From contig CAMNJW010000006.1 of assembly GCA_946541845.1 (NCBI GenBank), forward strand, positions 1 through 48,249: DNA of 48,249 nucleotides. Direction: 5' to 3'. Positions 1 through 48,249 of the stretch are shown here, piece after piece; the stretch's first letter is position 1, and the number at the start of each line of letters is the position of its first letter. Origin of the DNA: an uncultured Methanobrevibacter sp. GTDB lineage: Archaea; Methanobacteriota; Methanobacteria; Methanobacteriales; Methanobacteriaceae. The notes under the pieces are model-generated. The model was not told where the DNA came from. It worked only from the letters and a program-made list of their open reading frames with translations, and did not search any database. The position numbers were made by a program, and so were the translations under genes.

Positions 1-3000
1 ATGTAGCGTTAGCTTGAGATTCTGTGTACAATTCATTTTCACCATTATGAATATTAACAATGTAATCTCCAGCAGGCAAGTCATTCACAGTAATAGTACC
101 TTCAGCGTAAACAAATTCAATTTGTTTATCAGGGTCATTCACATCACTTACAGAAACAGTGACAAAGTCAGTTTCATTAACAATATTGAAAGTAATTACA
201 ACAGGAGTTCCGTAAACAACATCACTAACAGGATCAATAGTTACGCTGGAACCAGCTTTTGTTACATTGAATGTTGTTGAATTAGTGGTTGGCATTACTT
301 TATCAGCACCGTTGAATGTAACTTCGACAGTGTTTTCGCCAATGACTAAATCGGAAGCTGAAATTACGTAATTGAATTCATTGTCAACTAAAACTTGTTC
401 TACAGCAACATCTTTGCCATTTACTTTGACTGTTACATTACCAGTCATGTTAACGACAGTGATTGTTACATTATTGTCATGTCCTGCGAAACAGTCTTCA
501 ACATCGATTATGATTTCAGCTTTAGCTGGAATGTTTTCACTAAGTATAACATCTTCACATTTACCTGGATTGATTGAATCATCACCAGCTAACTCATGAG
601 CGTATAATGTGTTTCCGGTAGCGTGCACATAATCTGCATCAATTACAGAAATTGTGTATTTACCTTCAGTGTAAATTGTGTTGTTTTGAATATCAAATGC
701 ACGACTTCCATACATCCATTGAGCATAGCTTATACCATACATATATGATGCATCATCATATTCGTTTACATTGTAGGTGTAGATAGTGTTGTTATAGATT
801 CTTGCGTTACCGTTTTGGATTTCAATACCGGATACCAAAGCCCAAGTACCACTTGGAGATGCATAACCAGTTACGTTAATGAAGTTGTCTTCAATTAATA
901 GATTTGAGTCTTCACCAAACATACTTGCCACGTAAATACCTAAGTTTGGACCGTAGGATTTACTGGTAATGTTGTTTCCTTTAATGATAACATCAGATTC
1001 AACACCTTGGAACGCATAATTGGTTCCAGCAGCATCTTTTCCACCGCTAGTGTACATTTCGAAATTGTTGTAGGAGAATGTTACATTATTGTTATGGCCA
1101 AAGTTGATACCGTACATGTAATTGTCCATTCCTGATGGAGTCATTTTATCAATCATGGATATGTTGTTATGATCGATTATTGAATTACTACAACCGATTA
1201 TGTAAATTGATTGAATAGTAGGGAATGAAGCAGAATAGTCATTTGTAGTGGAATTGATATTGTTATTGGTAAATACAAGTCCATTACAATCTTTAAGCCT
1301 TACAGGGTTTACATTGTTTGAACCCATCATGTAATAATCTTCGTCATACTCATTTACAAATACACAAGGCAATTTTGTAGTAATATTGTTATGGTCCATT
1401 ACAACGTTATCAGTGTTTACAGCTTGAACAGCAACTGAAACTTGTTCATCGGAAGTCACATGACTTTCAAAGAAGATTGTATTGTTTAAGATATTTACAT
1501 CCACACAATCAGCCAAATTAATTGCTACAGCATCATAATCACCCTCAGGAGTGTAATTTATATTCAAATTAGTTAAGTTAATATTATCTCCTTCAGCATG
1601 AATCAAACTGCCTAATGCCATGTCTGCGGTGAAATTCATGTTATCCAATACCACATCACCGGAGAAGATATTGATTGCCATATTGTTCAATACAGCTTCA
1701 TCACCAGTGATTGTTAATGGCCTTTCGATTATAATCAAGTCTACAAGATTATCGAAGTCGCCTTTGAATATTAATTCATCGAATGGAATTTCCTCTTTTA
1801 ACTCACCGTCTTCTGTGAAGAAGTCGAAGAAGTTATCTTTTGTTACAATGTTGGTAATTGTATTGAATGTTGTTGAATTGGTAAATCCATCGTATGTTAC
1901 TTCAACAGTGTTTTCACCGTTAACAATGTTTTCAGCAGGAATTAATGCGGTTGCACTTCCATCGATTAAGGTTGGAGTTGCAATTTCAACATCATTTACT
2001 TTAATGACAATATCTCCAGCAGCGCCAGGGATAGTTACGGTTACAGAATTGTCATTTCCTAACATTACTTCTTTATCTTCAACATCAATGATAATTTCAT
2101 AAACATTGAAAGTTATTGATTTTGTAATACCATAAACTGAAACTTCTACAGTGTTTTCACCAGCAATTAAATCACCAGCAGAGATAACTTGTTCAAAAGC
2201 ACCGCTAGCAGTAGTTTCGTTTATTACATTTCCATTTACTTTAACGATTACATCAGCATCCTTATAATCAGGCAAAATATTTACAACAACATTTGCATCA
2301 TTACCTGCTAACATGTCATCAACATCATCAACAGAGAAATCAGGACCGTTGTTTTCAACAATATGACCTTTTCCTTCTTTGAATGTGACTGCATCATTTG
2401 CTTTTTTACCACCAGTTGTTGTCAAGTAGTTGTTGGAAATATTATTTCCTTTAGCAAGATTATATGTGCTGTCCACAGCGTATTCATTCATTGAGTTAAT
2501 ATTATTTTTAGTAATAATATTGTTGTTAGATTGAACTGTTACAACATATTTTAAGTCATTGCCTGTTAAAGTGTTTCCGTTGGATTGGTAAGTGAAAGTA
2601 ACATATCCGTTTACAGTTGAATCCGCCAATACGGAATTTGAAGCTTTGTTATTTTTATCTACACCAAACAATACTTTGTTGACTGTTGCGTTGGATAAAA
2701 TGGAATTTGATCCAATGAATCTTAAGGTACCGGTTACGGTTATATCACTAATGTTTACATTTGATTTGATGTCTAAATCATTAATTTCACCATATACTGA
2801 AGCATTTGCACCATTTAAAACAAGTTTTGCATTGTTATCGTGAGCAAGTGCATCATTTACATTTAATGAACCGCCAATAACTGTGTTGTTGTAAGCTTCT
2901 CCGCCAGCAGCAACAGTCATTGAAGCACCTTCAACGTAGTTGTCATAAACAACAGCATTAGGTAAAGTGCTTAAAGAACAGTTGTGCAATACGTTTCCTT

Positions 3001-6000
3001 TGTAAACATTATTATCTGCAACACTAGTACCGAATTGAGTGGTAATACCTACACCTTGCATATTTACAGTGTTGTTTTCAATTAAGTTATCAGAACCGCT
3101 GACAACGATACCCCAGCAGATTGAATCATATACTCCGTCCAAACGGTTTACAGTGTTGTTCACAATTCTATTATGAACATTAGCAGTGACTCCTTCAGGA
3201 ACATCAATATTGAAAGTAGTTAAGTAGATTAAGTTTCCAACTCTTCCTTCCACTTCAATAGTGTTGTTTTCAAAAGTACAATAGTCAGCCCAAGCCAATA
3301 CTAATGAGGATGAACCACCATTGTTTTTAGTGTAGAAGTAACCGTTTTTAACTGTTACATTTGTTGAATTAGCTCTAATGGAAGTTGCACCTACACCAGA
3401 ACCTACTTGTTTATCTTCAATTACGTTGCTGACTCCATCCAAGGTTACATTGTGAGTGTTATATAACCAAAGTTGAGAGTTGTGGAATTTGATTCCAGTC
3501 ATATTGGTACCGGATCCATTGAATGAAATGGTAAATCTGTTACCTGGGTTTTCACCCATTAAAGAACCCGCAGTTGTGTTTAAGTCAATGTATGCATCAT
3601 TAGTGCTTGTAATAATATTTACAGGTTTATTTATTTCCATTGCAAACGGTTCATCTGCGGAACTTAAGAATTTTCCTTGGAAGTCTAAAGTTGCTCCTTC
3701 AGGAACAAAATCACTTAAGCGACCAGAGTTTGACCTGTTGAAATAGATACCGTAAGTTTCGTTGGTTACAACACCATATACATAGAAAGTTTTAGTAGCT
3801 GTAACACCCATGTATGTTGCTTCTACAGTGTTTTCACCGCCAACGATATCATCAGCACTGATTGTTTGAACAACAGTTCCTTCATTTAACTCAGGAGTAG
3901 CAATTGTTTTGCCGTTGACTTTAATTTCAACATTACCTGTTGCATCATTAATAGTAATGGTAGCCACATTGGTATTTCCTAACCAGATTGAATCATTTTC
4001 AATATCTAATATTACATCGATGTCTAATGGTAAATTGTTTTGAATAACATTTCCAGTACCTGATCCTGCATTTACAGCCTCATCACCTTTTTTGGATGCA
4101 CTTACCAAATAATTGTCTGAAACTTTGTTGTTGCTGCCGCTTAAGGTGATTGCATAATCATCAGCTGATTCAATGTGGTTGTCTGTTATATTATTGTTTC
4201 CCCCTGCAGTTAAGGTGCTCATGATAGTATTTCCGTTGAATTCAGTAAATCCAGCAATGGTTACAGGACCATCGAAGTTAGAATCAACAACAACTGAACG
4301 TGCACCAGTTGATACAGTGGAACCTCCTATTACAGTGACATTTCTAAGAACCATATCAGCACCACCAAGAATAGCCACTCCATTTCCATTGTTTTCATAA
4401 ACAAATGTGGTATTCACGATAGTGGTACTTCCACTACCCATTTCACGGAATGTGTTACAGATAGCCATTGCGTTATCAGGACCGTAAACTTTACAATTAG
4501 TGAAAGTGTTGTGGTCATTAATAGTTAGTTCACCCTTTCTAATCTTTACCATGATATCTGACAGATATACTCCGTCAGGAAGATCCAAATTATATAAATT
4601 CAAGTAAATTAAGTTTCCAATCATTCCCTGTCCTTTAATTGTACAATTATCGACAGTAACATAACTTGCATTTGATAATACAAAGTTAGAGTGACCACCA
4701 TTGTCTTTGGTTGAGAAATAGGAGTTGGTTACTTTAATATGAGAAGATCCATTTCTAAATGCTGTTACACCAACACCAGAACCTAATTCCCTATTCTCCA
4801 CAATGGAAGTAATATTATTCATGGTTAAATTATGTGTGTTAGTGAACCATAATTGAGAGTTATAGAATGTAATATCACTTATGTTTGTTCCTGAACCGTT
4901 GAAACTTACAGTGAATCTGTCACCAGGATTTTGACCACTGAAATCAGTAGATAGTGTATTCAAATTAATAAATGCATCTTTGGTGGTTGAAATCATGTTG
5001 ATTGGCTTGTTGATTTCCATTACATAGCTGACTTCGGAAGTACTGTTGAAGTATCCTCTGAAATCTAAAGTCATTCCTTCAGGAATGTAGTCACATAATC
5101 TGTAACTGTTTGAAGCATTGAAATATTTGAAGAAGGTTTCATTTGTAACGATACCGTCCAATTCAGTTGCAGTGAATGAAGCAGTGTATGAGATATCATT
5201 AATCATCACTTCAACAGTGTTTTCACCAGCTACAATATCATCAGCATCAACTGTTTGAGTTACAGCACCATCTTCCAAAGCAGGAGATGCAATAGTCTTG
5301 CCATTTACTTTAATTTCCACAGTGCCTGTTTGACCAGGTGCAGTTACATAAATTGTTGTGGTTTGACCTAATAGGGTATTGTCCGCTTTGACTTCAAATT
5401 CAGGCATTTCGACAATACTGATTTTTTCAGACAAATCCTGATATGAAACGGAAGCGATTACCTCATCTGTTCCAATGTCATCATTTACATAAGTAGTGGT
5501 TGCTTTTCCATTTTCAATATCTACATATTCATCGCCCAGTTTACCGTCCGCTTTAAACTGAACAGTAATGGCATCAGGAATTAAGTTATTTTTTGTTCCG
5601 TATTTCTCATTTAAAATATCGAAATAATTATTAAAGTCTACTGTAATGTTTGCTTGAGAACCAGCGTAAATCTCATTGGACGGACTTACTGACAGATTAG
5701 CAATTACAATATTTTTAATGTTTTCAATATCAAATCCTCTAAGTCCAATTTTTTTAAAGATATTTGTTCCCCAATAGTTATAATCTAAATCAACACTGCC
5801 TGAACCTGAATTGGAAATTGCAGAGAGTGAATTGAGAATATTATTATTTACTTTTAAATTGTATTCTCCATTATGCACAGTTATTAAAGGAACATCATCT
5901 ATTTCGATTTCATTTATGAAAGCATTGTTCTTGAATGTGAAATCTGCACCTCTACCATCCAATATAAAGACTTCTTTATCTGTGTTGATATTGAAAATAC

Positions 6001-7981
6001 AGTTTTCAAATATGATATTTTTAATATCAGCTGCAAAAACAATTGCTTCTCTATCAGGAATGTTTTTAAAGTTTATGCCTTCAAAAGAAATCTTGTTTAA
6101 TGAAACATCAACAGTCCATATTGGGAAACCACTCATATCCAAAACAGTACTGTCAGGACCTTCACCTATAAATGAAACTGATTTATCCAAGTTTAATTGT
6201 TCAGATAAGATATGAGTTCCTTCTAAAAGGTATATTGTACCGGTTTTAGGAATTTCCGCTAAAGCTCTGGCAATATTTTTGAACGGAGCATCTTCTGTTC
6301 CTTCAGCATAGTCATCACCAGATTCGGATACGTAAAACGCATTTCTACCATAATTGTTTCTTATTTCAAGATTACCATCATATTTTTCAATGTAAATTGC
6401 CTCATCACCCTGATATTTACCGGAAGATAATGAATTATCAGTGATAATTGTATCTGCAGCCCGTAAAAGATAAATTGCATAATCTCCTTCAGTTATGATA
6501 GTATTATCTCTAATATCATATTGGTGATTATCATTTAAAGCCTGAGCGTAGCTTATACCATATAAGTACATGCCTTCTTCATAATAACCGTTGTATGCTT
6601 TGGTAGTGATTGTATTATTATATACGCGAGCAACATTGTCCTGTAATTCAATACCTGACACTAATCCCCATGAATTGTGAGTTGGAAGACCAGTTACATC
6701 AATATTATTGTTTGTGACTGTAATTTCGGTGTCTCCATAATAATTTTGGGAATAAATTCCTAATGCAGGACCTGCACAATTGGAATAAAGGTCATTTCCG
6801 TCAATTATAACATTTTCATATGGTCCAGTTAATTGAATAGGATAAGAAGTACCAGCGTTTTCACTTCCACCGGTAGTTTCAACACTAATTTTATTGCCTT
6901 GAACTAAAACATTGCTTGTGTAGTACATGTCTAAAACATTCAAGTAATTGTTTTCACCTTCTTGGGTGAAGAAATCTGTTTCATTGAAAGTGTTTCCGAT
7001 AATGTTAATATTATTGGAGTTTTCAATCATCATACAGTCAAGAGTTGCATAATCACCATTACGGTCAATTACATGAGCAATAAATGTATTTCCAATAAAA
7101 TCAATGTCATTAGACTCTTGAACCCCAACAGTTAAGACCAAATCAGTGTCAAGACCAGGTTGGCCTCCGTTTTTACTATAATCAACATCAAGAATAGGTA
7201 AATTTGCTCTTATGATATTCTCTTCGATTAAACCATTTGTTGCACTCATAATCTTCATTGCATATTCATAGTTGTCGTAAAGGCTTGAACCATTTAATGT
7301 GATTTCTGAATTCTTTAATTCAAAATCCATTGCATTGTCAATAACAACTGCGAATGCATCATGGTCATCATTGGCAGGAGCATAATCAACAGTTAAGCCA
7401 TTGAGTTTAACATTATCAGTAGAACCTACATATATCACAGTACCATCAGGAGCATATGCATTTTCATCAATAAGATGTTTGGTTACTTCAATGGTTAAAC
7501 CGGTTATTTGAACATCAGGTTCTACAAGAATAATACCGGTATCAATAAATTTTGCGCCGGTAGCGTCAATGACTGTACCTCCATCAACATATAGATAATC
7601 CGGAAGATCATTGAACACACCTTCAAATTTATAGTTACCTGAGATTACTCTGTCTTCCCAACCTCTCATTTTAATCTCATCTTGGGTTATGACTTCATAG
7701 TCTTCACCAAGCAAGTCATTGGAAGCTGAAGCGCTTAGCTTAGAATCAGTATTTTTTACATATTTTACATCAGAATCAATAGCATTATCACTTGATGAAT
7801 CATCCAAAGCGATATCACCACTGACTTCTACTTCATCAATAGAAGAAGCAATATCAACGCTTCCCCCATCATCAACAACTGTTAAATTATCAACAGTCGT
7901 ATCTTCAGCCGCACTGGCGGCTCCAAAAGTTAGAATAGCCAGTAAAATCATACTAACTAATAGCATTTTATTTATCTTCAA
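1..7981 (-). CDS. adhesin-like surface protein, partial (C-terminus beyond window)
   Basis: An open frame of 2660 codons runs leftward off the window without a stop. It starts at a TTG with a good AAGGTG ribosome site 8 bases upstream; an ATG 15 bases further in is the alternative but sits too far from that site. Residues 1 to about 27 form a signal peptide ending in an Ala-rich AASAA stretch. The rest alternates parallel beta-helix segments, rich in N-N-T-I and G-N-N repeats, with Ig-like modules that carry the recurring phrase GENTVEV. Two kinds of helix module are each present twice: one near residues 98-555 and 2044-2460 (shared landmark GISYAQ), another near 942-1324 and 1402-1870 (shared landmark NGSGTN). 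This is the pattern of methanobacterial adhesin-like proteins exported to the pseudomurein wall. Ligand unknown; the missing C-terminus would hold any anchor. Confidence 0.85.
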   Translation of the reverse strand, partial: MKINKMLLVSMILLAILTFGAASAAEDTTVDNLTVVDDGGSVDIASSIDEVEVSGDIALDDSSSDNAIDSDVKYVKNTDSKLSASASNDLLGEDYEVITQDEIKMRGWEDRVISGNYKFEGVFNDLPDYLYVDGGTVIDATGAKFIDTGIILVEPDVQITGLTIEVTKHLIDENAYAPDGTVIYVGSTDNVKLNGLTVDYAPANDDHDAFAVVIDNAMDFELKNSEITLNGSSLYDNYEYAMKIMSATNGLIEENIIRANLPILDVDYSKNGGQPGLDTDLVLTVGVQESNDIDFIGNTFIAHVIDRNGDYATLDCMMIENSNNINIIGNTFNETDFFTQEGENNYLNVLDMYYTSNVLVQGNKISVETTGGSENAGTSYPIQLTGPYENVIIDGNDLYSNCAGPALGIYSQNYYGDTEITVTNNNIDVTGLPTHNSWGLVSGIELQDNVARVYNNTITTKAYNGYYEEGMYLYGISYAQALNDNHQYDIRDNTIITEGDYAIYLLRAADTIITDNSLSSGKYQGDEAIYIEKYDGNLEIRNNYGRNAFYVSESGDDYAEGTEDAPFKNIARALAEIPKTGTIYLLEGTHILSEQLNLDKSVSFIGEGPDSTVLDMSGFPIWTVDVSLNKISFEGINFKNIPDREAIVFAADIKNIIFENCIFNINTDKEVFILDGRGADFTFKNNAFINEIEIDDVPLITVHNGEYNLKVNNNILNSLSAISNSGSGSVDLDYNYWGTNIFKKIGLRGFDIENIKNIVIANLSVSPSNEIYAGSQANITVDFNNYFDILNEKYGTKNNLIPDAITVQFKADGKLGDEYVDIENGKATTTYVNDDIGTDEVIASVSYQDLSEKISIVEMPEFEVKADNTLLGQTTTIYVTAPGQTGTVEIKVNGKTIASPALEDGAVTQTVDADDIVAGENTVEVMINDISYTASFTATELDGIVTNETFFKYFNASNSYRLCDYIPEGMTLDFRGYFNSTSEVSYVMEINKPINMISTTKDAFINLNTLSTDFSGQNPGDRFTVSFNGSGTNISDITFYNSQLWFTNTHNLTMNNITSIVENRELGSGVGVTAFRNGSSHIKVTNSYFSTKDNGGHSNFVLSNASYVTVDNCTIKGQGMIGNLIYLNLYNLDLPDGVYLSDIMVKIRKGELTINDHNTFTNCKVYGPDNAMAICNTFREMGSGSTTIVNTTFVYENNGNGVAILGGADMVLRNVTVIGGSTVSTGARSVVVDSNFDGPVTIAGFTEFNGNTIMSTLTAGGNNNITDNHIESADDYAITLSGSNNKVSDNYLVSASKKGDEAVNAGSGTGNVIQNNLPLDIDVILDIENDSIWLGNTNVATITINDATGNVEIKVNGKTIATPELNEGTVVQTISADDIVGGENTVEATYMGVTATKTFYVYGVVTNETYGIYFNRSNSGRLSDFVPEGATLDFQGKFLSSADEPFAMEINKPVNIITSTNDAYIDLNTTAGSLMGENPGNRFTISFNGSGTNMTGIKFHNSQLWLYNTHNVTLDGVSNVIEDKQVGSGVGATSIRANSTNVTVKNGYFYTKNNGGSSSLVLAWADYCTFENNTIEVEGRVGNLIYLTTFNIDVPEGVTANVHNRIVNNTVNRLDGVYDSICWGIVVSGSDNLIENNTVNMQGVGITTQFGTSVADNNVYKGNVLHNCSLSTLPNAVVYDNYVEGASMTVAAGGEAYNNTVIGGSLNVNDALAHDNNAKLVLNGANASVYGEINDLDIKSNVNISDITVTGTLRFIGSNSILSNATVNKVLFGVDKNNKASNSVLADSTVNGYVTFTYQSNGNTLTGNDLKYVVTVQSNNNIITKNNINSMNEYAVDSTYNLAKGNNISNNYLTTTGGKKANDAVTFKEGKGHIVENNGPDFSVDDVDDMLAGNDANVVVNILPDYKDADVIVKVNGNVINETTASGAFEQVISAGDLIAGENTVEVSVYGITKSITFNVYEIIIDVEDKEVMLGNDNSVTVTIPGAAGDIVIKVNDVEIATPTLIDGSATALIPAENIVNGENTVEVTYDGFTNSTTFNTITNIVTKDNFFDFFTEDGELKEEIPFDELIFKGDFDNLVDLIIIERPLTITGDEAVLNNMAINIFSGDVVLDNMNFTADMALGSLIHAEGDNINLTNLNINYTPEGDYDAVAINLADCVDVNILNNTIFFESHVTSDEQVSVAVQAVNTDNVVMDHNNITTKLPCVFVNEYDEDYYMMGSNNVNPVRLKDCNGLVFTNNNINSTTNDYSASFPTIQSIYIIGCSNSIIDHNNISMIDKMTPSGMDNYMYGINFGHNNNVTFSYNNFEMYTSGGKDAAGTNYAFQGVESDVIIKGNNITSKSYGPNLGIYVASMFGEDSNLLIEDNFINVTGYASPSGTWALVSGIEIQNGNARIYNNTIYTYNVNEYDDASYMYGISYAQWMYGSRAFDIQNNTIYTEGKYTISVIDADYVHATGNTLYAHELAGDDSINPGKCEDVILSENIPAKAEIIIDVEDCFAGHDNNVTITVVNMTGNVTVKVNGKDVAVEQVLVDNEFNYVISASDLVIGENTVEVTFNGADKVMPTTNSTTFNVTKAGSSVTIDPVSDVVYGTPVVITFNIVNETDFVTVSVSDVNDPDKQIEFVYAEGTITVNDLPAGDYIVNIHNGENELYTESQANAT

Positions 7982-7989
7982 AATAAAAT

Positions 7990-7995
7990 CACCTT
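7990..7995 (-). promoter_or_regulatory. ribosome binding site supporting a TTG start
   Basis: AAGGTG on the minus strand lies 8 bases upstream of TTG at 7981. The first in-frame ATG (7966) would leave 23 bases, so the site argues for the TTG start of the adhesin gene. Confidence 0.55.
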
Positions 7996-8116
7996 ATAAA
8001 CTAATTATAAATGTTATTCAAATAAACTTGAATAATATTATTATTTATGTAGTTAAGTTATATTTAAAATTAGTCAAAGATTATAGAATATGAAGAATTT
8101 TAAAAAAAAGTAAGAA

Positions 8117-8140
8117 AAATAGGACACATGAGTCCTATTT
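8117..8140 (-). terminator. hairpin terminator of the propeller adhesin gene
   Basis: AAATAGGAC and GTCCTATTT form a perfect 9-bp stem with a 6-base loop, 15 bases past the stop codon at 8155. On the minus strand it is followed by a T-rich tract (TTCTTAC then eight T). Confidence 0.7.
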
Positions 8141-8154
8141 AAACAGTTTATTTT

Positions 8155-11100
8155 TTATGCATTTTTAACTGTTATAGTATTGGAAATTGTTTTACCATTG
8201 TATTCGGCAGAAATATCATAAATACCTGCCCTTAAATTAATTGGTAAACTTGCAATACCATTGGCATTTGTCTTGATATCATATGATTTGCCTAAAATGG
8301 TAATCTTTACAATTTCATTTGAAATAGCAAGAGCATTGCCTTTACTATCCACTAACTGAACATTATAGCTGGTACCATCCTTATAAACCATATTAACATC
8401 CTCAGCGACAATAGACTTTTCTACAGGTTTAACAGTAATTGTTCTGTTGTATTCTACTGAGTTATATATGTAGTTTCCATCGAATTTTACGGAAATGTCA
8501 TAATTACCCTCTTTTAAGCCGATTGGCAATGAAGCAACACCTTTACTATTGGTTTTAATGCTGTAAGTCTTGCCAAGAATAGTGAATTTAATGTACACAT
8601 TAGCCATGACATTGCCGTTATTGTCTTTCAAGGTTGCACTATAAGCTGATCCGTCCTTATAAAACATTACAAGATTTTTAGCAGTCAAGGAAGGAGTTGC
8701 CTTATTGACAGTTACCTTAGCACTAGCAGAACTTGACACATACTTATTGTTGGTGAAAGTAGCACTAACATTATAAGTACCAGGGGCCAAATTAATCGGC
8801 AAGCTAGCAACACCATTAGCATCAGTCATATAATTATAAGCAGCACCATTAATACCAATCTTAACAGCAACACCAGAAATAGCATTACCTTTACCATCAG
8901 TCAAAGTAACAGTCCAAGCAGAACCATCCTTATAATCCATAACAAGATTAGAAGCACTCAAATGAGACTCAGCTTTATTAACAGTCACCTGAGCATTAGC
9001 AGAACTTGACACATACTTATTGTTGGTGAAAGTAGCACTAACATTATAAGTACCAGGGGCCAAATTAATCGGCAAGCTAGCAACACCATTAGCATCAGTC
9101 ATATAATTATAAGCAGCACCATTAATACCAATCTTAACAGCAACACCAGAAATAGCATTACCTTTACCATCAGTCAAAGTAACAGTCCAAGCAGAACCAT
9201 CCTTATACTTCATGACTAAATCAGAAGCACTCAAATGGGAATCTCCTTTATTAACAGTCACTTTAGCGCTAGTAAAGCTATAGTCATAAATGTCATTTTC
9301 AAATGTGGCATTTAGATTATAAGTGCCCGGATTTAAGTTAATGGTTAATTTAGCTACACCATTTGCATTTGTTTTAATAGTGTAGTATACGCCTGAAATG
9401 CCTATTTTTACACCTACATTAGGAATAACATTACCATTACTATCAGTTAAAGTAACAGTCCAAGCAGAGCCATCCTTATACTTCATGACAAGATTATTTG
9501 CTGTTAAAGTGGTAGGATTTTTAAGGACATTAGCTGTAACTGAAATTGAATTGGAATTATATTTACTGTCTCCTGAATATGTTATATCAATATTTTTTGT
9601 ACCGACGGATAAATCAGGAATAGTTACTGATACCTTAGATTTAGCACTGTAAGTTTCATTGAAGTTATCTCCGCAAACTACAGTAACATATCCACTCATA
9701 TCTGGTGCTAATATAATATCAAATGTTAAATCTTGACCAATATAAATATCAGCTATAGGATTTACTGTAATTTCCGCATCCCTTTTAATAACATTAATAT
9801 TTTGAGCGGAAGGAGTTGCAGCATTATATTTTTCATCACCAGAATATGAAATTTGAGGAGTTTTTGTACCTTCAGTCAAACTTGTAATTGTGACTGTAGC
9901 AGCACCATTTACAACCTCACCAGATCCTGTTTTGCCATCCACAGTTACTGTGACTGTTCCTGTTGCATCAGAATTCAATACAACATTAAATTCAACACTA
10001 TCTCCTACATAAACATCAGTATTATGGTTAACAGTGACTGTAGGAGTATTTTTAGTCACTTTAACAGATTTTACAACATTTACAGAGTTATATTTTGCGT
10101 TACCTAGATATGTTATGGTAGCTGATTTAGTACCACTGGTTAATCCTGAAACTCTAATTGTAACAGCTCCTTTGGAAACTGCACCTTGAACGGATTTACC
10201 ATCAACATTAACAACTACATTTCCTGTTGCATCTGAAGGCAAGCCGGTTACCTTGAAGACAGCATCTGCACCAACTTTAATGTTGGAAACTGAAACAGAC
10301 ATTGTAGGAGTAATCTTATTGACATTAAATTGGACATTTTTTGAGTCAGCCATGTAATTATCATCATTGGAATAGCTTATCTCAGCAGTATAAGTTCCTT
10401 CAGCCAACATTTTAATGCCAACGCTTGCACCACCATTAGTAACCTGAGTGGAATTGGATGCATCGCCCACAACTACTGTCACAATACCATTTGCACCTGA
10501 AGGCAATCCTGAAATTACGAAAGTAGCCACATCATCAACATTAATATCGCTAACCGGTGCAACAGTGAAAGTGGTTTTTGTTTTAGCAACTGATATTGTA
10601 CCTGTTTTTGTATCTGAGTCATATTTAGTGTTTCCTGCATAAGTTACAGTATATGAATAATCTCCTTTTGTTAAGCCAGAAATACTTATAGTTGCTTTAC
10701 CTTTACTTACAGATGCTGAACCTGATTTAGTTCCAACAGTAACTGAAACAGTACCTGTTGCATCAGAAGGCAATACTACATTAAATACAGCATTTTGACC
10801 ATAGTTAATGTTATTTGCAGTTACATTCATGTTTGGATCTAATTTAGATACAGTGAATTTAGATGATTTAGTAAGTTGAGAATATCTTAAATCACCTGAA
10901 TAGGTCACTTTTGCAGTGTAAGTACCGGCAGGCAAATTAGAAATTACTTTTTCAATATTTCCATTGGTAATATCCTCTGTATAAGTTTGACCGTTTACGA
11001 CAATAGTCAGTGTTCCGGTAGCATTTTCATTTAATTTGATAGTTATTGTTTCATCACTGCCCAAATTAATATTTTGAGTAGTAACTGTTAATCCAGACGC

Positions 11101-14100
11101 TTTTAAATTAGAATTCTTTAATGCATAAACTTTATTTATAGTGTTGACATAGATTATTCCATTATTATCCATTATTGGAGTTCCAATGATGTCACTTTCT
11201 AATTTTGCTTTCCATAATACATTACCTTCCAAATCAAATGCATATAAGAAATCATGGGATGCGAAATATAAATTATTATCGTTTCCAATTAAAATTCCAG
11301 AAGTAACTTCCAAATCACAGAATTTCTGTTCAGTTCCATCTAAAATATCATAAAGATATAGTTGACCGTTTGCATTGGCGGAATATACTCCAATTTCAGA
11401 GTCTAAGAACAGTTGTTGTCCAACTCCACCAGTGACTGCATGAGACCAAACCGGAGATCCAGTATCATCTTTAGCCACGATTGAATTGCCGAGGAAAGAA
11501 TAAATTATTCCATATTCATCTACAGCCGCATAACCGTTAGTGATTACTCCTCCAACGGAATAAGCAGTTTCATTGAAATAAACATCAACAATCTTAATAC
11601 CGTTGTCACATGGGACAACAACAAGTCCATCACCCATATATGTTGGGGATGCAACAGGATTTCCTCCTAATGGTATTACAGTAGGATTTCCTCCATTTTC
11701 CCAAATTTTGTAAGGAATAACAACAAGATTAGGGTTTTGTCCGTCTCCGCCTTGACCTGCAATATAGATATTACCGTCAGCATCAACAATCGGTGAGTAG
11801 TAACTTGATCCTTGATAGAGGTTTGCATGACCGTATCTCTCACCTGTGGACTGATTGATGAAGTATAATGTATCGTCCACTTTTGGTGCTATGATTACAT
11901 CACGGCTGATTGCAATTCCTGAGAAGTATTCTCCAGCTGCAGTGGATTCGTAAGTCCATCTGAGTTTTCCATTACCATCAAATGAGTATATTGCATTTTT
12001 AGTGGTTACATAAACATTGCCTTCGCTGTCAATAGCTAAGTTTCCAGTGATTTCATCTACTGAAGCGGACCATTTTATTTCTCCGTTTACATCAGAATCA
12101 TATGTGGATTTACCTGTGTGCTGTATGTCTCCACCTTCATTTGCCCATTGAGGTTGATTCCAATCTAAAACATTGAAACTAATGGATTTTGTTTTAGTAT
12201 TATAGTTATTTCCATTATATGTTGCTTTAACAGTATATTTTCCAACTGCTAAGTCTTCATAGGTTAATGTAACAACACCTGAGGTAGGAACATTCTTAGT
12301 TTCAGACTTGATTCCTGATATTTTTAAGGTTCCTCCACATCTTGCAGGCAATACAATTTCCACAATTGCATCATTACCTAATCTGATATTGTTAGCGGTA
12401 ATTGTGAAATCAATGTTTGCCTTGGCTACATTGAATGTTGTGCTTGTTGACGCATTTTTATAGTCATTTGATCCGGAATAACTTACATCAACATATTTAT
12501 TGGTTCCGGCATCAATTCCTGAAAGCTTAACTGTAGCTGCATTGTTTACAATAGTTGAAGTGTTTGATTTTCCGTCAATTGTCACGGTCACATTACCGGT
12601 AGCCCCGCTGTTTAAAGTAACTGTAACTACAGCATCCTCGCCGTAGGTTATGTCAGGAACATTAACATTTAATGTTGGTGTTAATTTAGCTACTTCAAAT
12701 GAAGTTTCATTTTCACTAGGTAAATATTTTGAATCACCATTATAAACAGCTTTAACTACATAGTCTCCTCTTTGAACCTTTTTGATAGTATATGTATTGC
12801 CTGCTGAAATTGTTGCCTTTTGACCATTCACATATACATCAACACTACCAGTTGCATCACTTGGTAAAGTAATTGTGACAATTACATCTTTATTCAACGC
12901 AATTGTTCCGATAGAAATCTTAGTAGTTGATTCAAGTTTGTTTACAGTTAAATTTGAATATGCAGTTGTTGCTTCATATTTTGAATTACCATTATATGTT
13001 GCTTCAACTGTGTAATTACCCGCTGCAAGGTTTGGAATTGAAAATGTTGCTTTTGATTTTGAAATTGTTGCAGTCTTGGTAACTGTTCCCACTTTAATTT
13101 TGACAGTTCCTGTAGCGTCTGATGGAACAGTAACTACAATAGTTGCAGCACTTCCAATATTGATGTCATTTGCATCAATAGTCAGTTCAGGAGTTGATTT
13201 TTTAAATGTGAAATTGATTGTTGAGTCTATTCCATTGAATGAACCTGTAAGAGAAGCGCTTGACATTTGTGATAATGTGAAGTAGGTGGTTCCCATTCCG
13301 TTTTCCATAGTAATTTTATTATTTGAACAGGTTCCATTAACTGCTGTTAAATCCAAGTCAAAGCTTGGTAAGTTTACACCGTCATATGATGTTACATTTC
13401 CTTCATCATCAATTTGTGTGAAAACGAATTGAACTGGAACTCTTTTATTGATTTCAATTGCATTATCTAAAGCTGTAGCATTCAATACCAACCAGTATTT
13501 TACTGGATACCATCCGTTAGGCAATGTATTTGATGGAGCAAATTCCTTTAAGTTAGGTTTTGTTAAATTATCTGGGGTGTTTCCCCACCAGTTATTGTTG
13601 GCGGTTACTTTTTTAAGATTTGCATCATTTCCATTAATAACTAACTTGTTATTATTTTCAAATGAATTGTTAAGTATAATTGAATCTTTAAGCACCAAAG
13701 TACCTGAAGTTACGTAAATTACTGAAGCATAGCCACCAGTATCAGTATTGTTGATGAATTTTGAAGATTGAATAACTAGACTTACACCACCATCAAGACA
13801 TACCGCAGATGCTCTGTTTGTACCTTTGTTTGCGATAAATGTACAGTCAGTGATTGTTGCAGTAGTTGTTGATTTTGTTGGTAAAAGACAACCTGTATGA
13901 ACTGTGTTGTTAATAAATGTCAAGTCTTCCACTTCAAATTTGGTCATCTTACCGCTGGTTCTAAACATCACTAAACCTTTTGATGCAGTATATGTTACTA
14001 AATTATTAGTGAACACTGATGACTTAAGGGTGAGTGAATCAGCTTTGATTACAGAACCGTCCTTGTTATTATTGAAAATTAAATTTTCAGCCTCAAGAGT

Positions 14101-16176
14101 GACAGCCTCAACATGAGTTTTATATTCATTTCCTTCAAAAACACAACCGTCAAGAATTAAAAATCCTGAACCGGTATTAGATATTATTCTATTTTTAGTA
14201 CTGGATCCATATTTACAATTTTTAAATGTGACATTTTCAAATTTCACATCACCATCTGTAATTGTAAAACCGTTACCGGTAAATGTCATCACTACATTGC
14301 TCTCAGCAACTATTGTTAAGTTATAGTTTATTGTCAAACCGGTTTCCTTGAATGTTCCATCCATTATGACAATATTCTCGGTAGCGTTTGCAAGTTGAAT
14401 AGCTTTGGCTAATGTTTTTACAGCTTTGGTTCTGGTCAGACCATTATTTGCATCATTACCATTTTTCTGTGAAACATAAATGAAAGTTTTTGCAATTCCT
14501 GCAGAAACCTCGTTACTTTTACTGTTTGATATAGATGGCATTACATAAACTTTGGCACTATTGCCTTTTCCAAGATTCAAGTCAAAATCAGTACTTGAAA
14601 CTGTGGTTTTATAAACCCCATTCACATAAACATCATATTTAGATTTTTCCAAAATATCCGCATCGAATGATTTAGCATTTTTTAAACGAGCATCAAGATG
14701 GAATGTTACTACTCCATTAACAGGGTCATCTGCAGTGAGTTTGAGTTTTTCATACACTAATGAATTGTTATAATAATAGTTGTCCCTTATCTCAGCAATA
14801 GATCCTGCTGCCACTCTAACATCCAATACATCACCAATACGTGTGTGGTTGATGAATTGATTTCCTATGATTTTCACATCAGGAGAACCATATGATAGAC
14901 CACCATTAATAGCACAAATAGCAGTACCTATAGAAGCACTATTTTTAATAAATACACTATTATATACTTCAAGACCACCTTCATCCATTAAGGATATTGC
15001 TCCTCCACGGCCAGTACCACTAGTTGACAATTCATCTAATCCCCAACAGAGGTTTTCATTGTTTTCAAATAAACTATCTTCAATATGTATGTATGGTGCA
15101 TGTAGATATTTACAAGCTCCAATAGCACCACCACCATTATTAGTAGTACAGTTATTACCTATAAACCTAGTGTTGTAAATCTGTAAATAACTATAAGTAT
15201 ATAATGCACCACCATTCCAACCAGCTACATTATCTATAAAGTCAGAATCGTATATAGTAGTATTAGCACCACCATGAGTATGTATTGCACCTGCCCACCA
15301 GAAAGCACTATTCTTATAGAAAGTACTATTATTGACAACTAGTATTCCACAGTTATTAATACAACCAGGTTCAGTCTTAGCATAGTTTCCTTCAAAGTAA
15401 CAATCATCCACTTGCATGGAAGCCCCAGTACATGTTTTGGTAGGATCATCATTAGGGTCATAAATACTTACACACCCAAAGTCAGTAGTACAGTTAATGA
15501 ATGTACAGTTACTTAAGGTTGCATTACCTCTTTTAAGGTGCAATATGCTTGAATGTCCCAAGTCAGTAGTAATGTTTGTAAAGTAACAGTTCTTGAAGCT
15601 GTTTTCAGCATTACCTCCCATTACGAAAAATACGCCGTCAGGCTGGTAACGTGTAGCAATCCATTTAAATGTTACATTTTCCAAACTGACACCAATTCCG
15701 GAATCATCTTCAACCTTAATTGCAGTGTAAGTGATTTTACCTGCTTCAGGTGAAGTATCTCCTATATAAGCACCAGTATTTCCTATTATTTTTACATTAT
15801 TCTTAATTACGATTTGATAATTACTGTCTGAAACATCAGTAGGATAATAATTGGTATTTTCCTTTAGTTTCAAAGTGTAATCCTTATCAGTTAAAGAAGA
15901 GTAATATTGTAAATCATCCCAATTTTCAACTATGATTTCATCATTACTTTCCTTAAGCTTTGAATCATCCAAATTAGGCTCACTAACCTCTAGCAAATCC
16001 TGATTTGAAGATTCAACATCCTGTATAACATCAGCATTTTCAATACTTGTTTCAACATCAACGGAAGGACTTTCAACAGTTGCGTTGTCATCCATGTCCA
16101 TTGCTGAAACACTGCTTATTGCAAGCAGCATAATGCACAATGCCATACTTATCAAAAGTATCTTTTTCAATTTCAT
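8155..16176 (-). CDS. giant adhesin-like protein with beta-helices, beta-propeller and Ig-like repeats
   Basis: A secreted protein of 2673 residues. Residues 1-25 are a signal peptide (basic MKLKK start, hydrophobic core, SVSAM). Residues about 90-460 and 565-865 are parallel beta-helix (Pel/POMP-like N-N-x-F and GGAI repeats). Ig-like modules with the phrase 'SDATGTV' and 'YNGNSKY' fill about 900-1330 and 1700-2220. Residues about 1340-1692 are a PQQ-type beta-propeller (repeats such as DSEGNVYVTTKNAIYSFD and DNNGIIYVNT). Residues about 2222-2673 are six tandem modules marked by YKDGS(A/S) and LPINL. No membrane anchor is seen at the C-terminus, so attachment to the pseudomurein wall through the Ig-like repeats is inferred. 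Start is ATG with AGGTTG upstream. It has its own terminator and is separated from both neighbouring surface genes, so it is probably monocistronic. The target it binds cannot be told from sequence. Confidence 0.88.
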   Translation of the reverse strand: MKLKKILLISMALCIMLLAISSVSAMDMDDNATVESPSVDVETSIENADVIQDVESSNQDLLEVSEPNLDDSKLKESNDEIIVENWDDLQYYSSLTDKDYTLKLKENTNYYPTDVSDSNYQIVIKNNVKIIGNTGAYIGDTSPEAGKITYTAIKVEDDSGIGVSLENVTFKWIATRYQPDGVFFVMGGNAENSFKNCYFTNITTDLGHSSILHLKRGNATLSNCTFINCTTDFGCVSIYDPNDDPTKTCTGASMQVDDCYFEGNYAKTEPGCINNCGILVVNNSTFYKNSAFWWAGAIHTHGGANTTIYDSDFIDNVAGWNGGALYTYSYLQIYNTRFIGNNCTTNNGGGAIGACKYLHAPYIHIEDSLFENNENLCWGLDELSTSGTGRGGAISLMDEGGLEVYNSVFIKNSASIGTAICAINGGLSYGSPDVKIIGNQFINHTRIGDVLDVRVAAGSIAEIRDNYYYNNSLVYEKLKLTADDPVNGVVTFHLDARLKNAKSFDADILEKSKYDVYVNGVYKTTVSSTDFDLNLGKGNSAKVYVMPSISNSKSNEVSAGIAKTFIYVSQKNGNDANNGLTRTKAVKTLAKAIQLANATENIVIMDGTFKETGLTINYNLTIVAESNVVMTFTGNGFTITDGDVKFENVTFKNCKYGSSTKNRIISNTGSGFLILDGCVFEGNEYKTHVEAVTLEAENLIFNNNKDGSVIKADSLTLKSSVFTNNLVTYTASKGLVMFRTSGKMTKFEVEDLTFINNTVHTGCLLPTKSTTTATITDCTFIANKGTNRASAVCLDGGVSLVIQSSKFINNTDTGGYASVIYVTSGTLVLKDSIILNNSFENNNKLVINGNDANLKKVTANNNWWGNTPDNLTKPNLKEFAPSNTLPNGWYPVKYWLVLNATALDNAIEINKRVPVQFVFTQIDDEGNVTSYDGVNLPSFDLDLTAVNGTCSNNKITMENGMGTTYFTLSQMSSASLTGSFNGIDSTINFTFKKSTPELTIDANDINIGSAATIVVTVPSDATGTVKIKVGTVTKTATISKSKATFSIPNLAAGNYTVEATYNGNSKYEATTAYSNLTVNKLESTTKISIGTIALNKDVIVTITLPSDATGSVDVYVNGQKATISAGNTYTIKKVQRGDYVVKAVYNGDSKYLPSENETSFEVAKLTPTLNVNVPDITYGEDAVVTVTLNSGATGNVTVTIDGKSNTSTIVNNAATVKLSGIDAGTNKYVDVSYSGSNDYKNASTSTTFNVAKANIDFTITANNIRLGNDAIVEIVLPARCGGTLKISGIKSETKNVPTSGVVTLTYEDLAVGKYTVKATYNGNNYNTKTKSISFNVLDWNQPQWANEGGDIQHTGKSTYDSDVNGEIKWSASVDEITGNLAIDSEGNVYVTTKNAIYSFDGNGKLRWTYESTAAGEYFSGIAISRDVIIAPKVDDTLYFINQSTGERYGHANLYQGSSYYSPIVDADGNIYIAGQGGDGQNPNLVVIPYKIWENGGNPTVIPLGGNPVASPTYMGDGLVVVPCDNGIKIVDVYFNETAYSVGGVITNGYAAVDEYGIIYSFLGNSIVAKDDTGSPVWSHAVTGGVGQQLFLDSEIGVYSANANGQLYLYDILDGTEQKFCDLEVTSGILIGNDNNLYFASHDFLYAFDLEGNVLWKAKLESDIIGTPIMDNNGIIYVNTINKVYALKNSNLKASGLTVTTQNINLGSDETITIKLNENATGTLTIVVNGQTYTEDITNGNIEKVISNLPAGTYTAKVTYSGDLRYSQLTKSSKFTVSKLDPNMNVTANNINYGQNAVFNVVLPSDATGTVSVTVGTKSGSASVSKGKATISISGLTKGDYSYTVTYAGNTKYDSDTKTGTISVAKTKTTFTVAPVSDINVDDVATFVISGLPSGANGIVTVVVGDASNSTQVTNGGASVGIKMLAEGTYTAEISYSNDDNYMADSKNVQFNVNKITPTMSVSVSNIKVGADAVFKVTGLPSDATGNVVVNVDGKSVQGAVSKGAVTIRVSGLTSGTKSATITYLGNAKYNSVNVVKSVKVTKNTPTVTVNHNTDVYVGDSVEFNVVLNSDATGTVTVTVDGKTGSGEVVNGAATVTITSLTEGTKTPQISYSGDEKYNAATPSAQNINVIKRDAEITVNPIADIYIGQDLTFDIILAPDMSGYVTVVCGDNFNETYSAKSKVSVTIPDLSVGTKNIDITYSGDSKYNSNSISVTANVLKNPTTLTANNLVMKYKDGSAWTVTLTDSNGNVIPNVGVKIGISGVYYTIKTNANGVAKLTINLNPGTYNLNATFENDIYDYSFTSAKVTVNKGDSHLSASDLVMKYKDGSAWTVTLTDGKGNAISGVAVKIGINGAAYNYMTDANGVASLPINLAPGTYNVSATFTNNKYVSSSANAQVTVNKAESHLSASNLVMDYKDGSAWTVTLTDGKGNAISGVAVKIGINGAAYNYMTDANGVASLPINLAPGTYNVSATFTNNKYVSSSASAKVTVNKATPSLTAKNLVMFYKDGSAYSATLKDNNGNVMANVYIKFTILGKTYSIKTNSKGVASLPIGLKEGNYDISVKFDGNYIYNSVEYNRTITVKPVEKSIVAEDVNMVYKDGTSYNVQLVDSKGNALAISNEIVKITILGKSYDIKTNANGIASLPINLRAGIYDISAEYNGKTISNTITVKNA
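8728..8934 (-). repeat. copy 1 of 207-bp identical repeat inside the adhesin
   Basis: This stretch is identical, base for base as far as I can read, to 9001-9207. It encodes most of one YKDG module. The period is 273 bp (91 codons), so the frame is kept. Flanking DNA differs. Confidence 0.85.
9001..9207 (-). repeat. copy 2 of 207-bp identical repeat inside the adhesin
   Basis: Second copy of the 207-bp identity, 273 bp from the first. Neighbouring modules of the same array have diverged much more, so this pair reflects a recent duplication or gene conversion. Confidence 0.85.
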
Positions 16177-16303
16177 TTAATCAACCTAACTATAAATTAT
16201 ACTGATGTTATATTTGTTAAAATGCATATATAAATATTTCAAATTAACTTGATAATTTATTAATAAAAAATAAGTAAATTATATTTAAAAAAAATAAAAA
16301 AAG

Positions 16304-16321
16304 AATAGGCAATAGCCTATT
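16304..16321 (-). terminator. hairpin overlapping the stop codon of the C1A-protease adhesin gene
   Basis: AATAGGC and GCCTATT form a perfect 7-bp stem with a 4-base loop. The TAG stop (16317-16319) is inside the stem, and a T-rich tract follows on the minus strand. Confidence 0.65.
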
Positions 16322-19300
16322 TGTTTATAACAATAGTGTTATTGACTATCTCATCACCATACTGTGCTGAAATAGTGTAATTGCCTTGCATTAAGTTAAT
16401 AGGTAAGCTTGCAACACCGTTTGCATTTGTTTTACAATCATAGGTCTTGCCTTTGATGGTTATTTTAATGATTTCACCGGAAATAGCCAATGGATTTCCA
16501 TTGCCATCAACCAATTGAACATCATATGTGGTACCATCCTTATAGCTCATATTAACATCACTTGCGGAGATGTATGATTTCAAATTGACTGTAACAGTAT
16601 TTGTAATTGAAACTGATTGATAATTTGCATCATCAAATCTTGCAGTAATTGTGTATTTTCCAGCTTTAAGGTTGATTGGCATTTTTGCAATACCTTGCGC
16701 ATCAGTTTTGACATTATAGGTTTTTGTATTGATTGTAATCTTAACAATCGCATTTACCATAGCATTACCTTTATTATCAACTAATTTTACATCATAGGAA
16801 CTGCCATCCTTATAGGTCATGACAAGATCTTCTGCAGAGATAACCGGAACTACCTTGTTAACAGTAATTGTATTGCTTATTTCATCAGCAGAATTATAGT
16901 ATTTATTTCCTTTAAAATTAGCAGATATTGTGTAATTACCTGCTCTTAAATTGATTGGTAATTTTACAAATCCTTCAGCATCAGTTACAATATTATATGT
17001 TGCAGTGTTAATAGATACGGCAACTGCAGTATTTGAAATAGCATTACCATTAATATCAGTCAATTTGACAGTATAAGCGCTACCATCCTTATAATCCATG
17101 GAAAAGTCTTCGCTGGATAAAATAACATCTACCTTATTTACAGTCACTGTTGCATTGATAAAAGATGATTCATAATCATCATCACTGAATGTTGCATTGA
17201 GATTATATGTTCCAGGTGCCAGATTAATTGGCAATCTTGCAATTCCTTCACTGTCTGTTTTAAGATAATAAACCCTGCCGTTAATTCCGATTCCAACATT
17301 GACATCTGCTATAACCTCATCAGTTTCATCAGTTAATTTAACAATCCAAGCGCTGCCATCCTTATAATCCATTACAAGATTATCAGCAGACAGAATTGAT
17401 TTAACAGTTTCAATATTAATCTCATCACTGACAGAGGATGGATTGTAGACTGGTCCATTGAATGTAGCAGAAATTGAAGTTAATCCCTTCTTAAAGTTAT
17501 GGGTTATTTTAGCCATTCCCTCGCTAATGTTAACCACATATTCTTCTCCGTCAAAGTCAAATGTGACATTTCCATCTTCCAAAATGTGTCCATACTGGTC
17601 AACAACACTGACTGTAATGTTGACAGGATTGGATCCGTCATAATCAATGATTAAATCAGCAATTGTATTTACAGGATTTGTTACGGTGAACGCCTTGATA
17701 CATGCCACTTGTGAGTAATAATTGTGGGTTCCATAGGAATCAGTGAAATTATACAAATCAGTCCAGTTTTCACCGTCTTCACTAAAGTAAGAAATGCCCG
17801 GCTTATACAACAGTTTATTGAATGAGATTTTTTCAGAAATCGGGAAAGAAGTCACATCAGAATTGTTTACCCTGAATACAACCTCAAAGATATCTCCTGC
17901 ATTAAGATGGATGAATTTTCCCAAGTCAATTGTGAAGTAACCTGAACTTGAAGTACCCTCTTTTGTGAGTTTTACTTCACCATTTACAATAACAGATAAT
18001 GTCCAATCGGTTACCTTTTCAAAGTATGTTGAAACACCAGATAACAATTCGCTGCTTTCAGCTACAAATATGTTCTTATACCATATATTTTCAGCATCGG
18101 AATAATAAAAGTCTGATTTTCCAGGAATATCATACTGATAGTTCTTATCATATCTGATTGTGTCATTTAAAACTATTGCATAATTTAGGAAACTTACGCC
18201 AGGCTGTGCGAATTTTTCATCATAATAGGAAACATAGAAGTATCCGTCATCCTGCCAGTTAGGACCCCAGCTGTTTCTAACTATCCATGCACCGTCTCCA
18301 CATGTGGAAGGCAATCCATAGAAGTGGTCTCTTGAGTAGTTATCATCCCATCCGACAATTGTTACTGCATGATTTGATGGATAAAGATTCCAACAGTAAT
18401 ATCCTTCCCATCTTAAGTAATTGGAATCGAAATACATTGATGTTCCAACAGCACCATATTGCATTATAGCCTTTTTGATTTCATCATTATCAAGGAAATT
18501 TTCGCGGTTTAGATAAACTACATTTTGCACATGCATTAGACTATTAATTATAGGAGATAATGTTCCCTTATCATCAAATGGGTCATCTGTTTCATTGATT
18601 GGACCTAACCAGCTTGTAAGATAACCTATAGGCATCGGACCGTAACCACCCTCATTGGTTTCAATAGTCCATCCGAAGTCGGAAAACTGAGCAATGACAT
18701 TTTTCATGTTTTCTTCTGAAAAGTCCATATATTCACCGGTTGCCTTTAAGATTGCTGATTCCAATACTGATATTGCAGTAAATGCCCAGCAGTTACCTGA
18801 AGATTGCTGGTCCTTTGGAATTGTAAGCAAGTTATGGTCACGCAGACTATAATATGAAGGTAAGCTGGAAATTTCAGAAGCATTATTCATATATAATGTG
18901 TAATTTCCATTACCAATTGTTAAATTGAGAGTGGATAATTCATATTCATCATTTTTAAAGAATGCCTTATTTCCGCTGAATCTGTTAAATTGTTTAACAG
19001 TAGCCATTCCCTTTAAAGTGTTGCAAAGTGAGTATACTGCACCTGCAGTATAATTCGCATTGTTATTATTAAATGTATTGCCTCTTAGGAATAGACTTGT
19101 GGAATTGTCGATGAATAAAGCACCACCATTGCTAGCGGAGTTATTATTGAAATTACCATATGCTGAAGAAAACTCACCATACATATGATAAATTGCTCCT
19201 CCGTCCCATTTGGCAGATGAATCTTTGACTGTTAAATAATTTAGACTTACATCAGTGTTTAAAGATGCAATTGCGCCTCCAAAAGTAGCGGATGAATTAA

Positions 19301-20147
19301 CAATCTCCACATTATTCATTTTTAAACTAGAGTCTCTTAAATAGATTGCACCTCCAGCATCCGCAATTGAATAGGAGTTATAGAATTTGGATCTGGAAAT
19401 TGAAATGGAAGTTCCATATTCTCCTCCAATTGCACCACCGAAGTTATATGCATAGTTGTTGATGAACATGGTATCAACAATATCCAAATTACCCCTATCC
19501 ATATATATTGCTCCAGCATATTCAGCATAGTTGTCTTTGAATGTACAGTTGGTAATATGAACATCCGGAGTGTATTCGGAAGTATAATAAGGACAGTAAA
19601 TTGCCCCACCGTAGTTATTACCATAGTTATCAGGGTCACAGCCGTTACCATGAGTAAATATGGTGTTAGTAGCATTAAGCTTTTCAAAATTCATGATAGT
19701 TGCATCTGAAATTGTCAAATTAGTCAATGTAAGTGAATTCCAGACTTTAAATGCAACACCATCATACTTTATGATTGTCTCATTGGCATCGCTACCATAA
19801 AAGTTAACCTGCTCGATTGTCTTTGAGTTATCCAATTTATATTCACCATTTGCCAAATAAATATTGGCATTTGCCTTAATCCTATCGGCAGTAAGATATT
19901 TATAAGGATATTCGATTGAACCGTCTCCGTCATTTTCAACAGAGGCGTCGAAGTAATAATCCTTGCTTGTTGCCTTTAGGAGTTCTCCATCATCGACACT
20001 TTCAATAGCTATTTGACTTTCATCATCGATTGTAACCTCAGTATCGTTTTCATGAGCAAAACTTGAAGGAATGATGATTAATAAGAGTAATGCTATCAAA
20101 AGCATGCAAAATAATTTATCCTTTTTAAGCAAAAATTTCTCCTCCAT
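16317..20147 (-). CDS. adhesin-like protein with papain-family (C1A) cysteine protease domain
   Basis: A secreted protein of 1276 residues. A hydrophobic signal segment lies at about residues 12-31. Residues about 60-400 are beta-helix with GGAIY repeats. Residues about 430-660 are a C1A peptidase: QQSSGNCWAF carries the catalytic Cys453 and oxyanion Gln447, SNHAVTIVGW carries His593, and RNSWGPNW carries Asn625, so the complete catalytic set is present and in order. A jelly-roll-like stretch follows (about 660-800), then an Ig-like stretch (about 805-890) and four YKDG modules to the end. No propeptide typical of secreted papain proteases is evident between helix and protease. Adhesin-like proteins with cysteine protease domains are known from rumen Methanobrevibacter. 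The substrate is unknown; wall remodelling, cleavage of neighbouring surface proteins, or attack on partner cells are possible. It should act outside the cell. Confidence 0.88.
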   Translation of the reverse strand: MEEKFLLKKDKLFCMLLIALLLLIIIPSSFAHENDTEVTIDDESQIAIESVDDGELLKATSKDYYFDASVENDGDGSIEYPYKYLTADRIKANANIYLANGEYKLDNSKTIEQVNFYGSDANETIIKYDGVAFKVWNSLTLTNLTISDATIMNFEKLNATNTIFTHGNGCDPDNYGNNYGGAIYCPYYTSEYTPDVHITNCTFKDNYAEYAGAIYMDRGNLDIVDTMFINNYAYNFGGAIGGEYGTSISISRSKFYNSYSIADAGGAIYLRDSSLKMNNVEIVNSSATFGGAIASLNTDVSLNYLTVKDSSAKWDGGAIYHMYGEFSSAYGNFNNNSASNGGALFIDNSTSLFLRGNTFNNNNANYTAGAVYSLCNTLKGMATVKQFNRFSGNKAFFKNDEYELSTLNLTIGNGNYTLYMNNASEISSLPSYYSLRDHNLLTIPKDQQSSGNCWAFTAISVLESAILKATGEYMDFSEENMKNVIAQFSDFGWTIETNEGGYGPMPIGYLTSWLGPINETDDPFDDKGTLSPIINSLMHVQNVVYLNRENFLDNDEIKKAIMQYGAVGTSMYFDSNYLRWEGYYCWNLYPSNHAVTIVGWDDNYSRDHFYGLPSTCGDGAWIVRNSWGPNWQDDGYFYVSYYDEKFAQPGVSFLNYAIVLNDTIRYDKNYQYDIPGKSDFYYSDAENIWYKNIFVAESSELLSGVSTYFEKVTDWTLSVIVNGEVKLTKEGTSSSGYFTIDLGKFIHLNAGDIFEVVFRVNNSDVTSFPISEKISFNKLLYKPGISYFSEDGENWTDLYNFTDSYGTHNYYSQVACIKAFTVTNPVNTIADLIIDYDGSNPVNITVSVVDQYGHILEDGNVTFDFDGEEYVVNISEGMAKITHNFKKGLTSISATFNGPVYNPSSVSDEINIETVKSILSADNLVMDYKDGSAWIVKLTDETDEVIADVNVGIGINGRVYYLKTDSEGIARLPINLAPGTYNLNATFSDDDYESSFINATVTVNKVDVILSSEDFSMDYKDGSAYTVKLTDINGNAISNTAVAVSINTATYNIVTDAEGFVKLPINLRAGNYTISANFKGNKYYNSADEISNTITVNKVVPVISAEDLVMTYKDGSSYDVKLVDNKGNAMVNAIVKITINTKTYNVKTDAQGIAKMPINLKAGKYTITARFDDANYQSVSITNTVTVNLKSYISASDVNMSYKDGTTYDVQLVDGNGNPLAISGEIIKITIKGKTYDCKTNANGVASLPINLMQGNYTISAQYGDEIVNNTIVINK

Positions 20148-20242
20148 AATGATTTAATATATTATTATGTTTAATTTTTATAGTATAAATAATCAAGTAA
20201 ATTTTAATAAAAATTAATATAGATTGGCAATAAAATAGATAT

Positions 20243-20671
20243 ATGAAAGGTTGTTATTGTTTGATAATCAGTTTAGAAAAGGACAAAACAATAAAAATTG
20301 GGAAAAAACTAGGAAATATCCAATTTAAGCAGGGAAAATATGTTTATGTAGGGTCTGCAATGAATTCGTTATTTGGACGCATCAGAAGACATTTGAGCGA
20401 TGAAAAAAAGCTACACTGGCATGTAGACTACCTTTTGAAACATGCTGAAATCACCGATGTAATCTACAACGAGTCACGCAAAAAAATAGAATGCAAATTG
20501 TCCCATTATCTGTCCAATACAACTGAAGGAATTACAGGCTTTGGATGTTCAGACTGTGACTGTGAAAGTCACTTATATTTTTTTAAAAATAGAAAAGATG
20601 CTATTGAGAATGTTGAAAATGCATATAACTCAATAGCTATGGAATTCAAATATCTAAAAGATGAAATCTAG
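20243..20671 (+). CDS. GIY-YIG-like endonuclease family protein (DUF123, Uri-type)
   Basis: A protein of 142 residues matching the archaeal DUF123/COG1833 family, a compact GIY-YIG nuclease relative. The GIY-YIG signature appears as 'CYCLI' near residue 5 and 'YVYVGSA' near residue 33, followed by the conserved GRIRRHL and by HWHVDYLL. A Cys cluster (CSDCDC, residues about 98-103) may bind metal. The nucleic-acid substrate is not established for the family. No Shine-Dalgarno site precedes the ATG, and a TATA-like TTAATATA lies about 25 bases upstream, so the mRNA may be leaderless. Its end overlaps the end of the convergent gene by 18 bases. Confidence 0.8.
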   Translation: MKGCYCLIISLEKDKTIKIGKKLGNIQFKQGKYVYVGSAMNSLFGRIRRHLSDEKKLHWHVDYLLKHAEITDVIYNESRKKIECKLSHYLSNTTEGITGFGCSDCDCESHLYFFKNRKDAIENVENAYNSIAMEFKYLKDEI

Positions 20672-21145
20672 CTTCTTCTTGTGATTGTATGAAATTTCAA
20701 AGGAGTTTAGTGCCAGATTCTTCAAGATTTCTTTATCATCTTCACTAACACCGACAACCCCTTCCCACTCAACTTCAAGACGGGCAATCTCATCTAAAAC
20801 TTCAATTCCCTTCTCGGTCAATGAGCAGTCATAGGGAAGGCCGTTTTCAGGTTCCTCATCGATTTCAATAAGACCTTTTTTAGCCAATTTCTTATAGCTT
20901 TTAAGATATAATTCCTCATGCAACTTGAATAAATCAGTCTTTTCAGCCTTTTGATACTGTTTAACTCTAATTCGTTTGTGATGAGGTTTTTCATGCTTTT
21001 TTACTTGTTTTAATAGTTTTACTTGACTTTCATGCAAGTGCATATCCAGATTGTCCCTTACATAAGTCAGCTTGGACTCTTCAATTATTCCAATCAAAGA
21101 TGATGCATTCATGTTAGCTATTGCATTCTTGTGAGGATGTGCCAT
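20654..21145 (-). CDS. uncharacterised protein, probable winged-helix fold
   Basis: A 163-residue protein, third and last gene of the helicase/HerA-like operon. ATG at 21145 is chosen because AGGTGG lies 5 bases upstream; the GTG at 21154 would overlap that site. The N-terminal half is charged, with many His and Lys (KKHEKPHHKRIRVKQ) and little hydrophobic core. Residues about 85-135 read like a winged helix: LYLKSYKKLAKKGLIEID, a turn, then SLTEKGIEVLDEIA, the LTEKG phrase being typical of MarR/PadR-like wings. I do not recognise a named family. DNA binding is an inference from this pattern and from the neighbours. The 3' end overlaps the opposing DUF123 gene by 18 bases. Confidence 0.6.
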   Translation of the reverse strand: MAHPHKNAIANMNASSLIGIIEESKLTYVRDNLDMHLHESQVKLLKQVKKHEKPHHKRIRVKQYQKAEKTDLFKLHEELYLKSYKKLAKKGLIEIDEEPENGLPYDCSLTEKGIEVLDEIARLEVEWEGVVGVSEDDKEILKNLALNSFEISYNHKKKLDFIF

Positions 21146-21150
21146 TAAAA

Positions 21151-21156
21151 CCACCT
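21151..21156 (-). promoter_or_regulatory. ribosome binding site overlapping upstream stop codon
   Basis: AGGTGG includes part of the TAG stop (21155-21157) of the HerA-like gene and sits 5 bases before ATG 21145. It decides the start of the downstream gene and suggests translational coupling. Confidence 0.6.
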
Positions 21157-22747
21157 ATTTCATTTGTCCGAAAATTCCCCTCATGATTCCTTTTGTAACT
21201 TCACGAGCTGCGGTGTTCATTGCCTGAGTTGCAGCCTTTTCAACCATTTTCTGTTGAGCAGTCTTTTTGGTTTTCTTACCTGCAGACTGGGTTTGACCTG
21301 CAATCACAGTTCCTAAGATGTCGCCCAATATGCCTCCAGCGGAAGGTTGCTGAGGTGCTTCCGGAACAGGTTCTGGAGCCTCTTGTTTTTGAGCCTTAAC
21401 CTCTTCAATTATTTGCTTGTCAACTTCCGGAACCTCACTTTCAATATTTGGATTTGAATCAATTTTATTTAGCAACAATTCATAAGCGGATTCACCGTCA
21501 ACTGCTTCCCAATACTTGGATTTTAATCCGGAAATATCAATTATCTGCTTGCGCAAGTCATCATCAATTGCGCCAATGTAACTTTGAGGAGGCACGATAT
21601 TGACCTGTTGAACAATTCCAGGAGCTCCTTTTTCTTCAAGAACAGACACTAAAGCCTGACCGGTTCCTAAAGTGGATATGACTTCTGCAGTGTCAAAGTC
21701 AGGGTTTGGCCGGAATGTTTCAGCAGCCACCTTAACAGCTTTCTGATCTTTTGGAGTGTATGCATGAAGCGCATGCTGAACACGATTTCCCAATTGTGCC
21801 AAAATGTCATCAGGAATATCAGCAGGAGATTGTGAAATGAAGTATAATCCTACACCTTTTGACCTGATGAGCCTTACGATTTGTTCAATTTTCTTTGCAA
21901 ATTCAGGAGATAAATCATCGAATAATAAATGAGCTTCATCGAAGAAAAATACGAATTTAGGTTTGTCAAGGTCCCCTACTTCAGGCAAGTTCTGATATAA
22001 ACTGGATAACATCCATAAAAGGAATGTGGAATATAATTCAGGTGATAAAGATAACTTTTGAGCATCTAAAATATTGATTACACCTTTTCCATTGTCATCT
22101 AATTGAATAAAATCATTATAATCAAGTGCAGGTTCTCCAAAGAAACTGTTTCCTCCTTGGTCTTCCAAGGTAATCAAGCTTCTCAAGATAGTATTTGCGG
22201 ATTTTTCTGCAATTGCACCATATTCACTTTCATATTGTGCTTTATTCTCAACAACGTGATTAATCATTGACTTTAAATCTTTAATATCTATGATTAACAG
22301 GGATTCATCGTCCGCCACTCTAAATACAATATTCAAAACACCTGCTTGAGCTTCAGACAAGTTCAATATTTTTGAAAGCAATACAGGACCCATTTCAGAT
22401 AGTGTTACTCTGATTGGAAGACCTTTTTCTCCAAACAAATCCCAAAATTCAACAGGATATTCATGGAAATTGAATCCCATTTCTTCCAGACCAAAGTTTT
22501 CAACATTTCTTGCAATGAAATCATTTGTTGCGCCAACTTTTGCAAGTCCTGAAATGTCTCCCTTCATGTCCGCTAAAAAAACAGGAACACCCAAATCAGA
22601 GAATGATTCCGCTAACACTTTTAAGGTAACTGTTTTACCAGTTCCAGTTGCTCCAGCTATTAAACCGTGTCTATTAGCTAATTTTGGCAATAAAAACACT
22701 TTTTCGTTTTCATTACAACCGATTAATATTTTATCTTCTGCATACAT
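21155..22747 (-). CDS. HerA-like/YjgR-type ATPase (DUF853 family)
   Basis: A 530-residue P-loop ATPase of the HerA/FtsK superfamily, DUF853 (YjgR-like) branch. Walker A is GATGTGKT at residues 32-39; Walker B is FVFFFDEAHLLF near residue 265; the sensor/arginine region reads RSKGVGLYFISQSPADIP, typical of this family. The C-terminal 100 residues are low complexity (Pro/Glu then Ala/Lys-rich), usual for DUF853. HerA relatives pump or translocate DNA; a specific role for this branch is not established. The GGGTGA ribosome site (22754-22759) contains the TGA stop of the helicase gene upstream, so the two are translationally coupled. Cytoplasmic. Confidence 0.85.
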   Translation of the reverse strand: MYAEDKILIGCNENEKVFLLPKLANRHGLIAGATGTGKTVTLKVLAESFSDLGVPVFLADMKGDISGLAKVGATNDFIARNVENFGLEEMGFNFHEYPVEFWDLFGEKGLPIRVTLSEMGPVLLSKILNLSEAQAGVLNIVFRVADDESLLIIDIKDLKSMINHVVENKAQYESEYGAIAEKSANTILRSLITLEDQGGNSFFGEPALDYNDFIQLDDNGKGVINILDAQKLSLSPELYSTFLLWMLSSLYQNLPEVGDLDKPKFVFFFDEAHLLFDDLSPEFAKKIEQIVRLIRSKGVGLYFISQSPADIPDDILAQLGNRVQHALHAYTPKDQKAVKVAAETFRPNPDFDTAEVISTLGTGQALVSVLEEKGAPGIVQQVNIVPPQSYIGAIDDDLRKQIIDISGLKSKYWEAVDGESAYELLLNKIDSNPNIESEVPEVDKQIIEEVKAQKQEAPEPVPEAPQQPSAGGILGDILGTVIAGQTQSAGKKTKKTAQQKMVEKAATQAMNTAAREVTKGIMRGIFGQMK

Positions 22748-22753
22748 GCATCT

Positions 22754-25345
22754 TCACCCATTTTCTATTTTCTTAATTAAATAGTTAGTCTTTTTAACTA
22801 TATTATTTTTATTAAATGATTTTGAAATTCTCTTAATCGCATCCAGGTTCTTGACAAAATTATCCAGCCATGAAAAAATATCTCCAGGATAGACCTGAAT
22901 CTGATATTTTCTGAACAGTTTGTTTGATATGTCCTGAGGGTCTTTGCCCTTAAGCCTTTCATTAATAATTACTTCAGAAATTCCTCTTTGCATACAACTG
23001 CAGAATGGCCTGTCCTGACAATTGCATTGCATAAAATCAGTTTGAAGTGCAATCAGTGCATCCTGGAATTTCTTGTCCACTTTCTCAATGGCTTCACCGG
23101 ATGAAATTATATCCAATGTGGATTCCGCAAAGAGCCTTGTTGAAAACTTGATTTTCAATGCGTTTGAAATCTGATTGTGAATCACACTTGACAGATATGC
23201 ATTTTCAAACATTTCCAAATCCAGTGCCATAGCTAAAATCAGCACTTTCAGTTTATCATACTTGTCCTTTTTCTTATACATCGGAGAGTGTCCAACATAT
23301 CTTTTCAGATACTCCCTATCGTTTAAAGTATTCTTAATGAATTCAGCTTCATCAATAGATAAAAATGACACAGATGTCGCCCTACCATACTTTGTAACAT
23401 CCAGCTTATTATTCGGAGTTATGTTGATTAATCCCAAATCCTCCATTTCATCACTGGCAATCTTAAGAGAAATCGGAACATCAATATCCTTATAAAACTT
23501 ATTCAGCTCTTCAATTGACTTGATTGATGTGGATGAGATATCTGCCAAAATCTGTTCATATGCTGATTCCTCATCATATTCTATGAATACATCCTCACTA
23601 TTGCTTTCAAGCAAATCAAGTGCTTTGGATTCTTCACTTTCTCCCATAAAGTCATTTCCAACTTCCGGAATCAAGTATACGACACCCCGATCATGGTATG
23701 ACGGCCTTCCTGCACGACCCAACATCTGAGAAAATTCGTTTGGATTGATCCACTTGTTTCCCATAACAAGAGAATCAAATATTACCTGTGAAGCCGGAAA
23801 GTCCACACCTGCCGCAAGAGCTGCTGTTGTCACTACACATGAAATCTTGCCCTTGTCAAAGTCCTTTTCAATCTTTTCCTTCTTATAATAGGACAATCCG
23901 GCATGGTATGCCTGAGCATTCACCCTTTTATTGTTTAAATAATTGGCAATCTGGTGGGTCTTACGCCTTGAATTGGTAAATATAATTGTTTGACCTCTAA
24001 ATCCTTTTTTGGATTTTGTGTTATATTCCTTTTGAACAAGCTTTCTCATGAGATGACGCTTTTGGGATTCATTTCTGATATAAACAAGATGCCTTTCTAA
24101 AGGAACAGGCCTTTGGGAGTATTGAACCAGCTTCATGTTGAACTCTGAAGCTAGAAATTCAGGGTTTTTGACTGTAGCGGAAAGTCCAATAATCTGTGTT
24201 TGAGGATATAGGTTCTTTATCCTTTTAATAAGGCCATTGAGCCTTGTACCTCTGTCCTCATCATCAATCATATGAATCTCGTCAATCAATACCACGCCTA
24301 AACCTGACAATGATTTGGAGTTACCGTTTCTTAAAAGGTAATCGATTCCCTCATATGTTGCAACAACAATATCTGCATTTGAAACATCGGAATCAGGCAA
24401 TTTAAGCTCCCCTTTTGCCTTTACCCTATTTCTTCCAACCTTAATTGCAACATTTAATCCTAATTTTGAGTATTTCTTTTTAAAATCCCTATATTTCTGG
24501 TTAGCCAATGCAACCAAAGGAGTCAGAAAAATAAACTTTTTGCCTTTAAGTGCCTTGGTAATTCCTGCAAGCTCCCCAACCAGTGTCTTACCTGAACCTG
24601 TTGCACTTACAACAAGCAAATCCTCACCCTTTAAGAGTCCTTCCTTAATGGCCAGATACTGAACCGGCAACAATTTAGTATTGCCTGAGTCCAATAACAC
24701 CTGTTTGAATTTCTTAGGTATCTTTAACCGTTTCATGTCAACAGGAGGTATGATATGCTTGGATTTTTTGGTCTTATCAAATAATGTCAGTTTGGTGTTT
24801 TTCAAGGGGTCAAAGTGAGGATCAAGGACAGACAATGTCTTTTCCAAACTTCCTGTTTTTTCCAATGTCTTTTTAAGATTTCTAAAAATCTTTTTATCAA
24901 ATCCCTGAAGCTTGATTTCCTCTTTTATTGTATCATGAGCACAATCCTTACAAATCAATTGATTGTTGTACTTATAGGAAAATTCGGAGTTTACAATAGT
25001 GATGTTTCCCTCATATGCACAGAAGTCACAAACCTGGGTTTTCCTGACCTTGATGTTTAATGACTTGAGAAATCTTTCCACCTTTTCATCAGGAGTTGCA
25101 AGGAAAACAGCCTGACTTCGCAAAAGCTTGATGACCTCACCCGGAGGCATTAGCTTCTCATTTAAAGTTGAATTGTCATTGAAGTTATAATCTGCAACGA
25201 AACGTGAAATGGACAATGAGTCGCCGTCATGGCTGAACTTGATATTTCCAACGAATTCCGGTTCCCTCTTATGATTTAGTGCACCTTTTGGAGAACCAAT
25301 CGGAAATAACCTCCACTGTTTTTTAATCTTTTTTAAAACTAGCAT
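22754..25345 (-). CDS. archaeal superfamily II helicase (COG1202-type, DUF5814)
   Basis: An 863-residue DEAD/DEAH helicase. An N-terminal region carries a four-Cys zinc site (CDFCAYEG about residues 102-109 with CKDC about 132-135). Motif I is SATGSGKT (about residue 250), motif II DEIH, motif III GLSATVKN, and motif VI QMLGRAGRPSYHDRG. A Cys-rich segment (CNCQDRPFCSCMQRG, about residues 770-785) and a winged-helix-like C-terminus follow. This matches the archaea-specific Ski2/Hel308-like group catalogued as COG1202. Likely DNA or RNA unwinding in repair or RNA metabolism. First gene of a minus-strand operon with a HerA-like ATPase and a putative winged-helix protein. No Shine-Dalgarno site precedes the ATG, so a leaderless or weakly led mRNA is possible. 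Confidence 0.85.
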   Translation of the reverse strand: MLVLKKIKKQWRLFPIGSPKGALNHKREPEFVGNIKFSHDGDSLSISRFVADYNFNDNSTLNEKLMPPGEVIKLLRSQAVFLATPDEKVERFLKSLNIKVRKTQVCDFCAYEGNITIVNSEFSYKYNNQLICKDCAHDTIKEEIKLQGFDKKIFRNLKKTLEKTGSLEKTLSVLDPHFDPLKNTKLTLFDKTKKSKHIIPPVDMKRLKIPKKFKQVLLDSGNTKLLPVQYLAIKEGLLKGEDLLVVSATGSGKTLVGELAGITKALKGKKFIFLTPLVALANQKYRDFKKKYSKLGLNVAIKVGRNRVKAKGELKLPDSDVSNADIVVATYEGIDYLLRNGNSKSLSGLGVVLIDEIHMIDDEDRGTRLNGLIKRIKNLYPQTQIIGLSATVKNPEFLASEFNMKLVQYSQRPVPLERHLVYIRNESQKRHLMRKLVQKEYNTKSKKGFRGQTIIFTNSRRKTHQIANYLNNKRVNAQAYHAGLSYYKKEKIEKDFDKGKISCVVTTAALAAGVDFPASQVIFDSLVMGNKWINPNEFSQMLGRAGRPSYHDRGVVYLIPEVGNDFMGESEESKALDLLESNSEDVFIEYDEESAYEQILADISSTSIKSIEELNKFYKDIDVPISLKIASDEMEDLGLINITPNNKLDVTKYGRATSVSFLSIDEAEFIKNTLNDREYLKRYVGHSPMYKKKDKYDKLKVLILAMALDLEMFENAYLSSVIHNQISNALKIKFSTRLFAESTLDIISSGEAIEKVDKKFQDALIALQTDFMQCNCQDRPFCSCMQRGISEVIINERLKGKDPQDISNKLFRKYQIQVYPGDIFSWLDNFVKNLDAIKRISKSFNKNNIVKKTNYLIKKIENG

Positions 25346-25428
25346 TATGTTTATTTATATTATTAATCGTTAATAAATTTTAAATTAAATCAACGTGACT
25401 CAATTAGTTAATGAAAACATTTAAGTAT

Positions 25429-25443
25429 AATATGGCCCATATT
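25429..25443. promoter_or_regulatory. 15-bp perfect palindrome over a TATA-like region
   Basis: AATATGG-C-CCATATT is a perfect inverted repeat. It overlaps a TATA-like stretch (TTTAAGTATAATAT, starting near 25420) that could drive the structured element downstream, and lies 84 bases upstream of the divergent helicase start. GCCCATAT recurs at 25483. Possible operator; regulator unknown. Confidence 0.3.
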
Positions 25444-25481
25444 TTAATTAAGATTTAGAAGGTAAAAACTTATTAAAGTTT

Positions 25482-25532
25482 AGCCCATATATCCTTGTCT
25501 CGACGAGGGGCGAATTAGGTGGTACATGGGTT
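25482..25532 (+). ncRNA. candidate structured RNA beside a DUF3800 gene
   Basis: A compact, GC-richer island in AT-rich intergenic DNA. On the plus strand AGCCCAT (25482-25488) pairs with ATGGGTT (25526-25532), and CCTTGT (25493-25498) pairs with the stretch at 25503-25508 to form an inner hairpin. Each stem contains one G-U pair that would become an A-C mismatch on the minus strand, which favours plus-strand transcription. A TATA-like box about 60 bases upstream is suitably oriented. The neighbouring gene encodes a DUF3800 protein, and several candidate structured RNA motifs named for DUF3800 genes have been reported in comparative screens; whether this is one of them I cannot test. It might also be part of a mobile-element end. 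Confidence 0.45.
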
Positions 25533-25549
25533 CTTCATATCTTATTAAT

Positions 25550-26148
25550 CTAATTTTTATATAATTCTTTAATTGTTTTATTTTTTATTAATCTTGAAAA
25601 TTCATTATTGTCATGCTCAAAACTTTGAAAAATTGACCATGAAATTAAATCAGCAATTTGCAACCCCTTGAAATGCATAGAATTCACATGCTCAATAGTA
25701 ATTGGTTGATTTTTATAATTGATTAAATTTTCTAGAAATTTCTGATTGAATTTGAGTATTTCATAATTTTTGTTTTTTGACTTGTCAATGAAGATAAAAG
25801 TAGGATTAGTTATAGTTATTAATTTAGCTAATTCAGAAGCCAATATATCATATAATTCCTTATTATCATATCCATATCCAATTTTATATCTGTTAATTTT
25901 TTCAAAAACAAGGATAAATGTTTCATAATTCACATTTTTTAACTTTTTAACTTTAACTCATAAGGCAAATTACTTCCTTTAATCTCATTAGAGGTTAAAA
26001 GTTTCTTTTTCACTGAACGTCTAGTTTTATTTATTACCCTATCTAAAGTTATTGGGTTTTCAACCTTAACTCCAACTATAACAAAATATTTTGAACTAAA
26101 CTTTTTAGTTCCCAAATCTCCACTTTCATCAATGTAAATATATGACAT
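25550..26148 (-). pseudogene. DUF3800 family protein, split by a one-base frameshift
   Basis: Two adjoining reading frames together make one DUF3800 protein of about 199 residues. The first (26148-25939) has the family start YIYIDESGDLG; the second (25933-25550) has FIDKSKN and the C-terminal LQIADLISW motif. The first frame ends in TAA just after a run of five A (25944-25948 on the minus strand). One extra A, or one slip back by one base there, joins the frames as YELKLKKLKNVNYE. The acidic motifs recall RNase H-like nucleases, an inference only. Candidates: inactivating deletion, phase variation at the A run, programmed frameshifting, or sequencing error. DUF3800 genes are usually accessory and mobile; here the gene lies between an 18-bp palindrome upstream and a candidate RNA downstream. 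Confidence 0.75.
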
Positions 26149-26246
26149 TATTCAACCGTTACATACTTTATAATCAAATATTATTCTAAAAATAATATAT
26201 ATTTTACTATAAAGCCCAAATAATCTATTAATACTAAAATAAATCA

Positions 26247-26273
26247 ATTTTACACGTGTAAAATAATTTTACA
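26247..26273. promoter_or_regulatory. 18-bp perfect palindrome plus a third half-site
   Basis: ATTTTACACGTGTAAAAT (26247-26264) is a perfect palindrome. The half-site ATTTTACA is repeated at 26266-26273. It lies about 100 bases upstream of the DUF3800 start and beyond the 3' end of the DUF368 gene, so it more likely belongs to the DUF3800 unit. Dimeric repressor operator is the simplest reading. Confidence 0.45.
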
Positions 26274-26311
26274 AAAATAAATCAATATAATACATTAAAA
26301 AAAAAATAATT

Positions 26312-26340
26312 AATTTTGATTATTCGATATAATCAAAATT
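26312..26340 (-). terminator. 12-bp hairpin containing the DUF368 stop codon
   Basis: AATTTTGATTAT pairs perfectly with ATAATCAAAATT around the loop TCGAT. The TAA stop (26320-26322) lies in the stem, and a T-rich tract follows on the minus strand. Confidence 0.65.
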
Positions 26341-27219
26341 GGTTTCCATTATTATAATAATCGCAAATCCTATAATTGCAATAATTAAACAAGGAAACAG
26401 ACCTGCAAAGTTCATACCAACTGAATTTGCGATTTCAACACCAGGTACTTTTAATGATCCAAGCATTACACCAATAAGAAATGCCATGGTCACTTCTTCA
26501 TGATTTTTGAGCAAATAATTCAATATTTTTGAAAAACCCAGTATTCCTATTACCGCACCGACAACAAATACAATTATTTCAGATAAATGCAATTGGTGAA
26601 GGGCATTTAACATGTATTTATATTGCCCTAAAAGCAACAGTAAAAATGATCCTGAAATACCTGGCAAAATCATTGCACAAATGGCTATCATACCTGAAAA
26701 GAATATTATCAGCAGGGAATGATTTGCCGCAATCGGATTCAAACTTACAAATATGTATGTTAAAACACATCCAATTATTGCAAATAATATATTTTTTAGG
26801 TTAATTTTATTGAGTTTTTTAAACAATATTACTGCAGAAGCTATAATTAGCCCTAAGAAGAATGAATATGTAAATGCAGTATAGTTATCCATACAAAAAG
26901 TTACAACTTTAGCAAGTGTTAAGAATGCTACACCTATACCCAATATCAATGGAATAAAAAACTTAAAATCTATTTCATCTAGCAATTGGGTCCAAAATCC
27001 ATGCAAATCTCCTTTAAACAGTGGTTTTACAAATCCAAACTTAATGTTACTAATTGCTTCTACCAAATGAGAATAAATTCCAGTAATTAAAGCAATTGTT
27101 CCTCCAGACACTCCCGGAACAATATCCGCAGATCCCATAAGTATTCCTCTAACGAATATCAAAATTGCTTCCTTAAGATTTATATTCAAATTATCACCAA
27201 TACTACTTTTATAGTTCAT
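26320..27219 (-). CDS. DUF368 membrane protein, putative polyprenyl-phosphate transporter
   Basis: A 299-residue integral membrane protein of family DUF368 (COG2035). The diagnostic glycine-rich repeat occurs twice: GSADIVPGVSGGTIAL near residue 30 and ICAMILPGISGSFLLLLLG near residue 181. About eight hydrophobic helices are visible. Bacterial DUF368 proteins (PopT) flip the polyprenyl-phosphate carrier back across the membrane; in an archaeon with pseudomurein the analogous job would be recycling the lipid carrier for wall or glycan synthesis, which is inference. No good Shine-Dalgarno site precedes the ATG. It ends in a strong hairpin that holds the stop codon and stands 65 bases downstream of the aquaporin gene. 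Confidence 0.85.
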   Translation of the reverse strand: MNYKSSIGDNLNINLKEAILIFVRGILMGSADIVPGVSGGTIALITGIYSHLVEAISNIKFGFVKPLFKGDLHGFWTQLLDEIDFKFFIPLILGIGVAFLTLAKVVTFCMDNYTAFTYSFFLGLIIASAVILFKKLNKINLKNILFAIIGCVLTYIFVSLNPIAANHSLLIIFFSGMIAICAMILPGISGSFLLLLLGQYKYMLNALHQLHLSEIIVFVVGAVIGILGFSKILNYLLKNHEEVTMAFLIGVMLGSLKVPGVEIANSVGMNFAGLFPCLIIAIIGFAIIIIMETNFDYIE

Positions 27220-27268
27220 TGTTAAAAAAGTAATAGTTCCAAATGTTCACTAAAAAAAAAGAAGAAAA

Positions 27269-27290
27269 GAATAATTCAAAAGAATTATTC
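27269..27290 (-). terminator. hairpin containing the aquaporin stop codon
   Basis: GAATAATTC and GAATTATTC form a perfect 9-bp stem with an AAAA loop; the TAA stop (27285-27287) is in the stem and runs of T follow on the minus strand. Confidence 0.7.
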
Positions 27291-28058
27291 ATCATTGAAT
27301 GGTTGTGGAAGTTCACAGACTCCACTGTCTTTTGCAAGATATGCGTAAGCGAATGCTGCACAGATTGCACCGAGAATAGGTCCGACCAAGTATATTGGGA
27401 ATAATCCCCAGAGGTTTTGACCTCCTAAAATCATATCCATTAAGTATGGTCCGAATGTACGTGCAGGGTTGATTGAAGCTCCGGTGAATGCACCTAAAAC
27501 TACAATAACTGCTGCAACAGTCATACCAATTGAAATTCCAGCAAAACCAGGTTCTGCCTTTTTATCAACTGCTACACCCATTACAACCATCATAAGGAAG
27601 AATGTTCCCAGAAATTCCGCAAACATTGCTTGCATGTAACTTACACCAAGTCCAGGAGCAGTTGCACCTAATCCTCCGATAGTGACTGCTGGAGCGCCTA
27701 AGCATAGGAATAAACAAAGGCTTCCTAAACATGCACCAATCACTTGAGCAACAATATAATAGATACTGTCAACCAAAGCGATGTTTTTGGTTACAAGCAA
27801 TCCGATAGTTACAGCAGGATTTAAATGTGCACCGGATATCTTACCGAATACATAAATACAAATCATTACAGTTAGACCAAATGCTAAAGCAATAGCAATC
27901 CAGTCACCAAGACCACCTAAAGGTCCAATTCCTGCAGCACCAGGAGTGATGCTTTCAGAAATTAACAAGGTCACTACAGCTGAACCTGTACCGAAAAATA
28001 CCAGGAAGAATGTTCCTAGAAGTTCTGCAAAGAATTTTTTTCTTATATTACAAGTCAT
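27285..28058 (-). CDS. aqpM: MIP family aquaporin (AqpM-type)
   Basis: A 257-residue channel protein of the major intrinsic protein family. Both Asn-Pro-Ala boxes are intact: HLNPAVTIG in the first half and SINPARTFGPYL in the second. Six hydrophobic helices are visible. AqpM of related Methanothermobacter conducts water and, weakly, glycerol and gases. ATG at 28058 is taken as start because AGGTGA lies 5 bases upstream; a GTG at 28067 also opens the frame but is part of that site. It follows the DUF2193 gene directly, its ribosome site overlapping the DUF2193 stop, so the two are cotranscribed and coupled. Confidence 0.9.
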   Translation of the reverse strand: MTCNIRKKFFAELLGTFFLVFFGTGSAVVTLLISESITPGAAGIGPLGGLGDWIAIALAFGLTVMICIYVFGKISGAHLNPAVTIGLLVTKNIALVDSIYYIVAQVIGACLGSLCLFLCLGAPAVTIGGLGATAPGLGVSYMQAMFAEFLGTFFLMMVVMGVAVDKKAEPGFAGISIGMTVAAVIVVLGAFTGASINPARTFGPYLMDMILGGQNLWGLFPIYLVGPILGAICAAFAYAYLAKDSGVCELPQPFNDE

Positions 28059-28063
28059 GCATC

Positions 28064-28069
28064 TCACCT
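28064..28069 (-). promoter_or_regulatory. ribosome binding site deciding the aquaporin start
   Basis: AGGTGA overlaps the TAG stop of the DUF2193 gene (28068-28070) and lies 5 bases before ATG 28058. Confidence 0.6.
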
Positions 28070-29567
28070 AAACTGCTTCTCTCCATTGACAGTACTCGTG
28101 TTTGTTATCTACAAGTGATGCAGCAGCACAGTTTTTACATCCTCTTACAGGAGATCCTGGTGCTTCTTTATCAAGTGCAATAAGGTTTGTCATCATTGTT
28201 GCAGTAATAGGTTCTGATGTTAAGAGACATGGGTAGTCTGCTAATCTCATAAGTGAAGAGAATCTTACTGTAATTGCACATGCAGGGTAAGTGTATCTTT
28301 GTGGGTTCATTACGATTTCGTTGTTTAAGATTGGGCTTAAGTCAACGTCAAATCCTTTAATTTTAGGAACTAATTCTCCACCAAGACCTGCTCTTGATTT
28401 TCTTGCTCCACTGATTGCGTTGAATCCTCTGTAAATCATGTCCATGAAGTCACAGTTGTGCAATTCAGCAGCAGCTCCTCTTGTTGGATATTGTTGTACG
28501 AAGTTGTGGAATCTTTTGGAGAATAAGTCAACAACCATAGGTGCGTTGAATCCATCTAGTTCTAAGATAAATTCTGTTGCACATGCAGATGAACCTGTTG
28601 CAAGGTTCAATACATTGAATGGTGATTGATAGTTGTCTAAGTTTCCTCTTAATGTTGCTTCGATTACTTCAGCAGTAGCTTGGACAATCGCCAATGTTAC
28701 GTCATCCTTACACATGTTGTAAGTGGATTGACCGATATGGTGTCCGATATCTCCAACACAGTATGCAGGAACAGTTACGATGTTTCCGTAGTGTACTCCA
28801 TCATCCATTGCAGCTTTAACAGTTGCAGTCATTGCTTTTTTGTATTTGTTCATGTAGTCCCTTACATCAAATGAAGAGTGGTCTGCATCATCCATCAATT
28901 CTCCTTGTGCTTCAATAGGGTTTTTGTAGACATTTTGCAATGTTGCTATTTCTTTTTCGGTTGCTTCAGCAGCAGTTGCACCTGCTTCAATAGCGTTAGC
29001 AAAAGCGTCCCCAATTCCGTAAGAAGTGTTCATACCCCAAGATTTTGCAGATAAGATTGCTTGTTTGTGAGCTACTGGAATGTCTGTTTTTTGCAATATT
29101 TGATTTACTACATTACTGGTACTTCCAGGCATCAATGCAAAGTCCACTACACAAGTAGGTCCATAAAATCCACCATATCTTCTGATAGATTCTTTAGCAA
29201 CAATTGCTTCATTATCAGCGATAGCCTGGATGAATTTATCTACACTGTCTGCAAAGTCACCATCTTCTTCACATAAAATTTCTAAAACTGGAGGAGTTTG
29301 GAAATGTTCAATGAACGGATCATCTTCACATTTTAAAGTATCTGTAATGGAAGATAAAATTTCAAAATGGTTTTTAACAGAGTCTTTGTGCAAGTTTATT
29401 ACTGATTCAGCTTGGTTATCCAATGCAGTCATGCCAGAAACAGCATCAGCATAAGGTTTTGCATCAGTTATTTTAAAATCATTGTACCTATTTTCTGATA
29501 TAACAGCAATGTCAGCTTTTTGAGCAGCCATTGACTCGTTAATCATCTTTTCATATAACTCTCTCAT
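28068..29567 (-). CDS. DUF2193 family protein, methanogen-specific, function unknown
   Basis: A soluble protein of 499 residues that I assign, from general appearance and length, to the archaeal DUF2193 family. ATG at 29567 is chosen: AGGTGA lies 5 bases upstream, whereas the GTG at 29576 is inside that site. There is no signal peptide or membrane helix. Many conserved-looking motifs surround Cys and His: GFYGPTCVVDFALMPGS, HYGNIVTVPAYCVGDIGHHIG, ATGSSACATEF, and a C-terminal CKNC...C cluster that could bind a metal or Fe-S centre. The reaction is unknown. The gene heads an operon with the aquaporin, so a link to a small uncharged solute passing that channel is possible but unproven. Confidence 0.65.
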   Translation of the reverse strand: MRELYEKMINESMAAQKADIAVISENRYNDFKITDAKPYADAVSGMTALDNQAESVINLHKDSVKNHFEILSSITDTLKCEDDPFIEHFQTPPVLEILCEEDGDFADSVDKFIQAIADNEAIVAKESIRRYGGFYGPTCVVDFALMPGSTSNVVNQILQKTDIPVAHKQAILSAKSWGMNTSYGIGDAFANAIEAGATAAEATEKEIATLQNVYKNPIEAQGELMDDADHSSFDVRDYMNKYKKAMTATVKAAMDDGVHYGNIVTVPAYCVGDIGHHIGQSTYNMCKDDVTLAIVQATAEVIEATLRGNLDNYQSPFNVLNLATGSSACATEFILELDGFNAPMVVDLFSKRFHNFVQQYPTRGAAAELHNCDFMDMIYRGFNAISGARKSRAGLGGELVPKIKGFDVDLSPILNNEIVMNPQRYTYPACAITVRFSSLMRLADYPCLLTSEPITATMMTNLIALDKEAPGSPVRGCKNCAAASLVDNKHEYCQWREAV

Positions 29568-29572
29568 TATTA

Positions 29573-29578
29573 TCACCT
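29573..29578 (-). promoter_or_regulatory. ribosome binding site deciding the DUF2193 start
   Basis: AGGTGA 5 bases before ATG 29567; the upstream GTG is part of the site itself. Confidence 0.55.
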
Positions 29579-29632
29579 AAAATAACAAGTGTACTACTAA
29601 TAGGCTTTAAACCAGTATTTAAAGTTAACTAT

Positions 29633-29671
29633 TATTAGCTAATAGAAAGTTTATTCAGTAAAATATATAAA
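29633..29671 (-). promoter_or_regulatory. possible promoter region of the DUF2193-aquaporin operon
   Basis: TTTATATA (29671-29664, minus strand) resembles an archaeal TATA box, and the 12-bp palindrome TATTAGCTAATA (29633-29644) would lie near the resulting start site. A second candidate TATA (TTTAAATA, near 29623-29616) is closer to the gene. Which is used cannot be told. Confidence 0.25.
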
Positions 29672-29819
29672 TTTATTGAAAAAAATTTAAAAAAATTAAA
29701 TTATATAATATATTTTTTTTAAAATATAACAATAATAATGAACATCATTATAGAGAATTTATATGAAAAATAGTAATATTGAATAAAATTATTAAAAAAA
29801 GTTATAAAAAATAATAAAA

Positions 29820-29850
29820 TAGAAGATATCTCATTTTCCTATATCTTCTA
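29820..29850 (-). terminator. hairpin around the uvrA stop codon
   Basis: TAGAAGATAT (29820-29829) and ATATCTTCTA (29841-29850) pair perfectly over 10 bp; the TGA stop (29831-29833) is in the 11-base loop. An A/T-rich tract follows. Confidence 0.55.
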
Positions 29851-32719
29851 CCAATTCCTTTGCATAAGGTGTGATGTTTTCGTCAAGCATTTTTTCCAAG
29901 AACTGACCGGTGTAGGTTCCGGCCTCTGCAATCTCTTCAGGAGTTCCGGTAGCAATTACCTGACCACCCCCATCTCCACCTTCAGGACCGAGGTCAATGA
30001 TATGGTCTGCGGTTTTGATTACATCCAGGTTATGCTCAATGACAACAACAGAATTTCCTGCATCGGTCAATCTTGCTAGAACCTCTAACAGCCTTTTAAT
30101 ATCAGCAAAATGAAGACCGGTTGTCGGCTCATCTAAAATGTATAATGTCTTGCCAGTGCTTGTTCTGGACAATTCTTTAGCCAACTTAATTCTTTGAGCT
30201 TCCCCTCCGGAAAGTGTTGTCGCAGGCTGTCCTATTTTCATATAACCTAATCCAACATCATATAATGTTTGAAGTTTTTTGGTGATTTTTGGAATGTTTT
30301 CAAAGAATTCCAATGCCTCTTCTACAGTCATTTCCAAGACTTCATAGATATTTTTACCCTTGTATCTTATATCCAAAGTCTCTTCATTGTATCTTTTACC
30401 TCCACAAACTTCACATGGAACATATACATCCGCTAAGAAGTGCATTTCAATCTGAACAATTCCATCACCGGAACATGCCTCACATCTTCCTCCCTTAACG
30501 TTGAATGAGAATCTTCCAGGTTTATAACCTCTTGCTTTAGATTCAGGAGTATTTGCAAATAGTTCACGAATGTCAGTAAATACACCAGTGTAAGTTGCAG
30601 GATTTGACCTTGGAGTTCTTCCGATAGGTTTTTGGTCTATTGCAATTACCTTGTCAATGTGTTCCAATCCTTCAATTTCCTTATATTTGCCGGCAAACAT
30701 GAATTTCTTGGATAATTTACCGTGAGCTCCCTTGTATAAGATTTCATTAATCAGACTACTTTTACCTGATCCACTCACTCCTGTTACACATGTGAACTTA
30801 CCTAATGGAATTTCAACATCAATATCCTTGAGATTATTTTGTTCAGCTCCAATAATCTTAATACATTTACCATTTCCAGGGCGTCTTTCCTTAGGAATAT
30901 CAATTTTTTTAGTTCTTGAGATATATTGTCCTGTGATTGAATCAGGATTGCTCATTATGTCAAGAGGTGTTCCTTGAGCCACAACCTTACCACCATGCTC
31001 ACCAGCACCAGGACCAATGTCTACAACATAATCCGCTGACAAGATTGTCTCTTCGTCATGTTCAACAACTACCAAGGTATTTCCCAAGTCTTTAAGTCTT
31101 TTAAGTGCTTCAATAAGTTTTATATTATCCCTTTGGTGAAGTCCGATACTTGGCTCGTCCAAAATATATAATACACCTACAAGCCCTGAACCGATTTGGG
31201 TTGCCAAACGTATACGTTGTGCTTCTCCACCAGATAATGTACCTGAGGACCTTGACATTGATAAATAGTCAAGACCAACTTCCACCAGGAAACTTAATCT
31301 TTCTTTAATCTCTTTTAAGACTTCCTTTGCAATGAAGTTTTCTCTTTCTGTAAGTTCCAAATCCTGGAAAAACTGATAAGAATCCTTGATTGCCAAATCA
31401 CAAACATCAATGATTGACTTTCCGCCGACAGTTACGGCCAATATCTCAGGTCTTAAACGTTTACCGTCACAAACATAACATTTCCTGTCTGACATGAACT
31501 TTGAGAGGTATTTTCTTGAATAGCTTGACTTGGTTTCAAAGTACAATCTTTGCATTCTTGGAACAACACCTTCAAATTTACGGTTCACCATGTAGGATTT
31601 GTTCCTTCTCTTAAAAGTGAATGGAATTTTCTCATTGCAACCAAAAAGAATTGTATCCTGATGTTCTTTAGACAGCTCTTCAAATGGAGTGTCCATGCTG
31701 AAATTGAAATATTTTGATACTGCATCAAGCATTTGGAAATAGTAATTTTCCCTTTTGGCAGAGCTTGCCCATGGCACAATAGCTCCCTCATTTAATGTCA
31801 ATGATTTGTCCGGAACCACCAAATCGGGGTCAATTTCCATTTTTGAACCTATTCCGTTACATTCAGGACATGCCCCTTGAGGCGCATTGAATGAAAACAT
31901 CCTTGGAGTAAGCTCCTCAAAGTTTATTCCACAGTCCACACATGCGAAGTGTTCGGAATATTTTTTCTCATATTCCTTGTCTCCGTTGTCAAATAATACA
32001 GTGATTAAACCGTTAGTGAATTCCGCTGCGGTTTCAAGTGAATCCACAAGCCTTCTTTTAAAGTCAACATCCTTTCTTATTTTAAGTCTGTCCACTACAA
32101 CATCAATATCATGCCTGTAAGTCTTTGCAAGGTTAATGTCCTCATCCAAATCTTTTATTTCACCATCAACGCGAACCCTTACAAATCCATTATTTCTCAA
32201 ATCTTCCAAAACATCCTTAAACTGGCCTTTCTTATCACGGACGATAGGTGACAAAATCTGGATTTTAACTCCTTCACCCTCTTCAATAATGGATTCTCCG
32301 ATTTGTCCGATGGTCTGCTGTGAAATTTCCTTTCCACAATTAGGACAATGAGGAATTCCTATTCTTGCAAATAATAATCTCAAATAATCATAAATTTCTG
32401 TAATTGTTCCTACGGTAGATCTTGGATTTTCCCTTGTAGTTTTTTGGTCAATTGAAATAGCAGGAGACAAACCTTCAATGGATTCCATTTCCGGTTTTTT
32501 CATCTGACCCAAGAACTGTCTTGCATAAGCAGATAATGATTCAACATATCTACGCTGTCCTTCAGCATAAATTGTATCAAAAGCTAGTGAAGACTTTCCA
32601 GACCCACTCAGACCTGTAATTACAATGAATTCATCACGGGGGACACTTACATCAATATCCTGCAAATTGTGCTCACGTGCACCCTTGATGACAATTTGTT
32701 TCTTATCTTCATTAGTCAT
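29831..32719 (-). CDS. uvrA: excinuclease ABC subunit A
   Basis: A full-length UvrA (962 residues), the damage-recognition ATPase of nucleotide excision repair. Two ABC ATPase units are visible: Walker [10 protein letters not shown] near residue 34 with signature [12 protein letters not shown] near residue 500, and Walker [10 protein letters not shown] near residue 652 with signature [12 protein letters not shown] near residue 842. Zinc sites are intact (CPNC with CVDC/CPEC region, CYVCDG, and CEACSGDG with CEVCGG). A strong AGGAG ribosome site precedes ATG. UvrABC in archaea is generally regarded as acquired from bacteria. uvrB is nearby, but glnK and amt stand between, so they are not in one simple operon. 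uvrC is not in this window. Confidence 0.97.
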
Positions 32720-32852
32720 AATAATCTCCTAAAATTAGTTATATAATATTAGAACAAACTCATTTATAAAATCTTTTAGAGAGCATTTGAAAAGTAAAAA
32801 AATAATAAAATTATAAAAAAAAGAAAAAAAGGAGATAATTATTATAAGTCAG

Positions 32853-33203
<351 letters not shown>

Positions 33204-33206
33204 TCA

Positions 33207-34415
33207 TTAAAGTCTATAACCAGACTCCTCATGCAATGCGGAGTCAAGACCAGTGATTTCTTGTCTATCTTCTACTCTTAATCCTATTGTTATATCTAGT
33301 GCTTTTGCTATTAATAAACTTACCACAAATGTATAAATTGCAGTTGCAACAACAGCTATGACCTGAACTGTCAATTGAGACGGGTTTCCATAAAACAATC
33401 CTGCAGCACCATTAATTGCCGGAGATGCAAAAAGTCCTGTGGCAATCAAACCCCAAACGCCTGAAAGACCGTGCACTCCAAATACATCCAGGGCATCATC
33501 ATAGCCGAATTTAGCCTTAAGATTGTATACTGCATAATAGGAAATCAGTGATGCGCCTAATCCAATGACAATTGAACCTGAAAGGGGAACAAAACCTGCA
33601 GCAGGAGTAATAGCAACCAGACCTGCAACTGCACCGGTGATTGCACCTAACACTGTTGGTTTTCCAACCTTGATTACATCCATAATGACCCATACAATCA
33701 TTGCAACCGCAGCTGCAGTATTTGAAACCAGAATTGCGGAACCTGCCAATCCATTAGCTGCAAGAGCAGATCCTCCGTTGAATCCCATCCATCCAAACCA
33801 TAAAAATCCTGCTCCCAAAATGGAATATCCCAAGTTATGCGGAAGCAATGATGTATCTTTCCGTTTTCCTAGTATAAGTGCCAGTGCAAGAGCTGAAAAT
33901 CCTGAGTTTACCTCAACGGCAACTCCTCCCGCAAAATCAATTGCACCTAAGTTCATTAACCATCCGCCACCCCAAATCCAATGGCACACAGGGATGTAGA
34001 TTAATGTCACCCATAATACTGTAAAAATCACCCATGCTTTTGTTTTCATCCTTCCAACAATTGAACCGGACACGATTGCTGCAGTAAGTGCTGCAAAAGT
34101 TAATTGAAAACCGGCAAAGACAAATGTTGGGATAGTACCAGTTAATGAATCAACTCCTATCCCCTCCATGAACAGGTTTTCCGGTATTCCAATCAACCCT
34201 GCAAGGCTGGCTGTTGAAAATGACAATTGATAACCATATAAAATCCAGATTATGCTAGCAATTGCAAATGCTATTAAAGATAAAAACATTGAGTTTAAAA
34301 CGTTCTTTCTTTTTGATAATCCTCCATAAAAAAATGCTATGCCTGGAACGCTCATTAACAAAACCATAATTGTTGCAACAAGCATCCATGCAGTATTTCC
34401 TGTACTTAAAACCAT
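33207..34415 (-). CDS. amt: ammonium transporter Amt
   Basis: A membrane protein of about 402 residues with eleven hydrophobic helices. Family hallmarks are present: the amino-terminal FFYGGL motif, the twin-His pore region ([10 protein letters not shown] with [12 protein letters not shown]), and [17 protein letters not shown]. Translation probably begins at ATG 34415; a GTG at 34424 in the same frame is the alternative and would add three residues. Amt imports ammonium/ammonia. It heads an amt-glnK operon whose promoter carries a GGAA-N6-TTCC element, so expression should rise when nitrogen is scarce. It is not cotranscribed with the uvrB gene upstream, which has its own hairpin end. Confidence 0.95.
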
Positions 34416-34451
34416 AATAATCACTAATAAAATTTAACGGAACATAACTGT

Positions 34452-34467
34452 CGGAAGATATATTCCG
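34452..34467. promoter_or_regulatory. NrpR-type operator of amt-glnK
   Basis: CGGAAGATATATTCCG contains GGAA-N6-TTCC exactly, the nitrogen-repressor (NrpR) operator known from methanogens. It lies just downstream of a TATA-like TTTATATA (34498-34491, minus strand), about where transcription should begin, 36 bases upstream of the amt ATG. A further GGAA half-site occurs at 34439. Confidence 0.8.
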
Positions 34468-34490
34468 ATATAATATATTATAAAAAATAG

Positions 34491-34498
34491 TATATAAA
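34491..34498 (-). promoter_or_regulatory. probable TATA box of amt-glnK
   Basis: TTTATATA on the minus strand, about 26 bases before the predicted start point that the NrpR-type operator covers. The AT-rich run 34467-34480 is an alternative. Confidence 0.45.
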
Positions 34499-34519
34499 GG
34501 TTATCAAAATTATAAAAAA

Positions 34520-34537
34520 AATAATAAAAATATTATT
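34520..34537 (-). terminator. hairpin containing the uvrB stop codon
   Basis: AATAATA and TATTATT form a perfect 7-bp stem with an AAAA loop; the TAA stop (34533-34535) is in the stem and a T-run follows on the minus strand. All A/T, so weaker than the other hairpins. Confidence 0.45.
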
Positions 34538-36500
34538 TGTCAAATCCTTTCAATGCATAAAGCTTATTTCTCAACTCAGCTGCCCTTTCAAAGTCAAGTC
34601 TTGCAGCAGCCTCCTTCATGTCTTTTTCAAGGTCTTTAATTAACAGTTGAAGCTCATCCTTAGGCATCTTGTCAACTTCAGCACCTGTGAGGCCTTTGTA
34701 TTTTTCCTCTTCTTCGGCCATTTTCTCTTTCAGAGTTCTTTGAGTTGATTTTGGAGTGATTCCATGAACCTCATTGTATTTCATTTGCAGCTTACGCCTT
34801 TTAAGTGTGGTGTCATACGCCTTTCTGACGGAATCGGTCATGTCATCCACATACATTATAACACGTCCATTGACGTTTCTTGCCGCACGGCCTATTGTCT
34901 GTATCAGGGAGGTCTCGTTTCTTAAGAATCCTTCCTTATCCGCATCCAAAATAGCCACTAAAGAAACTTCCGGAAGATCCAAACCCTCCCTCAAGAGGTT
35001 TACACCAACCAACACATCAAATTTACCACGCCTCAAATCGTCAACAATGTCAATACGCTCCAATGTGTCGATTTCTGAGTGCATATATCTTACCTTAACG
35101 CCGATTCTTGCATAATAATCAGTTAAATCCTCTGCCATTCTTTTGGTCAAAGTGGTTACAAGCACCCTTTCATCTTTCTTGGCAGTTTCCTTAACTTCCT
35201 TAAGCAGGTCTTCAACCTGACCTGTAACAGGCCTGATTAAAACTTCAGGGTCCACCAGTCCTGTTGGCCTGATAATTTGCTCAACTACATTTCTTGATTT
35301 TGCAAGCTCATATTGACCAGGCGTTGCTGATACATAAATCACCTGATTTACTGATGATTCAAACTCATCAAACCTTAAAGGACGGTTTTCCTTAGCTGAT
35401 GGGAGTCTAAAACCATGTTCAACTAGGGTTTCCTTACGTGCCCTGTCCCCATTATACATTCCCCTGATTTGAGGAACGGTTACATGGGACTCGTCGATTA
35501 TTGTTAAGAAGTCATCCGGGAAATACTTTAAAAGGGAATAAGGCTTTTCTCCCCATTGACGTCCGGACAGATGCATTGAATAGTTTTCTACACCCGGACA
35601 ATATCCCATTTCCTTAAGCATTTCAATATCAAAACGAGTTCTCTGCTCCAGCCTTTGCGCTTCGAGAAGCTTTCCTGTTAAATTCAACTCATCCAGCCGT
35701 TCATCCAGCTCTTGAGTTATCTTTGAAATAGCTGTATCCATCTTATCCTGGCCTACAACAAAGTGCTTTGCAGGGAAAATCATGTATCTTTGAAGTGATT
35801 CCTGTTTTTTTCCGGTGACCTTATCGATTAAACTGATAGCATCGATTTCATCACCGAACAATTCTATTCTTATTGGTGGTGTTCCATGAACTGGATTGAT
35901 TTCTATAACGTCCCCACGCACTCTAAATTGACCTCTGTCAAATTCAATATCATTACGCTCATATTGCATGAAAACTAATCTGCGAATGATTTCTGACCTG
36001 TCATAAATGTCGCCAACAGCAATTCCAAAAGCAAATTCACCGTAATCTTCAGGTGAACCTATACCATAGATACAGCTCACACTGCTTACAACAATCACAT
36101 CATCCCTTGAAAGGAGTGATTGTGTTGCGGAATGTCTCATTATATCGATATCATCATTGATTGACGCTTCCTTATCGATGAATGTGTCTGTTCTAGGAAC
36201 ATAAGCCTCAGGCTGATAATAATCATAGTAACTGACAAAATACTCGACTGCATTGTCCGGGAAAAATTCTTTGAACTCCTCATACAGCTGTGCAGCCAAT
36301 GTCTTGTTGTGAGAAATAACCAGAGTAGGTTTTTGGACTTTTTCAATGACGTTTGCCATTGTAAAAGTCTTACCTGAACCGGTAACACCCAAAAGGGTTT
36401 GGTCCTTTACTCCATTTTTTATGCCTTCAGCTAATGAATTAATGGCTTTTGGTTGATCACCTAATGGTTTATAAGGTGATTTTAGCTTGAATTCCTTCAT
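34533..36500 (-). CDS. uvrB: excinuclease ABC subunit B
   Basis: A full-length UvrB (655 residues), the helicase-like damage verifier of nucleotide excision repair. Walker A is GVTGSGKT near residue 39; the beta-hairpin [12 protein letters not shown] follows near residue 91; the DEAH-like motif is IDESHV; motif VI reads QTIGRAARN; and the C-terminal UVR motif that binds UvrC or UvrA is [14 protein letters not shown]. The gene is 5 bases after a 96-residue unknown gene and probably cotranscribed with it. Bacterial origin by transfer is the usual view for archaeal uvr genes. Confidence 0.97.
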
Positions 36501-36505
36501 GGTAT

Positions 36506-36796
36506 CTAATTTTTAATTGAAACATTGAAACTGATATGAGTATAACTTGGAGAACAGCATGGAGTTACCTTCTGGTCCCTTATTACAAGTTGCCCATATC
36601 CTTTTAAGTCCTTTTCCAAATCTCTCAGTATATTTGGAATAACTTCTGTATTATACACCTTAAGAGAACCTAAAAACACGGTTTTTGCAGCCATATTCAT
36701 GACGGATACATTTTCAACCATGTTAGGTTCTGAATATTTACTCAAAATATCGTTAGATTTATCAACTAATTCCTTTTTGATAGTTTCTTTATCCAT
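36506..36796 (-). CDS. small conserved-looking protein of unknown function
   Basis: A 96-residue soluble protein with a clear ribosome site (GAGGG, 7 bases before ATG). It is mostly helical and charged in the first 35 residues and beta-like afterwards, with a Cys-Cys pair near the end ([10 protein letters not shown]). I do not recognise its family. It sits 5 bases upstream of uvrB and 37 bases downstream of a zinc-ribbon mini-protein, so the three look like one transcript. No function is assigned. Confidence 0.65.
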
Positions 36797-36833
36797 TTTA
36801 TTCCCTCAGTGCAAATTAAAATATCCATCACTT

Positions 36834-36956
36834 TTAATCTAATTTTGTACCTAATATCCTGCAAAAGTTCTCAGTCTTAATATCTTCACTGCCACATCTC
36901 GGACAGATGCTTTCATCATCCGGGACCTCAATTCCACATTCCTGACAGATTCTCAT
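36834..36956 (-). CDS. zinc-ribbon mini-protein (40 residues)
   Basis: A 40-residue frame below the usual length cut-off. It has two Cys pairs, CQEC (residues 4-7) and CPRC (18-21), spaced as in rubredoxin-like zinc ribbons, followed by a short tail with one more Cys (NFCRIL). A GGGTG ribosome site stands 7 bases before the ATG. It lies between prs and the unknown gene upstream of uvrB, all on the minus strand. Such ribbons usually bind nucleic acid or a protein partner; the partner here is unknown. Confidence 0.7.
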   Translation of the reverse strand: MRICQECGIEVPDDESICPRCGSEDIKTENFCRILGTKLD

Positions 36957-36982
36957 GGATTACACCCATTTGTTTAAATAAT

Positions 36983-37010
36983 AATTCAATAAGCTTAAGT
37001 TGATTGAATT
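36983..37010. repeat. inverted repeat between prs and the zinc-ribbon gene
   Basis: AATTCAAT and ATTGAATT are perfect 8-bp arms around a 12-base spacer that itself contains the palindrome TAAGCTTA. Could be an operator for the downstream minus-strand unit or part of the prs 3' end. Confidence 0.3.
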
Positions 37011-37016
37011 AAATTA

Positions 37017-37034
37017 TGAGGGTTTAATCCCTCA
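37017..37034 (-). terminator. hairpin around the prs stop codon
   Basis: TGAGGG and CCCTCA form a perfect 6-bp GC-rich stem whose 6-base loop holds the TAA stop (37024-37026) of prs. Confidence 0.5.
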
Positions 37035-37938
37035 ATGCATCTGCAATTGATTTTGCAAGAGATACACGTGAAGTATCAGAAGATAAACTGTTAGTTCCAA
37101 TGATTTTATTAGCTCCAGCAGAATAAATCCTTGTAGCACCGTTATTGGTTAAAATAGGGTGTACGCAGCAAACGTCCACTGAGGATGCACCATACTGTTT
37201 TAGGATTTTAATTGCATTGACAATTGTTCCTCCTGTAGCTATAATATCATCTACAATGATTGCATGCATGCCTTTTACTGAATCCACATTAACGGTGTTT
37301 TCACTTTCGCTGTCGCATCTGACATCCACGATTTTAGTTTCCACCTTATCCGGTCCTAAACGTACTTTAGTCAGATATGTGCAGTCGCAACCGATAATTT
37401 CAGAAATCTCTTGTGCAAATCCGTAAGCACCTTTATCCGGAGCGATAATTAATGGTTTGTCACCGCCTTTCTTGAAGAATTTCTTATCCAGGTATTCTGC
37501 AATTGCAGGCATAGCGGAGATGTTCCTTGCCGGGATGTCAAAGAACTTGAGCACACATTCCTCATGAATGTTGAATGTGATGAATTCATCAGCGCCAGCT
37601 GCCTGGATTAAATTACAAACGATTTTAGCGGAAATTGTTTCACCAGGATTGAAACGTTTTTCCTGTCTGGCATATCCCATATATGGAACTACGGCCCTTA
37701 CCTTTTTGGCTCCCAAATCCTTAAGATTGGAAATAATAAACAATAATTCCATCAAGTTTTCGTCTTGCGGATAACCGGTTGACTGAATAACAGTAACTTC
37801 GTCATCAATTTCGCCAGTAATTCTTAAATATCTTTCTCCATCTGGAAACTTCTTAGTTTCAACATAACATAACTCTTCTCCAAGCTCACGTGCAACATGT
37901 GCAGCCAGATCTTGTGAAGATGAACCACCTATAATCAC
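37024..37938 (-). CDS. prs: ribose-phosphate pyrophosphokinase (PRPP synthetase)
   Basis: A 304-residue PRPP synthetase, which makes phosphoribosyl pyrophosphate from ribose 5-phosphate and ATP for nucleotide, histidine and tryptophan synthesis. Signature motifs: KFPDGERYLR near residue 29, YMGYARQEKRF near residue 87 (ATP and metal binding), and the PRPP loop VDDIIATGGT near residue 220. Start is GTG at 37938, with GGTG 5 bases upstream and no ATG nearby in frame. Divergent from a secreted unknown gene. Cytoplasmic. Confidence 0.95.
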   Translation of the reverse strand: MIIGGSSSQDLAAHVARELGEELCYVETKKFPDGERYLRITGEIDDEVTVIQSTGYPQDENLMELLFIISNLKDLGAKKVRAVVPYMGYARQEKRFNPGETISAKIVCNLIQAAGADEFITFNIHEECVLKFFDIPARNISAMPAIAEYLDKKFFKKGGDKPLIIAPDKGAYGFAQEISEIIGCDCTYLTKVRLGPDKVETKIVDVRCDSESENTVNVDSVKGMHAIIVDDIIATGGTIVNAIKILKQYGASSVDVCCVHPILTNNGATRIYSAGANKIIGTNSLSSDTSRVSLAKSIADALRD

Positions 37939-38029
37939 AATATCACCAAATTTTTATATGTAAATCTATATGTTTTTGATGATTAAAAAAGTTAAGTATT
38001 AATATTTAAAAGTATTATAAAAAGTAATC

Positions 38030-38542
38030 ATGAATAACGGAAATAAAATTATCATCATAATTGTCCTATTGGTTGTTGCATTTTTGGCTTCAACAATTGT
38101 AAGTCCAGTTATGATAGTTGCTGAAGATTCAACTGAAGATGCAAGTATAGACATGGCAGCATCATTTTCCCTTGCAGGATTCAAGTGGATTTATCCGGGT
38201 AGCTCAGTAAATGCTGAAGGACAGACATTGCACAATGTACACATTAATCATCCGGAAGACCCATACGGTGCAGCCCGTGACATCATGACATATTCATACG
38301 GCGTCACACCACATTTAATATTCAGTGTGAACAATGATGCGGCATCTGCCATATTCGGTGGAGATATTGTAGACAATATCCGTGCAAATGATGGATATTA
38401 CGGATATGCAAGCAATGAAAATGTCCCTGGATCAATGTCTAGAGGCGATGCAATGGAAACTGCAATGTTTAATGGCGGAGTTAACATTTTTGAAATTCCT
38501 ATACAATTACTATTGGGAAATATTAAACCGATTATTGTATAG
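38030..38542 (+). CDS. secreted or membrane-anchored protein of unknown function
   Basis: A 170-residue protein. Residues about 6-30 are a strong hydrophobic segment (IIIIIVLLVVAFLASTIV), a signal peptide or anchor, and the rest is polar with several Gly/Tyr-rich stretches (NDGYYGYASNE). I do not recognise the family. The domain after the anchor would face outside. A TATA-like ATATTTAAAAG lies about 30 bases before ATG and no Shine-Dalgarno is present, so the mRNA may be leaderless. It ends at a hairpin plus T-run and faces a zinc-ribbon membrane protein gene. Confidence 0.7.
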   Translation: MNNGNKIIIIIVLLVVAFLASTIVSPVMIVAEDSTEDASIDMAASFSLAGFKWIYPGSSVNAEGQTLHNVHINHPEDPYGAARDIMTYSYGVTPHLIFSVNNDAASAIFGGDIVDNIRANDGYYGYASNENVPGSMSRGDAMETAMFNGGVNIFEIPIQLLLGNIKPIIV

Positions 38543-38548
38543 TTTCCC
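38515..38548 (+). terminator. hairpin and T-tract after the secreted unknown gene
   Basis: GGGAAA (38515-38520) pairs with TTTCCC (38543-38548) around a loop that holds the TAG stop, followed by TTTTTTCTTTTTTT on the plus strand. Confidence 0.55.
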
Positions 38549-38560
38549 TTTTTTCTTTTT

Positions 38561-38929
38561 TTAATGTAACATCACGTAAAATGAGCAGGCAACACCTAGA
38601 AGTGAAATTACCATCATAATCAAACCGTGTTTTCTAAGAGTTGGATGTCTTGACTGGACCAAGTAAAACGGCATGAAAAAACCGAAAAACGTGAATGTTG
38701 CCATCATGCGGTTCTTTGCCAAAAGCCCAACTATGAATCCGCTCCATGATAAAAAAATAGTGACAATATATGCTGCAACCAATGCTTTTTTGTTAATTTC
38801 CGGCTGTTCACGTCTGTAAACATAAACTTGCTTAGGCTGAAGACCTTCAATTAGCGGTGTGCCGCATTTTGCGCAATAATCATAATCATCCTGATTTTCA
38901 AAACTACAATTTTTACATATTCTTGTCAT
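38561..38929 (-). CDS. zinc-ribbon membrane protein
   Basis: A 122-residue protein. The first 25 residues are a zinc ribbon (CKNC, then CAKCG). After a linker there are three hydrophobic helices (about 47-63, 70-86, 100-120). This layout, a cytosolic zinc ribbon followed by membrane helices, is common in archaea and bacteria without a defined role. It stands 30 bases downstream of the GNAT acetyltransferase gene on the same strand and could share its transcript. No Shine-Dalgarno site is obvious. Confidence 0.7.
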   Translation of the reverse strand: MTRICKNCSFENQDDYDYCAKCGTPLIEGLQPKQVYVYRREQPEINKKALVAAYIVTIFLSWSGFIVGLLAKNRMMATFTFFGFFMPFYLVQSRHPTLRKHGLIMMVISLLGVACSFYVMLH

Positions 38930-38959
38930 TAATAAAAATTAGTTCTTCAACATATAAAA

Positions 38960-39469
38960 CTATTTTTCTAATTTCATTGCCACTTCATTAAATGATTCAT
39001 TCAAGTAGTTTACATTGGTTAAATCAGCATGATATTTGAACCCCAATTTTTCCAAAACCCTTTTAGACTGGGAATTCTCACATCTGTATGTGGCATAAAT
39101 CTCCTTAACATTCAGTTCGTCAAATGCTCTTTGAATCAATACTTTTGAAGCCTCAACAGCATAACCATTTCCCCAATACTCCTCTGCAATCCAGTAGCCA
39201 AGCTCTGCTGAGTCATCGCCCCACCAGTGGTTTGTATCCGGATGGAACAACAGACCAACACAACCGATTGGAATCCCCTCTTTTACAACAGCATATGTTT
39301 CTTTTTTTGAAAAAACAGATTTGATAATGTTTAAGCTGTCTTCAATACTTTCATGAGGTGGCCAACCTGCAATAGGACCAATCTTTGGATTTTTTGCAAA
39401 GTGATATAAACATTTTGCATCGGACTCATCCCAAGGCCTCAATGTGAGATTAGTAGTTTTTAAAATCAT
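38960..39469 (-). CDS. GNAT family N-acetyltransferase (RimJ/RimL-like)
   Basis: A 169-residue acetyltransferase. It opens with TTNLTLRPWDESDA, the usual start of the RimJ/RimL type. The acetyl-CoA binding motif is GYWIAEEYWGNGYAVEA (about residues 90-106), with RCENSQSKRVLEKLGFK near residue 135 as the C-terminal hallmark. Members acetylate the N-terminus of ribosomal proteins or small amines; the substrate here is not known. It probably shares a transcript with the zinc-ribbon membrane protein gene 30 bases downstream. Confidence 0.88.
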   Translation of the reverse strand: MILKTTNLTLRPWDESDAKCLYHFAKNPKIGPIAGWPPHESIEDSLNIIKSVFSKKETYAVVKEGIPIGCVGLLFHPDTNHWWGDDSAELGYWIAEEYWGNGYAVEASKVLIQRAFDELNVKEIYATYRCENSQSKRVLEKLGFKYHADLTNVNYLNESFNEVAMKLEK

Positions 39470-39565
39470 TAAAAAGATTATGTAAATAATAAAATAAAAA
39501 AATTATGTAAACTATTTTTTACATATAAACACAATTTAATTACTATAAAAAACATATTATACATT

Positions 39566-40471
39566 ATGAAAGTTAAAGATGGAATTATCGGTTTAATTGT
39601 TGGGGATGCATTGGGAGTTCCTGTTGAATTTTTCACAAGAGCCGAACTTGCAGAACATCCAGTTACAAAAATGAAAGGTTATGGAACCCATAACCAACCT
39701 CCTGGAACCTGGTCTGACGACTCCGCAATGACACTAGCTACCATGCACAGCATCGTTCAAAAGCAAGGCGTAAATTATGACGATATTATGGACAAGTTTG
39801 TAGAATGGATTAATAATGGAAAGTATATGCAGAGAGGTGAAACCTTTGATTTTGGAGCTACAACATCAACTGCAATATCAAGATATGAACATGGAAATCC
39901 TGCCCTAGAATCAGGATGTGCAGGAGAACGGGACAACGGAAACGGATCACTCATGAGAATTCTTCCATTGGCCTACATCAAGGACATCGATTATGAGACC
40001 ATTGAAAACGTTTCAGCGCTGACTCATGCTCACCCAAGATCAAGAATTGCTTGTGTATTATACATTGAAATGGCAAGGTCAATACTTGAAAATGAAGACC
40101 TTACAATAGAAGAGCACATAGATTCTGCATGTGACAAAATTAAAGAATATTATAAGGATTCACCTGAACTTAAATACTTTGAAAAAATATTCAACAAGGA
40201 TTTTGATATGATAAGCGGTAAGGGATATGTGATTTCCACATTTGAAGTTGTCGTCTATTCTCTTTTAAATACTGAAAATTATGCCGACGCAGTTCTTGAA
40301 GCTGTAAATATAGGCAGGGATACTGACACCACAGCTGCAATATGCGGAGGACTTGCAGGAATCTATTACGGTTATGACTCAATTCCTGTAGATTGGCTTA
40401 ATGAAATTGACAAACTTGAAAAAGTACTCTCATTATGTGAAAGGTTCGAGGCGTTTTGTGATGAATCTTAG
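39566..40471 (+). CDS. ADP-ribosylglycohydrolase family protein
   Basis: A 301-residue protein of the DraG/ARH family, which removes ADP-ribose from modified targets. The dinuclear-metal motifs are intact: GDALGVPVEF near residue 13, GTWSDDSAM near residue 47, and GRDTDTTAAICGGLAG near residue 250. No dinitrogenase genes are nearby, so a DraG role in nitrogenase control is not supported. Its end overlaps the next gene by 11 bases, so the two are coupled. No Shine-Dalgarno site precedes ATG; a TATA-like TTTACATATA (near 39518) suggests a very short leader. Confidence 0.9.
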   Translation: MKVKDGIIGLIVGDALGVPVEFFTRAELAEHPVTKMKGYGTHNQPPGTWSDDSAMTLATMHSIVQKQGVNYDDIMDKFVEWINNGKYMQRGETFDFGATTSTAISRYEHGNPALESGCAGERDNGNGSLMRILPLAYIKDIDYETIENVSALTHAHPRSRIACVLYIEMARSILENEDLTIEEHIDSACDKIKEYYKDSPELKYFEKIFNKDFDMISGKGYVISTFEVVVYSLLNTENYADAVLEAVNIGRDTDTTAAICGGLAGIYYGYDSIPVDWLNEIDKLEKVLSLCERFEAFCDES

Positions 40472-40943
40472 TGAAACCATTAAAAATATTAGGGCTACAT
40501 GCGATAATTATGTAGACCCTAATTTGCTTGCTTTTATCATTGATGATGAAAACTACATGGGCACCAACAACATCCTCGAAATCACTGGTTATGACATCAA
40601 TGAAGATGATTCCTACGAAGACAGACTCGAAAAAATTGCAAAAAGCGAAAATATATTTCTGCCTTTAGGAATGATGACATTCATGCCAATCTTGAATGAA
40701 TGCGACATATTTTCAGAAAAGGACTATAATCTACAGCTCACCCCTGAAGAATTCGACAAGTACTCCGATAATGAGGAAAAACTATTCGGAATTCTAATTA
40801 AAAAAGGTTCTAATGAGTTCACTATTGGAAAAACAGACGTTTGCAGCTGCAGCGTTGATGCTTCTTTTGAAAAACTAGATGAAACAGACTGCGAATTTTA
40901 TAACACAATAGAAAAAATAGTAAAAGAAAAAATAGTTGAATAA
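40461..40943 (+). CDS. uncharacterised acidic protein coupled to ADP-ribosylglycohydrolase
   Basis: A 161-residue, strongly acidic soluble protein. ATG at 40461 is chosen: GAGG lies 9 bases upstream and the start overlaps the preceding stop by 11 bases, a usual coupled arrangement; an earlier ATG at 40401 would overlap the upstream gene by 71 bases. I do not recognise the family. One Cys-rich spot (DVCSCSVD) is the only notable motif. The tight coupling suggests a role linked to ADP-ribose removal, for example a partner or target, which is inference. Confidence 0.7.
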   Translation: MNLSETIKNIRATCDNYVDPNLLAFIIDDENYMGTNNILEITGYDINEDDSYEDRLEKIAKSENIFLPLGMMTFMPILNECDIFSEKDYNLQLTPEEFDKYSDNEEKLFGILIKKGSNEFTIGKTDVCSCSVDASFEKLDETDCEFYNTIEKIVKEKIVE

Positions 40944-40966
40944 TCCAACTAGTTAGTAGTTGGATT
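40942..40966. terminator. bidirectional hairpin holding the stop codons of both convergent genes
   Basis: AATCCAACTA (40942-40951) and TAGTTGGATT (40957-40966) pair perfectly over 10 bp with a 5-base loop. The TAA stop of the plus-strand gene (40941-40943) and the TAG stop of lonB (40949-40951) both lie in the first arm. Confidence 0.7.
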
Positions 40967-42928
40967 GTTTAAATTTGTTTGTGGAACTTTTTCTGCAACT
41001 CTAGAACCGATGTTTTTCATTTTTTCAATTAACTTATCTTTAGCTGAACCGCTAATTAAAATATTTTCTAAAACATCACTTAAGGTTTCAGTTGGAATGA
41101 TTTCAATCATGTCTTCGTATTTTTTCTCAATCATGACATCTTTCAAGTTTGATTTAGGAATCAATACCTTTTTCATTCCAGCTTCTGCAGCCGCTTCGAT
41201 TTTAGCGGTAGCTCCACCGATAGGCATTACATCTCCACGTACATTCAATGAACCAGTCAATGCAACAGTCTGATCGATTGGAATCTCTTCGATAGCGGAA
41301 ATTACCGCTGTTGCAATACTTACACTAGCGGAGTCACCTTCAACACCATCATAAGTTTGGATAAACTGAACGTGAATATCGTAGTTTGAAATATCCTTGT
41401 TAGTGTACTTCTTGATTAATGCACTTACGTTTTGAACAGATTCTTGAGCGATTTCACCTAACTTACCGGTAGCAATAATCTGACCACCGCTTTTAGATTG
41501 AGTTGGAGCCGCTTCTGCTGCAATTGGGGAAACGATACCGCTTCTGTCACCGATTACTGCAAGCCCATTTACTAAACCGACTCTTCCACCTTCGGCGGAA
41601 ACCATACTGTAATCTTTTCTTTGTAAGATAGATCTATCAGCGATTTGTTGCTCAAGAGTTCTTGCAAATCTTTTAGCTTCAAATACATGCTCTGCTGTAA
41701 CAAGGTCTGCTCCTTTTTCAATAGCTACGTCTCCAGCAGATCTTACTAATCCACCTAAGTCCCTTAATCTTAAAGTTAATGCATTTTGCTTTCCGGACCT
41801 TCTTTTTGCTTCCATGATGATTTCATCCAATGCATCAGGAGCAAAGTGTGGAATTCTGCCATCGTTTTTAACTTCCTGAGCTACGAACTGAACAAGCTTT
41901 TCCCTGTTTTCAGTAGTGTCTTCCATGTAATCTTTCATGAATACTTCATAACCGTATCCTCTGATTCTGGACCTCATTGCAATGTGCATTCCTTCCAATA
42001 CCTGAAGGTTTCCTGATGCTACGAGAACAAAGTCACATGGCACTGCCTGGGACCTTACCATTGCACCACTTGAGTTTTCGCTTTGACCGGTGATTGAATA
42101 TTTCTTCTCCTGCATTGCAGACAACAATTCCTGTTGGGTTTTCATTGACATTGTACCGATTTCGTCAATGTATAAAACTCCACGATTTGCCTTGTGAATC
42201 ATTCCTGCTTCTACACGTTCGTGTGCAGGAGTGCCTAATCCTCCGGATTGGTATGGGTCGTGACGTACATCACCTAATAATGCTCCCGCATGGGCACCTG
42301 TTGCATCCATGAATGGTGCGAATCTGGATTCTTGGTTATTAACCAATAATTTCGGAGACATATTATTAGTCTTCGGTTTAATTTGAATAGATATAAGTAA
42401 GATTAAAGCCGCTGCAATAATGGACTCAAGCAATCTTCCATACATGAATCCGATTACCAATATTCCACCGATTGCAAACATTGTAATAATTGTTTTTCTT
42501 TCCTCATGACCTTTTGCAGAACCTTTAGTTGCCTTTACTATCTTTTTACCTTCACCAGCAGGCACTGTCCTTATCAATGGATGGTTGTTGTCTTCCATAT
42601 TCGGGTATACTAAGATATCTTGCAGGGTTTCATGAGGTAAGATTTGTGCCATTCCTTTAGCAAGCATTGATTTACCAACACCAGGATCACCAATGAGCAA
42701 AACATTCCTTCTTTGCTTTGCCGCTTTTTTGATTGTTTCAATGGACTCTTCATGTCCAATGACCTGATCAATTAATAAAGGAGGCACTTCAATATCTTGT
42801 GAGCTTTTAATATTATTATAATCTAACATAGGTTGGGTTTCTTCGCCTTCGTCTACTTTTTCTAAAACAGGCTCAGCAACCACATCTTCAGAAGAATCTT
42901 CTACAATTTCCTGTTCTTCAAATTTCAT
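40949..42928 (-). CDS. lonB: archaeal Lon protease (LonB), membrane-anchored
   Basis: A 659-residue ATP-dependent protease of the archaeal LonB type. The AAA+ module has Walker A GDPGVGKS near residue 80; two hydrophobic helices (about 145-185) inserted in the AAA+ domain anchor it in the membrane, as expected for LonB. The protease domain has the Ser-Lys dyad: Ser533 in EGDSASVS and Lys576 in GATAKIEA, the usual 43-residue spacing. It degrades damaged and regulatory proteins at the cytoplasmic face and is usually essential in archaea. A GAGG ribosome site precedes ATG. It is probably monocistronic, ending at a bidirectional hairpin. Confidence 0.96.
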
Positions 42929-42976
42929 AAAACAAACCTCACTTCTCTAAATAAATTCATCATTAAAAAATTAAGT

Positions 42977-43013
42977 TTACTATACTATTTAAATATTATT
43001 TAAACTTACTATA
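42977..43013. promoter_or_regulatory. promoter region of lonB with repeated TTACTATA elements
   Basis: TTACTATA occurs at 42977-42984 and again at 43006-43013. The second overlaps the minus-strand TATA-like TTTTATATATAG, and the first lies near the expected start point. Related TAGTAA and GTAACTA words follow at 43034-43051. A repressor pair is possible. Confidence 0.25.
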
Positions 43014-43219
43014 TATAAAAAGTTTTCTATTTTAGTAAATTTAAGTAACTAAAAGAATTGGCCAGATCGATATACAAAAAAGTCAATCTTCAAAAGTATC
43101 AATTACAAATACAATTCAAAAATAACCTAATATACTATTAAACTAAATATAGGATAACCTTGCAATCTTTACTAAAAAAAAGCATAAATAATCAATGAAA
43201 ATAAGAAAATTGACAAGAA

Positions 43220-43363
43220 TTAGAAATCTTCACCTTCAAAAACAAAATATTTAAGAAAGAATTTTTTCACTTTATTGGCCTTGGTATTGCTTTCGTTTTT
43301 CTTCTTTTTCTTTTTTTCTTCAATTGCATGTAGATTTTTTCTTGCCTTTACAATATCATCCAA
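43220..43363 (-). CDS. small lysine-rich protein (47 residues), probable
   Basis: A 48-codon frame in a long gene-poor region. TTG is the start, with AGGTGA 5 bases upstream, an arrangement like several other starts in the window. The first 18 residues (MDDIVKARKNLHAIEEKK) form an amphipathic helix, followed by a run of Lys and a C-terminal KKFFLKYFVFEGEDF. It has no Cys and no membrane segment. I do not recognise it. Possible nucleic-acid or ribosome binder given the charge. The good ribosome site is the main argument that it is real. Confidence 0.5.
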   Translation of the reverse strand: MDDIVKARKNLHAIEEKKKKKKNESNTKANKVKKFFLKYFVFEGEDF

Positions 43364-43516
43364 ATTAAATCACCTGTAATATATTTTTAACTTTAGGTAT
43401 ATCAAAAAATCTATTTAAAAATTTCGGCAATATTAAAATTATTTAAAAAAAGACATGACGCAGTGAAATTTAATCCTAAATAATTAATGATAATTTAAAA
43501 ATAAGTGAAATTTGAA

Positions 43517-43566
43517 ATTCAATGCCTACAACATGGTAAGCATGTTCGAACAAGTAGACATTGAAT
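43517..43566. ncRNA. candidate structured RNA, 50 nt, nested stems
   Basis: ATTCAATG (43517-43524) pairs with CATTGAAT (43559-43566); after one mismatch CTAC pairs with GTAG; an inner hairpin AACATG/CATGTT closes on the loop GTAAG. In all 18 Watson-Crick pairs fall in 50 bases. All pairs are Watson-Crick, so the strand cannot be told. It could instead be a protein-binding palindrome or transposon remnant. Confidence 0.45.
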
Positions 43567-43678
43567 AAATTCATTCATTCAAAGTTTAGAATTTAAGTAC
43601 CCGAAGTGTGGACTTTAAACTCTAATGGATATTATGAAATATATTGTATATAAAGTTTATTGTTTTTTAATTTATAAC

Positions 43679-43772
43679 TTGCAGGAAGTGACCATTACAG
43701 CTGAACAAACCCAAACATGACTCTTTAAAGTCATCAATAAACAAAAGTTGTAATATTAGAAGATTCCTGCAA
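43679..43772. ncRNA. candidate structured RNA, about 94 nt, three nested stems
   Basis: TTGCAGGAA (43679-43687) pairs perfectly with TTCCTGCAA (43764-43772). Inside it ATTACA (43694-43699) pairs with TGTAAT (43749-43754), and innermost ATGACT (43717-43722) pairs with AGTCAT (43729-43734). The three stems nest without conflict. On the plus strand an AAAGGAG word and a five-codon ATG frame follow at once (43777-43806), reminiscent of a leader peptide, though too short to call a gene. Confidence 0.45.
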
Positions 43773-43981
43773 TTTAAAGGAGAAATCAATTATGACATTG
43801 GATTAATTATATGTAACCCATATGATGAATAATGCCAAACACCACGTAGTGACAGTGTACATTAGTAACTAGTTCATATCCCATTGAATGCCACTAACCA
43901 GCAATCATGAATATCCAGTGAACATGCAGATATTTCTTCCAGAAATTCGATTAATCCTAAGTTGCATTTAATCCTCGAAAC

Positions 43982-44007
43982 AATACCCCCCTTGGTATTT
44001 ATACCAA
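43982..44007. promoter_or_regulatory. two mutually exclusive stems (switch-like element)
   Basis: AATACC (43982-43987) can pair with GGTATT (43994-43999), or TTGGTAT (43992-43998) can pair with ATACCAA (44001-44007). The middle segment is shared, so only one stem can form at a time. A six-C run separates the first arms. Confidence 0.3.
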
Positions 44008-44065
44008 CTAAAACAATCATGAACTGACGATGAAAAATCGTGCCTTAAAAATTCACATCGATATG

Positions 44066-44086
44066 ATATTGATTATATATCAATAT
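44066..44086. terminator. AT-rich hairpin, possible end of an upstream transcript
   Basis: ATATTGAT (44066-44073) and ATCAATAT (44079-44086) pair perfectly with a 5-base loop. No strong T-run follows closely, so terminator function is uncertain. Confidence 0.3.
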
Positions 44087-44420
44087 TAAAAAAATTAGAT
44101 ATTATCAAAATATTGAGAAAAAATAAAAGCAAAATTTATTTATTTCTATTAAAATAAATTTTAAACAATAAATAGATAATATTATATATGTTTAATAACT
44201 AAAATAATTATTACAAGATTAATTTTCAATAATTAATTTTTGTTAATCGAATTTGTTTGTATGGAAATATATATATCGTATCAGTCAGTTTTTATATTAA
44301 ATTAGTATTAGATAAATTGAAACCCCGGATAAGATGGTATATTTAAAATCCATACATCAAATTAGATTAATTTAAACTCATTTTTAAATTATTTATAACA
44401 TTAATTCAATATATTCTATC

Positions 44421-45947
44421 ATGACAAACTGTATCATGGTTCAAGGAACATCATCAAATGCCGGAAAAAGCATGCTCGTAGCTGCTTTATGTAGAATTTA
44501 TAAAAACAGAGGATATAACGTCGCTCCATTCAAGTCACAGAACATGTCCCTAAACTCATACACCACCAAAGAGAACGGTGAAATAGGCATCGCCCAGATG
44601 CTGCAGGCGGAAGCTGCAATGATTGAACCAAGCGTGCATATGAATCCTATTCTACTTAAACCTAAAGGTGACTTTACCTCAAACGTGATCATCCAGGGAA
44701 AGTCAATCGGAAACATGAACTTTTACGATTACCAGCACAAATACCATGATACCGCTTTTAATGCAATTAAAGATAGTTTTAAGATTTTATCCGAGCAATA
44801 TGATGTCATAATCATTGAAGGAGCAGGTTCCCCTGCTGAAATCAACATGCGTGACCAGGACATAGCAAACATGGAAATCGCACATCTTGCAGATGCAAAT
44901 GTCATTCTGATAGCAGACATTGAGATGGGAGGTGTTTTTGCAGCAATTGCAGGAACTTATGTTCTTCTTGACGATTACGACAGGTCCCGCCTTAAAGCGA
45001 CTGTAATCAATAAGTTCAGAGGCAACCTTGATATACTAAAACCTGGACTTGATAGGATTGAAGAGATTACCGGTGAACCAGTATTGGGAGTTCTGCCATA
45101 TGATGAAACATTGAAGTTGCCTGAAGAGGATTCCGCATCCCTGACCACTCACGTTTTTGCAGAAGACAAGGACATTACAATAGGAGTAATCAGACTTCCT
45201 AAAATAGCCAATTTCACAGACATTGACCCATTCGAATACGAAGAGGATGTTGCACTTAAAATGATCGGCGTTGATGATGACATCGGTGATGTCGATGCGA
45301 TAATCATTCCGGGAACACGTAACTCAACTGAGGACATGTATGCCCTTCGAGAAAGTGGATTGGCCCAAAAAATCATTGAAAAATCATCTGAAATTCCAAT
45401 TGTCGGCATATGCGGAGGACTGCAGATTTTAGGAAATGTCATTCACGATGAAGAAATGCGTGAATCCAAGCACGGAACAATCGAAGGACTGGGGCTTTTA
45501 GACATTGAATCAAGATTTTCAAGAGCAGATAAAATCGTTACACAATCAGAGGCAACAATTCCCGAAAACCTTGACGGACTTGCAGGTGAAATCTTTAAAA
45601 ACATTGCAGGAGAGACAGTTACAGGCTATGAGATTCATGAGGGAACTACAGAACTTGTAAATTCCTGCGGATTGTTAAACATTCAAAAAGGTCAGGGAAA
45701 CAATGAAGATGGTGAGATTGACGGTGCGTCCAATGACAATATATTTGCAACATATTTCCATGGAATATTCCACAACTACAACTTCAGAAGAGAGTTCCTA
45801 AACTACATAAGAGTCAAAAAAGGTCTTGAAGCAAAATATGGAGATGATCCATACTCCACACAAAAGGATTATTCCCTTAATAGACTAGCTGAAATCGTTG
45901 AGGAAAACCTTGATATGGACATCATTGACAAATTGCTGTTTTCATGA
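44421..45947 (+). CDS. cobQ: cobyric acid synthase CobQ
   Basis: A 508-residue glutamine-dependent amidotransferase that amidates four carboxylates of adenosylcobyrinic acid a,c-diamide in cobamide synthesis; methanogens need cobamides for their methyltransferases. The N-terminal synthetase domain has the P-loop-like GTSSNAGKS near residue 9 and KSQNMSLNSY. The C-terminal class I glutaminase domain carries the nucleophile Cys331 in GICGGLQILG and His447 in YFHGIFHN. No other cobalamin genes are in the window. No Shine-Dalgarno site precedes ATG; a TATA-like run near 44380-44398 would give a very short leader. It overlaps the end of the convergent gene by 6 bases. Confidence 0.95.
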   Translation: MTNCIMVQGTSSNAGKSMLVAALCRIYKNRGYNVAPFKSQNMSLNSYTTKENGEIGIAQMLQAEAAMIEPSVHMNPILLKPKGDFTSNVIIQGKSIGNMNFYDYQHKYHDTAFNAIKDSFKILSEQYDVIIIEGAGSPAEINMRDQDIANMEIAHLADANVILIADIEMGGVFAAIAGTYVLLDDYDRSRLKATVINKFRGNLDILKPGLDRIEEITGEPVLGVLPYDETLKLPEEDSASLTTHVFAEDKDITIGVIRLPKIANFTDIDPFEYEEDVALKMIGVDDDIGDVDAIIIPGTRNSTEDMYALRESGLAQKIIEKSSEIPIVGICGGLQILGNVIHDEEMRESKHGTIEGLGLLDIESRFSRADKIVTQSEATIPENLDGLAGEIFKNIAGETVTGYEIHEGTTELVNSCGLLNIQKGQGNNEDGEIDGASNDNIFATYFHGIFHNYNFRREFLNYIRVKKGLEAKYGDDPYSTQKDYSLNRLAEIVEENLDMDIIDKLLFS

Positions 45948-46445
45948 AACTATTTCCTCAATAGTGCTTAATTTATCACATTCAATCATTACCAGTTTAC
46001 CATTTTTCATATAATCGAAATAATATCTTGGATGAGTATTTTTTATAACCCCAGTAGATGTTGTTACAGATTCATTTTTAAATATACCATCAACGCCATT
46101 AATGGATTTATATTGCCAACTGCCATCGTTTAAATCATCCAAACTTAAATTTTCATTGAATTCACAAACTGCTATTGATAAAAGCAGTATATCATTTTGA
46201 TGAAACGTCCTCTGTGATTTTAGAACCTGATGATTTGAAACATTTGCGATTTCATTTTCCAATGGTTCCTCATCCTCAATAAATCCCCATGACACAGTGA
46301 AATTGATTCCTCCAACTTCAACATCCCTCGGTTCTGGAAGATGGAATCTTGAACCCCCAGGAACAGGAGACTCATGAACATACATAAAAACTACAACCAA
46401 CATTATTAAGAAAAATGATACAGCAAAAATTGTCCTTTTGTTCAT
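45942..46445 (-). CDS. membrane-anchored extracellular protein of unknown function
   Basis: A 167-residue protein with one N-terminal hydrophobic segment (about residues 6-24), an anchor or signal, then a polar domain with predicted beta structure (EVGGINFTVSWGF, YYFDYMKNGKLVMIEC). AGGGT precedes the ATG at a suitable distance. I do not recognise the family. The domain should lie outside the membrane. It ends within the last codons of cobQ on the other strand and diverges from the small unknown gene at 46568. Confidence 0.65.
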   Translation of the reverse strand: MNKRTIFAVSFFLIMLVVVFMYVHESPVPGGSRFHLPEPRDVEVGGINFTVSWGFIEDEEPLENEIANVSNHQVLKSQRTFHQNDILLLSIAVCEFNENLSLDDLNDGSWQYKSINGVDGIFKNESVTTSTGVIKNTHPRYYFDYMKNGKLVMIECDKLSTIEEIVS

Positions 46446-46567
46446 TAGTTACCCTTCTGATAATTTTCAATAGTCATGTAAAAAATATCTTATACACTAA
46501 TATTCAACAGTATAATATAAAAATGTTAAAAAACAAATTTAGTCATACCTAAACTTGAGGTGAAAAA

Positions 46568-46810
46568 ATGATTTTAAAAATTAAGGCGACAAATAAAAAT
46601 AGTGGCGAAGTAATTTCATATGAATTAGAAGGCGATTCCGATGCAGGATTTTTCTATGAAGGAGAACACATGCAAGAAGTAGCCGACAATAAAATCAGAG
46701 AAGTAAACAACAACTTGATTCTACACGGTTCACCAATTTACACCATCAGGTCAGGTGCAACCGAAACCCTTGACTCAAAATCCTTTGATATCGAAGTAAC
46801 AGCAGAATAA
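46568..46810 (+). CDS. small protein of unknown function (80 residues)
   Basis: An 80-residue acidic soluble protein with a strong ribosome site (GAGGTGA, 5 bases before ATG). It begins MILKIKATNKNSGEVISYELEG and is probably mainly beta with one central helix (HMQEVADNKIREVNN). I do not recognise the family. It is a single-gene unit closed by a classic hairpin and T-run terminator, which supports it as a real, well-expressed gene. Confidence 0.7.
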   Translation: MILKIKATNKNSGEVISYELEGDSDAGFFYEGEHMQEVADNKIREVNNNLILHGSPIYTIRSGATETLDSKSFDIEVTAE

Positions 46811-46817
46811 CTCTGCT
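46801..46817 (+). terminator. hairpin plus T-run at the end of the 80-residue gene
   Basis: AGCAGA and TCTGCT form a 6-bp stem; the 5-base loop ATAAC contains the TAA stop (46808-46810). TTTTTTT follows two bases later, the layout of a bacterial intrinsic terminator. Confidence 0.8.
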
Positions 46818-46857
46818 ACTTTTTTTATTTTTAAAAAAAAATAAGAAAAAAGAATGA

Positions 46858-47799
46858 TTATTTCATTTCTTTTTCCCAGATTCTTATTGTATTTACATTA
46901 GCCTTATCAGCTAACTCTTCCATTGTTTTTATCTCGTCATCACTCAATTCAATGTCAATAGCTTCAGCTGCATCTTCAACATGATGAACTTTTGTTGCAC
47001 CGATGATTGGAAGGGTTCCTTTTGCAATTGCCCATGCAATTGGCAATTGTGCAACTTTTGCATCATGTTTTTCAGCAATTTCTGCAATGGCATTGTTCAA
47101 TTCTTCAATTTCTTTTAAGCTTCCACCATAAGCATTTGCCCTGTCTGATCCTTCAGGGAACGGGTGAGCTGTATCATACTTGCCTGATAATGCTCCTTGT
47201 TCCAATACCATGTATGAGAAAAATATGATATCATTCTCTTTACAGTACTCTAAAATTCCAGAGTCTTCAGATGACCTGTTAAGCAGACTGTAGTGGTTTT
47301 GTACAGCACCAAGTTTTAAGCCTGCCTCTTTTAATATTTCATTAGCTTCCTTGATTTCAGCCAAGTTATGGTTTGAAACACCAATCATTCCGATTTCATG
47401 ATCTTTTGCAGTTTCAACTAATTTTTTAGTCCAATCAGGTGCTCCCACCGGATTGTGAATCCAGAAGATATCGATATCTTCAACGCCCAATATCTTTGCA
47501 CTGTTTTCATACATTGCAGTTACTTCATTATCTTCAAACATCTCAGCGAGCTGAGGAGTGAATTTGGTGGAAATCACATAATCTTCACGGTCAGATGTCC
47601 TTAAGAATTCACCTAAAACCTCTTCTGATTTTCCCATACCATATACAAAAGCAGTGTCCCAAAGGTTTAGTCCTATTTCCATTGCTTTATCGTAAATCGG
47701 CTTTAAATCTTCGCTTTGATGTTCATTTCCAAATGTTCCATCGTTACCCCATGCCCAAGCACCGAGGGCAATCTTTGGAAGGTTATCTTTTAATGTCAT
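46858..47799 (-). CDS. aldo/keto reductase
   Basis: A 313-residue NAD(P)H-dependent oxidoreductase of the aldo/keto reductase superfamily, TIM-barrel type. The catalytic tetrad is intact: Asp48 and Tyr53 in LWDTAFVYG, Lys79 in ISTKF, His115 in IFWIHNP. The C-terminal cofactor segment reads PIIGATKVHHVEDAAEAI. The substrate is unknown. It diverges from an HxlR-type regulator across 92 bases, so it may be controlled by it. The end is marked by an imperfect hairpin near 46850. No Shine-Dalgarno site precedes ATG. Confidence 0.93.
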   Translation of the reverse strand: MTLKDNLPKIALGAWAWGNDGTFGNEHQSEDLKPIYDKAMEIGLNLWDTAFVYGMGKSEEVLGEFLRTSDREDYVISTKFTPQLAEMFEDNEVTAMYENSAKILGVEDIDIFWIHNPVGAPDWTKKLVETAKDHEIGMIGVSNHNLAEIKEANEILKEAGLKLGAVQNHYSLLNRSSEDSGILEYCKENDIIFFSYMVLEQGALSGKYDTAHPFPEGSDRANAYGGSLKEIEELNNAIAEIAEKHDAKVAQLPIAWAIAKGTLPIIGATKVHHVEDAAEAIDIELSDDEIKTMEELADKANVNTIRIWEKEMK

Positions 47800-47891
47800 G
47801 TTTAATTATTTCAATAACGGAATATAAAAAGTTAAAGTGACGGCTATGACACCTAAACATTAAAATAACACAAAATAGATAATTTTAAACG

Positions 47892-48249
47892 ATGACATAC
47901 TTTGATTTTGAATTAACACATTGTCCCGTTGAATTATCATTAGATATTATCAATAGAAAATGGGTTTTGCAGATTATCTGCGACATGTTTTTTGGAAAAA
48001 CAAGATTCAGTGAATTTCAAGAGGAAAGGCCTGAGCTATCAAACAAGGCATTGTCCAGAAGCTTGAGGTTCATGGAAGAGCAAGGCCTGATTGAAAAGGT
48101 TGTCGATGAGTATTTCCTAACTGAAAAAGGCAAATCCTTGAATAAATTAATATACGATTTAGTTGAATTTACGTTAGACAATAACAGCGAATATTACGAA
48201 GAAGAAACCGTAATTAAAGCAAAAGAAGGATTTAAAAAGCAGCTATTAG
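47892..48249 (+). CDS. HxlR-type winged-helix transcriptional regulator, partial at right edge
   Basis: The frame begins at ATG 47892 and runs off the window after 119 codons without a stop. It reads as a HxlR family regulator: the conserved Cys11 in THCPVELSL, then INRKWVLQIICDMFFGKTRFSEF, LSNKALSRSLRFMEEQGLIEK (recognition helix and start of wing), and YFLTEKG. HxlR proteins are dimeric DNA-binding regulators, and the N-terminal Cys senses redox or reactive carbonyl stress in some members. It is divergent from the aldo/keto reductase, a common pairing for stress control. Family members are about 110-125 residues, so little is missing. Confidence 0.85.
   Translation, partial: MTYFDFELTHCPVELSLDIINRKWVLQIICDMFFGKTRFSEFQEERPELSNKALSRSLRFMEEQGLIEKVVDEYFLTEKGKSLNKLIYDLVEFTLDNNSEYYEEETVIKAKEGFKKQLL

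Follow-up and report, generated by a model that had tools for sequence, protein, structure and literature searches.

The stretch of DNA considered here (48,249 nucleotides of contig CAMNJW010000006.1 from an uncultured Methanobrevibacter sp., assembly GCA_946541845.1; hereafter the window) contains two nested stems at 25482-25532, which an earlier note, made from the letters alone, had proposed to be a structured RNA next to a DUF3800 gene. The locus raises the questions of whether these stems belong to a genuine RNA, on which strand and at what length it is made, and whether it has a working relationship with the DUF3800 protein. RNAs associated with DUF3800 genes have been catalogued in Rfam, from motifs for which Weinberg et al. 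in 2017 are reportedly the source, yet they are unexplained as far as Rfam and the literature we examined show.

Structure and Strand of the RNA

Taken as a single sequence, the hairpin is only modestly unusual. When 25482-25532 was folded alone the z-score was -1.7 and 12 of 200 shuffles folded equally well, and single-sequence z-scores on the plus strand ran from -1.7 to -1.8. As this is weak evidence alone, it is the comparison with homologues that decides. A 121-nt query gave same-genus matches down to E = 2e-32, with 79-91% identity across most of the element, and a covariance model built from 18 sequences (R2, the E-values of which are rough) located 72 copies of the RNA in 50 of the 151 genomes of the order, distributed over six genera of one family. 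In the full alignment 86.1% of cells are paired, and both partners have changed in 26 of the 33 pairs. The cells changed on both sides, a count that takes in related, non-independent sequences, number 263 versus 98 ± 11 in shuffles, and the signal is lost when the partner strand is slid by one to three columns. The full alignment was fitted to R2; a MAFFT alignment that predates the model (A4), for which a P2-side insertion was removed by hand from four rows prior to alignment, gives the same covariation result. A first covariance model (R1) was discarded, RNAalifold having given no pair and insert-bearing sequences having been misaligned.

The covariation, the absence of which would by the earlier note's own account have spoken against a structured RNA, is therefore present, and the two nested stems are borne out by the fold, the homologues and the covariation together. 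That the stems arose by chance in AT-rich intergenic sequence, a reading with which the modest z-scores would agree, is refuted by the covariation and further contradicted by the conserved placement of the element in dozens of genomes, and we give it practically no credence.

The coordinates of the proposed hairpin are exactly those of one arm (P1/P2, 25482-25532, plus strand) of a larger RNA, but the RNA itself is ~95 nt and not 51. It spans 25450-25544 (+) and comprises a closing helix (P0), a hairpin (P3) and the P1/P2 arm, arranged about a three-way junction. The match of the covariance model covers 25450-25543 with a score of 94.8 bits, which is to be read with the window RNA itself being among the 18 sequences used to build R2. 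The 5' strand of P0 lies at 25450-25461, its outer part (25450-25454) pairing with 25539-25543 and its inner part (25458-25461) with 25533-25536, for a 3' side of 25533-25543, and P3 occupies 25466-25481 (25466-25471 paired with 25476-25481). Folding of 25450-25544 without constraints gave a minimum-energy structure that is exactly the consensus three-way junction. P3 is confined to the Methanobrevibacter group and absent from some copies, and an extra hairpin beside P2 is found in other copies. A tRNA search returned none.

The G-U pairs on which the earlier note had based its choice of the plus strand are a thin signal in the window alone (2 G-U cells versus 1 A-C cell), but the argument proves right among the homologues. 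In an alignment of 73 RNAs (67 distinct rows) the core helices have 180 G-U cells on the plus strand versus 30 for which the minus strand would give G-U. In the alignments of homologues made before this one, standard pairs rise from 79.7% to 86.7% when the reading is turned from minus to plus. Since the A-C cells of the minus strand become G-U on the plus strand, we place the RNA on the plus strand, antisense to DUF3800, and for the same reason a minus-strand RNA (on the DUF3800-sense strand; alignments A2 and A3) was dropped.

Sequences on either side of the RNA are consistent with its having a transcription unit of its own. A TATA-like promoter element (TTTAAGTATA, 25420-25429, +) is conserved in the aligned homologous upstream sequences, and 58 of the 72 loci have such an element beginning 28-42 nt ahead of the RNA, most commonly at -33 or -32, versus 10 in control windows. 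Past the 3' end of the RNA is a U-tract (25554-25558, +), a likely archaeal terminator, and 67 of the 72 loci have a T-tract no more than 22 nt beyond where the RNA ends. From these two signals we predict that the RNA is transcribed independently, from its own promoter to the terminator-like U-tract, as a species of ~95-110 nt.

The DUF3800 Gene and Its Insertion Site

The gene beside the RNA lies on the minus strand, tail-to-tail with it, and its reading frame is broken by a frameshift between a 5' part (25939-26148, 69 aa, containing the catalytic YIDESG motif; Pfam PF12686, 7.7e-8) and a 3' part (25550-25933, 127 aa from a GTG; Pfam PF12686, 6.3e-8) that stops 6 nt short of where the RNA ends. 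The RNA is intact, and no second DUF3800 copy was found in the source bin (84.7% complete). Judged by its sequence, the nuclease of the window appears to be dead while the RNA survives. The DUF3800 neighbor that the earlier note had recognized is a recurrent, convergent partner (see below), although the gene in the window is broken. A perfect 16-bp palindrome (TTTTACACGTGTAAAA, 26248-26263), possibly an operator, precedes the DUF3800 start by ~100 nt.

Flanking this pair, and outside the module, are genes for a DEAD-box helicase with DUF5814 (22754-25345, -; from the gene list and a domain search) and an undecaprenyl-phosphate translocase-like protein (DUF368/VCA0040; 26320-27219, -). The gap between the two is 49-74 nt in 16 relatives and 978 nt in the window, from which we infer that the RNA and DUF3800 gene constitute an insert of ~914 bp (approximately 25384-26297) between the DUF368-type and helicase genes. 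The same gap (25345-26320 in the window) holds unrelated inserts in several relatives (L161, L169, and L188), as though insertions were tolerated there.

An insert between genes that are adjacent in relatives could mean that the RNA is the structural end or the cargo of a transposon-like element and has no physiological role of its own, and the occurrence of the module at varied sites, in tandem copies, on plasmids and in prophage-like loci is in keeping with this. The earlier note had likewise allowed that the sequence might be a piece of an insertion-element end. However, comparison with the empty sites of relatives revealed no recognizable transposon in the ~914-bp insert, nor were terminal repeats, a target-site duplication or a transposase of the module recognized, in an inspection short of a systematic search; the contexts of the module are varied, and a conserved promoter, a U-tract and covariation are signs of a transcribed RNA. 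We consider a mere transposon part to be very improbable.

Association of the RNA with DUF3800 across Genomes

The DUF3800 gene is intact at 27 of the 72 RNA loci, a remnant at 28 and missing at 16, with a contig end at the remaining one. Every paired gene or remnant is convergent with the RNA, and its stop codon overlaps the RNA end, most often by 4 nt, or else lies within ~25 nt. Viewed from the protein, the RNA lies beside 35 of the 43 genus matches to a DUF3800 profile, with a 36th having its RNA cut by the contig start; of the seven matches without RNA three are of a longer kind (287-550 aa) and the rest are stop-containing pieces. The regions beside DUF3800 genes elsewhere, to which the earlier note had pointed, thus hold the same type of RNA, and on these sequences the RNA appears to go one-to-one with compact DUF3800 genes, even where three such genes stand in tandem, each with its own convergent RNA (L268, 2069-4623). 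We are accordingly highly confident that the RNA is real, is on the plus strand and has DUF3800 as its partner, the partner relation being well supported.

Neighbors of the module are varied, with no constant third gene and with prophage-like loci and plasmids among the contexts, and no recurrent defense or toxin partner was found among the flanking genes. Viral contigs gave a single distant DUF3800 only. Phage records gave no match to a Methanobrevibacter protein as query and, with another query, one distant match in a Streptococcus satellite phage, at which there was no DUF3800 RNA match. At one further locus (L140, 2501-2622 and the downstream ORF) the C-terminal remnant of a DUF3800 gene follows an adhesin-like repeat ORF as an in-frame fusion.

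The two members of the pair do not seem to be lost evenly. The pairing of RNAs beside remnants (0.867) is close to that of RNAs beside intact genes (0.878), and at two loci compared with an intact relative (L136 and L137 versus L144) the RNAs are 97.6% identical and the gene remnants 77-79%. In 26 of the 50 RNA-bearing genomes there is no intact DUF3800 beside any RNA. These comparisons suggest that the RNA commonly outlives the protein gene, although its retention may be overstated, as many of the genomes are draft metagenome bins in which remnants may be recent and frameshifts may in part be assembly errors. The RNAs without any DUF3800 have a pairing of 0.826, and a TATA element by a stricter pattern in 4 of 16.

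Related RNAs in Other Archaea and in Bacteria

Compact DUF3800 genes also occur in Methanosarcinaceae, Methanoperedens, Thermoplasmata, Archaeoglobi, and several DPANN lineages. At 47 of 53 such loci the core motif GGUAA-CC is found antisense, just beyond the DUF3800 stop, versus an expectation of 0.014 per locus derived from the remainder of those loci. When 36 of these distant RNAs were aligned 93.7% of cells were paired, with 132 double changes versus 42 ± 6. Searching these loci with R2 identified ten RNAs, all of them correctly placed (seven in archaea outside Methanobrevibacter and one, L225, on a contig labeled Bacteroidota); an eleventh match (E = 4) was elsewhere and is noise. A covariance model built from the 36 distant RNAs (R3) recognizes intermediates such as L157 and L225 and misses the window RNA, for which reason its kinship with the distant group is argued from R2, the shared core, the placement and the intermediates, three of which (L157, L225, and L245) bridge the two models.

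The L225 contig carries an archaeal-type DUF3800, 51% identical to a Methanobacterium congolense plasmid protein, together with the RNA, and may be a misbinned archaeal contig. Two other contigs with a DUF3800 module have further RNA features: in Methanolobus psychrotolerans (L239, 3591-4800) the module is followed closely downstream by a CRISPR array (Rfam CRISPR-DR7), and an archaeal RNase P RNA, slightly under the Rfam gathering score, is present on an Aenigmarchaeota contig (L232, 806-1015).

The Rfam covariance search that the earlier note had put forward came back empty, as the window RNA was matched by no DUF3800 family, at either the gathering or a relaxed threshold, and by no other family. 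Resemblances to the catalogued DUF3800 RNAs are nevertheless evident in layout and core. DUF3800-X (RF02984, ~73 nt) is likewise convergent and abuts the DUF3800 stop at five archaeal loci (L240, L261, L271, L273, and L274), and has a P0-GUAAG-P1 core in common with the window RNA, which differs from it in having the extra P3 hairpin, a different P2 arm and no match to its model. The archaeal member that the earlier note expected to be notable is indeed archaeal, but has a precedent in these DUF3800-X loci. DUF3800-V (RF02964), on a Gammaproteobacteria plasmid (L289), is also convergent at the DUF3800 stop and has the core GGGUAAGUCC, but is longer (96 nt) and bacterial, has a different arm and does not match the window. 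DUF3800-I (RF02969), known here from a sub-threshold match at one locus in Paraburkholderia (L291), is similarly an sRNA adjoining a DUF3800 gene, whereas it lies upstream of that gene in the same orientation and ends in an intrinsic terminator immediately ahead of it.

The window RNA thus has no match among the curated models of the group (Rfam DUF3800-I to -XI), and shares with it a conserved structured RNA consistently beside DUF3800, a P0-GGUAA-P1 core and the convergent placement at the stop codon seen in DUF3800-X and -V. As none of the models matches, we file it by its core, placement and partner, and on these features of sequence it joins the DUF3800 RNA group as a new and divergent member.

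The abutment of RNA and stop codon, usually an overlap of 4 nt or a distance within ~25 nt, could alternatively be that of a cis element or antisense RNA which acts on the DUF3800 mRNA by controlling its 3' end, its stability or its termination. This is improbable given that the selected structure is on the strand antisense to DUF3800 and has its own promoter, that RNAs remain where the gene has gone, and that the DUF3800-I-like RNA is upstream instead. The occurrence of the RNA gene on either side of the protein gene makes action in trans likelier than an effect on the mRNA in cis.

The DUF3800 Protein and Its Possible Relationship with the RNA

To characterize the protein we used an intact homologue of the broken gene in the window (L196), the AlphaFold2 model of which has a pLDDT of 93.8. 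The best matches of this model in the PDB by Foldseek are archaeal RNase HII (E ~1e-6, TM ~0.6), and D7, E8, E55, D124, and D169 are invariant in 55 homologues; a sequence search of solved structures gave no true relative. By its modeled structure and invariant aspartates and glutamates the protein would have an RNase H fold with a carboxylate active site, and we predict it to be a nuclease of RNase HII fold. DUF3800 has been described as adopting an RNase H fold whose active site is rearranged, as being associated with ncRNAs, and as an accessory nuclease in Cas12a2-type loci (PMC10910872) as well as in some type V-A2 and VI-F CRISPR loci (PMC12669027).

We propose that the window contains a two-part module of an independently transcribed, plus-strand RNA of ~95 nt and a compact, tail-to-tail DUF3800 gene, here broken, which in its behavior resembles a mobile unit of RNA and nuclease more closely than it does a simple gene switch. 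The RNA would act in trans as a structural partner of the DUF3800 protein, the GGUAA bulge that is conserved between P0 and P1 being a likely site of protein contact. We think a trans-acting RNA-protein pair of this kind probable, and a ribonucleoprotein pair is the best-supported reading of the data.

Less certainly, the RNA may restrain the nuclease in the manner of an RNA antitoxin. Inhibition of the nuclease is suggested by the asymmetric loss, in which the RNA is kept and the DUF3800 gene has decayed: if the RNA restrains the nuclease, loss of the protein first would be harmless and a lone RNA could be kept. Against this, the poorer pairing of RNAs without DUF3800, and their usual want of a TATA element, suggests slow decay rather than long-term use. 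We therefore hold an antitoxin-like action, drawn from these sequence comparisons, only tentatively.

A different role for the RNA would be as the obligatory cofactor or guide, and not an inhibitor, of a DUF3800 effector complex engaged in defense or RNA-directed cleavage. Many RNA-dependent nucleases have an RNase H fold, DUF3800 accessory genes occur in CRISPR loci (PMC12669027, PMC10910872), one archaeal module adjoins a CRISPR array (L239), and DUF3800 has a weak match to the PADLOC defense candidate PDC-M04A (3.9e-8). On the other hand, no hypervariable, guide-like stretch is apparent among the aligned RNAs, and the keeping of an RNA beside a broken protein is unexplained unless another copy acts in trans, while in 26 of 50 genomes there is no intact DUF3800 beside any RNA. 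We judge a cofactor or guide to be less likely than inhibition, though deserving of serious consideration alongside the inhibitory ribonucleoprotein pair.

At its broadest, the pair could represent an archaea-wide mobile RNA-nuclease system, either a new type of RNA antitoxin or a defense ribonucleoprotein, in which the Rfam motifs and the window RNA form one superfamily and lone RNAs are antidotes to the nuclease, a synthesis that we offer as speculative. The locus contributes a divergent archaeal RNA family in which covariation is clear and which its common core and constant convergent arrangement tie to DUF3800-X and -V; to this are added an RNase HII fold modeled for the protein and numerous natural loci at which the RNA seems to have outlived it. 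Across archaea, and into bacteria as well, the same pairing of RNA and protein recurs, and an unexplained association becomes a testable RNA-nuclease pair, in animal-gut methanogens and across archaea.

Comparison with Known RNA-Nuclease Systems

In TnpB systems the omega RNA overlaps the 3' end of its gene. The DUF3800 module is like TnpB and IscB with their omega RNAs in consisting of a gene for an RNase H-fold nuclease, as predicted here, and an adjacent structured RNA. It is unlike them in that the RNA runs antisense to its gene from a promoter of its own, whereas an omega RNA shares the strand of the nuclease gene and extends past its scaffold into a guide; neither a guide region nor transposon ends were recognized in the DUF3800 module, and no variable stretch was seen in the RNA alignment. 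In type III toxin-antitoxin systems the RNA antitoxin gene is upstream in the operon of the toxin, has a terminator between the two and is composed of tandem repeats (PMC5086642), whereas the DUF3800 RNA is downstream and convergent, a single structured RNA per gene, with a partner of predicted RNase HII fold. We do not claim membership of type III for the DUF3800 module; its likeness to ToxIN, TenpIN, and CptIN may instead be one of working, in that an endoribonuclease and a structured small RNA would be carried together on mobile elements.
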